From: Elusimicrobiota bacterium
GTDB lineage: Bacteria > Elusimicrobiota > Elusimicrobia > 2-02-FULL-39-32
DNA: 64,000 nucleotides
Assembly: GCA_021730935.1 (NCBI GenBank)
Contig: JAKFYJ010000002.1
Span: 1-64,000, forward strand
Reading direction: 5' to 3'
In this document: piece after piece, positions 1 through 64,000 of the stretch
How positions within the stretch are numbered: the stretch's first letter is position 1
How the letters are laid out: every line of letters starts with the position of its first letter
Program-made: the position numbers and the translations under genes
Notes under the pieces: generated by a model
What the model was told of the DNA's origin: nothing
What the model saw: only the letters and a program-made list of their open reading frames with translations
The model's database searches: none

Positions 1-1
1 T

Positions 2-25
2 ATCCGCGCTCTCGTGAAAAAATAA
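2..25 (+). CDS. C-terminal end of an upstream gene (possibly ribD), truncated by the window edge
   Basis: An open frame from the window edge codes for IRALVKK and stops with TAA at 23-25. The stop shares its last base with the ATG of the next gene (TAATG), the usual sign of translational coupling. A riboflavin gene such as ribD commonly precedes ribE, so this may be its last residues, but seven residues cannot identify a protein. The identity is inference from position only. Confidence 0.35.
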   Translation: MRALVKK

Positions 26-612
26 TGTTTACAGGAATCATCAAAGCCGTGGGAACGATTGTAAAGGAATCCCCGAACCTGGTCGTGAAAACTCCTTTTA
101 AGAAAATAAAAAAAGGGGAAAGCGTCGCGGTGGACGGCGTTTGCCTGACCGCGCTCAAGAGCAAAGCTCAAAAAAGAGGAACGGAAATTTCATTCGAAGT
201 GTCGGGCGAAACGGAACAAAGAACAACCCTGGGGCGGCTCAAGCCGGGAACGCGCGTCAACCTTGAAATGCCGATCCGGGCCGGTGAAACTTTCGGCGGG
301 CACTTTGTTCAGGGACACGTGGATGGGATGGGAAAAATCACAATGATAAAGCCGGAAAGCCATTCAAAAATTTATACTTTTTCGTTTCCGCCGGAGATGA
401 AGAAATTCCTGGCCCCCAAGGGATCCATTTCCGTCGACGGGATATCCTTAACTCTTTCAAATATCGATGACGGAAAATTCGAAGTTTCTGTCCTGCCTTT
501 CACGGAATCAGAAACCACTCTCTCCCGCAAGAGTCCAGGAGACCTCGTCAACCTGGAAGCGGACATCATCGCAAAGGCGGTCGCGCAACATGTTTCTATC
601 CTCCATTCCTGA
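25..612 (+). CDS. ribE: Riboflavin synthase, alpha subunit
   Basis: Last step of riboflavin synthesis: dismutation of two 6,7-dimethyl-8-ribityllumazine molecules to riboflavin and a pyrimidinedione, in the cytoplasm. The 195-residue protein begins with the family-typical MFTGII and has two tandem lumazine-binding barrels. Repeat 1 carries VAVDGVCLT and VNLE (about 34-81); repeat 2 begins at GGHFVQGHVD (about 91-100) and repeats SVDGISLT and VNLEAD. Length fits the family. Its end overlaps the start of ribBA by 23 bases, and it heads a rib operon, so it is probably translated in a coupled way. An FMN riboswitch, if there is one, would lie upstream of the window. Confidence 0.96.
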   Translation: MFTGIIKAVGTIVKESPNLVVKTPFKKIKKGESVAVDGVCLTALKSKAQKRGTEISFEVSGETEQRTTLGRLKPGTRVNLEMPIRAGETFGGHFVQGHVDGMGKITMIKPESHSKIYTFSFPPEMKKFLAPKGSISVDGISLTLSNIDDGKFEVSVLPFTESETTLSRKSPGDLVNLEADIIAKAVAQHVSILHS

Positions 613-1792
613 AGCCCTCAAAGACATAAAAAAGGGCAAGATGATCGTCATCGTGGACGATCCTTCCCGCGAAAACGAAGGCGATCTCGTCTGCGCCGCT
701 GAAACCGTCACTCCGGCCCTCGTCAATTTCATGGCCATGCACGGACGCGGCCTCATCTGCGTCCCCATGCTGGGCGAACACCTGGACGCGCTCAACATAT
801 TCCCGATGGTGGAACGGCCCGACAAAACCAAAGAAGCCGCCTTCACCGTTTCCGTGGACGCCAGAAAGAATGTCACGACCGGAATTTCGGCCCAGGACCG
901 CGCGCACACCATCAAGACCCTGATCCATCCCAAAACGCGGCCGGACGATCTATCAAGGCCGGGACATGTTTTTCCTTTGCGTTATCACGAAGGCGGAGTT
1001 CTGGTGAGGGCCGGGCACACGGAAGCCGGAGTGGACTGCGCGAAACTCGCGGGACTTTCGCCCGCGGCCGTCATCTGCGAGATCATGAGCGAAGACGGAA
1101 CCATGGCGCGCATGCCGGAGCTGGTCAAGTTCGCCAAAAAATTTAAGCTCAAGATGATTTCCATCAAGGACCTGATCGAATATCGCAGAAAAACAGAGAA
1201 GCTCGTCAAAAGAGTGGTCTCGACGGTCCTGCCCACGCGTCACGGCAATTTCACGCTCCATCTCTTTGAAGACGCGGTGCTCCATGAATATCATGTGGCG
1301 CTGGTGAAGGGGGAAGTGGCGGGCAAAAAAAATGTGCTGGTGAGAGTGCATTCGTCGTGTTTCACGGGCGACGTCCTCCACTCCATGCGCTGTGACTGCG
1401 GGGACCAGCTTCAGGCGGCTTTGAACAAGGTTGAGCAGGAGGGCCAGGGCGTGGTGCTTTATATGCACCAGGAAGGACGAGGCATCGGGCTCGCCAATAA
1501 ACTTCATTCTTATGCTCTTCAGGACAAGGGGCTGGACACTGTTGAGGCGAACCAGAAGCTGGGGTTCGCGCCTGACCTGAGGGAATACGGCATCGGCGCG
1601 CAAATTTTGAGCGACCTGGGATTGAGTTCGATTCACCTCATGACGAATAACCCGAGAAAAATTGTGGGACTCGAAGGCTATGATTTAAAAATTTCCAAGC
1701 GCGTTCCGCTCGAGATCAAATCAAACCCGAGCAATCTAAGATATTTAAAAACAAAAAAGAAAAAGCTCGGGCATATGCTGAAAGTGGTTTGA
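590..1792 (+). CDS. ribBA: Bifunctional 3,4-dihydroxy-2-butanone-4-phosphate synthase / GTP cyclohydrolase II
   Basis: Supplies both riboflavin precursors, from ribulose 5-phosphate and from GTP. The N-terminal half is the RibB domain, with RENEGDL near residue 27 and HTEAGVD near 142. The C-terminal half is the RibA domain, with the zinc cysteines of SSCFTGD and RCDCGDQ (about 255-272) and the catalytic HQEGRGIGL (about 293-301). I start at ATG 590 (MFLSSIPEAL), because the frame upstream to 467 only runs through ribE and resembles no RibB. That gives 400 residues, normal for RibBA. One base separates its stop from the ribH start. Confidence 0.96.
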   Translation: MFLSSIPEALKDIKKGKMIVIVDDPSRENEGDLVCAAETVTPALVNFMAMHGRGLICVPMLGEHLDALNIFPMVERPDKTKEAAFTVSVDARKNVTTGISAQDRAHTIKTLIHPKTRPDDLSRPGHVFPLRYHEGGVLVRAGHTEAGVDCAKLAGLSPAAVICEIMSEDGTMARMPELVKFAKKFKLKMISIKDLIEYRRKTEKLVKRVVSTVLPTRHGNFTLHLFEDAVLHEYHVALVKGEVAGKKNVLVRVHSSCFTGDVLHSMRCDCGDQLQAALNKVEQEGQGVVLYMHQEGRGIGLANKLHSYALQDKGLDTVEANQKLGFAPDLREYGIGAQILSDLGLSSIHLMTNNPRKIVGLEGYDLKISKRVPLEIKSNPSNLRYLKTKKKKLGHMLKVV

Positions 1793-1793
1793 C

Positions 1794-2228
1794 ATGAAGA
1801 TCGCGATCGTCGTTTCAAGATATAACGAAAACATCACAAGAGCCCTGCTCGAAGGCTCTCTCCGCACTCTGAAGAAGCACGGGATTAAACATGAGGAAAG
1901 AGACACTGTCTGGGTCCCGGGAGCTTTTGAAGTTCCCTTGGCGGTTAAAGTGCTGGCTGAGAGCAAAAAATATCAAGGCGTGATCGCCCTCGGATGTGTC
2001 CTCAAAGGCGAAACGTCCCATAATCATTATATTTCCCGCTCCGCCGCTCAAGCCCTCATGGACATCGGGCTTGAGACGAATGTCCCTGTGGCGTTCGGGA
2101 TTTTAACGCCTGACAACATGAAACAAGCCCTCGCCCGCTCAGGCAAAGGCACATCCAACAAGGGAGAAGAGGCCGCAGAAGCTGTCATAGAAATGGCAGG
2201 CTTGCTCAAAAACCTCAAAAAAAACTGA
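1794..2228 (+). CDS. ribH: 6,7-dimethyl-8-ribityllumazine synthase
   Basis: Condenses 5-amino-6-ribitylaminouracil with dihydroxybutanone phosphate to the lumazine used by RibE. The 144 residues show the family landmarks: SRYNENI at the N-terminus, VPGAFEVPLA around 40, and ALGCVLKGETSHNHYIS around 63-80, whose histidine after the Thr/Ser is the expected catalytic base. The next block, VPVAFGILTPDN, is also typical. It lies between ribBA and nusB with one-base gaps on either side, so it belongs to the same operon. Confidence 0.95.
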   Translation: MKIAIVVSRYNENITRALLEGSLRTLKKHGIKHEERDTVWVPGAFEVPLAVKVLAESKKYQGVIALGCVLKGETSHNHYISRSAAQALMDIGLETNVPVAFGILTPDNMKQALARSGKGTSNKGEEAAEAVIEMAGLLKNLKKN

Positions 2229-2229
2229 T

Positions 2230-4670
<2,441 letters not shown>

Positions 4671-4679
4671 AATCTTGAA

Positions 4680-5171
4680 ATGACGAAAGACACAAAGATC
4701 CTGGAACTTCTTTCCACCGTCGACGTTTTTGCCGGATTGGAAGACCACGAGCTGGAACACCTGCAGAGAACGTCCCAAATGGTCTCACTGCCTCCGGACA
4801 CGATCATCTTCCGGCAGGGCGACAAGGGGGACAAGATGTATTTGGTGGTTCAGGGGATCATCGAGATTTGGAAATCCGAGGGCCATGATTTGAAGGGAAG
4901 CCGGCTTGCGCGCCTGAAACAGGGCGAAATTTTCGGAGAGATGGCGCTCTTCGACAAGGACCCCAGGTCGGCCACGGCGATCACCTCGATCGCGAAAGAA
5001 ACGAAGATATGGATTTGGGATGAGAAAGACCTGATCAAGGTGATTCACGATCATCCGCAGCTGGGCACCAAGCTTTTGATGAATTTTATGAAGAAAGTCA
5101 GCAACCGTCTCCGCATCGCCAACGACGCCATTCATACGCTCCTTCGCTCCAACCAATACATCGGCCTTTAA
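4680..5171 (+). CDS. Cyclic nucleotide-binding domain protein (Crp-like sensor without HTH)
   Basis: A single cupin-fold cyclic-nucleotide-binding domain of 163 residues. Seen: LPPDTIIFRQGDKGDKMYLV, then GEIFGEMALFDKDPRSATA, the phosphate-binding cassette region of Crp-type domains, followed by a C-terminal helix (about 115-155). There is no helix-turn-helix, so it is not a DNA-binding Crp; it could act as a small cNMP or other ligand sensor for a partner. The cassette has P-R-S-A-T-A, close to the R-S-A form seen in cyclic-nucleotide binders. Monocistronic, with its own promoter, and followed immediately by the palindrome-flanked element. Partner and ligand unknown. Confidence 0.85.
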   Translation: MTKDTKILELLSTVDVFAGLEDHELEHLQRTSQMVSLPPDTIIFRQGDKGDKMYLVVQGIIEIWKSEGHDLKGSRLARLKQGEIFGEMALFDKDPRSATAITSIAKETKIWIWDEKDLIKVIHDHPQLGTKLLMNFMKKVSNRLRIANDAIHTLLRSNQYIGL

Positions 5172-5327
5172 TAAAATTAAAACCAAGCAGTAAATTCTGT
5201 TTTTTAGAAAACGCGCTCGCCCGAGTGCGGGGCTCGCTTGGATCTCGAGAAAGCGTATGCCAGTCTTTCGCTCGATACAGTTTTCCAAAAAACAGAATTT
5301 ACTGCTTGGTTTTAATTTTATTAAAGG
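5165..5327. repeat. Palindrome-flanked element, copy 1
   Basis: Two 48-base arms (5165-5212 and 5280-5327) are reverse complements with one mismatch. They enclose a 67-base GC-rich core (5213-5279). Each arm contains CCTTTAA, so the arms carry the CTT-TAA end of the cNMP gene on the left and the mirror CTT-TAA end of the ferredoxin gene on the right. The core can form a small stem with CTTTCGC on one side (near 5260-5266). A second copy with the same core in opposite orientation but other arm sequence lies at 50799-50944. It sits exactly between two convergent genes, so a role in ending or stabilising both transcripts is possible. Not a family I recognise. Confidence 0.9.
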
Positions 5328-5560
5328 GTTTCGGCAGGGCGGGGCACCATCGAAATGGCTTCCCAGGGACAGATTCGCATGCAGAGCGTGCATCCCGTGC
5401 ACTTTTCGTTCTGGACATCAACAACGACCATGGCGAAGGGCGTTGTTGAAGGAGCGTCAGACTTTACAATACAGTCTTTATGAGGCATGACGGACAGACA
5501 GGCTTCGCATCCGGAGCAAAGGTCAGAGCTGATCCGGGCAATGGTTTTTGACTTAGCCAC
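5321..5560 (-). CDS. Small 2[4Fe-4S] ferredoxin
   Basis: Low-potential electron carrier. The 79 residues hold two cysteine sets in the classic interleaved order: C15, C18, C21 with C64 for one cluster and C54, C57, C60 with C30 for the other. The second motif is CTGCTLCMRICP. The 32 residues between C21 and C54 are longer than in clostridial ferredoxins. Its ATG overlaps the 3' end of the upstream peroxiredoxin gene by 8 bases, so the two are probably co-transcribed. Its last two codons and stop lie inside the palindromic arm of the neighbouring element. Redox partner unknown. Confidence 0.88.
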   Translation of the reverse strand: MAKSKTIARISSDLCSGCEACLSVMPHKDCIVKSDAPSTTPFAMVVVDVQNEKCTGCTLCMRICPWEAISMVPRPAETL

Positions 5561-6029
5561 AGACGGCCTCCAAAACCGCTTCAGTGTGCCCGTCCACCTT
5601 CACTTTCCTGAAAATCTTTTTCAAATTGCCGTCCGGGCCGATCACAAATGTGGAGCGCTCAATGCCCCAAAAGAGCTTTGCGAACATGCTCTTGCGTTTG
5701 TAAACGCCATAAAGCCGAGAAACTTTGGCGTCTTCATCGCACAAAAGCGTAAAATTGAGGTTATATTTTTTGATAAATTTTTGGTGGCTTTCCGCCTCGT
5801 CCAGGCTCACGCCCAAAACCACGATCCCGGCATCTTTGAGTCTCTTTTCGTTGTCTCGGAAACTGCAGGCTTCTTTCGTGCATCCGGGCGTGTCGTCTTT
5901 CGGATAAAAATATAAGACAACATTTTTGCCTTTGAAATCGGCCATATGGACGGTTTTGCCGTCCTGGTCTTTCAAAGAAAAATCGGGCGCTTTGGAGCCT
6001 GTTTCGAGTTCAGCTGAGGTTGCGGACAT
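5553..6029 (-). CDS. bcp: Thioredoxin-dependent peroxiredoxin (BCP/PrxQ)
   Basis: Reduces hydrogen peroxide and organic peroxides in the cytoplasm. The 158 residues show FSLKDQDGKTV, a YPKDDTPGC motif with the peroxidatic Cys50, and the resolving Cys55 in TKEACSFRD, the atypical two-cysteine arrangement of BCP. YGVYKRKSM and ERSTFVIGPDG are also family-typical. The gene starts 38 bases from the divergent recX start. On its strand TAAAAT lies six bases before the ATG. The downstream ferredoxin overlaps it, suggesting a redox-linked pair. Confidence 0.94.
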   Translation of the reverse strand: MSATSAELETGSKAPDFSLKDQDGKTVHMADFKGKNVVLYFYPKDDTPGCTKEACSFRDNEKRLKDAGIVVLGVSLDEAESHQKFIKKYNLNFTLLCDEDAKVSRLYGVYKRKSMFAKLFWGIERSTFVIGPDGNLKKIFRKVKVDGHTEAVLEAVCG

Positions 6030-6053
6030 AAAATGATTTTACCTTTTTCTTGG

Positions 6054-6059
6054 TATAAT
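6054..6059 (+). promoter_or_regulatory. -10 box before recX
   Basis: Perfect TATAAT eight bases before the GTG start at 6068, with no Shine-Dalgarno and no convincing -35 box. The 38-base gap to bcp must hold both divergent promoters. Probably a leaderless or near-leaderless transcript. Confidence 0.5.
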
Positions 6060-6067
6060 TTAAAGCT

Positions 6068-6547
6068 GTGCCGGACATCGATGACGCGCTCAACCTCGCT
6101 TATCAAATCCTTTCCCGACGAGCTTTCTCAGAAAAAGCCCTGAGGGAGCGGCTCAAAAAAAAGGGGCTTGAAGACCGCATGATCGAGACCGTGATCGAAA
6201 AATTGAAAGAGCAGAAACTCGTTTCAGACTCGGTTTTGGCCCAAAATTTGGCAGAATCCAGAGTTCAAAACCGCCTCTGGGGCGATTATCGGATCGAAAT
6301 GGATCTGATCAAGAAAGGCCTGCCGAAAGATGAAGTGAAGACAGCTCTTAAAAATGCCTCAGAGTCTGAAGATGCGGTGAGCGAAGAAGAGCGGGCATAT
6401 CTATTGATCCTGCGGAGAATGAAACAAATCAAAGCCGATGATGAAAATTCTTTTGACCGCAAACTCTTTGGGTTCCTTGCCCGTCGAGGATTTGATCCCG
6501 ACACAATCCATTCCGCGCTTGAACGGTATAGAAGAGAAACCAAATAA
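6068..6547 (+). CDS. recX: Regulatory protein RecX
   Basis: RecX modulates RecA filament growth. The 159-residue helical protein has the three-repeat RecX pattern: an opening A.n.Ay.iLsrRafSekaLrerL (about 5-28), VIEKLKEQKLVSD, then LIKKGLPKDEVKTAL, and a last repeat FDRKLFGFLARRGFDPDTIHSALERY. The start is GTG with a TATAAT box eight bases upstream. No recA is in the window. It is followed after 22 bases by purH. Sequence identity within this family is always low, but length and repeat order fit. Confidence 0.88.
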   Translation: MPDIDDALNLAYQILSRRAFSEKALRERLKKKGLEDRMIETVIEKLKEQKLVSDSVLAQNLAESRVQNRLWGDYRIEMDLIKKGLPKDEVKTALKNASESEDAVSEEERAYLLILRRMKQIKADDENSFDRKLFGFLARRGFDPDTIHSALERYRRETK

Positions 6548-6569
6548 TTTTGTAAAATAAGGACATTCC

Positions 6570-8225
6570 ATGAGAGCACTATTATCACTATCCGACAAAA
6601 CCGGCCTGATTGAATTGGGCAAAGAACTGCATGCCTTGGGCTTTGAACTCGTGAGCACAGGCGGAACCGCCAAATCGCTCCGGGACGAGGGCATCCCTGC
6701 GACCGATGTCAGCACTCTCACCGGATTTCCTGAAATCCTCAGCGGCCGCGTCAAGACGCTTCATCCCAACATATTCGGCGGCATCCTTTATGACCGCAAA
6801 AACAATTCTCATTCATCCGAGATAGAAAAGCACGGCATCGGGCCCATTGATTGGGTGATCGTGAACCTATATCCGTTTGAAAAGATCAGCATGGAGAACA
6901 AACTGCCTCAGTCTGAGATGATCGAGTTCATCGACATCGGCGGCGTTTCGCTCCTGCGGGCGGCAGGCAAAAATTTTGAGAGCGTCGTTGTCCTTTGTGA
7001 TCCTGCAGATTATCCCAAAGCGATTCAGGAATATAAAGAAAATAAGAAAATTTCTCTCGAGAGCAAACGGGCGCTCGCCGCAAAAGCGTTCGGACACACG
7101 GCCCATTATGACGCCATGATCTCAAAATATTTCCGCGAGAGCGTCATGGACGATGTCTCCAACCTCAAGAGCGGCGTGAAGATTTCAACGCCCATTCAGA
7201 AAGACGCCTCCACGCTTTTTCCGTCGGAGCTGACCCTTGGACTCAAGAAAATCAGCGATCTGCGTTATGGCGAAAACCCTCAGCAAAAGGCGTCTTTATA
7301 TAAAGAGACCGGAAGCCGCAATTGGGGCATCGTTCACGCCGAAAAACTGCAGGGCAAAGAATTGTCTTTCAACAATTATCTCGATTTGGACGCGGCCTGG
7401 AACATCGTAAACGCCTTTGCCGGCTCGGCCTATAAGGGCGTGGCATGCGTTATCATCAAACACAATAATCCGAGCGGGACAGCCGTTTCCAACACGTCTC
7501 TCTCAGCATTTCAGCTGGCTTACAGCGCAGACCCCTTGAGCGCTTTCGGCGGGGTCATCGGCTTCAGCTCGACGGTGGACAAGGAAGTCGCGCAGGAAAT
7601 CACCAAAACATTTTTTGAGTGCGTGATCGCGCCCGAATTTACGCCGGAGGCCCTTGAAATATTCAAATCCAAGCAGAATTTGCGGCTTTTGAGGCAGGCC
7701 AGCGGTCTTTCATTGCCTTATGAACTGGACGTCAAAAAGATTTCGGGCGGCATGCTGGTGCAGGAACGCGACCTTCATTTGAGCGCAGAAGACAAGGTGG
7801 TCACCAAACGCCAGCCGACCGCCGAAGAACAATATGCCCTGGGATTCGCCTGGAGAGTCTGCAAGTTTGTGAAATCGAACGCCATCGTCTTGTCGCAAGG
7901 CAATGTGACGGCAGGCGTGGGCGCGGGACAGATGAGCCGCATCGATTCCATGAAGATCGCTTTCCAGAAGATGGCGGCGGCCAAACTTGAACCCATCGCC
8001 GTGTCCGCAGGCGCAGGGATCAAGCCTCACCTGGGCAAAATGCCTCTGGTGATGGCTTCAGATGCCTTCTTTCCTTTCAGAGACACCGTTGATGAGGCCG
8101 CGAAGGCCGGAGTGACTGCGATCATTCAGCCAGGCGGGTCCTTGAGAGATCAGGAATCGATCGATGCGGCCAACGAACATAACATTGCCATGATTTTCAC
8201 GGGCATGCGGCACTTTAAACATTAA
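6570..8225 (+). CDS. purH: Bifunctional AICAR formyltransferase / IMP cyclohydrolase
   Basis: Carries out the last two steps of de novo purine synthesis, AICAR to FAICAR to IMP. N-terminal MGS-like cyclohydrolase domain (about 1-190) with ALLSLSDKTGL, STGGTAKSLRD, FPEILSGRVKTLHP and NLYPF. C-terminal AICAR transformylase with LRYGENPQQKA and the catalytic IIKHNNPSG. GAGQMSRIDS and AKAGVTAIIQPGGS.RD also fit. At 551 residues it is slightly longer than the usual 510-530. AAGGA seven bases before the ATG serves as ribosome site. No other pur gene is adjacent. Confidence 0.97.
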   Translation: MRALLSLSDKTGLIELGKELHALGFELVSTGGTAKSLRDEGIPATDVSTLTGFPEILSGRVKTLHPNIFGGILYDRKNNSHSSEIEKHGIGPIDWVIVNLYPFEKISMENKLPQSEMIEFIDIGGVSLLRAAGKNFESVVVLCDPADYPKAIQEYKENKKISLESKRALAAKAFGHTAHYDAMISKYFRESVMDDVSNLKSGVKISTPIQKDASTLFPSELTLGLKKISDLRYGENPQQKASLYKETGSRNWGIVHAEKLQGKELSFNNYLDLDAAWNIVNAFAGSAYKGVACVIIKHNNPSGTAVSNTSLSAFQLAYSADPLSAFGGVIGFSSTVDKEVAQEITKTFFECVIAPEFTPEALEIFKSKQNLRLLRQASGLSLPYELDVKKISGGMLVQERDLHLSAEDKVVTKRQPTAEEQYALGFAWRVCKFVKSNAIVLSQGNVTAGVGAGQMSRIDSMKIAFQKMAAAKLEPIAVSAGAGIKPHLGKMPLVMASDAFFPFRDTVDEAAKAGVTAIIQPGGSLRDQESIDAANEHNIAMIFTGMRHFKH

Positions 8226-8252
8226 CCCTATTTTTGTAACATATCTTTTCTG

Positions 8253-9017
8253 ATGAAAGTAAAAATACTAATCTTTATGACGGTCATGGGCTTTGGGCTG
8301 GCCACTTCAGCCTTTGCCTATCGAGACGTCTCACTCAAAGAGCGCAGGGCTTATAAAAAAGTCATCCGCACCCGCATGCCGCCGTCAATGTTCCAGGAAT
8401 GGGTCCAGAACGAGTTTAAAGCGGCTTCAGGCCTTTGGAAGACTGACTGGCAGACCTTTGTGGTGGACGATCAGGACCCCAATTCTGACGAATATTTCAT
8501 CATCGCCCGAACAAAAGACCGCCCCTGGGCGTTCGGTATTGAGAAAAACGACTGCGAAAAACCAGAAAATTTTGAAACCCTAAAAGCGGAAGTGGACCAA
8601 AACGGAACACCGGTCCACATGGACTGTGTTCTCAGCATCAAGAAGAACAAATCGTTTTTCAGGTATCAGGTCACGGTTTATGAGCCTATGTATCCCTTTT
8701 GGAAAAATCCATGCTATGTATGGAACTTGAAGCCTGGGACCGTCAAAGATGAGTTTTATTCAAAAAATTACAATATGTCCGTTTACGCCAGAAATCTTCA
8801 GGACGAGATATACGAACTGACCAGCGGACTGGCGGAATGGCGTCCGCCCAAGAAAGTCAAGAAAATCTCTGTGATGAAAGGACAAGGTCAGGAACTGATC
8901 GGTGGAGAATCTGACCAGCTGACCGATGAAGAACGCAAACTGCCCATCCAGGAGCAGGAAAAGATCCTAAAGAAGAAAAAGAAAGAACAGGAAAACGCAG
9001 AAAAGAAACAGAAGTAA
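8253..9017 (+). CDS. Exported hypothetical protein with Lys/Glu-rich C-terminus
   Basis: I do not recognise a family. 254 residues: a clear signal peptide (MKVKILIFMTVMGFGLATSAFA, cleaved about 22), a mixed alpha/beta middle with four cysteines (near residues 98, 121, 148 and 153 region), and a charged tail from about 215 made of K, E and Q that should be disordered or coiled coil. Probably periplasmic. It follows purH after 27 bases but shares no function with it. Two stem-loops follow its stop (9089-9121 and 9178-9210). Confidence 0.75.
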   Translation: MKVKILIFMTVMGFGLATSAFAYRDVSLKERRAYKKVIRTRMPPSMFQEWVQNEFKAASGLWKTDWQTFVVDDQDPNSDEYFIIARTKDRPWAFGIEKNDCEKPENFETLKAEVDQNGTPVHMDCVLSIKKNKSFFRYQVTVYEPMYPFWKNPCYVWNLKPGTVKDEFYSKNYNMSVYARNLQDEIYELTSGLAEWRPPKKVKKISVMKGQGQELIGGESDQLTDEERKLPIQEQEKILKKKKKEQENAEKKQK

Positions 9018-9088
9018 CCCTTCCGCAACATTTCTCGCCTAATCTAACTCAATCCAAGACCTCGAAACCCTTCTCGACTCGCTTCGCT

Positions 9089-9121
9089 CGCTCGAAGAAT
9101 AAGTCCGCTATTATTCGAGCG
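9089..9121. repeat. Imperfect stem-loop between convergent genes
   Basis: CGCTCGAA (9089-9096) pairs with TTCGAGCG (9114-9121), and TAA with TTA, leaving a GAA bulge and an eight-base loop. The preceding stretch 9072-9094 is rich in the units CGCTCG and CTTCG, like REP-type intergenic sequences. No T-tract follows, so it is not a plain terminator. Confidence 0.6.
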
Positions 9122-9177
9122 GAGGATGTAATCCTGAGTCAATAACTTCAGCGCATCAAATTAAGAATACAAATAAA

Positions 9178-9210
9178 GAACCCCGGCTATGCTTGGCATA
9201 ACCGGGGTTC
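9178..9210. terminator. Bidirectional intrinsic terminator
   Basis: GAACCCCGG pairs with CCGGGGTTC and, past one C/A mismatch, TATGC pairs with GCATA around a TTG loop. A CCCTTTT run follows on the plus strand and an A-rich run precedes it, giving a T-run for the minus strand. It can end both the 8253-9017 transcript and the minus-strand operon that stops at 9237. Confidence 0.88.
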
Positions 9211-9236
9211 CCTTTTGAATTCTTGTTACTGCTGGA

Positions 9237-10220
9237 TTAGAACTTCACTCCAACAGAGATGCGATGAGTGGATCCGAGGTCTCCCAGGGGCATCCAGGCA
9301 TAGTCCAGAGAGCAGATCTGGTATCCGAAGCCGAAGCCGATGGTCACGCCGTTGAATCCGTCCACTTTCGTGCTGCGGGAGTTGTAACCCACGCGGCCGG
9401 AGATGGACATTTCATCGGAGATCTTATGTTTATAGTCGGAACCGAACGCGTAAGTCGGCTGGTTATCTTCAGGGAAGACGAGGTCAAGGGAAGCGACCCA
9501 GTTTTCTTTGATTTTATAACCAGTTCCGAGCTTGATCATGATGGGAAGCTTGGTGTCTTCAGTCTCATATTTCAGCTTTCCGCCCAAGTTCTGAACAGCG
9601 GCGCCGAGCAGGAGGCGGCCGTCCAGCATCTTATGGCATTCCATGCCCAAGTCAAACGCAACCGTGGTGGCGCTTTCCTTGATTTTGGAATTGATGATCT
9701 TCATGTTGATTCCGAGGGAATGCTCATTGCTGAAGATGTGGTGAGCATATGCAAGGTTGATCGCCATGTCGCTCGGGTTGAAAGTTCCAACCTTGGAAGC
9801 GCGAATGTCAGTCTCATCAATGCTCCCGGCGGAGAAATACTGAATGCCGAGGCCGAAGGCGCCGAACTTTTCAGAGATCGGCATTGCATAACCGATCCAG
9901 TGATAGCTGGTCTCTTCGACATATTTAGAGAACATATATTCCGCGCTCTTCTTTTCGAGCTTGGCCAAGCCGGCTACGTTATAGTAGATGGCGTTGGCGT
10001 CATCAGCGATGGCCGTTGCCGCTTCACCCATGCCGATCGCTTTCGCGCCGACAGGGAGCTTCAGGAACTGGCCGCCGCGGGTTCCGGTCGCCTTGTCGCT
10101 GAACCCGGCATACGCCTTCGGGGTCAGGAAGAGGCCCAGGGCCGCAATCAGGGCAACAATGACTTTACCATTCACCTTATTCATCTTTGTCTCCATTTCG
10201 ATCGTTTTAATAGTTTTCAT
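9237..10220 (-). CDS. PorV/PorQ-like outer-membrane beta-barrel protein
   Basis: Outer-membrane barrel of the PorV (UPF0164-like) family. After a signal peptide ending PKAYA|GF the mature N-terminus has RGGQFLKLPVGAKAIGMGEA, then AIADDANAIYYNVAGLA, the conserved opening of these FadL-related barrels. The rest alternates beta strands and ends in SVGVKF, a barrel-type C-terminal Phe. In Bacteroidota PorV shuttles type 9 secretion cargo. I chose ATG 10220 (MKTIKTIEME), eight bases after GGGGGTGAT, almost a full anti-SD match; ATG 10184 (MNKVNGKV) with GGAG is the alternative and gives a tighter signal peptide. It follows the giant secreted protein in the same operon, a meaningful pairing. Confidence 0.85.
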   Translation of the reverse strand: MKTIKTIEMETKMNKVNGKVIVALIAALGLFLTPKAYAGFSDKATGTRGGQFLKLPVGAKAIGMGEAATAIADDANAIYYNVAGLAKLEKKSAEYMFSKYVEETSYHWIGYAMPISEKFGAFGLGIQYFSAGSIDETDIRASKVGTFNPSDMAINLAYAHHIFSNEHSLGINMKIINSKIKESATTVAFDLGMECHKMLDGRLLLGAAVQNLGGKLKYETEDTKLPIMIKLGTGYKIKENWVASLDLVFPEDNQPTYAFGSDYKHKISDEMSISGRVGYNSRSTKVDGFNGVTIGFGFGYQICSLDYAWMPLGDLGSTHRISVGVKF

Positions 10221-10234
10221 TGTCATCACCCCCC

Positions 10235-13200
10235 TTACCGTTGCACAGCGACTTTTAATGTCTTGGTGTCGCCGCCGCCTTTCAGTAAGGCAAAGTATAC
10301 GCCGCTGGCCGCATCCTGGCCGTCTTCATTCTTGGCATTCCAAGAGATGATTCCGTCACCGTCCGCGTCATCCAACTGCTTCACCAAGTCACCAGCCAAG
10401 GTATAGATCTTGACGGTGCTGTTCGCAGGGAGAGAGTCGAAGGTGATGTTCTGGCCTGCGTGTGAGGCAATCGAAGGCCTGAAGGGATTCGGATAGACCG
10501 TTGCGCCGGTCAAGTTGGCCGCAGGAGCCGCGATGGCAACCGCGAACTTGGTCAAGTGAGTGACGCTGCAGGTCACGTTCGTTCCGTCAAAGGAAGACTC
10601 ACGGATCAAGACCCAGCGAGAGCCGTTGAAGAATGAGACTTTGACAAGCGCGGCGCGCACTGCCTGAACAGTCGCGAGGGCTGAGCCCGAGAGCGTGAAG
10701 CTCAGAGTGATGGGCTTCTTGAATTCTGTTTTGCCTGAACCGAGCGTGACGTCCACGGCAGGGCCGACAAGCGTTGTTCCAGCCGTCGCCGCAGGAGGAT
10801 TGGTGTCCGCAACACGGGACAGGGTGTCTGAACCTTCCAACGCTCCAGGGGGAATTGTTCCACCGCTGGCCACGCCGCCGCCCAGGTCTGTTGAAGTGAG
10901 GGTGGTGGTCGCATTGGGGTCAATGGTGTCAGTCACAGTCACGTTGCCCGCGCCGATTCTGGCGTAGGCTGTTGAGTAAACAACGTCGGTCGGTGAAAGG
11001 TTTCCAACTTCGTCCTGCGCTCTGACGATGAACCAATAGTCTCCGGCAGAGGTTCCGGGATTAATCGTAAGCGTGGCTTCGATCACGCGGCCTGCAGGAA
11101 TGGAGGTTGCTCCAGTGGTTCCAGTGGCGTCAGTGGAAGTCTTCACAGTCACAGCGGAGATCGCGAGGGTTTGTGTTGAAACCAACAAACCGCGGACGCT
11201 GGCAGTGGAGAAGCTCTCATAGAAGCTGGGGAAGCTGACTGGATCGGTGCTTCTGCGGCTGTTCGCATAGGCGCCAGGGAGATAATGAGCCCAAGTGTTG
11301 GCGAACGTGAAGTTTGTGGCGGACTGTTCAAGTGCGCCTTGCACTCCGTTTGCCGCAACAGGATAGAAGCTTGCTCCGCCGAATCCTCTGTCACCGTTTC
11401 CTGAAGAGTAGTACACGATGAACTGAGAACCAGTTGTGAGCGGAGTAGGAACAGCACTTGCACCGTTAATAACATTGCTGTTTCCATCGTCAGAGGGGGA
11501 TATCCAGCGAAGAGTAACGGAAGCTGAACCTGCTGAAAGAACTGTCAATCCAGTCGGGACACCGGGAGCTGAAGATTCAGTGACCGTGAACGGAGTGTAG
11601 GTTGACTGATAAATGATGCCGTTGCCAACCGTTGCCGCGCGAGTCGGCTGTCCTGATCCAGCGTCGTCTTTTGCTTGAGGCACAGCGCCGCCGATAACGG
11701 TTTCAGGCATGGCAAGAGCCATTCTGAGAACCCAGAGAGAGGACGTTGCGGCATTGGCGATATTGATTGACACTTGGCCAGTCGTCTGAAGACTGTTCAG
11801 GATCGTCATTGTGCCGATTCTTGTGTTGACGTCTGATTGAACGTTTCCGATATAATCCGTGGTTCCAGCCTGCGCCAGAGTGCCGTTGTGGATCATCTGG
11901 ATGGAAGCGCCGTGCGCCAAGCCAGCGCCGCTGAGATCAACAGTCACGATACCCGCGTTCGAGCGAGCTGTGACAGGAACTGCGCCCAGGATCGGAACAG
12001 TGGAGATTGCAATGGTTCCTGACCCTGAAGGGATGAGAACCTGCGTGCTCTGCACTGCACCATAGTTCGCCTGGCCTCTGAGAGTATAAGTGACAGCTGT
12101 TGTTGCCGCGCGAAGATCGAATCCAAGGGTCAGACTGCTGAAGTTTGCGGCATTTGTTGACCTTGAGACAACACCAATTCTGTCGCCTGCGCCCGTTGGA
12201 GGATCAAGATAGAAGGTAACGTTGGGCAACAAGCCGACACCGGTCACGGTATAAGAGGCAAACTTTAATGTGCTGTACGCGGTTTGATGAGACAACGCGG
12301 ACAATCCAGTCAGTGAAGCCGCAAGCACGTCGATGGTAGTGGAGGCGTCTGCAGAGAAACGAGTCGCAGACCCGAACTGGCCGATCAAAGTGCTGATGGT
12401 CAAAGCATAATTCCCGGTTGGAGCCTGGAAGAATGCTGTGCTTGTGAAGGCGGCAAATGCTCCGGAAGAGGTTTCAACCGTGCCTGCAACGACAGGGATG
12501 GAAGACTGGAATGTTCCGCTCATGAGAGTCGCGATATTGACCGTCGTTCCAGAAACCAGTCCAAGTCCCATAAGTCCAACAGTCACACTCGGGGTGCTGT
12601 TGAAGATTTGAGTCGCATTCTGTCCGTTGAGTTTGGGATAGTTGACACCCGTCAATGTCAGCGAGGAAACCGTGAGGAAAACGCCGGATCCTGCAGAATT
12701 GATTCGAATTGTATTCGATGACGATTCAAAATAAGGGCTTGTTGTGTCGATATAAGTCATGTAAGCGTAAAAGCTCTTTCCTGGAGCGACAGGATGACGC
12801 AGATCAACGGTGCAAGTTAATGTTGTGCTCGAAGCGTTGAGTCCGCCAATGTCTGTGCGGTTTTCTAAGATCGTCGATGCAACCTGACTGTTAACGGAAC
12901 CGTCTGTTGCAAAGAACTGAATAGTTGATCCAGGCTGAAGACCACGACCTCTGATCGTCAAGGTGAATGTCCGTGTGTTTGTGATAATCGCAGGGGTGAT
13001 AGAAGTAATTGCAGGAGTTGACATTACCAAAACACCGGCTGTATTCAGCATAGTCGAATTCAGAACGATTGAGCTGACCGTAATGTGGTGGGAATTTGAG
13101 TTATAACGCCCTGGAGTTGAGAGTACTCCGGAGGTATAAGTTCCAGCATAGACATGGTATCTCATACCCACAGTGGCGGCTCTGATGTCGAACTGATAAT

Positions 13201-15868
13201 CCACAAGCATGGCGGTGCTGGAAATGATCGAGAAAGAAGTTACGTTTCCTGCCGGCCACTTGGGGAACGCAGTCTCAGGGTTAATTTCCGTCGATGTTGA
13301 GAAAGTAACCGTTGAAATGCCTGGGGTTGTAAACCCGCGTCCGTTAATTTTAAACTTAACAGACGTGGTTGCAAAAGCAACCGTGTTGTCACCGATATCA
13401 TTTGTCGCCACGGATGTTATGGCCGCGGACGAGAAAGTGATCGGTTGAGAGAACACAACCTGGGGGTGAGTGAATAAAACGTCACCGCTGGGCTTGCTTG
13501 AAATTCTCACATACCAAGTTTGATTTGTATCCAGGCCCAAGATGGTAGCGTGGAGAGTTACAGTGGACCCGTTCGGGGACACGCTGACATGCCGCGTAGG
13601 GATGTCGGTGGCCAAGATAAGCCCGGACTGAGCGACGTTGGACGTCGTCAAATAAACATTATTTTGAACCAATGGGTTGCTGAATATGTTGGAATAGTTT
13701 GACTGAATTACGATGGTTGTGTCACTGCTGGTGTTGATCAAGCCGGTGGAAGTGATCAACGAGAGACCGGGGAGAGTGTTGACCGCTCCAGCTGTTACGG
13801 AAGTGAAGTTGATTTCCACGGGCATCAGGCGAACGGCGTCAACCAGTTTCCCGACGCTCCAGTGTCCGGAAGCCGTTTGGCTGGCGACTACGAGAGTGTA
13901 CCATTTGGGAAGATCAGGATTAGATGCTCCGAGGGCAAGAGTGCTTGTGGAAGGATATCTGTTCCAAAGAGTGGTGGTTGTCAAAGTGACGGAAGTCGCT
14001 GAACCGCCGACATTATGGAATTCAATGGATCCTGATTCAACAGGCTGAGTCGAGTTTGTGATTGAGGGCGCTGTTCCTTGCGCAGTCTGCGGAACAAGGC
14101 GGAACATCGACAAGTTTGTGAACGCGGACGAAAGAGGGCCGCCGTTGTTGTTCTGCGACTCAGCGACGAAAGAATAGGCATAGCCAGTATTGTCGACATA
14201 AGAGACGGAGAACGTGGAAGTTCTCTGAGAGGCGCCGTCAATATTGAATATGTCGATTGTCGGGGAAGAATAAGCAATGAAGCTGGCCTGCAAAGAACCG
14301 GTCGTGCCGCTTGCTCCGGCGCCGAGGGCAACGATCGTGCTCACAGAAACCTGCTTCTTGTCAACATCATATTCAAAGAACCAGGAAGTACTGGAAGCGG
14401 ACACAGCATTGATTGATCCAGAAGCGACGTTAATGGTATATGAACCAGACGCATCCGTCAAGCCGCCTGCGCGATTCGAGCTGGACGCAGGGCTCAAAGT
14501 CTGAGTCCCAGGAAAGGCTGATCCGTTTGTGCCGACCACGGTCGCAGACCCGGTGATTGTGTCAGAGATCGCAACAGAACGAACCGCGGTCCCGAATGAG
14601 TTTTTGACTGTTCCTAACAGAGAAGTCCAGTTGAATGTGCCGATGCCGGTTCCGGCAGAAGGCAAGAACACTCCGCGGTCAGCGTTTGCACCGCTGGGGA
14701 ACTGATAAAGAGCTCCGGCAGTGACATTGGAGACGATAGCACCGATACCGAGCTGTTTATTGTCAATTCCTTCTGCAAAATCATCGAAGAAAGTTCCAAG
14801 CACACCGCGAGCGGCCCAGAGATTTCCTCCCTTAAGATAAGAAATCGTAGGATTGTTGCCGTTCATTGCAACATACTGAGCGGCTGTGCCGTCATCCACT
14901 TTCTGCACATACCAAGCCTGACCTGTGATGGCGCGGCGTTGAACGGCATAACGAACCGTCGCTCCTCCGACGGTATAAACCAAGCGGGTCACCCCGTTGC
15001 TGGCAGATCCGGAATCAGAGGCGAAAATATTTGCAATCACACCAGTGTCCATGGTGCCGCGGCTGGAGTTGTTGGGGATGTTGGAGCCGTCCAACTGAAC
15101 TTCTCTGAGAGCCCCGGCCAATGAATCATAATAGTAAACTCTGAGGCGGGCAACATCTGCAGTTTTAACTGCATAAAAGGAGCCGGAAGCATTTTCATCA
15201 GCGGAGGTGCTGATGGTAATGGCTCCATTGACCCCAGTGCCAGCTATTGCGACAGCAGCGTTGCCAATTGTGCGGGAAGCAAGGCGGATTTCATATCGGC
15301 CGTTGGCTGCTTGTGAGGAATAAATGACAGTTGCGTTATTGACATTGTCATCAGAAAGAACCTGAATGTTGGCGACAGTCGCCGTGGCGACGGTCACAGG
15401 AGCATAAGGAAGAGACGGGCCTGTGAGGCAACGGAGGCTGCCAAGAGCCGCATCATAATAATATATAAGGATCTGACCACTGCCATAAACAATTCCGTCC
15501 ATGACTGCCGCAATATTGGAATTGGAGGCATTGGTGTTGGTGCTGAAAATCGTTGAAATCGCCCAACCCGGAGCGCCTCCGCCAGAGGTCGCGCCGCGCG
15601 TCTGCGAGGCGAACATGATGGAATAACTCGTGCTGTCGGCGGTCGCATAGATCACATAAAAAGATTGATCGCCGGTTGGCAGCACTCCCGCTTTATAAGA
15701 GCGGACGGCTGAGGGAATGTTCACCACCGTGCCTGTTCCCACGGAAATGGTCAACGCCTGCGCCGAAGAAGCCAGCACGAAGAGAGAAAGGCCGGCGATC
15801 GCTGTCACTGTCAGCGAACGTACGCTGGCCTTTAAACCTCTTACTAAGGATTTAAGGATTGATTGCAT
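10235..15868 (-). CDS. Giant secreted repeat protein with TIG-like repeats, FN3 and Por/FlgD-like C-terminal domain
   Basis: 1877 residues. Signal peptide ends SSAQA near residue 36. Residues to about 450 form repeating beta units with YYYD motifs (IYYYDAALGS, VYYYDSLAGA), propeller-like. Between about 835 and 1330 lie five TIG/IPT-like units, each with a G-x-G-(F/L)-x-x-(P/S/H)-G type turn (GRGFTTPG, GRGLQPG, GLGLVSG, GVGLLPN, GAGLAHG) spaced 105-130 residues apart. An FN3 domain follows near 1430 (PGVPTGLTV) and a C-terminal domain with YPNPFRPS near 1790, TVKIYTLAGDLV and SGVYFALL, as in FlgD_ig and type 9 sorting domains. Start: ATG 15868 behind GGAGG; the open frame upstream to 16072 is leader. 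Likely a surface adhesin or exported fibre; exact role unknown. Confidence 0.88.
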   Translation of the reverse strand: MQSILKSLVRGLKASVRSLTVTAIAGLSLFVLASSAQALTISVGTGTVVNIPSAVRSYKAGVLPTGDQSFYVIYATADSTSYSIMFASQTRGATSGGGAPGWAISTIFSTNTNASNSNIAAVMDGIVYGSGQILIYYYDAALGSLRCLTGPSLPYAPVTVATATVANIQVLSDDNVNNATVIYSSQAANGRYEIRLASRTIGNAAVAIAGTGVNGAITISTSADENASGSFYAVKTADVARLRVYYYDSLAGALREVQLDGSNIPNNSSRGTMDTGVIANIFASDSGSASNGVTRLVYTVGGATVRYAVQRRAITGQAWYVQKVDDGTAAQYVAMNGNNPTISYLKGGNLWAARGVLGTFFDDFAEGIDNKQLGIGAIVSNVTAGALYQFPSGANADRGVFLPSAGTGIGTFNWTSLLGTVKNSFGTAVRSVAISDTITGSATVVGTNGSAFPGTQTLSPASSSNRAGGLTDASGSYTINVASGSINAVSASSTSWFFEYDVDKKQVSVSTIVALGAGASGTTGSLQASFIAYSSPTIDIFNIDGASQRTSTFSVSYVDNTGYAYSFVAESQNNNGGPLSSAFTNLSMFRLVPQTAQGTAPSITNSTQPVESGSIEFHNVGGSATSVTLTTTTLWNRYPSTSTLALGASNPDLPKWYTLVVASQTASGHWSVGKLVDAVRLMPVEINFTSVTAGAVNTLPGLSLITSTGLINTSSDTTIVIQSNYSNIFSNPLVQNNVYLTTSNVAQSGLILATDIPTRHVSVSPNGSTVTLHATILGLDTNQTWYVRISSKPSGDVLFTHPQVVFSQPITFSSAAITSVATNDIGDNTVAFATTSVKFKINGRGFTTPGISTVTFSTSTEINPETAFPKWPAGNVTSFSIISSTAMLVDYQFDIRAATVGMRYHVYAGTYTSGVLSTPGRYNSNSHHITVSSIVLNSTMLNTAGVLVMSTPAITSITPAIITNTRTFTLTIRGRGLQPGSTIQFFATDGSVNSQVASTILENRTDIGGLNASSTTLTCTVDLRHPVAPGKSFYAYMTYIDTTSPYFESSSNTIRINSAGSGVFLTVSSLTLTGVNYPKLNGQNATQIFNSTPSVTVGLMGLGLVSGTTVNIATLMSGTFQSSIPVVAGTVETSSGAFAAFTSTAFFQAPTGNYALTISTLIGQFGSATRFSADASTTIDVLAASLTGLSALSHQTAYSTLKFASYTVTGVGLLPNVTFYLDPPTGAGDRIGVVSRSTNAANFSSLTLGFDLRAATTAVTYTLRGQANYGAVQSTQVLIPSGSGTIAISTVPILGAVPVTARSNAGIVTVDLSGAGLAHGASIQMIHNGTLAQAGTTDYIGNVQSDVNTRIGTMTILNSLQTTGQVSINIANAATSSLWVLRMALAMPETVIGGAVPQAKDDAGSGQPTRAATVGNGIIYQSTYTPFTVTESSAPGVPTGLTVLSAGSASVTLRWISPSDDGNSNVINGASAVPTPLTTGSQFIVYYSSGNGDRGFGGASFYPVAANGVQGALEQSATNFTFANTWAHYLPGAYANSRRSTDPVSFPSFYESFSTASVRGLLVSTQTLAISAVTVKTSTDATGTTGATSIPAGRVIEATLTINPGTSAGDYWFIVRAQDEVGNLSPTDVVYSTAYARIGAGNVTVTDTIDPNATTTLTSTDLGGGVASGGTIPPGALEGSDTLSRVADTNPPAATAGTTLVGPAVDVTLGSGKTEFKKPITLSFTLSGSALATVQAVRAALVKVSFFNGSRWVLIRESSFDGTNVTCSVTHLTKFAVAIAAPAANLTGATVYPNPFRPSIASHAGQNITFDSLPANSTVKIYTLAGDLVKQLDDADGDGIISWNAKNEDGQDAASGVYFALLKGGGDTKTLKVAVQR

Positions 15869-16318
15869 GTTTTGTTCCTCCGATTTAATGGCAGTTGCCC
15901 TCACAAGGCTAACTACGTTTTTTTTAAAATGGACTGACGGCTGGTAAAAATAAGAAAACGCATCGTTGAAACGGCTGAACGATGTGTTTGAAGCGTTGAT
16001 GCTTATGTTTTCTCTATTTTGTTTTATCAAAAATTTGAAAACGCCAATGATTTTTTTGTTGGCAGGATTCAAACTTCGTGAGGGCGTGGGGAAGCGCGGA
16101 GATGATGACGCTTGATTCTTTATTTAATTTATAATTTTTCCGCAATTCCTTTTCACCTTATACGAAGTTATACTCCTACTTTTTGTAACGTGATAAATTT
16201 ACCATTAACTAATTTTATTGTCAAGGCCTTTTTAATAAATATTTTTTCCGTCGACAAAATTGCGAATTTCGATTGACTCCATGCCTATTTTATAGTAAAT
16301 TTTTTAAAAGAAATAAAC
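15869..16318. other. 450-base AT-rich divergent regulatory region
   Basis: No gene. It separates the giant secreted protein (minus) from DUF4912 (plus). Contents: the GGAGG ribosome site of the minus gene (15876-15882 region), a hairpin at 15961-15984 (CATCGTT / AACGATG, 10-base loop) that would lie in the long 5' leader of the minus transcript, and a very AT-rich stretch 16120-16320 holding the plus-strand promoter. The leader is open in frame with the giant gene for 68 codons, which is probably chance. I looked for cyclic-di-GMP and other riboswitch cores and saw none that I could support. Confidence 0.6.
16273..16301 (+). promoter_or_regulatory. Possible promoter of the DUF4912-GH57-alaS gene row
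   Basis: TTGACT (16273-16278), 17-base spacer, TAAATT (16296-16301), 17 bases before the ATG at 16319. The -10 box matches the consensus at only four of six positions; TATAGT at 16291 is an alternative with poor spacing. Confidence 0.4.
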
Positions 16319-16963
16319 ATGACAGACAAAATATTTCCGCCATCTTCCAACATTCAGCCGCCCGCTCAGCCTGCTCATCAGCTGGGCGAAGTCTCGGATT
16401 GGGGCTCTTCTATACCTCAAAATTATGGAATAACCCGCATTGTTTTGATGCCGCGGGATCCCAGATTCCTTTATGCCTATTGGGAGGTCACGGAAGAAAC
16501 CGCGAATTCCATCAAATCCCGATATGGACAGGACATTTTTTCGCAGACTCAGCCCACAATCCGCAGAATTTTGATCATCAACGGCATGGAAACAGACAAA
16601 ATCGACCTGTCCGTGCCCCTGGAAGCCCGAAACTGGTATATGCAGGTGGAGGAAGAGGGGTCTTCCTGGGTGGTTGAGATCGGTTTAAAGCAAAATAACG
16701 CAAATTTCATTGTTTTGGCCCGTTCCAACCGCGTCACGCTCCCAAAGGGCCAGATGTCCCGTGTCACCGACGAGAAATGGGCGGAACTCCAGACGCAAAT
16801 GGAAGAATTTTTGACGCATTCCGGGGGAAAATTGGGCGGCGCGGATTCACTTGAGCTTTCCAAACGGCTGGCCGAGCGCTGGCGGGTGCTGATTCAGGGC
16901 TCTTCCTGGAGCAATCAGGGGGGAATCTCGTCTTCCCTCGTCTCTGCCATCAGAAAGACTTAA
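16319..16963 (+). CDS. DUF4912 domain protein
   Basis: 214 residues with a DUF4912 core: GITRIVLMPRDPRFLYAYWE near 37-57, a beta-rich middle including NWYMQVEEEGSSWVVEIG (about 104-121), and a helical C-terminal tail. The function of DUF4912 is not established. It is often found beside the GH57/DUF1957 enzyme encoded next (32 bases downstream), so a role in glucan metabolism or its regulation is plausible. The N-terminal 30 residues are Pro/Ser-rich and probably flexible. No signal peptide, hence cytoplasmic. Confidence 0.82.
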   Translation: MTDKIFPPSSNIQPPAQPAHQLGEVSDWGSSIPQNYGITRIVLMPRDPRFLYAYWEVTEETANSIKSRYGQDIFSQTQPTIRRILIINGMETDKIDLSVPLEARNWYMQVEEEGSSWVVEIGLKQNNANFIVLARSNRVTLPKGQMSRVTDEKWAELQTQMEEFLTHSGGKLGGADSLELSKRLAERWRVLIQGSSWSNQGGISSSLVSAIRKT

Positions 16964-16994
16964 AATTTAAGCATTTTAATAGAAAAAACAATTT

Positions 16995-18593
16995 ATGAGC
17001 GGTCAAAAAGGCCTTTGGTGCCTTGTATTGCATGCACATCTTCCTTATATACATCATCCTGAGCACGAGGATTTCCTCGAGGAGGACTGGTTTTTTGAGG
17101 CATTGACGGAAACTTATATCCCCATCCTCGCTTTTTCCGAGAAACTCGTCCGGGAAGGGGTGAAATTCCGCTTTACAATCAATCTTTCGCCGACCCTCTG
17201 CTCGATGATGAAGGACGAACTTCTTAAATCGAGATATCTGAGGCACCTCAACAAACAAATCGAACTCATAGAGAAAGAAGTCCGGAGAACTTCGTCGATC
17301 CCGCAATTTCACGCGACGGCGAAGATGTATGAGGGGAAATTGAAGGCGTGCAGAGCGGAAATTGAGAAGCATCACGGCGATTTACTCTCGGGATTTAAAG
17401 CTTTGCAGGATTTTGGAGTGATTGAAATCATCACATGCAATGCTACGCACGGATATTTGCCTCTCCTTCTGGACCGCCGAGCTCAGGCGGCGCAAGTTCG
17501 GATTGGCGCGTCCTATTATGAAGAAAATTTCGGGCGCAGGCCCAAGGGAATTTGGCTCGCGGAATGCGCTTATGCTCCCGGCGTCGACGAAATTTTGAAA
17601 AACGAGGGCATCCGATACTTTTTTATGGACACGCACGGGATTTTGTTCGCTGAACCTCGCCCCAAATACGGTGTTTTCGCTCCATTGATCACTCAAAACG
17701 GCGTTGCGGCATTCGCGCGCGATCTGGAAACTGCGCATCAGGTGTGGAGCGCGGAACAAGGATATCCCGGAGATGCGAGATACCGTGAATTTTATCGGGA
17801 CCTCGGATATGACCTCGATTTTGAGACGGTGAAACCTTATCTGCACAACGACGGCGTCCGCCGGAACATCGGTTTAAAATATTTCAGGATCACGGGGAAA
17901 GTGGGGCTCGATAAAAAAGAACCCTATCATCCCGACTGGGCGAAAGACGCGGCGGGGGAACACTCGGCGAATTTCATGTTCAACCGGACGAAACAAATTG
18001 AGCATCTCTCGACGGTGATGGACCGTCCGCCCGTCGTGGTTTCCATGTATGACGCGGAACTTTTCGGGCATTGGTGGTATGAAGGACCGGACTTTTTGGA
18101 ATTTCTGTTCAAGAAAATCCATTTTGACCAAAATGTTTTTGACTGTATCACGCCGAGCGAATATCTGGAAAAATTTCCGCAGAACCAGATGATGGAACCC
18201 TGCGCGTCGTCGTGGGGAGACAAGGGATATTATGAAGTGTGGCTGAACGGCGCGAATGATTGGGTTTATCGCCACATCCACGCGGTCACGGAGAAAATGA
18301 TTTCTCTGGCCGAGAAAGAAAAAAACGCGGGGGGTTTGCGTCGACGATCGCTCAATCAAATGGCTCGTGAAGTTTTGCTCGCGCAGGCCTCCGACTGGCC
18401 GTTTCTCATGACGGCGGGGACCGCCACGCAATATTCGCACAAGAGAATCAAAGACCACGTGCACCGATTTCTAACTTTGGAAAGGGAATTTACGTCCGGA
18501 AACATCAATGAAAGTTTCCTCAAGGAATGCGAGTGGAAGGACAACATATTCCCGAACGTCAACTACAGGGCATTTTCTGAAGAAGGAGTTTAG
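16995..18593 (+). CDS. GH57 (DUF1957-type) 1,4-alpha-glucan branching enzyme
   Basis: Family 57 glycoside hydrolase that adds alpha-1,6 branches to alpha-glucans such as glycogen. Seen in its 532 residues: LVLHAHLPYIHHPE at the N-terminus with the HxH typical of the family, GIWLAECAYAPG with the nucleophile glutamate (about residue 190), YDAELFGHWWYEGP with the acid/base aspartate (about 352), and the C-terminal helical region with SSWGDKGYYEVW. Length matches bacterial DUF1957 enzymes. It lies between DUF4912 and a small beta protein in one transcription unit with short gaps. Other glycogen genes are not in the window. Confidence 0.9.
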   Translation: MSGQKGLWCLVLHAHLPYIHHPEHEDFLEEDWFFEALTETYIPILAFSEKLVREGVKFRFTINLSPTLCSMMKDELLKSRYLRHLNKQIELIEKEVRRTSSIPQFHATAKMYEGKLKACRAEIEKHHGDLLSGFKALQDFGVIEIITCNATHGYLPLLLDRRAQAAQVRIGASYYEENFGRRPKGIWLAECAYAPGVDEILKNEGIRYFFMDTHGILFAEPRPKYGVFAPLITQNGVAAFARDLETAHQVWSAEQGYPGDARYREFYRDLGYDLDFETVKPYLHNDGVRRNIGLKYFRITGKVGLDKKEPYHPDWAKDAAGEHSANFMFNRTKQIEHLSTVMDRPPVVVSMYDAELFGHWWYEGPDFLEFLFKKIHFDQNVFDCITPSEYLEKFPQNQMMEPCASSWGDKGYYEVWLNGANDWVYRHIHAVTEKMISLAEKEKNAGGLRRRSLNQMAREVLLAQASDWPFLMTAGTATQYSHKRIKDHVHRFLTLEREFTSGNINESFLKECEWKDNIFPNVNYRAFSEEGV

Positions 18594-18594
18594 A

Positions 18595-18909
18595 ATGGCT
18601 GTGAAGAAAGCGAAGGCCAAGTCAAAAAAAACGAAAAAAACGTCTCCGAAAGAATACGTCGTGATTGATTTTCCTCAGAGCGGGGACATTTTCGGATCCG
18701 CGCATTACGCGGTGAGGATCGGAGCGAGCTCCGCGCCCGTTGAGATTTCCGTCGACAGGAACGGATGGCAGGCCTGCAGAGAAGCGGGGGGATATTTTTG
18801 GTACGACTGGAACCACATTCCGCAAGGCCATCACGCGCTCGTCGCCAGAATAAAAATATCGAACGGAACAATCAAGAAAAGTAAAATTGTAAAATGTATG
18901 GTGAAATGA
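18595..18909 (+). CDS. Small lysine-rich protein with E-set (immunoglobulin-like) fold signs
   Basis: 104 residues. The first 22 are nearly all K, A, S and T (basic tail). The remainder looks like one beta sandwich of the kind found in isoamylase/CBM48 N-terminal domains: VRIGASSAPVEISVDRNGW, YFWYDWNHIPQGHHALVARI. Start chosen at ATG 18595, one base after the GH57 stop; the frame to 18508 lies inside GH57. It overlaps the alaS start by four bases (ATGA). Its position suggests glucan binding together with the GH57 enzyme; that is inference. No family assigned with certainty. Confidence 0.75.
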   Translation: MAVKKAKAKSKKTKKTSPKEYVVIDFPQSGDIFGSAHYAVRIGASSAPVEISVDRNGWQACREAGGYFWYDWNHIPQGHHALVARIKISNGTIKKSKIVKCMVK

Positions 18910-21512
18910 CGACCGGAGAGCTCAGAGAAAAATTTCTTCAGTATTTTAAACGCAACGGCCACACCGTTGTGCCTTCGGATTCCCTGATTCCATCGGGGGA
19001 CCCAACGCTTTTGTTCACCTCCGCGGGCATGGTGCAGTTCAAGAAACATTTTTTGGGCCAGACGCGGCTGGATTTCACGCGCGCGGCAAGCTGTCAGAAA
19101 TGTCTCCGCACCTCCGACATTGAACGCGTGGGTCTCACGGCCCGGCACCTCACATTTTTCGAGATGCTGGGGAATTTTTCCTTCGGGGATTATTTCAAAA
19201 AAGAAGCCATCGCCTGGGGCTGGGAATTCCTCACGAAAGAAGCCGGGCTCGACGAAAAAAAACTGTATCCAACCATTTATAAAGACGACAACGAGGCTTC
19301 GGAACTCTGGAAAAAATTCGTTCCGGAATCCAGGATTGTGCGCCTCGGCGAAGAGTCCAACTTCTGGAACATGGGACCCACGGGACCTTGCGGGCCGTGC
19401 TCGGAAATTTTGTTTGACCGGGGAGAAGAATACTCCAAAGGACACGATTGCCCGGGCCCAGGATGCGACTGCGACCGATATATGGAAGTGTGGAACCTTG
19501 TGTTCACGCAGTTTGACCGCCAGACCGACGGGAAATTGGTTCCCCTGCCTCAAAAAAACATAGACACGGGCATGGGACTGGAACGGCTCTCCATGGTCGT
19601 GAACGGAAAAACATCTTCTTTTGAAACCGATCAGTTTGAAAACCTCATTCGGGAAATAAAATCCAAAATCGGCCAAAACGCGTCTGCAAAAAATGTCCGC
19701 ATCATATCAGATCACATCCGATCCTGCACTTTCCTCATTTCCGACGGTATTTTGCCTTCAAATGAAGGCCGGGGCTATGTTTTGCGCAGACTTTTGCGCC
19801 GCGCGCTTCGAGAAGGGTGGACTTTGGGAACGCGGGAACCGTTTTTGCATAAATTGGCCGCGATCGTTGCCCGCGACATGGGGCAAGGATACCCCGAACT
19901 GCCGGAACGCCTCTCGAACATTCAATCCATCATCAAGACCGAGGAAGAAAACACCCTTTCAACCATTGAAGTCGGGACCAAAACCCTCGAGACCGAAGTG
20001 AAAAAGATCAAAGGCATCCGCGAAATCGGCGGAGACATCGGCCAGGTGAAAATTCCAGGCGAAAAAGTGTTTCAAATTTATGACACCTATGGACTCGGGA
20101 AAGAAATTCAGACGGAAATCGTGAGGGATTGGGGCGGGGAACTGATTTTTTCCGAGGGCGAATATGCCTCGGCGAAAGAAAAAGCTGTGGCCGCGGCGCG
20201 TTCCGGATGGAAAGGGTCCGGCGAAAAAGACCTCACGCTTTATGCCACCCTGCAAAAAAAACTGGGCGCCACCGTTTTCAAAGCTTACGACTCCATGGAA
20301 CTCAAAACGAAAATCCTCGCCGTCATACAAGGCGGAAAGGAAACTGAAGAGCTGGCTCAGGGGAGTGAAGGAGAAATTCTTCTGGCTGAAACCCCATTTT
20401 ATGCGGAAAGCGGCGGACAGGTGGGAGACAAAGGTTTTATCGTCGGAGAATCAAGCGCCGCCAACGCCCTGGTCAAAGACACCCAGAGGCCGTATGAAGG
20501 CGTCGTCACGCACCACGTCTTCGTCACCGGGGGGAGAATTCGGCGCGGGGACGCGGTGACCGCAAAAGTGGATGAAGTTTTGAGGCGGCAAACGATGCGC
20601 CACCACACGGCAACGCACCTTCTGCACGCGGCCTTGAGAAAAATTTTGGGTCCTCAAGTCACGCAGGGAGGATCTTGGGTGTCTCCCGAAAAACTGCGCT
20701 TTGATTTCACTTTCCCAAGAGCGCTTTCAGAAGAAGAGCTGGTCTCCGTCGAGAAGGAAGTGAACGCGAACATCCTTGCGGACATTCCCCGAATCCGCAC
20801 GGAAGAAAGCCTTGAAGAGGCCAGAAAAAAAGGCGCCCTCGCCTTCTTCGGCGACAAATACGGCGCGAAAGTTTTTGTTCTCAATTACGGGACCGCCAGC
20901 ACGGAAGTCTGCGGCGGCACGCATGTCCTGAACACGGGAGACATCGGCCTGTTTAAAATTATGTCTCAGAGATCTGTCGGGTCCGGCGTGCGGCGCATTG
21001 AGGCCGCATCGGGCGAGAAGGCCAATGAATTCATCGCGGCGAGAGAAAAAAGTTTGAAGGAAGAAGAAGAAAGGCTCCGCGAAAAGTCGCGCGAAAAGGA
21101 AAAAAATTCGGCTCTCTCAAAACAGCGCGGAGAGGCGGACATCGCGGCGCTCCTGAACGCGTCTGAAACTTTGCCGTCTTCAAATAACGGAAACGTAAAA
21201 GTCGTTGCCGGAGAATTTGAAGCGGAGAGCGTCGACGCGCTCCGGGAAACGGCGGATCATGTGCGGGACAAACTTGGGAATGGAATCGTCATTCTTGCGA
21301 GCCGTTCCGAAGATAAAATTTCATTTGTGGTGACGCTCACGCCCGCGCTCAAAGACGCGGGATTTCACGCAGGAAAAATTGCCAAAGCTTTCGCTTCAAA
21401 GATCGGAGGCAGTGGGGGCGGCAGGGATTTGTTTGCTCAGGGAGGGGGAAAACCCGTCTCAAACCTGAAAGACATCCTCAAAGATTTCCCCAAAGAACTC
21501 TCCTCAAAATAA
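18906..21512 (+). CDS. alaS: Alanine--tRNA ligase
   Basis: Charges tRNA-Ala with alanine and edits mischarged tRNAs. 868 residues with all parts: class II core starting MTTGELREKFLQYF, HTVVPSDSLIP and MVQFKKHFLG, the tRNA-recognition region VLRRLLRRA, an editing domain with HHTATHLLH (about 565-573) and CGGTH (about 668-672), and a C-Ala domain from about 760 with GGSGGGRDLFAQGGG. The start is ATG 18906, not 18894, because it overlaps the upstream stop (ATGA) and matches the family N-terminus. Length is normal. Confidence 0.97.
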   Translation: MTTGELREKFLQYFKRNGHTVVPSDSLIPSGDPTLLFTSAGMVQFKKHFLGQTRLDFTRAASCQKCLRTSDIERVGLTARHLTFFEMLGNFSFGDYFKKEAIAWGWEFLTKEAGLDEKKLYPTIYKDDNEASELWKKFVPESRIVRLGEESNFWNMGPTGPCGPCSEILFDRGEEYSKGHDCPGPGCDCDRYMEVWNLVFTQFDRQTDGKLVPLPQKNIDTGMGLERLSMVVNGKTSSFETDQFENLIREIKSKIGQNASAKNVRIISDHIRSCTFLISDGILPSNEGRGYVLRRLLRRALREGWTLGTREPFLHKLAAIVARDMGQGYPELPERLSNIQSIIKTEEENTLSTIEVGTKTLETEVKKIKGIREIGGDIGQVKIPGEKVFQIYDTYGLGKEIQTEIVRDWGGELIFSEGEYASAKEKAVAAARSGWKGSGEKDLTLYATLQKKLGATVFKAYDSMELKTKILAVIQGGKETEELAQGSEGEILLAETPFYAESGGQVGDKGFIVGESSAANALVKDTQRPYEGVVTHHVFVTGGRIRRGDAVTAKVDEVLRRQTMRHHTATHLLHAALRKILGPQVTQGGSWVSPEKLRFDFTFPRALSEEELVSVEKEVNANILADIPRIRTEESLEEARKKGALAFFGDKYGAKVFVLNYGTASTEVCGGTHVLNTGDIGLFKIMSQRSVGSGVRRIEAASGEKANEFIAAREKSLKEEEERLREKSREKEKNSALSKQRGEADIAALLNASETLPSSNNGNVKVVAGEFEAESVDALRETADHVRDKLGNGIVILASRSEDKISFVVTLTPALKDAGFHAGKIAKAFASKIGGSGGGRDLFAQGGGKPVSNLKDILKDFPKELSSK

Positions 21513-21522
21513 CCCTCATTTT

Positions 21523-21945
21523 ATGATGACTGACTGGCGCATTTACGCTCTGGGATCGGCGTTTTTCGCGGGACTCACGGCGCTACTCGCCAAAAAAGGC
21601 GTTGCCGACATCCCTTCAAACCTCGCGACCCTCATCCGCACCTTCGTCATTCTTATATTGTTATCCGCGTTCGTTTTCGCTCGCAAAGAATGGATCAATC
21701 CGGCGTCCTTAAACCGCAGATGCCTGATTTTTTTGGTTCTCTCAGGAATTGCGACGGGACTTTCGTGGCTGTGTTATTATCGCGCTCTGCAGAACGGCCC
21801 GGTCTCGATGGTTCTTCCGATAGACAAATTGAGCCTCGTCTTCTCCGTTATCTTCGCTGTGTTATTCCTTGGGGAGAGGCTGGGAGCCCTTCAATGGGCC
21901 GGCGTTCTTTTTATGGTCTGCGGCGCGATGATGGCCGTTCTATGA
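21523..21945 (+). CDS. EamA-family half transporter (DMT superfamily)
   Basis: 140 residues forming about five membrane segments, i.e. a single EamA repeat. Seen: FFAGLTALLAKKGV at the N-terminus, SGIATGLSWLCYYRALQNGPVS and VLPIDKLSLVFSVIFAVLFLGERLG in the second half, matching the DMT signature. Single-repeat members act as dimers; the substrate cannot be read from sequence. It follows alaS after ten bases and converges with the minus-strand SGNH gene. Confidence 0.85.
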   Translation: MMTDWRIYALGSAFFAGLTALLAKKGVADIPSNLATLIRTFVILILLSAFVFARKEWINPASLNRRCLIFLVLSGIATGLSWLCYYRALQNGPVSMVLPIDKLSLVFSVIFAVLFLGERLGALQWAGVLFMVCGAMMAVL

Positions 21946-21976
21946 TATCGCAGTTCAAAAATCGTACGAGTTTCAG

Positions 21977-22951
21977 CTATTGGAAATATTGAGCGATTCT
22001 GGCATCACCCTTTAACCCCTGCCGAAGGGTTTTTGTAAATAACTCAGCTCCATATGTATTCAAGTGCGTGGCGTTATTGAAAATGGACATCGCGGAGCCG
22101 GGGTTCAAGTATAGAGATTGATTGTAGTCCAAATGAAGAACATTTTTCTCTTTGGCGATCCCGTCCACCAGACGGGCATATTTTATTCGAAGCTCTTTGT
22201 CAGGGCCTGTCAATGCCGGTTCATAGGACGGAAGGTTCACAAGAACGACGCTGATCCCATCCGCAAGAAACCGATCGATGAGGGCTCTGAAACAGCGCAA
22301 TTGCTCTGCTTGCTCAGATTCAGTCCCGGGGTCAAGCGGGCGGATGGTGTTGAGAGGCGGCCAGTCAGGCTGGATGCGCGCGCGGAACCCTTTGCTGAGG
22401 GGATCATCGATGACGGAGAGGCTTTTCACGTCAATTTTGAACAGATGAGATATCAGCTCGTTCCTATATTTGATGCAGGGGAAACGGTTTAAGATGAGGA
22501 TTTTTTTATTCAGATGCGGATCAAAGAGCGCCTTTAAAAAAACAGCATTGGAAAAATATTCGCTGTCCTGTTCAAACATTTTCTTGTGCGCAAATAAAAC
22601 CCAGTTATAACAATATAGAACCACTTTGGGTTTCTTGTAATACGGCCGCAGCAATCTTTCGTAAAAATCCAAAAAAAACGACGGGGACGAGCCGCCAATC
22701 GCAAAATTATAGACGCTGAAATTTCCGCTTTCCACAAACGCGGGGTTGACGCCCGTCTCGGCAGACGAATCGCCCAGGATGATCATGTCCGGACTTTCCT
22801 TGGGGTGTTTAATTTCATTGTATTTGCTTTCGCAAGGCCAAAAAGTCACGCGGTCCAAATAGACATTAATGGCGGACAATATAAGCGCAAAAACTGCGCT
22901 GAATAGAATGAGATTTTTAATAACGGCCTTCAACGGATTAGAATCCTTCAT
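21977..22951 (-). CDS. Membrane-anchored SGNH-like protein, partner of the MBOAT acyltransferase
   Basis: 324 residues: one N-terminal membrane anchor (about 8-30) and a large extracytoplasmic domain. It shows SGNH features: IILGDSSAETGV (GDS block, about 54-65), YNFAIGGSSP (block II glycine) and a C-terminal HLNTYGAELF that may hold the histidine. Such proteins (AlgX/AlgJ or DUF1574-like) complete O-acetyl transfer to exported polysaccharides with an AlgI-type partner. Start: ATG 22951, overlapping the MBOAT gene end by 14 bases. The target polysaccharide is unknown. The catalytic assignment is inferred from motifs. Confidence 0.75.
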   Translation of the reverse strand: MKDSNPLKAVIKNLILFSAVFALILSAINVYLDRVTFWPCESKYNEIKHPKESPDMIILGDSSAETGVNPAFVESGNFSVYNFAIGGSSPSFFLDFYERLLRPYYKKPKVVLYCYNWVLFAHKKMFEQDSEYFSNAVFLKALFDPHLNKKILILNRFPCIKYRNELISHLFKIDVKSLSVIDDPLSKGFRARIQPDWPPLNTIRPLDPGTESEQAEQLRCFRALIDRFLADGISVVLVNLPSYEPALTGPDKELRIKYARLVDGIAKEKNVLHLDYNQSLYLNPGSAMSIFNNATHLNTYGAELFTKTLRQGLKGDARIAQYFQ

Positions 22952-24410
22952 AAATAAAAGTATAGCTGTTATATTGTCCAAGGAAAATCAGTGAAAGCAG
23001 GAGGGCATAATACGCGCCCCACCGGAACCAAACGGGCATCTGAAAGAATTTCGATTTTAAAAAGGGATGTTCCTTGATCAGGTGGATTATTTCCATCGTC
23101 AGAATTCCAAAAACGATGGCGGCGAACACCGCGGGTTTGGAATTGCAATATTCATAATACATATATTGAGCCACAATGCGGGGGTTTAATTCGCGCAACA
23201 TCAGACTGAGAGAGGCGAAATAACACCTGAGAACATACACCGCCTGGGCGAAGGTGGGGACCCGCAGGAAAACAAAGGACAAGGCGACTGCATGGAACGT
23301 GATCAGGGGCGCCGCCAACTCCCGCCAGGCCCGAAGCGACTGAAAGGGTTCGAAGAACCGATCCCTCGACGCCTTTGTTAAAATCGAGCCCATGAGCCAA
23401 ACCCCGTGCAGGATTCCGAAAATCATAAAATTCCACGTCAGCCCGTGCCAGAGGCCGATCAAAATCATGTTGCTCATAATGGCAATGCACAGCCCCAGGG
23501 TCCCCAGGCGGCGCAATTTAATATTGAGCGGCGTGAATATATAGGCCGACAGCCATGACGTGAGCGTGATGTGCCATCTCCTCCAAAACTCCGGCAGGCT
23601 CGCGGCGTAAAACGGATTCCTGAAATTGGCGGGAGATTCAATGCCGAACAAGCGGCCGATGCCGACGGCGATGTCTGTAAACCCGGAAAAATCCGCATAA
23701 AGCTGAAAGGCATAAAAATAGACCGTCATAAAATAGATGAAGCCGTCCGTTTGCCCGATATTGGAATAGGCCTGGTCCACCCCGATCCGGAGCGTGTCCG
23801 CCACGACGATTTTTTTGAACAAGCCGAAAAGAATTAACCTGAGCCCTCCGGCGATTCGCTCTGAAGGGATCCCGTCCAAATGCCCGATCTGCCGAAAATA
23901 ATCCGCGGCGCTTTGAATCGGGCCGCTGACAATCTGAGGGAAAAAAGACACGTATCCTGCGAAGCGCACGAGGTCTCTTTCCGCCTTGATTTTGCGGGAA
24001 TAGACGTCAATCAAATACCCGATCACTTTAAAGGTGTAATACGACAACCCCAAGGGGATCAAAACTTCAGCGTGAGGAATTTTTATTTTTGAATCCGGAA
24101 AAAAACGATTGAAGGCTTCAAGCAAAGGACCCGCGACTTTAAATAGGATTAAAAACATCCCCGCCAAAATTGAATATTTTAGGATCTCCCACGGATGGCC
24201 TTCTGATTCATCCTCTTCGATTTTAATGGCGGACAAATAGGCCAGGACCGTGATGCCTGCCAATAAAACGGCGTATTTAACGCTCCAGGTCAGATAGAAA
24301 AGATACGAGAGAACAAGAAGATAGACGGTCCGATAGCGCGAGGGCAATTGGTAATAAATATAAACTGCGATCGCCAGAAGGGCAGGAAACTTAAAAGAGA
24401 TAAAGGACAT
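22938..24410 (-). CDS. MBOAT-family O-acyltransferase (AlgI/DltB-like)
   Basis: Polytopic membrane protein of 490 residues that probably passes acetyl groups across the inner membrane. About a dozen hydrophobic segments. Seen: FPQIVSGPIQSAADYFRQ, YAFQLYADFSGFTDIAVGIGRLFG, FWRRWHITLTSWLSAYIF, and the invariant MBOAT histidine in GLWHGLTWNFMIFG. These are the AlgI landmarks. It starts 15 bases from the tRNA-Arg 3' end, on the same strand, and is followed by the overlapping SGNH gene. Together they look like a minimal acetylation module. Confidence 0.9.
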   Translation of the reverse strand: MSFISFKFPALLAIAVYIYYQLPSRYRTVYLLVLSYLFYLTWSVKYAVLLAGITVLAYLSAIKIEEDESEGHPWEILKYSILAGMFLILFKVAGPLLEAFNRFFPDSKIKIPHAEVLIPLGLSYYTFKVIGYLIDVYSRKIKAERDLVRFAGYVSFFPQIVSGPIQSAADYFRQIGHLDGIPSERIAGGLRLILFGLFKKIVVADTLRIGVDQAYSNIGQTDGFIYFMTVYFYAFQLYADFSGFTDIAVGIGRLFGIESPANFRNPFYAASLPEFWRRWHITLTSWLSAYIFTPLNIKLRRLGTLGLCIAIMSNMILIGLWHGLTWNFMIFGILHGVWLMGSILTKASRDRFFEPFQSLRAWRELAAPLITFHAVALSFVFLRVPTFAQAVYVLRCYFASLSLMLRELNPRIVAQYMYYEYCNSKPAVFAAIVFGILTMEIIHLIKEHPFLKSKFFQMPVWFRWGAYYALLLSLIFLGQYNSYTFIYEGF

Positions 24411-24424
24411 ATAATAAATTTTTT

Positions 24425-24496
24425 TGTCCCCATGAGGATTCGAACCTCAATTTAGAGCTTCGGAGGCTCTCGCTCTATCCATTGAACTATGGGGAC
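24425..24496 (-). tRNA. tRNA-Arg (anticodon CCG)
   Basis: Complete cloverleaf on the minus strand: seven-base acceptor GTCCCCA/TGGGGAC, D arm with AATGGATA loop, anticodon stem AGAGC/GCTCT with loop CTCCGAA (anticodon CCG, reads CGG), four-base variable loop, T stem TGAGG/CCTCA with loop TTCGAAT, discriminator A. CCA is not encoded. 72 bases. Confidence 0.96.
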
Positions 24497-24657
24497 GAGG
24501 CGACGAATTATTTTATCAAATTTATCGCATTGAAGGTTGAAGATGAACTGAAAGACGGGGTTGCGCCGCAAAGAACGGATTTTTTCTCGATCTTGGGAGC
24601 GGAAACATTGATGAAATGAGGACTTGCCGCAATAAAGATGTCCGTCGGAAAATGGCC

Positions 24658-24686
24658 TTGATGTCAGGGGAGAAATGAGATAATAT
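24658..24686 (+). promoter_or_regulatory. Possible promoter with -10 box next to the start codon
   Basis: TTGATG (24658-24663), 17-base spacer, TAATAT (24681-24686), then six bases to the ATG at 24693. No Shine-Dalgarno sequence. One of several such start regions in the window. Confidence 0.45.
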
Positions 24687-24692
24687 TTAAAC

Positions 24693-25217
24693 ATGGACTC
24701 CAGAAAAGCGTTCCAGGAAATTCTCAAAAAAACCGCGGTGGTGGAGATGCCGAAACACAGAATTTCGACCTTCGGGCACACGCGGATCAAATATTTTTTT
24801 ATATCCGAAGTGCCGGCTCTCCCGGACCGCTCGCGCGTGAGGGAAGGGCTCGTGATCGCGGAAAGCCCCAAAATTATCACGCCTGAATTGTTGCGCGACA
24901 GGTTTGAAGGGTTCGGCGACGATTCAGAAGAGTTTGACCGCTGGATGAGCGAACAATATGGACAGTCCTTCAGGGGCCTGCAATATAAATTTAGAAATGA
25001 ATTTCATTCCGCGAAGGTGGAATATCTGCCTCTGGCGGCGCTTCGTGATAATATTCGGAAGACTTTAGTGACGGAAGAGCTTCAGAGGTCCGCCTTGATC
25101 CAGGGGCCGGACGCGTCCTGGCAGGTGTCTCTCATGAAGTTCGTTGTGGATGAATGCATGCGGTCCTTTTCGGAGAATATCCGGAACCTGGACGAGCATG
25201 GTTATTTCAAATCTTAG
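24693..25217 (+). CDS. Hypothetical protein
   Basis: 174 residues, soluble, no signal peptide and no family that I recognise. Mixed alpha/beta: a beta-rich first third (FGHTRIKYFFISEVPALP, REGLVIAESPKIIT about 35-64) and a helical remainder (RDNIRKTLVTEELQR about 117-131; a last helix around 145-165). It reads like a real gene because of good codon-position bias and a promoter-like sequence, and it is not overlapped by a better frame. It ends 4 bases inside the end of the convergent inositol-phosphate synthase gene. Confidence 0.68.
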   Translation: MDSRKAFQEILKKTAVVEMPKHRISTFGHTRIKYFFISEVPALPDRSRVREGLVIAESPKIITPELLRDRFEGFGDDSEEFDRWMSEQYGQSFRGLQYKFRNEFHSAKVEYLPLAALRDNIRKTLVTEELQRSALIQGPDASWQVSLMKFVVDECMRSFSENIRNLDEHGYFKS

Positions 25218-26560
25218 CCCTTCACCTCGTAATAATCCAATCCTGAGTGGTCCAGCACTTCTTCTCCCATCAAAATGCGGAGCGTGTTCTGCAGTTTCAA
25301 GTGCTGAATGAAGAGATCATGTTCAGGCCTCAAGTCCGGCCGAGCCATGGGCGACTTAAAATAGAACGAAAGCCATTCCTGGATGCCCGATAAACCCGCT
25401 CTTTGGGCCAAATCAAGGAACAAAACCAGATCCAGCACCACCGGGGCGGCCAAAATGGAATCCCGGCAAAGGAAATTGATTTTGATCTGCATGGGAAGCC
25501 CGCACCAGCCGAAAATGTCGATGTTGTCCCAGCCCTCTTTGGCGTCGCCGCGGGGAGGATAATATTCGATGCGGATTTTGTGATAGATGTCTTTATAAAG
25601 GTCCGGATAAAGATTTTTGTCCAGGATCGAGTCCAGAACGGAGGCCTTGGTCACTTCTTTGGACCGGAAAGAGCCCGGGTCGTCCAGCACTTCGCCGTCG
25701 CGGTTGCCCAAAATGTTCGTCGAGAACCAGCCGTGGAGGCCGAGCATCCTCGCCTGAAGTCCCGGAGCCAAAATCGTCTTCATGAGCGTCTGGCCCGTCT
25801 TGAAATCTTTGCCTGCGATAGGCACGGAATTCTTTCTCGCGAGCTCCTGCATGGCGGGAACATCGACGGAAAGGTTGGGCGCGCCGTTGGCATAAGGCGT
25901 GCCGGTCATGAGAGCGGCATAGGCATAAATCATCGAGGGGGGGATGTCTTTGGAATTATTTTTGAGGCCCTTCTCGAGCGAAGCGAGCGTCTCGTGAGTT
26001 TTGGTGGGCTTGGAATAAACTTCGGTGGAACCGCACCAGACCATCACCGCTCGGTCCAGTTTGTCTTTCTTCTTGCTGTTCTCGATGTCCTTGATGATGG
26101 CTTCGGCCAAGTGCATTTTGGTCTTGGCGTGCTTCACATTGGGGCCGTCGAGCCGTTTCACGAAATCTTTCTGGAAGACCGCGGACATGGGGCGGATGCT
26201 CGAGAGTTCGGACTTGACGGACTTCAGGCTTTCTTCGGGCAGCACTCCGGCTTTGATCGCGGTTTCATAGCAATTGTCTTTATAGATGTCCCAGCCATAG
26301 AAAGAAAGGTCTTTCAAGCCTGAGAGGGGAACGAATTCTTTGATCAGGGGGAACCGGGGTTCAGATCTTTTGCCCAGGCGGATGCGCTGAAGCTGAGTGA
26401 TGGAACCGAAAGGTTTCGCGAGGCCCTTTTTCATCATCTGCACTCCCGCGATGAAAGTGGTGGCGACAGCGCCCATGCCGGGCAAAAATACGCCGAGACG
26501 CCCTTTTGCCGGGGCGATGTTTTTGGCCAGTTCAGGATAATGCGAAGATTGATCGCTCAT
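25214..26560 (-). CDS. ino1: Inositol-3-phosphate synthase (myo-inositol-1-phosphate synthase)
   Basis: Converts glucose 6-phosphate to 1L-myo-inositol 1-phosphate with NAD+ as cofactor; the first step to all inositol compounds. 448 residues. Seen: GVFLPGMGAVATTFIAGV (Rossmann start, about 21-38), FVPLSGLKDLSFYGWDIY, the VMVWCGSTEVY block, KDFKTGQTLMKTILAPGL with its conserved lysines (about 210-230), and HGWFSTNILGNRDGEVLDDP. ATG 26560 is preferred over the ORF start at 26644, since it overlaps the stop of the preceding gene (ATGA). Last gene of the inositol operon. Confidence 0.93.
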   Translation of the reverse strand: MSDQSSHYPELAKNIAPAKGRLGVFLPGMGAVATTFIAGVQMMKKGLAKPFGSITQLQRIRLGKRSEPRFPLIKEFVPLSGLKDLSFYGWDIYKDNCYETAIKAGVLPEESLKSVKSELSSIRPMSAVFQKDFVKRLDGPNVKHAKTKMHLAEAIIKDIENSKKKDKLDRAVMVWCGSTEVYSKPTKTHETLASLEKGLKNNSKDIPPSMIYAYAALMTGTPYANGAPNLSVDVPAMQELARKNSVPIAGKDFKTGQTLMKTILAPGLQARMLGLHGWFSTNILGNRDGEVLDDPGSFRSKEVTKASVLDSILDKNLYPDLYKDIYHKIRIEYYPPRGDAKEGWDNIDIFGWCGLPMQIKINFLCRDSILAAPVVLDLVLFLDLAQRAGLSGIQEWLSFYFKSPMARPDLRPEHDLFIQHLKLQNTLRILMGEEVLDHSGLDYYEVKG

Positions 26561-27645
26561 GAGAATTTTCCGCTCCTTAAATGTAGTCCGATTAAAACGA
26601 GAAAGTATATTGGGGCGCCGACGGCACCCATCAACAGAAACCATTGAATTTTACCAAATATCGCGAGCAAAAGGACGAGATATATAAAATCGCGGCGGGC
26701 GAGGAAATCGATGAAACGCGTGGTGGACGAATCTTCCGAGACGGAGGTGAACAAGGGACCTTCGCCTTCTTTTTTGCGCATCGTGGTCCAATAAACAAAG
26801 GACGCGGAGAGGATCGTGCCCGAAATGGCGAGGGCGCCCGCGAGAGGAGCCCAGGGAGCGCCGGAATTGTTTTTCCAGCCCAGGGCGATGCAGAAAAACA
26901 CGGCGGAGTGGACGACATTGTCGCCGAAGAAGTCCAGCAGGCCCCCGAAACGGGACTCTTTATATTTGAGCCGCGCGATTTCTCCATCACAGCCGTCCAG
27001 CACGGAATGGAGCCAGAATAAAAATGCGCCGAGGACATGGTGGGCCCGAACCGGGCTTAAAAATAAAAATGCGCCCACGATGCCGGGAACCAGACTCAAG
27101 ACCGTCATCTGGTTGGGCGTGACAAAGGTGTTCGCGAGGAGACGAGTCACGGAGAGAGAGATTCTGCGTTCGAAATGTTTGGACATAAACCCTTCGGTGT
27201 CTTTGACGAGCCCTTTCAAAAGCCAGGATTTTATTTTGGGGATGTCGTCTTGGTCCTGAACGGGGATAAAATCTTTTGGGGTCAGGTTTATTTCACGGAG
27301 TTTCAGAGAACTTCGGACAAAACTCTGAAGATCTTCTGCGTTGACGGATTTTTTGACGCGCTCGGATATTTTGGAAGATTCAGATTTCAGCAATATGAAA
27401 TTCGGATTTTGGGGAGACATCACGGCCTCGCCTTCATGGATTTGCTCTGCGGCAAGGATTTTCCAGCAGTCCGTCGAGAAAAGGAAATTTGGAAACAGAA
27501 TCAGGCAGGCTTCCTGACACCCGTCTCGCGGAACGAAACCGGCTTTCTTGGCGCCCTTGGCGATGCGGTCCAAAACGGAGAGTCCCAGAATTTTCTTTTC
27601 GGAAACCCAGGCGAAATCACTGGGCAGGATCATGAGGGATTTCAT
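26557..27645 (-). CDS. CDP-alcohol phosphatidyltransferase with degenerate N-terminal nucleotidyltransferase-like domain
   Basis: Membrane enzyme that moves a phospho-alcohol from a CDP-activated donor. The C-terminal half (about 165-362) has the family motif DGCDGEIAR, then G, D and D spaced as expected (LLDFFGDNV), and six hydrophobic segments. The first 150 residues resemble the nucleotidyltransferase part of fused CTP:inositol-1-phosphate cytidylyltransferase / DIPP synthase proteins, but the GxGxR loop is missing, so it is likely inactive. The link KDTEGFMSKHFERRISL is typical for these fusions. The separate nucleotidyltransferase gene in this operon could supply the missing activity. 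Likely role: inositol phospholipid or inositol phosphodiester synthesis. Starts directly after the upstream stop (TAA-ATG). Confidence 0.88.
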   Translation of the reverse strand: MKSLMILPSDFAWVSEKKILGLSVLDRIAKGAKKAGFVPRDGCQEACLILFPNFLFSTDCWKILAAEQIHEGEAVMSPQNPNFILLKSESSKISERVKKSVNAEDLQSFVRSSLKLREINLTPKDFIPVQDQDDIPKIKSWLLKGLVKDTEGFMSKHFERRISLSVTRLLANTFVTPNQMTVLSLVPGIVGAFLFLSPVRAHHVLGAFLFWLHSVLDGCDGEIARLKYKESRFGGLLDFFGDNVVHSAVFFCIALGWKNNSGAPWAPLAGALAISGTILSASFVYWTTMRKKEGEGPLFTSVSEDSSTTRFIDFLARRDFIYLVLLLAIFGKIQWFLLMGAVGAPIYFLVLIGLHLRSGKFS

Positions 27646-28662
27646 TTAATAAACAAGAGGCGCGGCATTTTTTTCGCTGGACTCTTTGGACTTTTCGATG
27701 AGTTTAAAACAAGCTTGCGAAGTATAAAAATTGTTTCCGGACTTGGAAGCGTCGCTGATTTCAGACAAAAATTCGTCGATGATGAAGTTGAACCAGTCGG
27801 GATGGTGCGACCCCGCCGACAAAGCCTTGTCGAACATCACGGTTTCAGGCGATTGCCCCGTTTTCTCGATAATGAGCCGGTCATCTTCCATCAGGATGCG
27901 GCCTTTCGAACCTTCGATGAGGCCGGAATTTTTTCTCACGCGGGACGCCCAAGTCAGGAAAACTTCGGCGGAAGCGGGGCCGTCCATATGGAAATCAACA
28001 GTCACTTTGGCCGTGTCTTCAACAGAGAGGTCTTCGTATTGCCGCTTTTCGAGACTGGCTTTCACTTTGAGAGGATCGGCTTTCAGCCATTCGAGCAAAA
28101 GATAAAACGCGTGCCAGCCGTGGTCTATCAAAATTCCGCCGCCGGACATTTCCGGGTTGAGCCGCCAGTTTTCCTTGTCGGTGGTGACGGAGGGGCCGGT
28201 GCGCAGCACATACCATTCCAGCCGTTTGGGTTTGCCGATGACGCCGGATTCCAGGCGCGAAGAAATTTCACGGCAGATGGGGGCATATTTCCAGTTGTGA
28301 ACCGTCATAAGCACCTTGCCGGAATCTTCGCGGTCAAGCGCGAGCTCTTCAATTTCGGATTTCTTTAAGACGAGAGGTTTTTCGCAGAGCACATGGAGGC
28401 CCGCGCGCAAAGCGGTTTTTATGATTGAAAAATGCGTGTGAGGCGGCGTGGCGATATCGACGAAATCAGGTTTGAGTGAGAGGATCGCTTCATCGAGAGT
28501 CCCGAAGGTTTGGGCTTCGGGCATATTTTTTTTGAACAGGGCCGCGCGGTCTTTGGAAGAGTCCACGCCTCCCACGATCACGACATCTTTCCTGTCTTTC
28601 CAGGCAGGCAAATGCCCTTCGATCGCGACATTGCCCAGACCCACCATCACGCCGCGGAGCAT
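27646..28662 (-). CDS. Gfo/Idh/MocA-family NAD(P)-dependent oxidoreductase
   Basis: 338 residues. N-terminal Rossmann fold with MVGLGNVAIEGHLPAW (GxGxxA-like), VDIATPPHTHFSI, and the family EKP motif in HVLCEKPLVL (about 92-101). The C-terminal alpha/beta half has GGGILIDHGWHAFYLL, with the D and H of the active site. Substrates of this family are sugars and cyclitols; the neighbours suggest an inositol or inositol phosphate as substrate (inference). The ATG at 28662 fits the family N-terminus; the longer frame to 28788 overlaps the aminotransferase. Packed four bases after the aminotransferase gene and directly before the CDP-alcohol gene. Confidence 0.88.
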   Translation of the reverse strand: MLRGVMVGLGNVAIEGHLPAWKDRKDVVIVGGVDSSKDRAALFKKNMPEAQTFGTLDEAILSLKPDFVDIATPPHTHFSIIKTALRAGLHVLCEKPLVLKKSEIEELALDREDSGKVLMTVHNWKYAPICREISSRLESGVIGKPKRLEWYVLRTGPSVTTDKENWRLNPEMSGGGILIDHGWHAFYLLLEWLKADPLKVKASLEKRQYEDLSVEDTAKVTVDFHMDGPASAEVFLTWASRVRKNSGLIEGSKGRILMEDDRLIIEKTGQSPETVMFDKALSAGSHHPDWFNFIIDEFLSEISDASKSGNNFYTSQACFKLIEKSKESSEKNAAPLVY

Positions 28663-28666
28663 GAAT

Positions 28667-29995
28667 TTATTGTTTGTAAATTCCGGAACGGCTGATGGAA
28701 GTGAAAACTTCTTCGAAAATGTCGATGGCTTCCATGGCCGTTTTCTCCGAGATGGTGAGGGGCGGAATGATGCGGATGGCGGGGGCATACGCCATGGACA
28801 AAAGGCCGCGGCGCAGGCACTCCTGGAAAATGGCCGTTGCCGTTTGCTTGCTGAGAGGCTCCTTGGTTTTTTTGTCTTTCACCAGATCGAGCCCGATCAT
28901 GAGCCCGCGCCCACGAACTTCGCCCACGAACTCAAATTTGTCTTCGAATTTTTTAAAACGATCCAACATTTTTTTGCCTACGCGCTTGGAATTTTCCACG
29001 ACTTTTTCTTTGAGGATGACTTCAAGCGTGGCTAATCCCGCCGCCGATCCCAAGGGATTTCCGCCATAACTTGAAGAGCTCCCGGAAGGGTTTCCGAAAG
29101 GCTTTGAACTGCAATATTCTTGCGACGAAACCACGCCGCTCAAGGGAAAACCGCCGCCGATGCCTTTGCCGATGGTGAGAACGTCGGGAGTGAGACCATC
29201 CGCTTCATAACCCCACAGGGTTCCCGTTCGGCCAAAACCTGTCTGCATTTCATCAGAAATATAAAGGGCGTTAAATTCTTTGGCGATGGATTGCATCGCA
29301 GGCAAAAATTCCGGGGGCGGAACCACGTTTCCGGCGGTGCCTTGAATGGGTTCGGCGATAATGGCGGCAAGTTTTTGCTGAGTCGTGACCTTGATGGCTT
29401 TGCGCACATGATCAGCGCAGGCCAGGCCGCAGCCTGGATATTTTAAATTGAAAGGACAGCGATAACAGTTGGCGAAGGGCAAAGAATATAATCCCGGCAT
29501 AAAAGGGCCAAGGTCTTTTTTGAAATCGTCGCCCAAAAGGCCGAGCACGCCGCCGGTTTTACCGTGGAAACCGCCCCAAAAACCCACGAACTCAAACTTT
29601 TTTGTGACGCTTTTGGCCAAACGGAACGCCGCTTCCACCGCTTCCGCTCCTCCGCAAAAAAGCTGGACGCGGTTTAAAGTTTTGGGCAAAAGAGAAGTGA
29701 GCAGTTTTAAGAAATTTTTCCGGACCGTTGTGGAAAAGCTCGAATAAGTGATCTTGGCGGCCTGGCTTTGGATGGCCTTCACATAATGCGGGTGGCAATG
29801 CCCGATGGAGCCCACGCCCAGGCCGGAAACGAAATCGATGTATTTGTTGCCGTCTTCGTCATAAACAAAAGCGCCTTTGCCTTTCTCAAGCGCGATCCGT
29901 GAATAAGCCGCGATGCCCTGATATCCGGGGGAAATATAATTCTGCTCTTCGTTGAATATCTCGACGGACTTTTTGCCGGGGATTTGTTTTTTCAT
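28667..29995 (-). CDS. Class III PLP-dependent aminotransferase
   Basis: 442 residues of the acetylornithine/4-aminobutyrate aminotransferase family. Seen: VYDEDGNKYIDFVSGLGVGSIGHCHP, LFCGGAEAVEAAFRLAK, GGFHGKTGG, IAEPIQGTAGNV, SDEMQTGFGRTG, and the catalytic lysine in TIGKGIGGGFPLSG (about 276). A CYRCPF...CGLAC stretch (about 180-200) adds cysteines not usual for the family. Start at ATG 29995 (MKKQIPGKK); the open frame to 30091 runs through a palindromic repeat. Beside a Gfo/Idh dehydrogenase, it could aminate a keto-inositol to an inosamine, as known for scyllo-inosamine routes; that is inference. Confidence 0.9.
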   Translation of the reverse strand: MKKQIPGKKSVEIFNEEQNYISPGYQGIAAYSRIALEKGKGAFVYDEDGNKYIDFVSGLGVGSIGHCHPHYVKAIQSQAAKITYSSFSTTVRKNFLKLLTSLLPKTLNRVQLFCGGAEAVEAAFRLAKSVTKKFEFVGFWGGFHGKTGGVLGLLGDDFKKDLGPFMPGLYSLPFANCYRCPFNLKYPGCGLACADHVRKAIKVTTQQKLAAIIAEPIQGTAGNVVPPPEFLPAMQSIAKEFNALYISDEMQTGFGRTGTLWGYEADGLTPDVLTIGKGIGGGFPLSGVVSSQEYCSSKPFGNPSGSSSSYGGNPLGSAAGLATLEVILKEKVVENSKRVGKKMLDRFKKFEDKFEFVGEVRGRGLMIGLDLVKDKKTKEPLSKQTATAIFQECLRRGLLSMAYAPAIRIIPPLTISEKTAMEAIDIFEEVFTSISRSGIYKQ

Positions 29996-30008
29996 GGGAA
30001 TTAATGAA

Positions 30009-30866
30009 TCATTTTTGTACGGGCGATTCATGAATCGCCCGTACAGCCTTGGCGAAATGTGCTTTGGCTTCGGCGTGAAGATAGTCCGCAATATGTTTTG
30101 AGGCTTCGTCTCTGAAGAGCGCGAAGGAGGGCCAGGCGTTCATGTCGATCAGATATATCTTGCCGTCTTTGTCGACGATTGCGTCGCCGCCGTAAATCTC
30201 GAGTTTGAGAGCCTGGGCCGCGGACTGGACGACATTTTTCAGTTCGGCCTGGGAATATTTATAGTGTTTGAGCTCCTGGTTTTTGTGATAAAACCAATTG
30301 AACCAGCCGTTGCCGACGCCGTAAAACTTGATGAGGTCTCCCGCAATGTGGCTCTGCAAGCAGGCCAGTTTGATGCCGCGTTTGGCGAAGCTGTTGAAAG
30401 ATTCTTCGATCTCGCTTTTGCTTTTTGCGAGGAAGACATCGCCTTTCTGCGTGTTATGGACATCGCCGCGTTTGACCCAGATTTCTTTGGAAAAGCTGAT
30501 GCTATAATCCGAAGTGGAATAAAGTTCCGTCATGGGCATGGAAATTTTCGCGCTTTTGAGGAGCGGAACCATGCGATAACGATAAGTGTCGAGAACAGAT
30601 TCGGGAGCGTTCACGATGCGGAGTCCTTCAGTGGCTTGCGAAGCAATAAGATTCAGGATGGGCTCTTTTTCGCACATCATAAACACGAGATGGGGTGCTG
30701 TGGAACCGATGAAGGTTTCCCGCGAGACGTCTTCGGGCTTGGCGAGGCGGACGTCCACGCCGATCTCCTTGAGGCGTGCCGCGGACGCTTCCAAAATGAG
30801 AGCGTCGTCCGAGATGCGATCGGGAGAATGCTGAACTTCGCGATAAATTCCGAGCAGTTTAAGCAT
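30009..30866 (-). CDS. ATP-grasp family ligase
   Basis: 285 residues in ATP-grasp order: an N-terminal preATP domain (LLGIYREVQHSPDRI; IVNAPESVLDTYRYRM about 95-110), a central lysine strand (EIWVKRGDVHNTQ) and the metal-binding end GGDAIVDKDGKIYLIDMNAWPSF (about 226-248) with D and N residues. Such enzymes join a carboxylate to an amine or similar via acyl phosphate. In an operon with an aminotransferase it might attach an amino acid to an amino-cyclitol; inference only. The last 12 residues (AVRAIHESPVQK) are coded by a palindromic repeat that seems to have replaced the native end. Its ATG overlaps the upstream stop by eight bases. Confidence 0.82.
   Translation of the reverse strand: MLKLLGIYREVQHSPDRISDDALILEASAARLKEIGVDVRLAKPEDVSRETFIGSTAPHLVFMMCEKEPILNLIASQATEGLRIVNAPESVLDTYRYRMVPLLKSAKISMPMTELYSTSDYSISFSKEIWVKRGDVHNTQKGDVFLAKSKSEIEESFNSFAKRGIKLACLQSHIAGDLIKFYGVGNGWFNWFYHKNQELKHYKYSQAELKNVVQSAAQALKLEIYGGDAIVDKDGKIYLIDMNAWPSFALFRDEASKHIADYLHAEAKAHFAKAVRAIHESPVQK
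30016..30045. repeat. Perfect 30-base palindrome inside an operon
   Basis: TGTACGGGCGATTCA followed by its exact reverse complement, no loop. It overlaps the last codons of the ATP-grasp gene and ends 20 bases before the aminotransferase start. Similar GGGCGATTCATGAATCGCCC sequences are, from memory, frequent dispersed repeats in environmental genomes; not checked. In RNA it could form a strong hairpin within the operon mRNA. Confidence 0.9.
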
Positions 30867-31554
30867 GAATTCCTTTAATCATTTTTTCTGCTTCTTCCAA
30901 ATCCTTGGGCCAATCGATGTCGACGACCTTCGAGAGAACCACGCCGTGCGCGCTCATGCCCTGGCTCACGAGCCATTTTAAAAAAGTCCGGAGAGAAGAC
31001 ATCTCCTGTTCCGGCCTTTTGCTGAAAATGTTTCCGGGCACATTATAAAAACCCGCGGTCGCATATTTACCTTGGGCGCATCCGATCTCTGAAATGATTC
31101 CCGTGGCTTCGTCAAAGTTGACCCACAGGGGCTTTTCGTCGTCGACAAAAGCCGTCAGACCCAAAGAAATGCCGTCCGGCGAACTTTTCTCAACCATCTT
31201 TCGGGTTTCTTCCCGAAGACAGAAAGAATCCACCGTGCTCAAAAGGTGCCGACCCTCGCCCAGAAGGCGGCCGACATGCCAAAAACTTTCGAAGGAAGAT
31301 GGGGTAGATTTTATCAAAATTTCGAACTCAAGTCCCGGAAAATTTTTCCGCACCCACTCGGCGCATTCCGTCTCCTGTTCGTTAAAAATAATCACGACTC
31401 TCTTGATGCCAGCCGTCTCAAGGTTGCGCAATGTGTGGCCGATGAGGGGAAATCCGTCCAGCAAAATCATGGGTTTGTGAGTCTGGACGCCGGACTGCCT
31501 GAACCGTGAGCCCTCGCCTGCGGCAATGATCCCCGCGGATTGAATTTTCGTCAC
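30859..31554 (-). CDS. NTP-transferase family nucleotidyltransferase
   Basis: 231 residues. The N-terminus holds the sugar-phosphate nucleotidyltransferase loop AAGEGSRF (about 11-18) and the lysine of HKPMILLDGFPLI. A later STVDSF replaces the usual metal-site D, and the C-terminus VDIDWPKDLEEAEKMI is the familiar end of these enzymes. It probably activates a phosphate ester with CTP or another NTP. With inositol-phosphate synthase and a CDP-alcohol enzyme in the same operon, CTP:inositol-1-phosphate cytidylyltransferase is the best guess. Start codon is GTG at 31554, overlapping the HAD stop (GTGA). Confidence 0.86.
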   Translation of the reverse strand: MTKIQSAGIIAAGEGSRFRQSGVQTHKPMILLDGFPLIGHTLRNLETAGIKRVVIIFNEQETECAEWVRKNFPGLEFEILIKSTPSSFESFWHVGRLLGEGRHLLSTVDSFCLREETRKMVEKSSPDGISLGLTAFVDDEKPLWVNFDEATGIISEIGCAQGKYATAGFYNVPGNIFSKRPEQEMSSLRTFLKWLVSQGMSAHGVVLSKVVDIDWPKDLEEAEKMIKGIHA

Positions 31555-32255
31555 AGGAAAATGCCCTCAAGGTCGCGGACAGACTGGATCGTTCGATCCT
31601 CTGAACAGCAGGTTTTCCATCCGCGAACATTTTTATGGATAAGCAGGATATGCCGCATGCCGATGCCCTTGGCGCCCAACATGTCGCGTTTGAAGGAGTC
31701 GCCGATAAAAACGCTCTCTTGCGGCCCGGCTTTCAGTTGGGTGAGTGCGGCCTGGAAAATTTTGGGGTCGGGCTTGATGACGCCCACACGGTTGGAATCG
31801 ATGACCGCGTCAAAAATTTTGTCGTATCCGATTTCTTTGAATATCGATGGCAGGTTTCCATAAAAATTGGAAACAACCCCCAGACGATATTTCTTTTTGA
31901 GTTTTAGGAGGAGGGGCTTGTTCAATTTGAGATTGGCCCGCGACGTCTTCAAATATTCGTCCGCGATTTTTTTCGCCATCTTCGCGTCATACCTCCCGGC
32001 TTTTGTGAGGAGGAGCGTAACCTGATGCAGAATGGTTTTGTCAAAGGACATCGTCGTGAGCTTCTTTTCTGTTATGGTGTCGTCGGAATGATAAAAAAAC
32101 GGCGCAAAAACTTCTTCGGACCAGTCGAAACCGAATTTTTTATAGATGGGAAAAAATTGTTCTTTCCACGGAAGCCCGTCCGCGTCCAGGGTGCCGCCGA
32201 AATCGAAGAGAAGGGCTTTAACGCCCTGAAAGGATTTGTCCATAAAGGTTTTCAT
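31551..32255 (-). CDS. HAD-superfamily hydrolase-like protein
   Basis: 234 residues with HAD motifs: LLFDFGGTLD (motif I, about 15-24), VVSNFYGN (motif II), KPDPKIFQAAL (motif III lysine) and FIGDSFKRDMLGA (motif IV). In motif I the second aspartate is Gly (DFGGT), a variant seen in some members that lack the usual acid-base residue, so phosphatase activity is uncertain. Possible substrate: inositol phosphate or another operon intermediate. Two starts are possible (32255 and 32243); it overlaps the GT4 end. Confidence 0.82.
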   Translation of the reverse strand: MKTFMDKSFQGVKALLFDFGGTLDADGLPWKEQFFPIYKKFGFDWSEEVFAPFFYHSDDTITEKKLTTMSFDKTILHQVTLLLTKAGRYDAKMAKKIADEYLKTSRANLKLNKPLLLKLKKKYRLGVVSNFYGNLPSIFKEIGYDKIFDAVIDSNRVGVIKPDPKIFQAALTQLKAGPQESVFIGDSFKRDMLGAKGIGMRHILLIHKNVRGWKTCCSEDRTIQSVRDLEGIFL

Positions 32256-33306
32256 GCTCCTTGATCATCGTCGATAAACTGAATTTTTCTTTTATTTTAT
32301 TCTGGGCCGCTTGCGCGCATTTCGTCCGCAATTCTGGGTCTGAAATCAATTTCATGACGGCTTCCGCGCAGGCTGAGGGAATTTCAGGCTCAAACAATAT
32401 CCCCTCCTTGCCGCTCTCGATCAAATCCATGGCTCCGCCCACCGCTGTGCAGGCCACAGGGACGCCCAGGTTCATCGCTTCCATCACCACATTGGGCATG
32501 CCTTCCCATCTGCTGGGCAAGACGAAGAGATCGAGACTCTTGAGAAATTTCTCAGACGGTGCCAGGCCCGCAAATTCCACAGATGACAGATGCAGATCAT
32601 GGGCAAGAGTTTTGAGATTGTTTTCTTCTGGGCCTGCTCCTGCGATCAAAAATTTTATGCGGGAATATTTGGGACTGATTTGGGCCACCGCTCGGAGAAA
32701 CACATCGAATCCTTTTTGTTTATGCAGACGCCCCATGGTTCCGACGACAAGATCAGGCACATTGCGTGCGGTTTTGGGAGGTTCTGACGACGCCGTGATC
32801 CCGTTAAAAATCAGTTTCACTTTATTTTCGGGCAAACCAATTTCCTGCAGAGCGAAATTTTTGAGAGGCGTGCTGTTGACGGTGACAACCTCGCAGAGGG
32901 GGGAAGTCATTTTTTCCGCGAGGATATGAAAATATTTTTCCATTTCCATCACGCGCAGACTCGAGATCACGTGTTTCGCTCCGGCGCATTTGGCGGCCAG
33001 GCGACCGAGGGTGTTGGCGCGAGTGAGCCAGGTGTGGACGATGTCGGGATTTTTTTCTTGAATTTTTTTGCGCAAAGCCAGATAAAGACGGGGCAGATCC
33101 AGGAGGCCGGAGACGATGGAACTGGGCGTGCCCAAGGTTTCAACGGGGATTCCGGCGTCTCTCAGCCGCTGGATGGTTTCTCCGCCATCTTTTAGCGCAA
33201 CGACTTCACACTGGAACTGATTGCGGTCAAGCCCACGGCAGAGTTCCAGCAGGATTTTCTCTGTGCCGCCCACGCCGAGGCTCGGAATGATATGAAGAAT
33301 GCGCAT
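32218..33306 (-). CDS. GT4-family glycosyltransferase
   Basis: 362 residues of GT-B fold. N-terminal LHIIPSLGVGGTEKILLEL (about 3-21), NPDIVHTWLTRAN, then the donor-side half with GTMGRLHKQKGFDVFLRA, FLIAGAGPEENNL and the E-x7-E motif in EGMPNVVMEAMNLGVPV (about 280). First gene of the inositol operon, so it may glycosylate the inositol lipid, much as PimA-type GT4 enzymes mannosylate phosphatidylinositol; the parallel is inference. Its start is 45 bases from the divergent exported-protein gene. Confidence 0.9.
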   Translation of the reverse strand: MRILHIIPSLGVGGTEKILLELCRGLDRNQFQCEVVALKDGGETIQRLRDAGIPVETLGTPSSIVSGLLDLPRLYLALRKKIQEKNPDIVHTWLTRANTLGRLAAKCAGAKHVISSLRVMEMEKYFHILAEKMTSPLCEVVTVNSTPLKNFALQEIGLPENKVKLIFNGITASSEPPKTARNVPDLVVGTMGRLHKQKGFDVFLRAVAQISPKYSRIKFLIAGAGPEENNLKTLAHDLHLSSVEFAGLAPSEKFLKSLDLFVLPSRWEGMPNVVMEAMNLGVPVACTAVGGAMDLIESGKEGILFEPEIPSACAEAVMKLISDPELRTKCAQAAQNKIKEKFSLSTMIKEHENLYGQILSGR

Positions 33307-33313
33307 TGGGAAT

Positions 33314-33343
33314 TTGATATTCTACCAAATTCTATTCTATACT
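33314..33343 (+). promoter_or_regulatory. Promoter of the exported protein-sppA row
   Basis: TTGATA (33314-33319), 18-base spacer, TATACT (33338-33343), eight bases before the ATG at 33352. No Shine-Dalgarno. The 45-base gap also has to contain the promoter of the inositol operon; TAGAAT on the minus strand, 12 bases before the GT4 start, is a candidate -10 box. Confidence 0.55.
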
Positions 33344-33351
33344 CGATAAAT

Positions 33352-33819
33352 ATGAGAACTCTTCTCTTCGCCCTGGCTTTGTCCATTTTCTTGACGCGAA
33401 CTCCCCTTTCAGCTCAAACAGACCTTTACTCGTTCCCTGAAGTCGAAGAAGGCAAACCCAAGAAAGAGGAACCCAAACCGATTGAGCCCTTCATTCAGGC
33501 ACTCGCCAAACGCACTGAGATGCCCGTCAATGTGCTCTCAGAAGCGTCGGAAAAAGGGTTCGGCCGGCTGGAACTCATACGATTGATTTTGATCGCGAAA
33601 AAAGCAAAAAAACCGCTGCCGGACCTGATCCAGCAGAGAGAAAAATCCACGCGTTTCGCCAAGATCGCGGAGGAATCCAAAGTGGACAACATCGCCATAA
33701 AAAAAGAAGCCCTTGCGATGCTGAAAGATTTGGAAAAAGACGCGGACAAAATAAAAAATGAAGTGAAAAAGTCCACCCCGACCGCAGGCACCGAAGAGCA
33801 GAACAGTCCCCTGAAATGA
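33352..33819 (+). CDS. Exported hypothetical protein with charged helical domain
   Basis: 155 residues. Signal peptide MRTLLFALALSIFLTRTPLSA, cleaved near 21, then a short Pro/Lys/Glu linker and a helical domain rich in K, E and L (about 45-140). No family recognised. ATG 33352 is chosen over 33292 because it starts the signal peptide and follows a -10 box. Its end overlaps sppA by four bases (ATGA), so it may work with the peptidase in the envelope; the link is only positional. Confidence 0.75.
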   Translation: MRTLLFALALSIFLTRTPLSAQTDLYSFPEVEEGKPKKEEPKPIEPFIQALAKRTEMPVNVLSEASEKGFGRLELIRLILIAKKAKKPLPDLIQQREKSTRFAKIAEESKVDNIAIKKEALAMLKDLEKDADKIKNEVKKSTPTAGTEEQNSPLK

Positions 33820-34787
33820 ACGAAGACGAGGATCAGAACAAGAAAGCCGCCTGGACCACGGCTCTCGTCGTGCTTTACGGCGCCTGTCTGGGCGCGGCCC
33901 TCTTTCAAATCCTGACCCTTCCGCCGGAAAAATCCGCATCCGCCAAAGAAACGCCGCGCATGTCCATGAAAAGGGATTCGCGCCCCTCCGTCGCGGTCGT
34001 TCCGATTTACGGCACGATCACGATCGGCGAAGACGGGCCTTTCACGAACAACGGCACGGACCGGCTGAACAAGCGGCTCAAAGAGATCGGAGAGAGAGAC
34101 GACGTGAAGGCGGTGGTGCTCCGGATCAACTCTCCCGGAGGAAGCGTGGGCGCCGTGCAGGAAGTCTGCGACGAAATTGAAAAACTCAAAGCGTCCGGAA
34201 AAACCGTGGTCGCCTCCATGGGAGACATCGCGGCTTCGGGGGGATATTATATCGCCGCTTCCGCCGATAAAATTTATGCGAACCCCGGAACGCTCACCGG
34301 AAGCATCGGCGTCATCTTTGAGCTTGCCAATGTCGAGGAACTCATAAAAAAAATCGGCGTCAAGGTGGACCCCATCAAATCTTCTGTGCACAAAGACATC
34401 GGCTCGCCTTTCAGGGCCATGTCCCAGGACGAAAAAATCATCATGCAGTCCGTGATCGACGATGCCTATGGCCAGTTCGTGGACGCGGTGGCGAAAGGGC
34501 GCAAGATGGACCGCGAGCAGGTCAAAATTCTGGCGGACGGGCGCATTTATTCCGGCACTCAGGCCAAATCGAACGGGCTGATCGACGAGCTGGGGAACCT
34601 GGAAGCGGCCATCGCGAAGGCTGCGGAACTCTCAGGGATCAAAGGCAAACCGAAAATTTTATACGAAGAAGTCCCCTGGGAACGGTTCCTGCAATCCTTC
34701 TCGCAATCGTCGAAACAGACCCTTTTCCGCCTGCCAGGCAGTCAGCTCGCCGGACACCTGGCTTATCTCTGGCAATATTCGGAATGA
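33816..34787 (+). CDS. sppA: Signal peptide peptidase SppA (S49 family)
   Basis: Membrane-anchored serine protease that degrades released signal peptides. 323 residues with one N-terminal membrane segment (about 11-32), then the ClpP-like fold: VVLRINSPGGSVGAVQEV, catalytic Ser near 141 in IAASGGYY, GTLTGSIGVIFE, and Lys near 192 in SSVHKDIGSP. The Ser-Lys distance of 51 residues matches the short (36 kDa) Bacillus-type enzyme. It overlaps the genes on both sides by four bases, so it is in an operon with the exported protein and the Yip1-like protein. Confidence 0.94.
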   Translation: MNEDEDQNKKAAWTTALVVLYGACLGAALFQILTLPPEKSASAKETPRMSMKRDSRPSVAVVPIYGTITIGEDGPFTNNGTDRLNKRLKEIGERDDVKAVVLRINSPGGSVGAVQEVCDEIEKLKASGKTVVASMGDIAASGGYYIAASADKIYANPGTLTGSIGVIFELANVEELIKKIGVKVDPIKSSVHKDIGSPFRAMSQDEKIIMQSVIDDAYGQFVDAVAKGRKMDREQVKILADGRIYSGTQAKSNGLIDELGNLEAAIAKAAELSGIKGKPKILYEEVPWERFLQSFSQSSKQTLFRLPGSQLAGHLAYLWQYSE

Positions 34788-35377
34788 CGCTCCCGGTCCC
34801 GGAAATATTTTTTTCTCCTCAAAAAGCCATCGACGAGCTTAAAAATTCGTTCAGCGTGACGAACGCGGTCATCATCCAACTGAGCGCCTGGCTTTCCTGC
34901 CTCACGGGCCTTTTTCTCCTCTCAGGCCGGCAAGCGACACTCGGACAATTTATTTTTATGGTCATTTTCTCCGCGCTCTTCCTCGCCTGCTTCAAAACCG
35001 CCTCCGCCCTCATGATGCACCTTTTCGCCGAAAGCCTGGGCGGCGAAGGGAAAATTACGAAGCTGATGTTTCTTCTCTGTTATGCCGATGTCCCGCTCCA
35101 CTTTTTTCTCCCCTTGGGCCTCCTGCTCAAAAACGCTTCATTTTTTTGGATCGCGCCGATTTTTATGCTGATCGCCGCCTGGGTTTTAAGCCTGACCCTC
35201 AAAACTTTGAAATCGCATTACGGCCTTTCCGGGCCGAGAGCTTTCGCCGCCGCGGCCGCGCCATCTTTGCTCGTGATCGCTCCCTTGGGCGCTCTCCTGA
35301 CAATGGTCGCTGGATTTTTCGCGGGGTCCGCAATCCTCATCTCCCAAATTTTCCATCATATGTCCCTCATCCCCTAA
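34784..35377 (+). CDS. Yip1-domain-like membrane protein
   Basis: 197 residues with five hydrophobic segments. The opening, IFFSPQKAIDELK, is the usual start of Yip1/DUF1282 proteins (pf.fFsP..af..lk), and it is followed by a membrane domain with FFLPLGLLLKNASFFWIAPIF. Function in bacteria is not defined. The four-base overlap with sppA suggests co-translation. asnB starts 5 bases later. Confidence 0.72.
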   Translation: MTLPVPEIFFSPQKAIDELKNSFSVTNAVIIQLSAWLSCLTGLFLLSGRQATLGQFIFMVIFSALFLACFKTASALMMHLFAESLGGEGKITKLMFLLCYADVPLHFFLPLGLLLKNASFFWIAPIFMLIAAWVLSLTLKTLKSHYGLSGPRAFAAAAAPSLLVIAPLGALLTMVAGFFAGSAILISQIFHHMSLIP

Positions 35378-35382
35378 AATTT

Positions 35383-37284
35383 ATGTGCGGCATCTGCGGG
35401 AAAATAAATTTCACGGGCCAGCCGGTTTCCTCGGACCTTATCGGGAGGATGAACGACGCGCTCCGCCACCGCGGCCCAGACGAAGAAGGCCGTTTTTCCA
35501 CGCAGGACGAAACGTTGCGGATGGCCATGCGCCGCCTCAAAATCATCGACCTTTCCACCGGAACCCAGCCGCTTTATAACGAAACCCGCGACATCGCCGT
35601 CGTCTTCAACGGGGAAATTTACAATTACATCGAGCTCCGAAACGACCTCCAGAAGCGCGGACACACTTTCGCCACCCATTCCGACACGGAAACCATCGTC
35701 CACGGATATGAAGTCTATGGGACGGAAGTTTTCAAACACCTGAACGGCATGTTCGCGATCTCGCTTTGGGACGATAAAAAGAAAATTTTAATTCTCGCCC
35801 GCGACCGGCTCGGCATAAAACCGCTTTATTATCGCGCGGACTCGAACGGGCTGTCGTTTGCGTCTGAAATAAAATCTTTGTTACAGGACCCTGAATGCAA
35901 AAAAGACATTGATGCGGACGCTTTGGACGATTATTTTTCCCTTCTTTATGTTCCCGGGCCAAGATCGATTTTTAAATCAATCAAAAAACTGGAAGCGGGA
36001 CATGTTTTAATCTGCGACGCCTCGGCCAAAAAAATCACGATTGAAAAATACTGGGAAACGCCGTTTGTTCCGGCCCCAAAAGACAAAGGCTGGGATTTTT
36101 ACGAAAAATCTCTCGATGAGCTTTTCCGGGATTCCCTCATGCTGGAACTCCGAAGCGATGTGCCGAACGGCGTGTTTTTGTCCAGCGGATTGGACAGCGC
36201 CGCGATCGCTTATTACGCCTCCAAAGTCTCGTCGAACAAAATAAAAACCTTCACGGTGGATTTCACGGGCGGACAGGAAACTGCGTCTTATAGCGAGGGG
36301 GAAGGCGCCAGATCCATCGCCGAGCGGTGCGGGACGGAGCACGAAGAAATCAAACTTCACCCGAACGCGCAGGAACTGATTTTGAAGACGACGAATTATT
36401 TCGACGAACCTTTCGCGGACACCTCAGCCATTCCGACATTTCTTTTATGCGAAGCCGCGCGCAAGAGGATCACCGTGGCTCTCTCGGGCGAAGGCGGCGA
36501 CGAACTTTTCGGGGGATACCCCACCTATATCGCAACGCGCTGGGCCAGCCGATACCGCAAAGTCCCGCGCTTCATCCGCTCCATGATCGGGGTGGCCGTC
36601 AATGCGTTGCCGGTTTCCTGGGACCGGATCAGCTGGGATTATAAGCTGAAACAGTTTGTTCATGGCGCGGAATTCGACGAACAGCGCGCGCACTTCGCCT
36701 GGAAAGAAATTTTCAGCGAAAACGAGAAGAATAAACTTTATTCCGCGGATTTCATAAACAAAAAAAACGGGCACGACGGGTTTGAGAGCTTCAAAAATAT
36801 TTTCGATCGCCTGGGTTCGGGAACAGAGCTGGAAAAACTTCTGGCCGTCGACCAAAACACTTATCTCGTGGACCAGTTTTTGGTGAAGTCCGACCGCATG
36901 AGCATGGCCAGTTCCTTGGAAGTGAGAGTTCCCATTTTGGATCACCGCATCGTCGAGTTCGCCGCTCAAATTCCCGCGAAATATAAAGTTTGCGGGTTCC
37001 AGACCAAGGTTGCTTTGCGCAAACTGATGAAAGGAAAAGTTCCGGACGAAATCGTCAAAGGAGCCAAAAAAGGTTTCTCGCCGCCCATTCCCGCCTGGAT
37101 TGCCGGGGAACTCAAAAATTTCGTGATGGAAACCCTCTCAAAGGAGAGGGTGCAGAAAACGGGAGTGTTAAATCCGGATTATGTGCAGACCTTGCTCGCG
37201 GAACATTTCGGCAAAAAGCGCGACAATCACCGCCGGATCTGGGCCGTGCTCAATTTTGTGTTGTGGTTTGAGAGGTGGGCTTGA
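35383..37284 (+). CDS. asnB: Asparagine synthetase, glutamine-hydrolysing
   Basis: Makes asparagine from aspartate, glutamine and ATP; relatives amidate other carboxylates. 633 residues. N-terminal Ntn amidotransferase with MCGICGKINF and Cys2 nucleophile, RHRGPDEEG, and VFNGEIYNYIELR. Synthetase domain with the PP-loop SSGLDSAA (about 266) and LSGEGGDELFGGYP (about 369). The ATG at 35383 exposes Cys2; the longer frame to 35146 lies in the Yip1-like gene. This subtype (AsnB_1) is often found in cell-surface clusters, so a role other than free asparagine synthesis is possible. Confidence 0.94.
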   Translation: MCGICGKINFTGQPVSSDLIGRMNDALRHRGPDEEGRFSTQDETLRMAMRRLKIIDLSTGTQPLYNETRDIAVVFNGEIYNYIELRNDLQKRGHTFATHSDTETIVHGYEVYGTEVFKHLNGMFAISLWDDKKKILILARDRLGIKPLYYRADSNGLSFASEIKSLLQDPECKKDIDADALDDYFSLLYVPGPRSIFKSIKKLEAGHVLICDASAKKITIEKYWETPFVPAPKDKGWDFYEKSLDELFRDSLMLELRSDVPNGVFLSSGLDSAAIAYYASKVSSNKIKTFTVDFTGGQETASYSEGEGARSIAERCGTEHEEIKLHPNAQELILKTTNYFDEPFADTSAIPTFLLCEAARKRITVALSGEGGDELFGGYPTYIATRWASRYRKVPRFIRSMIGVAVNALPVSWDRISWDYKLKQFVHGAEFDEQRAHFAWKEIFSENEKNKLYSADFINKKNGHDGFESFKNIFDRLGSGTELEKLLAVDQNTYLVDQFLVKSDRMSMASSLEVRVPILDHRIVEFAAQIPAKYKVCGFQTKVALRKLMKGKVPDEIVKGAKKGFSPPIPAWIAGELKNFVMETLSKERVQKTGVLNPDYVQTLLAEHFGKKRDNHRRIWAVLNFVLWFERWA

Positions 37285-37658
37285 ACAAAAAAATCCTCAT
37301 CATCGACAATGACCTGTTTTTTTCGGCGCGGATTGCGGATCAGATAAAGAAGATGGGATTTGAAACTGTGACGGAGGGCGATGCCCGAAATGTTCTTGAT
37401 AAAGCGCGCTCGGGAATCTCGGCCGTAATCATCAATCTGTCCATGAGAAACGCGGATTCGGTGGGGATTGTCCGCAGTTTAAAATCGGATCCCGGGACGG
37501 ATTCCATTCCCATCCTCGCATTCGGAAGCCATAAAAACGCGGCGCTCTTTGAAGCCGCGAAATCCGCGGGATGCGAAATGACCGTGGCCAATTCAGCCCT
37601 TTCTTCCGCACTTCCGGACTTCATCGCGCAAGCAACAGAAGACAAAACAAATGTTTGA
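37281..37658 (+). CDS. Degenerate response-regulator receiver domain protein
   Basis: 125 residues with the alpha/beta receiver fold: KKILIIDNDLFF keeps the acidic pair, but the phosphate-accepting Asp is Asn in AVIINLSM. The Thr/Ser strand reads PILAFGSH, and the conserved KP is gone (TVANSAL). So it is a pseudo-receiver that cannot be phosphorylated in the normal way. Start is TTG 37281, overlapping the asnB stop (TTGA); an in-frame GTG at 37275 is the alternative. Its end overlaps the channel-like gene. Possibly a binding module for a partner protein. Confidence 0.8.
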   Translation: MNKKILIIDNDLFFSARIADQIKKMGFETVTEGDARNVLDKARSGISAVIINLSMRNADSVGIVRSLKSDPGTDSIPILAFGSHKNAALFEAAKSAGCEMTVANSALSSALPDFIAQATEDKTNV

Positions 37659-37992
37659 ACACAAACAGGCGCCGCTTCTCCCGAAACCGGTTTATTATAA
37701 ACGCATCGCCGCGCATTTCGGCATGGCGTGCGGGATTATTTTTGCGTCTCTCGTTATGGGAATTTGCGGATATCATTTTTTTGAAGGACTTCCGTGGCTG
37801 GATTCTCTGCTGAACGCTTCAATGATTCTCTCGGGCATGGGCCCCGTCAACGAACTGCACACTCACGCAGGCAAACTCTTCGCTTCTTTTTATGCCCTTT
37901 TCAGCGGCGTCGCCTTCATCTCCACCATCGGCATCCTGTTTGCGCCGCTCGTCCACCGATTCTTCCACAAATTCCACCTGGGAATCGAATAG
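37651..37992 (+). CDS. Small two-helix membrane protein, ion-channel-like
   Basis: 113 residues with two strong membrane helices (about 25-45 and 80-105) and a pore-loop-like stretch between them, WLDSLLNASMILSGMGPV (about 47-66). This layout resembles the pore module of two-helix potassium channels, but the filter signature TVGYG is not there; SGMGP stands in its place. Similar proteins are usually called hypothetical. It overlaps the pseudo-receiver gene by eight bases and abuts the convergent TPR gene without a gap. Confidence 0.72.
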   Translation: MFEHKQAPLLPKPVYYKRIAAHFGMACGIIFASLVMGICGYHFFEGLPWLDSLLNASMILSGMGPVNELHTHAGKLFASFYALFSGVAFISTIGILFAPLVHRFFHKFHLGIE

Positions 37993-39216
37993 TCACGGCA
38001 CCAGAGCGGGGCTGGACCATTCGGTTTCCTGCTCGTCTTTGTATGATTTCCTGATTCTTCGGCGGGCGATCTTGTGGGAATCATAGACATCGGGATATTT
38101 TAAAACGGCGCGATATTTCGCCTGGGCTTCCATGCGTTTGTTCTCGATGTCGAAAATTTCGCCCCGCCTCAAATACGCCAAAACTTTCCAGCCCTGAAAT
38201 TCGCACTCCTGATCGATCGTCTTGTCAAAATACGTTTTCGCGCGCTGAATGTCTCCGAGGTTATAAGCGGCGAGGCCGGCATGATAATAAATTTTGGTGA
38301 GGAGCTTGTGGAAAGGGTTGCGGGCATTTTCGTCCTGGGGCCCAGAGAAAGTCAAAGCGGAATATTCTTCGCAGACTTTGAGAGCGTCATGCCATTTCTT
38401 TTCCTGCAGAAGCACGCAGACCTCGCACCAGCGAAACAACGGGCTTTCCGGAAACGATTTTTTTAATTCGAGCGCCCGGCGATGAGCCTCTTCATGATTG
38501 CCTTCCATCGCATAGGCGTTCCATAAAAAATACGCCGCCTCAAAACGGACAAACCGGCTCTGAGTCTGGGCGATCGTCAGATCTCTCACGGCTTCGGCTT
38601 TGTCCCCGCTGATCGCGAATGACGCCAGGGCTTTCAGCGTGGGGCCCAGAGTCGCGGCGTAATATTCGTACATCCCGACCCCCAGATAAGCGTCAGTAAG
38701 TTTGGGATCGATCTCAAGGACTTTCTGCATATACGCATATCCCTTCTTGCCCGCGAAATAGGCCCGGATCCAGTTGCTCCGAGTCACATGATACCAGCCC
38801 TTGGCGCCCTGAGCTCCGCCCCAATATAAATATCCCACGGCGGCCGTTTTGGGATTTTTCGTATAAGCCTCGGCTTTCCTGCTGGCCAGTTCCGCCTGGT
38901 ATTCGAGGATTTTTTCCGTTTGGGAGTTCCGGTTGGCGAGGGAATCATACGTCAGCTCATACCAAATCTCCATGAGCTGAAAAAAATAAGCGGCGGGGTG
39001 GTCCGGGTCAATCTCGATGGCTCGCTCAAAATGTTTCCGCGCGGTTTTGAAGTCCAGCATATAGACGGCGGTGGTCCCGGCCGAAAGATCCGCCTCGAGT
39101 TTTTGGGGGAACGGGTCCACCTGCGGCTCAGCGTGATTTTGCGCGAAAACCGAGGCGGAAGATGCAAGGAAGGAGCACGCGGCCCAACATAAAGAGCGTT
39201 TGAAATTGAATCGCAT
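37993..39216 (-). CDS. Exported TPR-repeat protein
   Basis: 407 residues: signal peptide ending SVFAQ (about 25), then a helical body with recognisable tetratricopeptide units such as FKTARKHFERAIEIDPDHP (about 56-75), KGYAYMQKVLEIDPKLTDAYLGVGMY and NLGDIQRAKTYFDKTI. Periplasmic scaffold or assembly protein; partner unknown. It ends exactly at the stop of the convergent channel-like gene, so neither has a terminator between them. Confidence 0.85.
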   Translation of the reverse strand: MRFNFKRSLCWAACSFLASSASVFAQNHAEPQVDPFPQKLEADLSAGTTAVYMLDFKTARKHFERAIEIDPDHPAAYFFQLMEIWYELTYDSLANRNSQTEKILEYQAELASRKAEAYTKNPKTAAVGYLYWGGAQGAKGWYHVTRSNWIRAYFAGKKGYAYMQKVLEIDPKLTDAYLGVGMYEYYAATLGPTLKALASFAISGDKAEAVRDLTIAQTQSRFVRFEAAYFLWNAYAMEGNHEEAHRRALELKKSFPESPLFRWCEVCVLLQEKKWHDALKVCEEYSALTFSGPQDENARNPFHKLLTKIYYHAGLAAYNLGDIQRAKTYFDKTIDQECEFQGWKVLAYLRRGEIFDIENKRMEAQAKYRAVLKYPDVYDSHKIARRRIRKSYKDEQETEWSSPALVP

Positions 39217-39233
39217 TGATATTTATGATACGG

Positions 39234-39239
39234 TATAAT
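39234..39239 (+). promoter_or_regulatory. -10 box before the 39271 gene
   Basis: Perfect TATAAT, 31 bases before the ATG at 39271. A ribosome site (CCAGGAGAGG, about 39256-39265) lies between, so this transcript has a normal leader, unlike several others in the window. No good -35 at standard spacing. Confidence 0.45.
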
Positions 39240-39270
39240 TTTTAAGGCAAAAGTTCCAGGAGAGGTTGAA

Positions 39271-39606
39271 ATGAGCCGAATGGCGATGGCAGTGATTTTA
39301 TCTTTTTTGTGCCCGGGTCTGGGGCAGATTTATAACAAAGAACACGGCAAGGGCTGGCTGATCATCGCGCTCATGACCGTGATCTTCATCGTGCCGAGCG
39401 TCTGGCTCATGCAGAGCATCACCCCGCTCACCGAAGGCATTGACCCTCTCGAAATCCAGTCCGTGATGGGCAAGGCCGTCATGGAAAACAAACACACTCT
39501 GAACATGTTCACCTTCGCGTTCCTCGGCCTCTGGGCTTATTCCATCGTGCAGGCCTATTTCAAGGCGCAGGAAATCGCGGGCAAAGACGACAAAGAAACC
39601 GAATAA
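39271..39606 (+). CDS. Small membrane protein with TM2-like motif
   Basis: 111 residues, two to three hydrophobic segments. The N-terminus SFLCPGLGQIYNKEHGKGW resembles the PGlGqiY.g...kG turn of TM2/DUF5683 membrane proteins. The second segment IIALMTVIFIVPSVWLMQ follows, and a third near 78-95 (TFAFLGLWAYSIVQAY). Charged C-terminal tail. Function unknown. A GGAGAGG ribosome site precedes the ATG. The RAM-domain gene follows after 29 bases. Confidence 0.75.
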   Translation: MSRMAMAVILSFLCPGLGQIYNKEHGKGWLIIALMTVIFIVPSVWLMQSITPLTEGIDPLEIQSVMGKAVMENKHTLNMFTFAFLGLWAYSIVQAYFKAQEIAGKDDKETE

Positions 39607-39635
39607 ATTTACACATTAAACGGAGAGGTGAGTTT

Positions 39636-39869
39636 ATGGTTACAGGCGTTGTTCTCTTGAGACTCGGAGCCGGAAAAGAAAAAAGCGCACTCGCGAAAAT
39701 CAAAGACACCAAGGGCGTCCTGCACGTTTCGGGGGTCTATGGCCGCTGGGACCTGGTCTGCGACATTGAAGCGGACGATCTTCCCACCATGACCAACGTG
39801 GTGGTCAACAAGATCCGCCAGATTCCGGGCGTCACTTCCACGGAAACCCTCGTCACCACTGCGATATAA
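39636..39869 (+). CDS. Stand-alone Lrp/AsnC ligand-binding (RAM) domain protein
   Basis: 77 residues, just the effector-binding domain of Lrp/AsnC regulators without a DNA-binding helix-turn-helix. Seen: VTGVVLLRLGAGKEKSALAKI, VLHVSGVYGRWDLVCDIEAD, and the C-terminal strand IPGVTSTETLV, the standard ferredoxin-like fold. It probably forms oligomers that bind an amino acid or small ligand. Good ribosome site (GGAGAGGTGA). It leads the peptide importer genes and its last codons overlap the start of the binding-protein gene, so it may monitor the imported ligand. Confidence 0.88.
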   Translation: MVTGVVLLRLGAGKEKSALAKIKDTKGVLHVSGVYGRWDLVCDIEADDLPTMTNVVVNKIRQIPGVTSTETLVTTAI

Positions 39870-41496
39870 AAATCTGGCCGTCGGCCTCTGCCTCGCTCTG
39901 GCCGGCTGTAAAAGTTCTTCCCGGAACGCCCCGCTTGACCGCGCCTCCGCTCCCGCTTTCGACGACGCTTTCATCGAAAGTTCCATCGGAGACGCGTCCT
40001 ATCTAAACCCCGTCCTTTCTTCTGATAACGCTTCCAGTTCGGTCTGCGGCCTCGTTTTCAGCGGGCTCATCAAATACGACGAAAATCTGCAGATGAGCGG
40101 CGACTTGGCGAAAAGCTGGGACATTTCCAAAGACGGACTCACAATCACTTTCCACCTGAGAGAATATGTCAGGTGGCAAGACGGAACGCCCTTCACGGCC
40201 GACGATGTTTTATACACCTATGAGCGCCTGCGGGACCCCGATGTAAAAACACCGCACTCTTCAAATTTCGACAAAGTCAAAAAAGTGGAAGCTCCCAACC
40301 CTCTCACGGTCCGCGTCGTTTATTCCGAACCTTTCGTCCCCGCGCTGGAATCCTGGGGGATGGGCATCTTGCCGAAACACATTTTTAAAGACGCCAAAGG
40401 CAACGATTTCAACGAGCACCCCGCGAACAAAAATCCGATCGGCACGGGGCCCTACAAATTCAAAGAATGGAAAGTGGACGAAAAAATTGTGCTGGAAGCC
40501 AACCCGGATTATTTTGACGGCCAGCCTCACATCAAGCGCTATATTTTCCGCATCATCCCCGACAACTCCGTGGAGTTCCTGGAGCTCCGCAACAAAAGCA
40601 TCGACACCATGCTGCTCACGCCTGACCAATATCTGGCCTATAAAGAATTTTTCGAGGGTTATCAAAGATACCGTCTCCCAAGAGGCGCTTACACCTATTT
40701 CGCGTTCAACCTCGCCCATCCTCTCTTCAAAGACATCAAAATACGCCGGGCGGTCGCTCACGCCGTCAACAAAGCCGAACTCGTGGACGCGGTTGTGATG
40801 GGCATGGGACAAGCCGCAACAGGGCCGTTTCTGCCTCTCTCCTGGGCCTATAACCCAACCGTCAAAGATTTTGATTATGATCCCGCGGCGGCGAAAAAAA
40901 TTCTTGAAGAAGCCGGCTGGAAAGATTCCAATGGAGACGGCGTTTTGGACAAAGGGGGGAACCCTTTCGAGTTCACCGTGATCACCAACCAGGGCAACAA
41001 GATGCGCTCTCTCTCGGCGGAAATCATCCAGCAGCAGCTGAAACTTGTGGGCATAAAAATGAACATCCGCGTGATCGAATGGAGCACCTTCATAAAAAAT
41101 TTCGTCGACAAGAAAAATTTCGACGCTCTCATTCTGGGCTGGACCATTTCGCCCGACCCAGACCAATTTTCGATCTGGCACTCGTCGCAAAAAAAAGACG
41201 GGCAATATAATTTCGTGTCCTATAATAATCCCGAAGTGGACCGCTTGATCGAGCAGGGACGGAGGGAATTTAATCCCGGGAAACGGAAGGTTTTTTATCA
41301 GAGGATGCACCAGCTTATCCACGACGATCTGCCTTATATTTTCCTCTATTATCCCGATTATTTGCCCGTCGTCCACGAACGCTTTGAAGGCGTAAAGATC
41401 GCGCCCGTCTCCACTTATGGATTCGGCTGGAATTTCGACAAATGGTTCGTCCGCGAAAAGAATGTTAAATATCCCGTGATGAACAAAGACCAATGA
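39859..41496 (+). CDS. ABC importer substrate-binding lipoprotein, family 5 (oligopeptide type)
   Basis: Binds peptides (or similar solutes) outside the inner membrane and delivers them to the DppBC-type permease. No ATG exists before 40093, which would cut off the N-terminus. Reading upstream in frame gives CTG at 39859 followed by [16 protein letters not shown], a complete lipoprotein signal with lipobox Cys17, so I infer a CTG start overlapping the RAM gene by 11 bases. The mature part has [43 protein letters not shown] and [13 protein letters not shown], all typical of SBP_bac_5. 545 residues, normal length. First of four importer genes plus ATPases. Confidence 0.88.
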
Positions 41497-42464
41497 TCAA
41501 ATATCTCGTCAAACGGCTGTTGATGATGATCCCTCTGATGTTCGGGATCACGCTGGTCACTTTTTTTGTCATGCAGCTTGCGCCCGGAAAACCCACGGAT
41601 CTGGCCACTGACCTGAACACCAAAATGTCAGCGGAATCAAAAGAACGGCTCGTCAAGCTCTATGGCCTCGACAAGCCCGTTTATGTCCAATATTTTCAAT
41701 GGATCAAGCGCCTCTCGCGCCTGGATTTCGGGACTTCGTTCCGAGACGGAAAACCCGTGATCAGAAAAATCGGAGAAAGACTGCCTGCCACCCTGATCCT
41801 GAACATTTTGTCATTGGGCCTCATCTTTGTCGCGGCGCTCGCCATCGGCATCACCTCCGCTGTAAAAAAAGATTCGCTTTTCGATAAATTCGCCACGCTT
41901 TTCGTCTACATCGGATTTTCGGTGCCGACTTTCTGGGTGGCATTGCTCCTCATGATCGGGTTGGGACTGAAAGCGGGCCTCCTGCCGATTTCGGGACTTC
42001 GTTCCGTCAATTATGGCGACCTCACAAATTGGGGAAAATTTATTGATCTGGCCAGACACCTGACTCTTCCGGTTCTTGTGACCGCGATCACGGGGCTTGC
42101 TTCCCTTGCCAGGTATTCCCGAAGCTCCATGCTTGAAGTGATTCGTCAGGATTATATCCGCACCGCACGCGCGAAAGGACTCACCGAAGTCCAGGTGATT
42201 ATGAAACACGCGTTCAGAAATGCGCTGATTCCCATCGTCACTCTTTTGGGCCTCATGCTCCCGGACCTGATCGGCGGAGGATTCATTTTTGAGACGATCT
42301 TCGCTTATCCCGGGATGGGCCGCCTCGGATATGACGCCATCATGGCGCGCGATTATCCCGTGCTCATGGGGATCGGCACCATCGTGGCGTTCCTGACTCT
42401 GGCCGGAAATTTAATCGCGGACATGGTTTATGCTTTTGCGGACCCTCGGATCAGATATCAATAA
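41493..42464 (+). CDS. ABC importer permease, DppB/OppB type
   Basis: Inner-membrane subunit of 323 residues with six membrane helices. N-terminal [32 protein letters not shown] region is characteristic, and the coupling motif EAA reads [29 protein letters not shown] (about 210-240). [23 protein letters not shown] also fits. ATG overlaps the binding-protein stop (ATGA). Substrate presumably peptides, but nickel or other solutes are used by some members. Confidence 0.93.
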
Positions 42465-42466
42465 CC

Positions 42467-43294
42467 ATGTTTAAGATCTATCTTTCACGCATCGCCCGAA
42501 ACCGCCTGGCCCTGACCGGAGCCATCCTCATGGCTATTCTGGCCATCCTTGCGATTTTCGCGCCCGTGATTGCGCCGCACCATTTTGCGGAACAAAATCT
42601 CCTCGAACGGCTGAAACCGCCTTCGACAAAATATTGGATGGGCACCGACGATCTCGGACGAGACATCCTTTCTCGTCTCATTTGGGGTACGCGCGTGTCT
42701 CTTATCGTGGCTTTCGTGGCGGTTGGAATTTCCACGCTGTTTGGAACCCTCATCGGTTTAATCTCGGGATATTTCGGGCGCTGGGTCGATTCCGTCCTCA
42801 TGCGTCTTGTGGACATCATTCTGTGCTTCCCGACATTTTTTCTCATTCTTATGGTCATCGCGTTTCTGGAGCCCAGCATCACGAATGTCATGATCGTGAT
42901 CGGCATCACTTCCTGGACGGGCCTCGCGCGCCTGGTGAGAGGCGAAGCTCTTTCCATCCGCGAACGTGATTTCGTTCTGGCCGCAAAAGCTCTCGGTGCG
43001 TCGAACTCGAGAATTCTTTTTACGCATCTCCTCCCGAATGTTGTTGCGCCCATCATTGTGACGGCAACGCTCGGCGTGGGCGGAGCCATCCTGACAGAAT
43101 CCGCTCTGTCATTCTTAGGCCTCGGCATCCAGCCGCCGGCGCCATCCTGGGGGAGCATGCTCTCGGCCGGAAAAGATTACATCCACTTCGCCTGGTGGCT
43201 TTCCGTTTTCCCTGGGCTCGCGATTTTGATCACCGTCATGTCTTTCAATCTTTTGGGCGAAGGTCTGCGAGACGCCCTGGACCCGAGGTCCTGA
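42467..43294 (+). CDS. ABC importer permease, DppC/OppC type
   Basis: Second permease subunit, 275 residues. An OppC_N segment (RNRLALTGAILMAIL) is followed by HHFAEQNLLERLKPPS and GTDDLGRDILSRLIWGTRVSL, highly conserved in this family. EAA coupling loop FVLAAKALGASNSRILFTHLLPNVV (about 165-190). Ends with PGLAILITVMSFNLLGEGLRDALDP. It starts two bases after the dppB-like stop and its stop overlaps the ATPase start (TGATG). Confidence 0.94.
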   Translation: MFKIYLSRIARNRLALTGAILMAILAILAIFAPVIAPHHFAEQNLLERLKPPSTKYWMGTDDLGRDILSRLIWGTRVSLIVAFVAVGISTLFGTLIGLISGYFGRWVDSVLMRLVDIILCFPTFFLILMVIAFLEPSITNVMIVIGITSWTGLARLVRGEALSIRERDFVLAAKALGASNSRILFTHLLPNVVAPIIVTATLGVGGAILTESALSFLGLGIQPPAPSWGSMLSAGKDYIHFAWWLSVFPGLAILITVMSFNLLGEGLRDALDPRS

Positions 43295-44091
43295 TGCTTC
43301 TGGAAATAATAAATTTATCCGTCGAGTATTTTAGGGGAACGAAAACAATTCCCGCGGTCAAAAATGTTTCGCTTTCGCTGGACGGGGGAGAAAGCGCGGG
43401 CATCGTGGGGGAATCTGGGAGCGGCAAATCCACGGTCGCTCTTGCGATCTTAAAACTCCTCTCCGCGCACGACAGCAAAATCTCGGGCGGAACCATAAAT
43501 TTTGAAGGCCGGGATATCTTGAAAATGTCGGGCGAAGAAATCCGGAAAATACGGGGCAAAGACATCGGGATCATTTTTCAGGACCCTTTCAGTTCCCTCA
43601 ATCCGGTCTTAAGGATCGGCAAACAAATCGAAGAAACCCTTGAAGTCCATTCCGACAAAAAAATATCTGGCACAGAACTCAAAAACAGGACTCTGGAAAT
43701 TTTAAAGAGTGTCCGGATGAGCGACCCCGAGCGGATTTACAATTCCTATCCGCACCAGGTTTCGGGGGGTCAAAGACAGCGCTCCATGATTGCCATCGCG
43801 ATCGCCAACCGCCCCAAACTTTTGATCGCGGACGAACCCACCACCGCGCTCGATGTCACGGTCCAGAAAGAAATTTTGGATCTTCTGTCTCTCCTCAAAA
43901 AAGAAATGAACATGGCGCTGATCTTGATCACACACCATCTCGGCATCGTTTCGCAGACGACGGAAAAACTTTATGTGATGTATCAGGGCGAGATCGTCGA
44001 AGAAGGCCTCACAAAAAATATTTTGAGAAATCCCCAGCATCCGTATACGCAGAATCTGCTTCAATCCATTCCGAGAGGGTCCCATGGTTGA
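43294..44091 (+). CDS. ABC importer ATPase, DppD/OppD type
   Basis: 265-residue ATP-binding subunit. Walker A GESGSGKST (about 36-44), Q-loop FQDPFSSLNP, signature VSGGQRQRSMIA, Walker B LLIADEPTTALDVT and switch histidine ITHHLG. C-terminal NPQHPYTQNLLQSIP is the oligopeptide-type end. Shorter than the usual about 320 residues of DppD, ending before the cysteine-containing extension. ATG 43294 overlaps the permease stop. Confidence 0.93.
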   Translation: MLLEIINLSVEYFRGTKTIPAVKNVSLSLDGGESAGIVGESGSGKSTVALAILKLLSAHDSKISGGTINFEGRDILKMSGEEIRKIRGKDIGIIFQDPFSSLNPVLRIGKQIEETLEVHSDKKISGTELKNRTLEILKSVRMSDPERIYNSYPHQVSGGQRQRSMIAIAIANRPKLLIADEPTTALDVTVQKEILDLLSLLKKEMNMALILITHHLGIVSQTTEKLYVMYQGEIVEEGLTKNILRNPQHPYTQNLLQSIPRGSHG

Positions 44092-44836
44092 AGTCAAAAA
44101 CCTGAACAAGCGTTTTAATATCGAGGGAAACCTGTTCAGCTCAAAGGGCCATGTGCAAGCCGTCAAAGACGTCTCCTTTAAAATCGATAACAATGAAATT
44201 CTGGCTCTCGTGGGAGAGTCCGGGAGCGGAAAATCGACGGTCGGAAAATTGATTCAGGGACTGATCAAAGCGGACTCAGGCGAAATGTTTTTCGACGGTA
44301 AAAACGCCGAAACTCTCACGCGCAAAAATCGGGCGCATCAGGTGCAGATGATTTTTCAGGATCCCTATTCGTCCCTCAACCCAAAACTTTCCGTCGGGAC
44401 CATGCTTCGGGAAGCCCTTTCGCTGGCCGCAAATCCGCAGACTCCTGAAGAACTTTTGGCGTCCGTGGGGCTCCCGAATGACATTCTGGACGATTATCCG
44501 CACCAGTTTTCCGGAGGCCAAAGACAGAGGTTGGGCATTGCCCGCGCCCTGGCCATGAAACCGCGGCTGATCATCGCGGACGAACCCGTTTCCGCCCTCG
44601 ATGTGACGATTCAGGCTCAGATTTTGAAACTCCTTTTGTCGATCAAAACGGAACAAAAAATATCCTATCTTTTCATCACGCACGACCTCTCCATCGTGGA
44701 AGCCGTCGCCGACCGCGTGCTGGTCATGAGGGAAGGGGAAATCGTCGAGCAGGGAGATGTCGCTTCAGTTTATTCGAACCCGCAAAATGACTATACAAAG
44801 ACCTTGCTTGCGGCCATTCCCAAGGTTACAATATAG
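44084..44836 (+). CDS. ABC importer ATPase, DppF/OppF type
   Basis: Second ATP-binding subunit, 250 residues. Walker A GESGSGKST near 46, Q-loop FQDPYSSLNPKLSVG, signature FSGGQRQRLGIARAL, Walker B LIIADEPVSALDVT, switch ITHDLSIV. Ends NPQNDYTKTLLAAIP. Like its partner it lacks the long C-terminal extension. Overlaps the preceding ATPase gene by eight bases. Followed two bases later by the acyl-CoA synthetase gene, which is likely co-transcribed. Confidence 0.93.
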   Translation: MVEVKNLNKRFNIEGNLFSSKGHVQAVKDVSFKIDNNEILALVGESGSGKSTVGKLIQGLIKADSGEMFFDGKNAETLTRKNRAHQVQMIFQDPYSSLNPKLSVGTMLREALSLAANPQTPEELLASVGLPNDILDDYPHQFSGGQRQRLGIARALAMKPRLIIADEPVSALDVTIQAQILKLLLSIKTEQKISYLFITHDLSIVEAVADRVLVMREGEIVEQGDVASVYSNPQNDYTKTLLAAIPKVTI

Positions 44837-44838
44837 AA

Positions 44839-46380
44839 ATGACTCTTTCCGAACTTCTCCGCTCCGCCGCCGAGAAATATCCCAACAAAACCGCGATTAT
44901 TTTCAACGAAAAAATGTGGAGCTATCGCGAAGTTTACGAAGAGACCCTCACCTGCGCCGCGGGTTTATGCGGCAACGGCGTCAAGAAAGGAGACCGCGTG
45001 GCGATCTTCTCAAAAAATTCGCCGGAATTTATTTTCTCAGTCTTCGCGCTCAGCCATTTGGGAGCCACCGCCGTTCCCATCAATTATATGATCAAGCCTG
45101 AAGAAATAAAGTTCATCCTGAACGACGTTTCGGCTCATTTTCTGATCACTCAAATTTCACTGCAGGACACCGTCAAAGAAGTTCAGAAAATTTATGCGGG
45201 CTTAAAACGAGTCTGGGTTTCCGGGCTCTCGAGCGATCAGGGAATTTTTTCGCCTTTCAACGCCCTCCAAACCAAACCGCCCGAAGTCCCGATCACCTGC
45301 GCTGACTCCGACACCCTGCTGATTTTGTACACTTCCGGCACGACGGGGAACCCCAAAGGCGCCATGCTCTCGCATGCAAACCTGACATCCAATGCGGCGG
45401 CCTCCGCGGAAGCTTTTGGATTGAACGCGAAAGACAATTTCCTCCTCATCCTGCCCATGTTCCATGTTTTCGCCTGGACCACCAATGTGCTGGTTCCGTT
45501 CACGGTGGGAGCCATGATCGTGGTGGTGGACGCCATCCGCCCTCCCAAACCCTGGCTCCGGCTTATGTTTATGCACAAAATCACCTGTTTCACCGCCGTC
45601 CCGCAAATTTATGCGGTCCTCGCGGATCAAGCCAAAGGCATAAAAAAATTCGCGCTCCGCTGGGTGTTTTTCCTCCGCGTCCGCAACTGCATCTCCGGCG
45701 CCGCACCCCTCATGAAAGAAACTTCAGAAAAGTTCTCGCGGGCGATCGGGCTCCCGATTCTGGAAGGTTATGGCTTGACCGAAACTTCGCCCGTCACCAA
45801 CTGCAACACGCTCAAAGCCCGCAGGCCGGGAAGCGTGGGGAAAGCCATCCCGGGCGTAAAAATTAAAATCATCGACGAAAATGAAAAAGAACTTCCTTCA
45901 GGGCAGGAGGGGGAAATCTGCGTTTCGGGGCCCTGCGTCATGCAGGGATATTTCAATCTCCCCGAAGCGACCGCCGCGGCTTTCACCAAAGACGGCTGGT
46001 TCAAAACCGGAGATGTGGGCGAAGTGGACCCGGACGGATATCTTTATATTCGAGATCGGATCAAAGACATGATCATCGTGAAGGGGCTCAAAGTATTTTC
46101 GGCTCAAGTCGAAGACGTCCTCCTCTCTCATCCTGCCATCGCTGAAGCCGCCGTTGTCGGAATTCCCGACGCCACCGGCGACGAATATGTGAAAGCGTTC
46201 ATCGTCCTGAAAGAAGGGCAAAAGGCGGAGAAACAGGAACTCCTGAATTTCTTCAAGGACAAACTCCCGCCTTATAAAAGGCCGCGCGACATTGAAATCC
46301 GCAAAGAGCTTCCCAAAAACGCCCTGCAGAAAGTCCTCAAGCGCCAGCTGAGGCAGGAAAGCATGAGCCCTAAAGGATAA
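44839..46380 (+). CDS. AMP-forming acyl-CoA synthetase
   Basis: Activates a carboxylic acid, probably a fatty acid, to its CoA ester. 513 residues with ANL-superfamily motifs: LLILYTSGTTGNPKGAMLSH (P-loop, about 158-170), GYGLTETSPV, GWFKTGDVGEVDPDGYLYIRDR (about 385-406), KGLKVFSAQVED and the C-terminal catalytic lysine in PKNALQKVLKR. Domain order is complete. Chain-length preference cannot be read from this. Closest in look to long-chain fatty acid--CoA ligases. The stop is directly followed by the response-regulator ATG. Confidence 0.92.
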   Translation: MTLSELLRSAAEKYPNKTAIIFNEKMWSYREVYEETLTCAAGLCGNGVKKGDRVAIFSKNSPEFIFSVFALSHLGATAVPINYMIKPEEIKFILNDVSAHFLITQISLQDTVKEVQKIYAGLKRVWVSGLSSDQGIFSPFNALQTKPPEVPITCADSDTLLILYTSGTTGNPKGAMLSHANLTSNAAASAEAFGLNAKDNFLLILPMFHVFAWTTNVLVPFTVGAMIVVVDAIRPPKPWLRLMFMHKITCFTAVPQIYAVLADQAKGIKKFALRWVFFLRVRNCISGAAPLMKETSEKFSRAIGLPILEGYGLTETSPVTNCNTLKARRPGSVGKAIPGVKIKIIDENEKELPSGQEGEICVSGPCVMQGYFNLPEATAAAFTKDGWFKTGDVGEVDPDGYLYIRDRIKDMIIVKGLKVFSAQVEDVLLSHPAIAEAAVVGIPDATGDEYVKAFIVLKEGQKAEKQELLNFFKDKLPPYKRPRDIEIRKELPKNALQKVLKRQLRQESMSPKG

Positions 46381-46770
46381 ATGAAAAAATATAAAATCCT
46401 CGTTGTTGACGATGAGAGGCCGCTCGCGGAACTGATGCGCATCAAACTGGATGAAGCTGGATTTCAGACGATCACGGCCAACAGCGGAAACGAAGCCATA
46501 GAAAAATCCGCCTCGGAGGAACCGTCATTGATCATCCTGGACGTCATGATGGGGGACATGGACGGATGGGAAGCTCTTTCCAAACTCAAATCAAACCCGG
46601 AGACGGCGAAAATTCCCGTCATCATGTGCACCGCGCGCGACGGACAGGAAGACGTGGACAAAAGCTTCAGCCGAGGCGCCCAGGCTTATGTCATCAAACC
46701 CGTGAATTTTCCCAAACTTTACCTCAAGATCAACGCCATTTTGGACACGGAAGAGCTCCTCAAACGCTGA
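46381..46770 (+). CDS. Single-domain response regulator
   Basis: 129-residue CheY-like receiver with all conserved residues: acidic pair in LVVDDERP, phospho-acceptor Asp in LIILDVMMGDMDGWE, Thr in IIMCTARD (here MCTA) and Lys in VIKPVNFPKL. No output domain. No histidine kinase gene is in the window, so the partner is elsewhere. The ATG follows the acyl-CoA synthetase stop without a gap; it ends the operon. Confidence 0.92.
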   Translation: MKKYKILVVDDERPLAELMRIKLDEAGFQTITANSGNEAIEKSASEEPSLIILDVMMGDMDGWEALSKLKSNPETAKIPVIMCTARDGQEDVDKSFSRGAQAYVIKPVNFPKLYLKINAILDTEELLKR

Positions 46771-46773
46771 ATG

Positions 46774-46802
46774 TTGAAAAAAAAGTCATGTTTTGATATT
46801 AT
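46774..46802 (+). promoter_or_regulatory. Promoter of thiC
   Basis: TTGAAA (46774-46779), 17-base spacer, TATTAT (46797-46802). The ATG is 58 bases downstream, with GAGGAG as ribosome site at about 46852-46857. The leader is too short for a TPP riboswitch and shows no CTGAGA-type core. Confidence 0.65.
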
Positions 46803-46836
46803 AAATCAAGGATAATTCCCACCGATTCTTCCGTAA

Positions 46837-48714
<1,878 letters not shown>

Positions 48715-48729
48715 AGGGTCCGGCTTCCC

Positions 48730-49551
48730 ATGCGCGTAGACCTCCACAGCCACACAACATTTTCCGACGGCACGCTTGAGCCGGAAGAATTGGTGGCCAC
48801 CGCCCACAAGCTTGGGATCACGCACCTCGCCGTCTCAGACCACGATTCCACGGGAGGACTGGACACTGCCAGGGAAAAAGCCGCGGGGCTCAACATGACG
48901 ATCATCCCCGCCATCGAGATCAACACCAGAGAATCTTTGCCGATCCACATACTCGGATATTTCATTGAAGATAAAAACGAGACGTTCCAAAAGATTTTAA
49001 ACCATCATCGCGAGATCCGTGAAAAGCGCGCCGAGATGATTTTGGAAAAGCTTTCGCGCATGGGCATCAAGATTTCTTTATCGGACTTCGGAACCCGTTT
49101 GGGGGGAGCGGCGATCGGGCGGCCTCACATCGCGGACAAACTGCGCGAGCGCGGCGTGGTGTTTTCCCGTCAGGAAGCTTTCGACAAATTTCTGGCGCGC
49201 GGCAAACCCGCCTATGTGCTTTACGAAGGGCCCAGCCCGAAAGATGCGATTGAGGCAATCCTTGCGGCCAAAGGCGTTCCCGTGGTGGCTCATCCCGGTT
49301 ATTCCGTCACCCACGACATGCTCCTCGATCTGGTGAAGCTTGGACTTCAGGGCGTGGAAGTTTATTATCCGTCGCACAATCCCGACCAGATCGGAAACTT
49401 CCTTGATTTCACCAAGAAAAATGATTTGGTCGCAACGGGCGGATCGGATTATCACGGACCGGGTTCAGGCCACGAGAAGATGGGGGAAATTGATGTCCCT
49501 GAAATCGTCCTGGAAAACCTGATGGAACGAAAACAGAAATTATTCGGATGA
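48730..49551 (+). CDS. PHP-domain metal-dependent phosphoesterase
   Basis: 273 residues of the PHP family close to RNase AM/YciV (nucleoside 3',5'-bisphosphate or RNA 5'-end phosphatase). Metal ligands are visible: DLHSHTTFSDGT (about 4-15), SDHDSTGG, IPAIEINTR, GRPHIADKLRERG, VVAHPGYS and the final GGSDYHGPG (about 236-244). Starts 15 bases after thiC and overlaps nadA by four bases (ATGA), so likely co-transcribed with both. Exact substrate not determined. Confidence 0.9.
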   Translation: MRVDLHSHTTFSDGTLEPEELVATAHKLGITHLAVSDHDSTGGLDTAREKAAGLNMTIIPAIEINTRESLPIHILGYFIEDKNETFQKILNHHREIREKRAEMILEKLSRMGIKISLSDFGTRLGGAAIGRPHIADKLRERGVVFSRQEAFDKFLARGKPAYVLYEGPSPKDAIEAILAAKGVPVVAHPGYSVTHDMLLDLVKLGLQGVEVYYPSHNPDQIGNFLDFTKKNDLVATGGSDYHGPGSGHEKMGEIDVPEIVLENLMERKQKLFG

Positions 49552-50480
49552 GCGGAACCGCGACAGAATTGTCCCTGAAAGACAAAGTCCTCGCCCTCAA
49601 GAAAAAACGGGGCGCGGTGATTGTCGCGCACAATTATCAGCTGGGGGAAGTGCAAGACATCGCGGACTATGTGGGAGATTCTCTCGGGATGGCGCGCTTC
49701 GGACAAGCTTCTGCGGCGCAAACGATCGTGATCTGCGGAGTCCATTTCATGGCTGAATCCGCCGCCATTTTAAGCCCCGAAAAAACCGTCCTTATCCCAG
49801 ACCTCGAAGCCGGGTGTTCCTTGGCCGAATGCATCACAGCCGACCAGCTTGCCGCATGGAAAAAAGAACATCCCGGAGCCGTGGTCGTGTCTTATGTGAA
49901 CACGACCGCCGCAGTCAAAGCTCTCACCGACATCTGCTGCACTTCTTCCAACGCGCTCAAAGTGGTGCAGTCCATCCCTGAAGACAAAGAAATCTTGTTT
50001 GTCCCGGACATGTATCTGGGCTCCTGGGTCCGGATGCAGGAACCCAAACGGAAAATCCATTTGTGGAACGGCTCCTGCCACACGCATGTGCGCATCAAGC
50101 CCGAACCCATCGTTCAACTTAAAAAAGATCACCCCAAAGCCGAGTTCCTGATGCACCCTGAATGCGGGTGCCTGACCGCCAGCATGGGCTTGGCCGACAA
50201 GATATTATCCACGGATGGCATCATCAAGCGAGCCAAAGAATCTTCCGCAAAGGAATTCATCATCGCAACAGAAGTGGGGATCCTCCACCGGTTAAATAAA
50301 GAGAATCCAGGAAAAACGTTTTATCCTGCCGCCGCGGAAGCCAGCTGTGAATTCATGAAAAAGATCACGCTGGAAAAAGTGATGTGGGCGCTGGAAGATC
50401 TGCAGTATAAAGTGACCGTTCCCAAAGCCACCGCCGACAAAGCCCGCGCCGCCCTCGACAAGATGGTGGCCATCGGCTAA
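49548..50480 (+). CDS. nadA: Quinolinate synthase A
   Basis: Condenses iminoaspartate with dihydroxyacetone phosphate to quinolinate, for NAD synthesis, using a [4Fe-4S] cluster. 310 residues, with AHNYQLGEVQDIADYVGDSLGMAR (about 24-47), CGVHFMAESAAILSP, YVNTTAAVKALTDICCTSSNA, and HPECGC (about 203-208), which hold the cluster cysteines. Length is normal. Overlaps the PHP gene start-to-stop and is followed after 16 bases by the thiamine-binding family gene. nadB and nadC are not in the window. Confidence 0.96.
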   Translation: MSGTATELSLKDKVLALKKKRGAVIVAHNYQLGEVQDIADYVGDSLGMARFGQASAAQTIVICGVHFMAESAAILSPEKTVLIPDLEAGCSLAECITADQLAAWKKEHPGAVVVSYVNTTAAVKALTDICCTSSNALKVVQSIPEDKEILFVPDMYLGSWVRMQEPKRKIHLWNGSCHTHVRIKPEPIVQLKKDHPKAEFLMHPECGCLTASMGLADKILSTDGIIKRAKESSAKEFIIATEVGILHRLNKENPGKTFYPAAAEASCEFMKKITLEKVMWALEDLQYKVTVPKATADKARAALDKMVAIG

Positions 50481-50496
50481 AAGAGAGGTAAAAAGC

Positions 50497-50805
50497 ATGA
50501 TCGCGCAATTTACGCTCACGCCGCTCGGAACAAAGTCGGATTCCCTCTCAAAAGTCCTCGCCAAGGCCATGAAGCATGTGGCGGAAAGCGGACTAGAATA
50601 TAAAGTGGGGCCCATGGGAACGGTGGTTCAGGGGGATTGGCACGAAGTGATGACCCTCATCAACCATTGCCGCAAAACGATCCTGCGGGAAGTCCCCAGA
50701 GTCGCCATCCAGATTGCCGTCGATGACCGTCCGGGCGCAAAAAACCCCATCAAGAGCAAAGTTCAGTCTTTAGAGAAAAAGATGAGACTGTCCCTCAACA
50801 AATAA
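50497..50805 (+). CDS. MTH1187/YkoF-family thiamine-binding-like protein
   Basis: 102-residue ferredoxin-like protein of the DUF77 family: IAQFTLTPLGTKSDSLSKVL at the N-terminus, SGLEYKVGPMGTVVQGDW in the middle (about 31-48) and a C-terminal R.AIQIAVDDRPG strand. Members form tetramers and some bind thiamine or its pyrimidine. With thiC 1.8 kb upstream, a link to thiamine is plausible. AGAGAGG serves as ribosome site. Its stop codon is inside the left arm of the palindrome-flanked element copy 2. Confidence 0.88.
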   Translation: MIAQFTLTPLGTKSDSLSKVLAKAMKHVAESGLEYKVGPMGTVVQGDWHEVMTLINHCRKTILREVPRVAIQIAVDDRPGAKNPIKSKVQSLEKKMRLSLNK

Positions 50806-50944
50806 AAATTAAACACTCAATTTCATTTTTTTGAAAACTGTATCGAGCGAAAGACTGGCATACGCTTTCGCGAGATCCAAGCGAGCCCCGCACTCGGGCG
50901 AGCGTGTTTTCAATAAAATGAAATTGAGTGTTAATTTTTATTTG
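50799..50944. repeat. Palindrome-flanked element, copy 2
   Basis: Left arm 50799-50838 and right arm 50906-50944 are reverse complements apart from one inserted A and one mismatch. The 67-base core (50839-50905) is the reverse complement of the core of copy 1 with two differences. Outer arm ends (AATAAAAATTAAA) and inner ends (run of T, then GAAAAC) resemble copy 1, but the middle of the arms, CACTCAATTTCA, differs completely from copy 1. Core stem GCGAAAG / CTTTCGC with 11-base loop is perfect here. It lies between convergent genes, taking in the stop codon of the left one. Confidence 0.9.
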
Positions 50945-50950
50945 TGACGG

Positions 50951-51922
50951 TCAGGCTTTCGCTTGAGCGAGCTCTTTGGACAGCTCAGGGGGGAGACCAA
51001 ATTTCACGGACTCGGAGATGACTTCTTCTTCTTTCACTTCGGACACGCCTAAATCTTCAAAATATTTCAAAACGCCTTTCACCAAATGTTCCGGCGCGCT
51101 CGCGCCCGCGGTGATGCCCACGGTCTGAACGCCCTCAAACCATTCCGGCTTGATTTTGGTGACGTCGTCGATCAAATGAGCGCGCACACCCTTGTCTTTG
51201 GAAACTTCCTGGAGGCGCTTGGAGTTGGAGGAGTTTTCAGAGCCGATCACGAGGATCAGGTCCGCTCTCTGGGCAATGTCTTTGACCGCGATCTGGCGGT
51301 TGGTGGTGGCATAGCAAATGTCTTCTTTGGCCGGAAACACGACCTTGGGAAATTTTTTCTTGATGGCCGCAATGGTGTCTTTGGTGTCGTCCAGAGAAAG
51401 GGTGGTTTGAGTGATGACCGCCACCATGTCGGGATTTTCCACTTGCAGGTTTTCCACGTCTTCCGGCGTGTCCACCAAAACAATTCTGTCCGGCGCTTCG
51501 CCCATGGTGCCCACAACTTCATCATGGCCTTCATGGCCGACCAGAATGATGGTGCGGCCTTCCTTGGCGAACATGATGGCTTCCATGTGCACCTTGGTGA
51601 CGAGGGGGCAGGTGGCGTCAATCAGCTTGAGATTCTTGGTTTTGGCTTCTTCGCGGATGGCGGGGGAAACGCCATGGGCCGAGAAGATGAGGACCCCGCC
51701 GTTCGGCACTTCGGAAACCCCGTCCACGAAAATGGCTCCGCGGCTTCCGAGATCTTTAACGACATGGGTATTGTGAACGATTTCATGAAAAACATAGACA
51801 GGAGCGGGATAAATTTTGAGGGCGATTTCAACGATATCGATGGCGCGTTCCACCCCGGCGCAGAAACCGCGGGGTTTGGCCAAAATCAGCCTTTTGGGCA
51901 CATGAGTCGTCGTCGCTGGCAT
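50951..51922 (-). CDS. ispH: 4-hydroxy-3-methylbut-2-enyl diphosphate reductase
   Basis: Last enzyme of the MEP isoprenoid route, a [4Fe-4S] protein giving IPP and DMAPP. The three cluster cysteines are in PRGFCAGVERA (about 17-27), DATCPLVTKVH and EDICYATTNRQ. HEIVHNTHVV and GSENSSNSKRL also fit. I use ATG 51922 (MPATTTHVP); the longer frame to 51955 would run into the promoter of the divergent gene. 323 residues. Other MEP genes lie outside the window. Confidence 0.95.
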   Translation of the reverse strand: MPATTTHVPKRLILAKPRGFCAGVERAIDIVEIALKIYPAPVYVFHEIVHNTHVVKDLGSRGAIFVDGVSEVPNGGVLIFSAHGVSPAIREEAKTKNLKLIDATCPLVTKVHMEAIMFAKEGRTIILVGHEGHDEVVGTMGEAPDRIVLVDTPEDVENLQVENPDMVAVITQTTLSLDDTKDTIAAIKKKFPKVVFPAKEDICYATTNRQIAVKDIAQRADLILVIGSENSSNSKRLQEVSKDKGVRAHLIDDVTKIKPEWFEGVQTVGITAGASAPEHLVKGVLKYFEDLGVSEVKEEEVISESVKFGLPPELSKELAQAKA

Positions 51923-51940
51923 AGGCCTTATTATACCATA

Positions 51941-51968
51941 TTGACTGTGGGCCAAAAATAGTTATAAT
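51941..51968 (+). promoter_or_regulatory. Strong promoter for the DUF2203 gene
   Basis: TTGACT (51941-51946), 16-base spacer, perfect TATAAT (51963-51968). The ATG at 51978 follows by nine bases and there is no Shine-Dalgarno, so the transcript is expected to be leaderless or to have a 1-3 base leader. Confidence 0.65.
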
Positions 51969-51977
51969 TTGAACATC

Positions 51978-52415
51978 ATGGGAAAGAAGAAAATTCATTA
52001 TTTCACGGTCCAGGAAGTCAACGCCCTGATCCCGACCCTGGAGGAGCATTTCTCCAAGTTCTGGGGGTTCCGCGAGAATGCCCAGGGCATCATGGAAGAG
52101 CTCCGCTCAAAAGCCAAGACCGTGAGGGACTTGGACGACATGACTCCCAAAGAGGCCGCCAACCACCAGATGCGGAGTTCCCAGGCTCATTTCCTGCTCG
52201 AACAGGCGAAAAAAGAGATCGACGCCGTCGTGGACCTGGGATGCACGGTCAAAGACATTGAAGGGGGCCTCGCGGATTTTCCCCATATCCTCGAATCGGA
52301 CGACCAGGAAGTGTTTCTGTGCTGGAAGTTCGGCGAAAAGCGCGTCCGTTATTGGCACGACCTCGACCAGGGTTTCCACTCCCGCAAACCTCTCACCAAA
52401 CGCGTCCATCAGTAA
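51978..52415 (+). CDS. DUF2203 family protein
   Basis: 145 residues: FTVQEVNALIPTLEEHF at the N-terminus, a long helical middle, and the conserved C-terminal part DLGCTVKDIEGGLADFPHIL and CWKFGE.RVRYWHDLDQGF (about 75-130). These are the DUF2203 marks; the function is unknown. Start ATG 51978, next to a strong promoter; an in-frame TTG at 51969 lies in the expected initiation region. The next gene (TVP38) begins within about 50 bases of the stop. Confidence 0.88.
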   Translation: MGKKKIHYFTVQEVNALIPTLEEHFSKFWGFRENAQGIMEELRSKAKTVRDLDDMTPKEAANHQMRSSQAHFLLEQAKKEIDAVVDLGCTVKDIEGGLADFPHILESDDQEVFLCWKFGEKRVRYWHDLDQGFHSRKPLTKRVHQ

Positions 52416-52464
52416 TCTCATTCTCCACTCGCTCGAATGGATCAGAAGCCTGGGTTTCCCAGGC

Positions 52465-53031
52465 ATGGGGATCTATGTTCTGCTTTATGTTCTGGCCTGT
52501 ATATTTTTTATCCCGGGCTCGCTCCTGACCCTCGGAGCCGGCGCGATTTACGGCGTGGCCCAGGGCACAATTCTCGTTTCAATTTCATCGGTCCTGGGAG
52601 CCTCCTGCGCATTTTTAGCCGGAAGATATTTTGCCCGGGGCCTCGTTGAACGCAAAATCCAGGGAAACCAAAAGTTCAAAACCATCGACGAAGCGGTGGC
52701 GAAAGAAGGCTGGAAGATCGTGGGCTTGACCCGCCTTTCTCCCGTGTTTCCGTTCAATCTCCTCAATTATGCTTATGGCCTCACCAAGGTCTCCTTCAAG
52801 GACTATTTTTTTGCTTCATGGATCGGGATGTTTCCAGGGACTTTGCTTTATGTTTATGTCGGCTCTCTGGCAGGCGACCTGGCCACAATATCCGCGGGAA
52901 AAACTCTTGGCACAGACAATCCCGCTCTCCGGTGGACGGTGCGTATCGTGGGCCTCCTGGCCACTCTTTTGGTCACAATCTTGACCGCAAAAATCGCCAA
53001 ATCTGCACTTTCCAATAAAGTCCATGAATAA
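52465..53031 (+). CDS. TVP38/TMEM64 (SNARE-associated/DedA-like) membrane protein
   Basis: Inner-membrane protein of the VTT family, several of which move lipids or support membrane integrity. Seen: FIPGSLLTLGAGAIYGVAQGTI, ASCAFLAGRYFARG, LTRLSPVFPFNLLNYAYGLTKVSF and SWIGMFPGTLLYVYVGSLAGD. The given start is the first ATG free of the upstream gene (188 residues). The frame is open upstream, and ISNLILHSLEWIRSLGF just before that ATG looks native, so translation may begin at ATC 52408 or ATT 52420. No ATG, GTG or TTG is present there, and no Shine-Dalgarno is seen. The ATG is immediately preceded by a GCCTGGG/CCCAGGC hairpin. It overlaps the next gene by eight bases. Confidence 0.85.
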   Translation: MGIYVLLYVLACIFFIPGSLLTLGAGAIYGVAQGTILVSISSVLGASCAFLAGRYFARGLVERKIQGNQKFKTIDEAVAKEGWKIVGLTRLSPVFPFNLLNYAYGLTKVSFKDYFFASWIGMFPGTLLYVYVGSLAGDLATISAGKTLGTDNPALRWTVRIVGLLATLLVTILTAKIAKSALSNKVHE

Positions 53032-54520
53032 ACACGACGACGCCCTGTTGACAAATGTTCACCCTGAAAATTGGGTCAACCCTGTCCCGTCCAAAATGTA
53101 TAACCTCGTCGTTATCGGAGGCGGCACGGCGGGATTGGTGACTGCGGCCGGAGCGGCGGGCCTTGGCGCGAAAGTTGCCCTCATCGAAAAACACCATTTG
53201 GGCGGAGATTGCCTCAACACTGGCTGCGTCCCGTCCAAAGCACTGATCCGATCTTCACGGGTTATGGCTGAGATCAAGGACGCGAATTCATTTGGAATTC
53301 AGGTTCCCACGGGAACCAAGGCCGATTTTGGAGCCGTCATGGAGCGGATGCGTAAAATCCGTTCCGGCATCAGCAAAAATGATTCGGCACAGAGATTTAA
53401 AAGTCTCGGTGTGGACGTGTTTTTGGGGAACGCGCAATTCACCGGTCATCACACGGTCACTGTCGGAAACCATAAACTAAATTTCAAGAAAGCCGTCATC
53501 GCCGCAGGAGCCAGGGCGGCTGAACCCCAAATTCCGGGGCTCAAAGAAGCCGGGTGCCTCACCAACGAAACCGTTTTTGACATCAATGTCCTCCCCAAAC
53601 GGCTGGCATGCATCGGCGGAGGCCCGATCGGATGCGAACTGGCTCAAGCATTTCACAGATTGGGATCTCAAGTGACGCTTCTCCACAGCGGCCCTCACAT
53701 ATTAAACCGCGAAGACATGGACGCGGCCGCCATCATACAGAAAAAATTTATCGATGAAGGCATCAGCATCGTCTTAAACGCAAAAATCGTCAATGTGTCA
53801 AAGGTGAACGGCGAAAAGATTCTGCATTATGAATCCAACGGAAAGAACGGCGAACTGATTGCGGACGAGATTCTGGTCGGCACAGGCAGAGCGCCCAATG
53901 TTGAAGGGCTGGGTTTGGAAACGGTGGATGTTCAATATGACAAAAGCCGCGGAATCGCCGTTAACGATTATTTGCAGACGACGAACCCGGACATTTATGC
54001 CGCGGGCGACATCTGCATGGACTGGAAATTCACCCACGCGGCGGATTCAGCGGCGCGCGCCGTCATTCAGAACGCGCTTTTCTTCAAGAGCAAAAAACTC
54101 TCTTCGCTCAATATGCCCTGGTGCACCTATACCGACCCCGAGATCGCCCATGTTGGGCTTTATGAGCATACGGCCAAAGAAAAAGGCATTGAGATCGAAA
54201 CCTTCGTCCGAGAGATGAAAGAAGTGGACCGCGCCGTGACGGACGGAGAGTCAGAGGGGTTTGTAAAAATTCACGTCAAGAAAGGGACAGATCAAATTTT
54301 GGGCGCCACCATCGTGAGCAAACACGCGGGGGAAATGATCAGCGAAATTTCTCTCGCGATGGCCGGAAAAATCGGCCTTGGGAAAATTGCGAGCGTCATC
54401 CATCCTTATCCCACCCAGGCTGAAGCCATCCGCCAATTGGGAGACGCGTTCAACCGCACTCGTCTCACGCCGACCGTCAAGAAACTCCTTTCATCCTGGC
54501 TTAATTTTAGCCGCAGTTAA
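53024..54520 (+). CDS. FAD-dependent pyridine nucleotide-disulfide oxidoreductase (mercuric reductase-like)
   Basis: 498-residue flavoprotein: FAD motif VVIGGGTAGLVTAAGAAGLGA (about 29-49), redox-active disulfide GGDCLNTGCVPSK (about 59-71), NAD(P) motif CIGGGPIGCELAQAF and FAD-binding AAGDI, plus a C-terminal dimerisation domain with IHPYPTQAE. It resembles mercuric reductase or dihydrolipoamide dehydrogenase, but has no HMA domain and no C-terminal Cys pair for mercury, so mercury is unlikely. The arrangement TVP38 then this reductase is common in bacteria. Substrate unknown. An NH2-terminal 25-residue extension includes NVHPENWVNP. Confidence 0.9.
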   Translation: MNKHDDALLTNVHPENWVNPVPSKMYNLVVIGGGTAGLVTAAGAAGLGAKVALIEKHHLGGDCLNTGCVPSKALIRSSRVMAEIKDANSFGIQVPTGTKADFGAVMERMRKIRSGISKNDSAQRFKSLGVDVFLGNAQFTGHHTVTVGNHKLNFKKAVIAAGARAAEPQIPGLKEAGCLTNETVFDINVLPKRLACIGGGPIGCELAQAFHRLGSQVTLLHSGPHILNREDMDAAAIIQKKFIDEGISIVLNAKIVNVSKVNGEKILHYESNGKNGELIADEILVGTGRAPNVEGLGLETVDVQYDKSRGIAVNDYLQTTNPDIYAAGDICMDWKFTHAADSAARAVIQNALFFKSKKLSSLNMPWCTYTDPEIAHVGLYEHTAKEKGIEIETFVREMKEVDRAVTDGESEGFVKIHVKKGTDQILGATIVSKHAGEMISEISLAMAGKIGLGKIASVIHPYPTQAEAIRQLGDAFNRTRLTPTVKKLLSSWLNFSRS

Positions 54521-54530
54521 ATAATCAACC

Positions 54531-55877
54531 TCATCCAAAAATCGCCGGCAGTACATAGCGGCTCCAGACAAATAGCAGGAGGATGCTGAAAGGAGTGACC
54601 CACAGGCTTACAGTGAGCATCTGCTTCACCGTAATGCCTCCATGCGAAAACGCGATGGCGTTCGGCGGGGTGGAAATGGGCAGGGCGATGTCCAAAGAAG
54701 TTCCCATGGCGGCCAAAATTGCTCCTGAAACGGGTTCGGCCTTGGACAATGTGACTGCAAGAGGAATCAGAATATTGGCCGCGGCAGTATTGCTCATCAG
54801 CGTAGAAAGACCGATGCTCCCGAGGATAAAAAGCGCGTCCATGGAAAATCTGGACCCGTGAGAAAAAGGCAAGGCGGCCACCCAATCTGTGAGACCTGTT
54901 GCGGTCATCGCATAACTGAAAGTCAGCCCGCCCCACATGAGGATGAGGATGTCCCAATCAATTGAAATGATGTCGGAACGGTCCACAAGCCCCAAAACTG
55001 CCAGGGCTGTTGCGGCCAGAAGAGCCACAGCCCCTTCGTTCATTCCATGAAGACCCGCGCTCAGCCATAAAACCACGGCGGATCCCATGATCAAAAAAAC
55101 CATCCATCCTTCTTTGCCCAAAGGCTGAGCCGTTTTAAAATATAGATGAAGGTTCCCGTCAGGCGCAGGCTTAAAATATCGGCAGATGATGATGCCTGCA
55201 ATGACGAGGAGGATCAGCATCAGAGGAACCGCGGCCAGCATCCATTGAAGAAAACTGACGGAATGTCCCGCGCTTCGCAAGGCCGCCAGGCAGATGGCGT
55301 TCGGGGGGCTTCCCACCGGAGTGCCGATCCCTCCGATGTTGGCGCCGAACGCGACGGCAACAATGAGCGCGCTCCGGAGAGAAAAATGGTGAGGCATCTC
55401 CTTCAGTGCGGGAGAAAGGATCGCGAACATCATGGCGGCGGTTGCGCTGTTCGACATCCACATCGAGGATATCGCGGTCACAAACAAAACGGCGAATATG
55501 AGACGGGTCGGGGAATGAGCGAAAGGAGCGATCAGGCGGGAAGCGAGCATCTCTCCAGCTCTGTGTTTTGAGATCGCTTTGGACAGGACAAACCCTCCCA
55601 TAAAAAGAATGATGATATCGGAACCAAAAGGGGCAAAGAAATTCTTTGCGCTGATGGGATATAAAAAAATAATTTCAAGACAGACTGCCAGCATTGAAAC
55701 GGCATAAAGAGGGACGGCTTCGCTCACCCAAAGGATGATGGATAGAGTGAAAATGCCCAGTGTCCTTCGGGCCAGTTCCGGGACGGAGGGGGGGAGGGCA
55801 AAATAGACTAAAAATGAAATAAGCGCGGAAATGAGAGCCATCACCCAAAGACGATTTAAACCTGTTTTCTGCTCCAC
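54531..55877 (-). CDS. SLC13/DASS-family anion:sodium symporter
   Basis: Inner-membrane transporter of 448 residues, about 11-12 hydrophobic segments. The two DASS hairpin signatures are visible: SNSATAAMMFAILSP (about 140-155) and SNTAAANILIPLAV (about 365-378), both with the S-N-T/S motif that binds sodium and carboxylate. GGIGTPVGSPPNAIC and GTSLDIALPISTPPNAIAF also fit. Likely imports dicarboxylates, sulfate or phosphate. It is single-gene and converges with the flavin reductase with a 10-base gap. Confidence 0.92.
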   Translation of the reverse strand: MEQKTGLNRLWVMALISALISFLVYFALPPSVPELARRTLGIFTLSIILWVSEAVPLYAVSMLAVCLEIIFLYPISAKNFFAPFGSDIIILFMGGFVLSKAISKHRAGEMLASRLIAPFAHSPTRLIFAVLFVTAISSMWMSNSATAAMMFAILSPALKEMPHHFSLRSALIVAVAFGANIGGIGTPVGSPPNAICLAALRSAGHSVSFLQWMLAAVPLMLILLVIAGIIICRYFKPAPDGNLHLYFKTAQPLGKEGWMVFLIMGSAVVLWLSAGLHGMNEGAVALLAATALAVLGLVDRSDIISIDWDILILMWGGLTFSYAMTATGLTDWVAALPFSHGSRFSMDALFILGSIGLSTLMSNTAAANILIPLAVTLSKAEPVSGAILAAMGTSLDIALPISTPPNAIAFSHGGITVKQMLTVSLWVTPFSILLLFVWSRYVLPAIFG

Positions 55878-55993
55878 TTGAACCCCCTTTCCCTGTTTTC
55901 AATTTAGCATAAAAATATTCCATCTCTATGACGCAGATCATATTGCTTATCCGCGCATTTATATAGACTGAAATCGGAATAAGGGGGTGGGCA

Positions 55994-56221
55994 ATGTTTG
56001 ATGATGAAGAGCCGGATCTGCCGATGGTGGATTTTGCGTCTCAGGAACCCACTCTCCGTCTTGACAGCACCGTCAGGGCCTGCTGTTTAAAGTGCAACAG
56101 CGAATTCGTCGTTTCAGATTTTTCCTTCGTCTGCAGGTATTGCGGATCCTCGAACTTCAGCGTCCAGAAGACCGCAGGCGAATCGCGTAAAGACAAAAAC
56201 GGTTCAAGCTCCCTCGGATAA
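55994..56221 (+). CDS. Small zinc-ribbon protein
   Basis: 75 residues, acidic N-terminus, and one four-cysteine ribbon: CLKC (about 31-34) and CRYC (about 47-50), 13 residues between. Such rubredoxin-like or zinc-ribbon knuckles bind zinc or iron. The remaining tail is rich in S, K and D. No family assigned. A GGGGGTGGG stretch precedes the ATG. It precedes the hemerythrin-Usp gene by 22 bases and is probably in the same transcript. Confidence 0.75.
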   Translation: MFDDEEPDLPMVDFASQEPTLRLDSTVRACCLKCNSEFVVSDFSFVCRYCGSSNFSVQKTAGESRKDKNGSSSLG

Positions 56222-56243
56222 ATTGAAGTGAAGGAGGAGAGTC

Positions 56244-57206
56244 ATGGACATCCTTGATTTTCTCACAAACGACCACGACAGCATGCGCAAACACCTGGTG
56301 GAGATCCGCCGCTCCCTGGGCCATGTCCACCTCAAAGAAAAAATCGAAGAGTTCGTAAAAAACTACAAAATCCACGAAGCCATCGAGGACCACATCCTGT
56401 TTCCTCCGGTGGAAAAAGTCATGCAGGCCTCAGACGACAAAACCTCCCTGATTTCCGGATACGAAAAGACTCACGCGGAAGTTTGGGAATTGCTGTTGAA
56501 GATGACCCATGCTCTCCCCGGCTGTCATCCCAAAGACCTCCAACAGGCATTCTTTGAGTTCTCGGCCGCGGTCGAGATCCACCTCGGGGAAGAAGAGAGA
56601 GTGCTCTTCCCGATCATCCGGCAGAACTGCGACCCCAAAATGCTGGAAGACTTGCGGTGGAAAGCGGAAGAGTTCTGGCGGACCACCGTGATGGAGACGC
56701 ACCCGGCCGCCGGCATGCCGAAACGCATACTCGTGCCCGTGGACTTTTCCAAGCCCTCCATCGAGGCCCTGGACTTCGCGGCCATGCTTGCGGGCCAGAT
56801 GGGGGCGGAAATCGTCCTCATGACAGTGGAGATGTATGTTCCGATTGAAGGGTTTCCATCGGTGGTCCCGGACCTGAACGCGGCTGAACGGCGCTTGAAA
56901 GAGCTTTTTGAGAGGAGAATCAAGCATTGGAGTCAGGATCCTCTCCATGCGTATGAGAAAAAGCTCAAAGTGAGCGCCAGGTTCGGGATCCCCGTGGAAC
57001 AGATCCTGAAAGCGGCAGATGATCTGAACGCGGACATGATCATCATGGGCACTCACGGACGGAGAGGAATCCCAAGGGCCATCCTGGGAAGCGTGACGGA
57101 ACAGGTCATCCGCAGGGCTCCTTGCCCTGTGATGGCCATCCGCGCGGGAATGTCTCATTTGTCGGGGAGGGAAACCGCCCCGGAGAAAATGGAGGTGCTC
57201 CGATGA
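56244..57206 (+). CDS. Hemerythrin (HHE) - universal stress protein fusion
   Basis: 320 residues in two domains. Residues 1-145: hemerythrin HHE domain, with iron ligands H10 (NDHDSM), HEAIEDHILFP near 48, H of EKTHAEVWE and HLGEEERVLFP. Residues 155-305: UspA fold starting KRILVPVDFSKPSIEALDFA and ending IMGTHGRRGIPRAILGSVTEQVIRRAPCPVM, with the ATP-binding G-x2-G-x9-G-S pattern. So one chain can bind di-iron/O2 and ATP. Strong ribosome site GGAGGAG. Its stop overlaps the kinase-like gene (ATGA). Confidence 0.92.
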   Translation: MDILDFLTNDHDSMRKHLVEIRRSLGHVHLKEKIEEFVKNYKIHEAIEDHILFPPVEKVMQASDDKTSLISGYEKTHAEVWELLLKMTHALPGCHPKDLQQAFFEFSAAVEIHLGEEERVLFPIIRQNCDPKMLEDLRWKAEEFWRTTVMETHPAAGMPKRILVPVDFSKPSIEALDFAAMLAGQMGAEIVLMTVEMYVPIEGFPSVVPDLNAAERRLKELFERRIKHWSQDPLHAYEKKLKVSARFGIPVEQILKAADDLNADMIIMGTHGRRGIPRAILGSVTEQVIRRAPCPVMAIRAGMSHLSGRETAPEKMEVLR

Positions 57207-57937
57207 ACCCTTATATGACCGCGAGTCTCGCCAACCTGCAGGATTATATCCGCACCGTCGCAACCCTGCGCGAAAACAGGCCTGAGAAAAAAAGGGAGAT
57301 GCCTTTCATCACGATCTCCCGTCAGGCCGGCGCAGGCGGACACACGCTCGCTGAAGAAGTGATCAAAGAAATGGCCAAACATCCCAATGAGCCTTTGTTC
57401 AGCGGATGGCAAATCCTGGACCAGGAACTCTGCAGCAAGGCCCTTGAAGATGCCGATCTCCGGGTGTCTTTGGAAACCCTGCTCACGGAAAACTTCCGGA
57501 GCGAAATGGAAGATTATCTCTCCCAAATCATCAGCGGCAGCTCTCCGCAAATGGCTGTGTTTCACAAAACGGCCAGGATCGTGAGGACTTTCGCGGGCCT
57601 GGGAAAAGTCATCATCGTGGGCCGGGCAGGGTCCCTGCTCACCCGGGACCTGCAGACGGGGATCCACGTCCGGCTCGTTGCGTCCAAAGAATCCCGAGTC
57701 AAAAGGATGATGGAGGAATTCAACCTCTCCTGGGAGGAGGCCAGAAGACAGGTCAAGGAACAGGACCTTTCCAGAGCCCTGCTGGTCCGGACCTATTTCA
57801 ACGGCAAAGACATCGACGATCCTGCGCTTTATGACATCGTCTGGAACACGGACCACGTGCCATTTTCTTCGATCGCCTCGTGCCTGGTTCAAAAAGTCGA
57901 GGATATGGCGTCTCACAAAAAAGCCCTGGCCGCATGA
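57203..57937 (+). CDS. Cytidylate-kinase-like P-loop protein
   Basis: 244 residues of the cytidylate kinase-like family (PF13189): ITISRQAGAGGHTLAEEV with a GxGGxxxA loop (about 35-52), then DQELC, GKVIIVGRAGSLLTRDL and HVRLVASKESRVKRMM (about 140-175), VKEQDLSRALLVRTYFNGKDIDDPALYDIVWNT. Family members are predicted nucleotide kinases with no proven substrate. Start at ATG 57203, overlapping the Usp stop; the longer frame lies in the Usp gene. Its place between two hemerythrin genes suggests a role in the same stress response. Confidence 0.87.
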   Translation: MNPYMTASLANLQDYIRTVATLRENRPEKKREMPFITISRQAGAGGHTLAEEVIKEMAKHPNEPLFSGWQILDQELCSKALEDADLRVSLETLLTENFRSEMEDYLSQIISGSSPQMAVFHKTARIVRTFAGLGKVIIVGRAGSLLTRDLQTGIHVRLVASKESRVKRMMEEFNLSWEEARRQVKEQDLSRALLVRTYFNGKDIDDPALYDIVWNTDHVPFSSIASCLVQKVEDMASHKKALAA

Positions 57938-57994
57938 CCTGGGTCATAGTCGAAAAAGAGCGTTTCTGTTAAACTTAGACGTGAGGTAAAAAGG

Positions 57995-58447
57995 ATGAAC
58001 ATCGTTGACTTGCTGATCGAAGACCATGACCGCATGCGGCAGGAGTTGGCCGGCATCAGGAGCTGTGATTCCGAGTCCGACATGCGCTCAAAGCTGAAAG
58101 AATTCATCTCGAAATATGAGCTCCACGAGAGCATCGAGGACGAAATCCTGTTTCCGGCGATGAGTTCCAAACCCAAAAAAGCGCCAGCCCAGATGGCGGC
58201 GCAATATGAAAAGTCACACGAGAAGATCTGGGGAAGCCTGGACCAGCTCGTGAACCGTCTGGGGCACGCGTCCTTCGATGAACTGCGGGACGCTTATCTG
58301 CAGTTTTACGCGTCCATCGACGCTCACATGGGCAACGAGGAACGGGAACTTTTCCCGATGATCCTGAACAAGCTTGAACCCAAAATTCTGGAAAATCTTG
58401 GAAGGACGGCGGAACAGCGCCTGTCCCGGTTTCAGGCGATCGGATGA
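57995..58447 (+). CDS. Hemerythrin-like HHE domain protein
   Basis: 150 residues, a single HHE domain with ligands as in the fusion protein upstream: LIEDHDRMR (H10), ELHESIEDEILFP near 50, H of YEKSHEKIWG and DAHMGNEERELFP near 110. It looks like a duplicate of the HHE half of 56244-57206. Binds non-heme di-iron; may sense O2 or NO or store iron. GAGGT ribosome site, and TAAACT 18 bases upstream of that could be a -10 box. Four-base overlap with the GGDEF gene (ATGA) makes functional coupling likely. Confidence 0.9.
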   Translation: MNIVDLLIEDHDRMRQELAGIRSCDSESDMRSKLKEFISKYELHESIEDEILFPAMSSKPKKAPAQMAAQYEKSHEKIWGSLDQLVNRLGHASFDELRDAYLQFYASIDAHMGNEERELFPMILNKLEPKILENLGRTAEQRLSRFQAIG

Positions 58448-59256
58448 ATCCCATGAACGCCGCGCAAAAATACGCCGTGACGGGAGCCCTCCTGGGACTG
58501 GGCTCTCCGGCGGGTTTGTTTTTGCTCCGCGCGGGCATGGCCCTGAGAGACAAACTCCTGGGCTGGACGGGAACGGAAATCACGGGGATGATGGCGGTCT
58601 ATATTTATACGGCCGTGGGAAGCGTCGTTGTCTTTTCCGTTTTCGGATATCTCCTCGGGCAAAGGGAAGACGCTCTCGCCCAGAGGACCCGCGTCATCGA
58701 GGGCAACGCGCACGATCTCGAACGCCTGGCCATCACCGACGGCCTCACGAAACTTTATTCCCACAGCTATCTCATCAAGCGCCTCGACGAAGAATTTCAG
58801 CGCGCCAAGCGTTATCAGTATCCTCTCGCCTGCCTCTTCATCGACATCGACAATTTTAAAACCATGAACGACCAGCACAGCCACCTCTTCGGAGACCTCG
58901 TGCTGACGGAAATTGCGGGAATCATGCTGAAAGAAATCCGGGATTCCGACATCATGGGGCGTTACGGCGGAGACGAATTTTTATGCATCCTTCCGGAAAC
59001 GGACTCGGTGAACGCTTATAAAGTCGCCGAACGCATACGCAAAGGCGTGGAAATGCTCAACATGCAGACCCAGGACGCGGTCATCCGGACCACGGTCAGC
59101 ATCGGGGTTTATGCGTCCGACCATCTTCCGCTTCAGGCCAGAGACATTCTGGAACTCGCGGACTCCGCCCTTCACCAGGCAAAAAATGTCGGCAGGAACC
59201 GCTGTGTTTTGCTATTATCAGGGGAAGACGCTTACAAAAGAGCCGTCAACAATTAA
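58444..59256 (+). CDS. Membrane-bound GGDEF diguanylate cyclase
   Basis: 270 residues: two membrane helices (about 10-30 and 45-68), short coil, then a GGDEF domain with ITDGLTKLYSHSYLIKRL, CLFIDIDNFKTMND, and the active-site RYGGDEF near 175. An RxxD inhibition site (RDSD) lies exactly five residues before it, so product feedback is expected. Makes cyclic di-GMP from two GTP. Directly coupled to a hemerythrin gene, which suggests oxygen or redox control of its activity. No EAL or PilZ gene in the window. Confidence 0.92.
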   Translation: MNPMNAAQKYAVTGALLGLGSPAGLFLLRAGMALRDKLLGWTGTEITGMMAVYIYTAVGSVVVFSVFGYLLGQREDALAQRTRVIEGNAHDLERLAITDGLTKLYSHSYLIKRLDEEFQRAKRYQYPLACLFIDIDNFKTMNDQHSHLFGDLVLTEIAGIMLKEIRDSDIMGRYGGDEFLCILPETDSVNAYKVAERIRKGVEMLNMQTQDAVIRTTVSIGVYASDHLPLQARDILELADSALHQAKNVGRNRCVLLLSGEDAYKRAVNN

Positions 59257-59270
59257 AGGAGATCTCTCTC

Positions 59271-59807
59271 TTGAAACTGAACCTCGTGAAAACGCTTCCA
59301 TTCCTCATTCTTTTTATTCTGACCGCGTGCCAAAAACAGGAAACAGCGGAGAGCCCCATGCAGGAGAGCGCGATGACCTCCTCTGAGCTGGCCGCAAAAT
59401 TCCCGTCCGATCTGGGCTTCTCCACCATCGACGTTTCGGCCTATCCCCGGGACATTCAGGAAGACTATAAAATCTTTCTCGCCGTCTGTTCTTCCTGCCA
59501 CACGCCCGCCCGCGCCATCAACGCGCCCATGACCAGCGAGCAGGACTGGAAACGCTATGTCCACCGGATGCACGTGAAAATCGAGAGACGGGGATATCTG
59601 CTCGGGAAAGAAGACGAAGAAAAGATCGTCGCGTTCCTGAAATATGATTCCAAAATCAGGAAGATCGACAGAAAAAGTGAGTTCGCGTCCCAGCAGGAAG
59701 CTTTGGGCGTGATCTTCGGGCAGATCTCAAAGGAACGGGAACGCCTCAGCCGCGAAGAAATCAACCGCCTCCCCAAGAAGGAAACCCCGTATGTCGGCGT
59801 GAAATAG
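59271..59807 (+). CDS. Cytochrome c-type lipoprotein
   Basis: 178 residues. Lipoprotein signal with lipobox ILTAC (Cys20), then one heme c motif CSSCH at 73-77 in the context YKIFLAVCSSCHTPARAIN. Residues 90-140 contain methionines and a helix (DEEKIVAFLKYDSKI) like small monoheme c-type cytochromes. TTG start, with AAAGGAGAT as ribosome site 8 bases ahead. Likely an electron-transfer or redox sensor protein in the periplasm. Last gene of the hemerythrin cluster, 14 bases after the diguanylate cyclase. Confidence 0.82.
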   Translation: MKLNLVKTLPFLILFILTACQKQETAESPMQESAMTSSELAAKFPSDLGFSTIDVSAYPRDIQEDYKIFLAVCSSCHTPARAINAPMTSEQDWKRYVHRMHVKIERRGYLLGKEDEEKIVAFLKYDSKIRKIDRKSEFASQQEALGVIFGQISKERERLSREEINRLPKKETPYVGVK

Positions 59808-59837
59808 ACCGGCAAATTTGCTAATCTATCAGGCCAC

Positions 59838-59908
59838 GCGGGTGTGGTTCAATGGTAGAATGCTACCTTGCCAAGGTAGAGACGAGGGTTCGATTCCCTT
59901 CACCCGCT
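59838..59908 (+). tRNA. tRNA-Gly (anticodon GCC)
   Basis: Acceptor GCGGGTG/CACCCGC, D arm with AATGGTAGAAT, anticodon stem CTACC/GGTAG with loop TTGCCAA (anticodon GCC), T loop TTCGATT, discriminator T. 71 bases, CCA not encoded. TAATCT (59822-59827) may be its -10 box. Confidence 0.97.
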
Positions 59909-59929
59909 CAAAGATTTTTACGGCAATGC

Positions 59930-60469
59930 ATGAAAAATAAACTTCTCCTTTCTCTCGCCGCGACCGCAGGACTTCTGGTTTATCTCAAAGCGAAAGACAT
60001 CCCCAAATCACCTCCAACCGGATCCAAAACACAGATCAAATTATATTCGACCGCGAAGGGAGATTTCATCATGAGCGAAAAAGTCGTCAAAAGCGAAAGC
60101 GAGTGGAAAAAAATCCTCACGCCGGGACAGTTTGAAGTGACGCGGCAAAAGGGAACGGAGCGGGCGCACAGCGGGATCTATGCGGACCACCACGAAAAGG
60201 GCGTCTACAAATGCGTCTGCTGCGGGAACGATCTCTATGCTTCCGACACCAAGTTCGAGTCCGGCACGGGCTGGCCGTCGTTTTGGAAACCGATCGCAAA
60301 AGAAAATGTGCAGGAAAAATCCGACAACTCTTTTTTCATGAAACGGACCGAAGTGGTCTGCGCCCGCTGCGACGCGCACCTCGGACACGTTTTCGATGAC
60401 GGCCCCAAACCCACGGGCCTGCGTTATTGCATGAATTCCGCCGCGCTCAAGTTTGAGCCGGGGAAATGA
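59930..60469 (+). CDS. msrB: Peptide-methionine (R)-S-oxide reductase, with N-terminal signal/anchor
   Basis: Repairs oxidised methionine. 179 residues. A hydrophobic N-terminus ([19 protein letters not shown]) suggests export or membrane anchoring. MsrB domain from about 48: [19 protein letters not shown], the zinc cysteines in CVCCGNDLY and [23 protein letters not shown], and the catalytic Cys in [10 protein letters not shown]. Start at ATG 59930; the frame further up passes through the tRNA-Gly gene. ATG 60071 is an alternative for a cytoplasmic form. Stop overlaps the next small gene (ATGA). Confidence 0.94.
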
Positions 60470-60645
60470 GCCTCTGCCGTTTCTGCAGACATGTCCAGGC
60501 CGTGAAAAGCGGCAAAGGCAGTGTTTTCTTTCTTTGCACGATCGCCAAGTCTGACCCCAAATTCAGCAAATATCCGCCTCAGCCGGTGATTGCCTGTTCC
60601 GGCCATGTCCCCATTGAACCTTCAGAGTCAGCTCGAAAAGCATAA
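60466..60645 (+). CDS. Small four-cysteine protein (59 residues)
   Basis: Short gene that overlaps the msrB stop by four bases (ATGA) and the start of the glycosylase gene by 41. Sequence features: CRFC at residues 4-7, FFLC near 24, [13 protein letters not shown] (about 32-44) with a last cysteine near 44, a typical layout for a metal-binding knuckle. Similar small Cys proteins with a KYPPQPV..C motif occur in other bacteria as far as I recall, without known function. Likely real because of coupling and motif, though too short to be sure. Confidence 0.68.
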
Positions 60646-61273
60646 CGCGGAAGTCGTCGCCTGCCGAAAGTGCCCGCGGCTGGTGAAATATATCGGCGAA
60701 ATTAGAAAGAAATTTCCAGATTACTGGTGCAAGCCTGTGCCAGGCTTTGGGGATATTCATGCCCGGATCCTGCTTTTGGGTTTGGCGCCCGGAAGATACG
60801 GATCCAACAGGACCGGAAGAATGTTCACCGGAGACGCGTCGGGAAAATTTTTATTCAAAGCGCTTTTTGATTTGGGTTTGGCCAATCAACCGGAAGGCGC
60901 GTCAGCGGACGACGGCCTTCTGCTGAACGATGTTTATATCACCGCGGTCGCTCGCTGTGCTCCGCCCCAAAACAAGCCCACGCCGGAAGAACTGCGGACC
61001 TGCATGCCGTTCGCCGAACACGAGATGAGCCTTCTTCCCAACCTGAAAGCCGTGGTGGCCCTTGGAAAAATCGCGCATGACCATTATGTCCGCCGCGCCG
61101 GGGGAAAACTCTCGGAGCATATTTTTAAGCATGGAGCCGTCCACGCGTTCAGCGGGCATCCCTCTTTGATCGACATCTATCACCCCAGCCGGCAAAACAC
61201 CCAGACGGGTTTGCTCACGATGCCGATGTTCAAGGACGTCCTGAGCAGGGCCAAGACCCTCGCCGGCTTGTGA
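60605..61273 (+). CDS. udgB: Type 5 uracil-DNA glycosylase (UdgB-like)
   Basis: Removes uracil, and in this subfamily also hypoxanthine and other deaminated bases, from DNA. 222 residues. Seen: CRKCPRLV (first cysteines of the [4Fe-4S] site, about 21-28), LLLGLAPGRYGSNRTGRMFTGDASG (motif 1, with the family 5 GLAP..GxNRTGRMFTGD), TAVARCAPPQNKPTPEELRTC with two more cysteines, and the C-terminal HPSLIDIYHPSRQNTQTG loop. The ATG 60605 (MSPLNLQ) fits; TTG 60590 is possible. Located between the two tRNA-Gly genes. Confidence 0.92.
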   Translation: MSPLNLQSQLEKHNAEVVACRKCPRLVKYIGEIRKKFPDYWCKPVPGFGDIHARILLLGLAPGRYGSNRTGRMFTGDASGKFLFKALFDLGLANQPEGASADDGLLLNDVYITAVARCAPPQNKPTPEELRTCMPFAEHEMSLLPNLKAVVALGKIAHDHYVRRAGGKLSEHIFKHGAVHAFSGHPSLIDIYHPSRQNTQTGLLTMPMFKDVLSRAKTLAGL

Positions 61274-61312
61274 GTCCCGAGGCGAATTTTGTATCATCCT
61301 CTTTGAACCACC

Positions 61313-61383
61313 GCGGGTGTAGTTCAATGGTAGAATAGAAGCTTCCCAAGCTTCGGACGTGGGTTCGATTCCCATCACCCGCT
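61313..61383 (+). tRNA. tRNA-Gly (anticodon CCC)
   Basis: Acceptor GCGGGTG/CACCCGC, anticodon stem GAAGC/GCTTC with loop TTCCCAA (anticodon CCC), T loop TTCGATT, discriminator T. 71 bases, no encoded CCA. Same acceptor and most of the D and T arms as the tRNA-Gly(GCC) 1.4 kb upstream. TATCAT (61292-61297) could be the -10 box. Confidence 0.97.
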
Positions 61384-61390
61384 CAAATTT

Positions 61391-62170
61391 ATGATCTGCA
61401 AACAGTGCAAGGCGATCCTCCCGGACAAGTCCAAATTCTGCCCGCTCTGCGCGGGAGTTTCGGGCTCAACCGTGAACGAATCGCCGCCTGAACATTCCGA
61501 AGAATCTCAATCCTCAGACAAATCTTCAATCCTTGAAATTCCGGGACCTCCGAAAAAGAACAGGCTGACCTGGATCCTCCTCGCCGGAGTTGCCGCGTTC
61601 CTCTTCGCAAAAAGCCGGGGGTGGCTTCCGGGGAGCTCTGACTCGGTCAGTTTTTCGGGAAAATGGGTGATTTCCGTGGAGGCTCCCAATCTTTCATTTC
61701 CGGAGCAGACTTTCGTGAACGTCGCCGTCCAAAACAACAAATTCTCTCTCATAAAAAAAACCGCCAATTCCGAAATCTCGGAAATTTATGACGGCAAAAC
61801 ACTTTACACCAGATCCGTTTATCTGATTTCTCCACAGGGGCAAAATCTCCCCCCATCGGGATCAACGGCGCAGGATGCGTCCTATTTTGACACGGAACCG
61901 AAACGCTTTTGGAAAAAAAGAAAACTGGGCAAAAAAAGCGTCGGAGAACTGATCGCGGGCCACAAAACGGTGCTCCATGAATTCCGGGATGCCCGCCCAT
62001 CCGGCGAAATCGTGAACGAGGTCTGGGAAGACGCGGACACCGGCGTGATTTTAAAGGCCGTTGAAAGCGCCGTTTCTTCCCAAGCCAGCCAGCCGCCGGC
62101 CACGACCACCTGGGAATGTCAGGAAATTCATTATGGTCCCGTCGACTCCAGCCTTTTCAGCGGACTGTGA
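61391..62170 (+). CDS. Zinc-ribbon membrane protein with extracytoplasmic domain
   Basis: 259 residues. N-terminal zinc ribbon CKQC...CPLC (about 3-20), Ser/Pro/Glu linker, one membrane helix (LTWILLAGVAAFLFAKSRG, about 57-75), then a beta-rich domain to the end. The topology is like other zinc-ribbon anchored envelope proteins. No known domain in the C-terminal half. The region with ETVLHEFRD-like HKTVLHEFRD (about 195-205) resembles LolA-like periplasmic domains weakly; I do not claim that. GTGA overlap with the peptidase gene. Confidence 0.72.
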   Translation: MICKQCKAILPDKSKFCPLCAGVSGSTVNESPPEHSEESQSSDKSSILEIPGPPKKNRLTWILLAGVAAFLFAKSRGWLPGSSDSVSFSGKWVISVEAPNLSFPEQTFVNVAVQNNKFSLIKKTANSEISEIYDGKTLYTRSVYLISPQGQNLPPSGSTAQDASYFDTEPKRFWKKRKLGKKSVGELIAGHKTVLHEFRDARPSGEIVNEVWEDADTGVILKAVESAVSSQASQPPATTTWECQEIHYGPVDSSLFSGL

Positions 62171-63033
62171 CGCGGCATACTTTCGCTTTTTTCCTTTTCA
62201 TTCTTTGGGCCGCCCCTTCCATTTCTGCGGGAACTTTGAATGTTTCCATAAAATCCGCCGCTGAACAGGGCGAATTTGTGACCGCGTCCTTTGAGACGCC
62301 GCCGCTCGAGGAAATGAAAATTTCGTTCATGTTTCTCGGAAGCACAGCCCCATGCTTCCCGGACCCGATCAGTCCGAACCGATTTCAATGGACCTGCCTT
62401 GCCGCGGTTCCGGCCAATGCTCTAACGGGAAAACAAAGATACGAAATCGCTCCGTATGGAGATCCGGCCTTTCATGGAATCATCCGCATCAAGAAACACA
62501 AGTTCCCGGTTGAGACTTTGACGCTCAGCAAAGAAAAAAAAGACCTGCTGAAATCCGGCGACGACAAAGACGATGAAGTGAAACTCATCCGCAAACTGTT
62601 TAAAACGGAAACATCTGAAAAAATGTGGGCCGGGAAATTCATCAAACCCGTTCAGGGAAAAATCGAAAGTTTATATGGAGAAAAAAGAATTTTGGACGGG
62701 AAACTGCGCGAGAATTATTATCACCGCGGGCTGGATTTGGGCGAACAACATGGCAAACCGCTGTTCGCGAGCAACGGGGGGAAAGTTCTCTCAGCGCGCA
62801 TGTTCACCGAAGAAGGCAACATGGTGATGCTGGACCACGGCCGCGGCGTGATCAGCCTCTATATGCACTGTTCCGCCATGAGCGTGAAGGAAGGAGACCT
62901 TGTCTCGAAAGGTCAGGAGATCGGAAAAGTGGGCGACACGGGAGTTGCCAGCACGCCCCATGTGCATTTCGGAATTTATATTCACGGAACCCCCATCGAC
63001 CCGCTCTTTTGGCTCAGCCATTCTCCCGATTGA
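62167..63033 (+). CDS. M23-family metallopeptidase (LytM-like)
   Basis: Secreted or periplasmic peptidoglycan endopeptidase. 288 residues. Signal peptide MTRHTFAFFLFILWAAPSISA, an N-terminal beta domain that fits an M23 N-terminal (inhibitory or binding) domain, and the LytM domain with zinc ligands in YHRGLDLGE (H and D, about 184), MHCSAM and HVHFGI (about 265). GTG start, overlapping the stop of the zinc-ribbon gene by four bases; the longer frame lacks a signal peptide. Confidence 0.92.
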   Translation: MTRHTFAFFLFILWAAPSISAGTLNVSIKSAAEQGEFVTASFETPPLEEMKISFMFLGSTAPCFPDPISPNRFQWTCLAAVPANALTGKQRYEIAPYGDPAFHGIIRIKKHKFPVETLTLSKEKKDLLKSGDDKDDEVKLIRKLFKTETSEKMWAGKFIKPVQGKIESLYGEKRILDGKLRENYYHRGLDLGEQHGKPLFASNGGKVLSARMFTEEGNMVMLDHGRGVISLYMHCSAMSVKEGDLVSKGQEIGKVGDTGVASTPHVHFGIYIHGTPIDPLFWLSHSPD

Positions 63034-63058
63034 CAAAACCCCTCTTCCCCTCTATACT
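63030..63058 (+). promoter_or_regulatory. Strong promoter for the MoxR operon
   Basis: Perfect TTGACA (63030-63035), 17-base spacer, TATACT (63053-63058), overlapping the end of the peptidase gene. The ATG at 63070 is 11 bases after the -10 box, so the 5' leader is at most about five bases. Confidence 0.7.
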
Positions 63059-63069
63059 TGGGGAAGAAG

Positions 63070-63996
63070 ATGACTCTCCCTCCCGCACTGCAGTCGAACA
63101 TCACCAAAATCGTCCGCGGAAAAGACAGGATCGTCCGTCAGGCCATTCTGTGTCTTCTCGCTGAAGGCCATCTTTTGATTGAAGATGTTCCGGGCGTTGG
63201 AAAAACGACGCTGGCCCTGGCTCTCGCGAAAAGCCTTGATTTAACTTTCCAGCGCATCCAGTTCACTTCAGACATTCTCCCAAGCGACATTTTGGGCGTG
63301 TCTATCTTTAACCAGAAAAATTCCCAGTTTGAATTCAAAAGCGGTCCGATTTTTAATCATGTCATCCTGGCGGACGAAATCAACCGCTCGACTCCAAAAA
63401 CACAGAGTGCCCTCCTGGAAGCCATGAGCGAACGGCAAGTGACCATCGACAGCGGAACACGCCCTCTCCCTCAGCCGTTTTTCGTGATCGCGACCCAAAA
63501 CCCGCATGAGCATTATGGAACCTATCCTTTGCCGGAATCCCAGAAAGACCGTTTTTTGATGCGCCTCTCCATCGGATATCCGGACGAAAAGCACGAGAAA
63601 GAAATTCTGAGGGAAGAAATCGATTTCCGAGCCGTTGAGAAAATTTCGCCGGTGGCCGACAAAGATAAGCTCATGGAAGCCATCGCGAAAACCCGCGCCG
63701 TCAGGGTTGACGAATCTCTCGATGAATACATTTTGAAAATCGTCCGCGAAACGCGGAACTCGCCGTTCCTGGAACTGGGGGTGAGCCCCCGAGGATCCAT
63801 CGCGCTCCGGAAAGTGGCTCAGGCCCAGGCCTTCGCCGAAGGCCGCGATTATGTGATCCCCGACGACATCAAAGGCGCGGCCGTTCAGGTTTTGTCTCAC
63901 CGTGTTCTGGTCAAATCTCTCAATGGAAGTTCAGAAACCGCCGTATCAGAAAAAATCGTCGGAGAAATTCTGGACAGGGTTCCTGTCCCGCTCTAA
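63070..63996 (+). CDS. MoxR-family AAA+ ATPase
   Basis: Chaperone-like AAA+ ATPase usually coded with DUF58 and von Willebrand A proteins. 308 residues: Walker A GVGKTTLAL (about 43-51), FQRIQFTSDILPSDILG, Walker B HVILADEINRSTPKTQSALLEAM (about 97-120), sensor 1 FFVIATQNPHE and arginine finger region ESQKDRF. C-terminal lid with VSPRGSIALRKVAQA. ATG 63070 chosen over TTG 63058, which falls at the end of the -10 box. Stop at 63994-63996; the rest of its operon is beyond the window. Confidence 0.93.
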   Translation: MTLPPALQSNITKIVRGKDRIVRQAILCLLAEGHLLIEDVPGVGKTTLALALAKSLDLTFQRIQFTSDILPSDILGVSIFNQKNSQFEFKSGPIFNHVILADEINRSTPKTQSALLEAMSERQVTIDSGTRPLPQPFFVIATQNPHEHYGTYPLPESQKDRFLMRLSIGYPDEKHEKEILREEIDFRAVEKISPVADKDKLMEAIAKTRAVRVDESLDEYILKIVRETRNSPFLELGVSPRGSIALRKVAQAQAFAEGRDYVIPDDIKGAAVQVLSHRVLVKSLNGSSETAVSEKIVGEILDRVPVPL

Positions 63997-64000
63997 ACTC

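Follow-up and report, generated by a model that had tools for sequence, protein, structure and literature searches.

A hairpin between a cyclic-nucleotide-binding-domain (cNMP) gene and a 4Fe-4S ferredoxin gene in the window (the whole 64,000-nucleotide stretch of Elusimicrobiota DNA that was analyzed) is, with a probability of about 0.6, one of a set of dispersed, non-coding and presumably non-autonomous elements of ~135-165 bp that act through one folded strand. The fixed center and the freely changing paired arms point to an undescribed mobile hairpin working as a folded single strand. The core would be recognized through both sequence and shape, and the enclosing stem (P1, 34-48 bp) would need only to pair, its sequence drifting by compensatory changes. 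Template switching during replication probably assists this drift by copying one arm onto the other and flipping the element in place, and it may lengthen the stem by a few bases into flanking DNA. A protein of the host or of the element itself is predicted to bind the core, and an enzyme acting in trans may mobilize the element.

Table 1. Positions of the elements, their parts and the neighboring genes (window coordinates, except for family B)
Feature	Position	Strand	Description
Copy 1, left arm	5165..5212		3' side of stem P1 in the probable working strand; holds the cNMP gene stop codon
Copy 1, core (67 nt)	5213..5279	-	minus is the probable working strand, from G.U bias
Copy 1, right arm	5280..5327		5' side of P1 in the working strand; holds the ferredoxin gene stop codon
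Hairpin P2, copy 1 core	5239..5279	-	UGUAUC GA GCGAAAG...CUUUC.C GA GAUCCA
Hairpin P3, copy 1 core	5214..5237	-	GC GA GCCC...GGGC GA GCG, with GA/GA internal loop
cNMP gene, flanking	4680..5171	+	ends ..GGC CTT TAA inside the left arm
4Fe-4S ferredoxin gene, flanking	5321..5560	-	ends ..ACC CTT TAA inside the right arm
Copy 2, arm	50800..50838		pairs with 50906-50943, one bulge; beyond the inner part unlike copy 1
Copy 2, core	50839..50904	+	inverted relative to copy 1, working strand plus; 65/66 identical
Copy 2, arm	50905..50944		partner of 50800..50838
Family B copies, own genome	L129:6657-6819, L124:16828-16974, L125:9069-9201, L082:2009-2147		unrelated core, same three-way-junction layout

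The sequence-only reading had described two 48-nt arms pairing at 47 positions around a core that recurs in inverted form at a distance, with both neighboring genes ending in CTT-TAA inside the arms; each of these observations was confirmed, the arms of copy 1 being 98% complementary (Table 1). The arms of copy 2 (50805-50838 and 50906-50939) are 91% paired with each other and differ from those of copy 1. The two hairpins score 45 and 25, respectively, and the best hairpin in 40 dinucleotide-Markov sequences of 64 kb scores 15; folding z-scores lie between -11 and -14, for RNA as well as for single-stranded DNA (ssDNA).

The source genome is an Elusimicrobiota metagenome-assembled genome (MAG) of 2.7 Mb in 96 contigs, and the assemblies compared with it are also MAGs. 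It contains ten copies of the core (family A); an eleventh match is a chance similarity of 14 nt. All ten copies have their own paired stem of 34-48 bp, and the arm sequence is specific to the copy, as the earlier description of a conserved middle with variable ends had anticipated. For arms of different copies, identity stands at 0.63 in the innermost 16 nt and ~0.4 at 16-32 nt and falls to background further out; at arm positions 17-34, an arm pairs with its own partner at a mean of 15.8 of 18 positions, versus 6.9 for arms taken from different copies. Neither of the two outcomes named as refuting that description appeared: the ten copies do not have identical arms throughout (as an ordinary MITE would), and no core in this genome lacks arms. 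Inner-arm sequence is shared within sub-groups of family A (L003 and L006, L004 and L010, L005 and L009). A BLAST search of the arms against 1.26 Mb of the genome revealed no donor of arm sequence elsewhere; whole arms are common only to B129 and B125. Among 341 genomes of the phylum, the family A model identified four more carriers (G005, G014, G233, and G323), and in the two G005 copies the arms agree over no more than the inner ~17 nt.

A census of hairpins in 1.26 Mb (46% of the genome) found 11 scoring at least 22, of which ten enclose a spacer: five belong to family A and three to a second family (B), and two have other spacers. Two perfect-armed hairpins of 29-33 bp with long GC-rich spacers of 211 and 140 nt (L103:4188-4464 and L118:19799-19996) are possibly further core families. 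A spacerless 28-bp palindrome (ATAAAAATTGCCGG...; L103:16306-16361) is 93% paired.

Family B is represented in the source genome by four copies, the fourth with a hairpin score of 21. A covariance model built from them has matches with E<=0.01 in at least 32 of 196 genomes of the class, with no more than 21 candidates scored in each and with likely false positives among the weak matches. The exact family B pattern occurs in 84 stretches of the named collection, nearly all titled Elusimicrobia and the rest unnamed bacteria. As in family A, the arms change freely between copies: over the inner 24 arm positions, 20.1 pair with their own partner versus 9.9 across copies. We tentatively propose, at somewhat under even odds, a new superfamily of mobile structured elements of the Elusimicrobiota. 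Its three-way-junction cores would be of two or more unrelated types (A and B among them), its active form a folded single strand (RNA or ssDNA) and its long stem free in sequence, and one genomic hairpin site could be occupied by different cores in related species. Conserved sequence, often terminal, is what identifies the small bacterial repeats known so far, and a consensus search can overlook an element with free ends; should the fold be what is inherited as a unit, uncultured phyla may conceal many more elements of this type. Mobile hairpins with compensatory stem changes are also represented by the double-hairpin elements of fungal mitochondria, which differ from those described here in being organellar and smaller and in sharing no core with them.

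On the strand opposite to that on which the core was first written, the element folds into a three-way junction of the long stem P1 with the hairpins P2 and P3, both of which contain a GA/GA internal loop. RNAalifold analysis of family A gave 53 pairs, 30 of them changed on both sides, and 29 of the 35 pairs of P1 show double (compensatory) changes. Given this structure, 94.7% of the cells in family A are paired, versus 75.3% in shuffled alignments; the covariation score is 0.538 versus 0.150 (0 of 500 shuffles were as high), and sliding the partner by a single column lowers pairing to 44-53%. Corresponding values for family B, from an alignment fitted to its model, are 92.8% of cells paired (66 matches) and a covariation score of 0.510 versus 0.137 when shuffled (64 distinct rows). 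Compensation extends into the core: copy L010 has a G-C pair of P2 replaced by A-U, and four family A copies have jointly lost one C and one G from opposite sides of P3. Conservation of the core among resident copies could also result from gene conversion between them rather than from selection.

Stem mismatches are strongly biased toward one strand. With stems delimited by a score that weights all mismatches equally, and with the core held in one fixed orientation, family A has 13 G.U and 0 A.C mismatches; family B has 54 and 14 (53 stems with a score of at least 12), giving 67:14 for the two families together (joint two-sided binomial p ~2e-9). A G.U mismatch read on either strand becomes A.C on its complement, so a function of the double-stranded cruciform cannot produce this bias; the constraint acts on a single strand, always the same one with respect to the core, and the working form is this strand when folded, as RNA or ssDNA. 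Of the two explanations originally offered for the arms, that of selection for pairing is supported by these biased mismatches together with the compensatory pairs. The orientation of the element relative to flanking genes is mixed (++ 11, +- 10, -- 9, and -+ 8, by simple ORF calling), and because no direction is preferred, read-through transcription from the host is not what exposes the working strand. The same bias would be expected from tolerance of G.T in ssDNA, and RNA is favored over ssDNA as the folded strand by a small margin.

The one-strand bias, the conservation of structure over sequence, the indifference to gene orientation, and the insertion at many sites are also what would be seen if the hairpins were folded ssDNA sites of recombination or transposition, resembling integron attC sites or HUH-transposase ends, with a recombinase guided by structure more than by sequence to cut or join the folded strand. 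The form in which attC sites are recognized is a folded single strand, and their sequence is little conserved (PMC2727003; PMC6393395); the elements work like them in that a strand-specific hairpin keeps its structure more than its sequence. However, no integrase or transposase is linked to the copies, there are no cassettes, and the ends are not conserved; the attC R-box pair RYYYAAC ... GTTRRRY was not found, and the inner arm ends of family A, which by inspection read GAARAC...GTYTTC beside the core, do not fit it. On present evidence, the elements are not members of the attC group. Genes for Y1/HUH transposases (PF01797) were not found in the incomplete assemblies G001 and G174, which carry family B, and where such genes are present they are flanked by other repeats. 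Recombination sites of this type are an unlikely identity for the hairpins, if the least unlikely of those weighed against a dispersed element with a folded working strand.

Comparison with related genomes indicates that the elements are insertions, since orthologous sites in congeners are empty. Copy 1 is lacking in two congeners (~71% nucleotide identity): in G001, the cNMP stop codon is followed by 17 bp and then the 3' end of the ferredoxin gene, and in G002 the interval is ~6-12 bp. The C-terminus of the ferredoxin after ..MVPRP is not conserved at this site. Where the source genome has ~150 bp of arm-core-arm at copy L008, the two genes in G002 are separated by 0 bp and overlap by ATGA; several family B empty sites likewise have almost no intergenic DNA. 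Nothing of the arm sequence is present in the DNA at empty sites, which argues that the arms arrive with the insertion and are mostly not copied from local DNA. The L008 and L009 sites have orthologs in G001 that contain runs of N (L071 and L074), perhaps hairpins that resisted assembly.

A further comparison covers one genus (g42), in which three sites (S151, S157, and S146) were compared over 11-13 species, the closest members being ~90% identical. At S151, three species contain a family B element and ten congeners are empty; S157 is empty in four congeners. The filled species at S151 form no clean clade on the flank tree, so repeated gains or losses are required. The core at this site is identical in G180 and G072, and the entire element is inverted in place in G166 (L201 versus L199 and L200). 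Stem pairs 2, 13, 16, 18, 19, and 24 have changed with pairing kept, three of the changes being clustered at 16-19 and mirrored in both arms, and A.G mismatches at 7, 8, and 28 are retained in all three filled species. At S157 and S146 (L213-L235), species differ in having a B core, a GC-rich "D" core (CACACCGTG...), a coreless near-perfect palindrome (G184), or nothing. The "D" cores at these two sites were not recognized by model R1; by eye only, they resemble family A in reverse (CACACCGTG and CGCAAAACGC). Filled, empty, inverted, and coreless orthologous sites within one genus constitute a rare natural record of change in a long stem, from one-step G.U changes through doubly compensated pairs to mirrored changes of several bases, and allow the roles of selection and template switching to be told apart.

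Template switching has been documented to homogenize arms, invert spacers, and generate multibase compensatory changes (PMC8604942; PMC8794818), and the in-place inversion in G166 and the mirrored changes at 16-19 match these outcomes. The hairpins could therefore be palindromes made by template switching, in which the core inserts and the local DNA of one side is then copied in inverted form onto the other, making, lengthening, or homogenizing the arms. Something close to this had been suggested from the sequence of copy 1, as a core that enters and then builds its hairpin from neighboring DNA; most of that suggestion is not supported, since the empty orthologous sites, with almost no intergenic DNA, lack any arm of 25-45 nt, and since the inner ~16 nt of each arm move together with the core. 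The part that stands concerns no more than ~7 nt at the outer edge of copy 1: at this end of the cNMP gene G001 reads GGGCTTTAA, so the outermost CTTTAA is ancestral local sequence, and a short local extension of the stem by template switching is plausible there. The remainder of the arm is not explained in this way. Homogenization would also have erased mismatches, but the A.G mismatches at S151 persist, as does the mismatched motif CUGAGAC/GUCGAAG in the stems of A3 and A6, and template switching predicts no excess of G.U over A.C. RNA hairpins maintained by this process (PMC8794818) share perfect stems, multibase compensatory changes, and loop inversion with the elements, but they represent a mutational process and not a family, and dispersal and G.U bias are not explained by it alone. 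With the retained mismatches and the G.U bias left unaccounted for, template switching is insufficient by itself, and as a full account of the arms we consider it improbable, slightly more so than ssDNA recombination sites. The mixture of states at the g42 sites fits a stem selected for structure, with template switching as a contributing mutation process.

REP dimers (BIMEs or REPINs) similarly place two inverted palindromic arms around a spacer, and some dimers are known to have a spacer that is structured or conserved (PMC3733652); the core could be such a spacer in a REPIN moved by a transposase of the RAYT or TIRYT type. Arms in genus g42 include self-complementary GGGG-NNNN-CCCC stretches, the ends of the elements there are similar to CGGAGGGG / CCCGACT, and the same sites can also carry hairpins that lack a core. 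However, REP families (GTAG, CGTC) are defined by short (20-40 bp), conserved arms with an unpaired GTAG/CGTC tag, whereas the arms here are up to 48 bp long and copy-specific. No tag was seen by inspection in the flanks of the ten family A copies, and GTAG-like flanks accompany only some g42 copies of family B. In the genomes examined, repeats of type A or B were not found beside any tyrosine transposase gene; the TIRYT-type genes present have their own GGGGACA/GGGGTCA repeats, of the GGGGWSAS type of PMC3733652. A REPIN origin is accordingly quite improbable, and RAYT or TIRYT enzymes were rejected as mobilizers on account of their inconsistent presence and different flanking repeats. Inverted GGGGACA/GGGGTCA repeats of the TIRYT type flank the Y1 transposase genes L320, L323, L327, L332, and L337, and in G002 the ortholog of the L009 site (L075) carries a similar GGGGACA hairpin.

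Host selection for bidirectional terminators or mRNA 3'-end stabilizers is very improbable: copy 1 does lie between convergent genes with its stem abutting both stop codons, and several family A stems begin at a stop codon, but copies are also found between divergent genes and inside operons, in mixed orientation rather than in sense placement after genes, a bidirectional function predicts no strand bias, the stem is AT-rich where an intrinsic terminator has a GC-rich stem and a U-run, and orthologous absence implies that the host gene pair does not need the element.

Dispersed elements with one folded working strand share with MITEs and other non-autonomous transposons a multicopy, non-coding, inserted character and empty orthologous sites. 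The terminal inverted repeats of MITEs are conserved between copies, however, and here the outer arms are at background identity. MITE-like palindromic repeats such as ERIC/IRU, YPAL, Correia/NEMIS, and RUP (reviewed in PMC2229807) are comparable in being ~100-170 bp long, intergenic, dispersed, folded, non-autonomous, and polymorphic for insertion; they are recognized by conserved sequence that typically includes the terminal repeats. The present elements, by contrast, conserve only their middle, their terminal arms bear no relation to those of other copies, and their wobble pairs are biased to one strand. No clear target-site duplication was seen: most matches are tetramers of arm sequence that are self-complementary, with no excess beyond these, although a repeat of 5-6 bp may flank copy L008. 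Rfam searches with the window, with the element, and with 12 loci of family B gave nothing credible above the gathering score, and neither core matched phages, plasmids, or viral contigs. Among 80 scored of the listed viral matches to a loose P3 pattern, there was one weak match to the model (E 0.04).

Part of the copy 1 core could encode LEKAYASLSLDTVF (5244-5282), which is near the DNA-binding helix of Fur; this is probably chance. A 27-nt, 93% match of the core to a Fur-family gene in G093 was likewise put down to chance: E is ~0.02 over 147 genomes, and the Fur gene of the core's own genome does not match. In a genome of a different genus (G004), a long multi-branched hairpin (AGAACCGACATTGG ... 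CCAATGTCGGTTCT; L044:1-200) adjoins the same ferredoxin gene.
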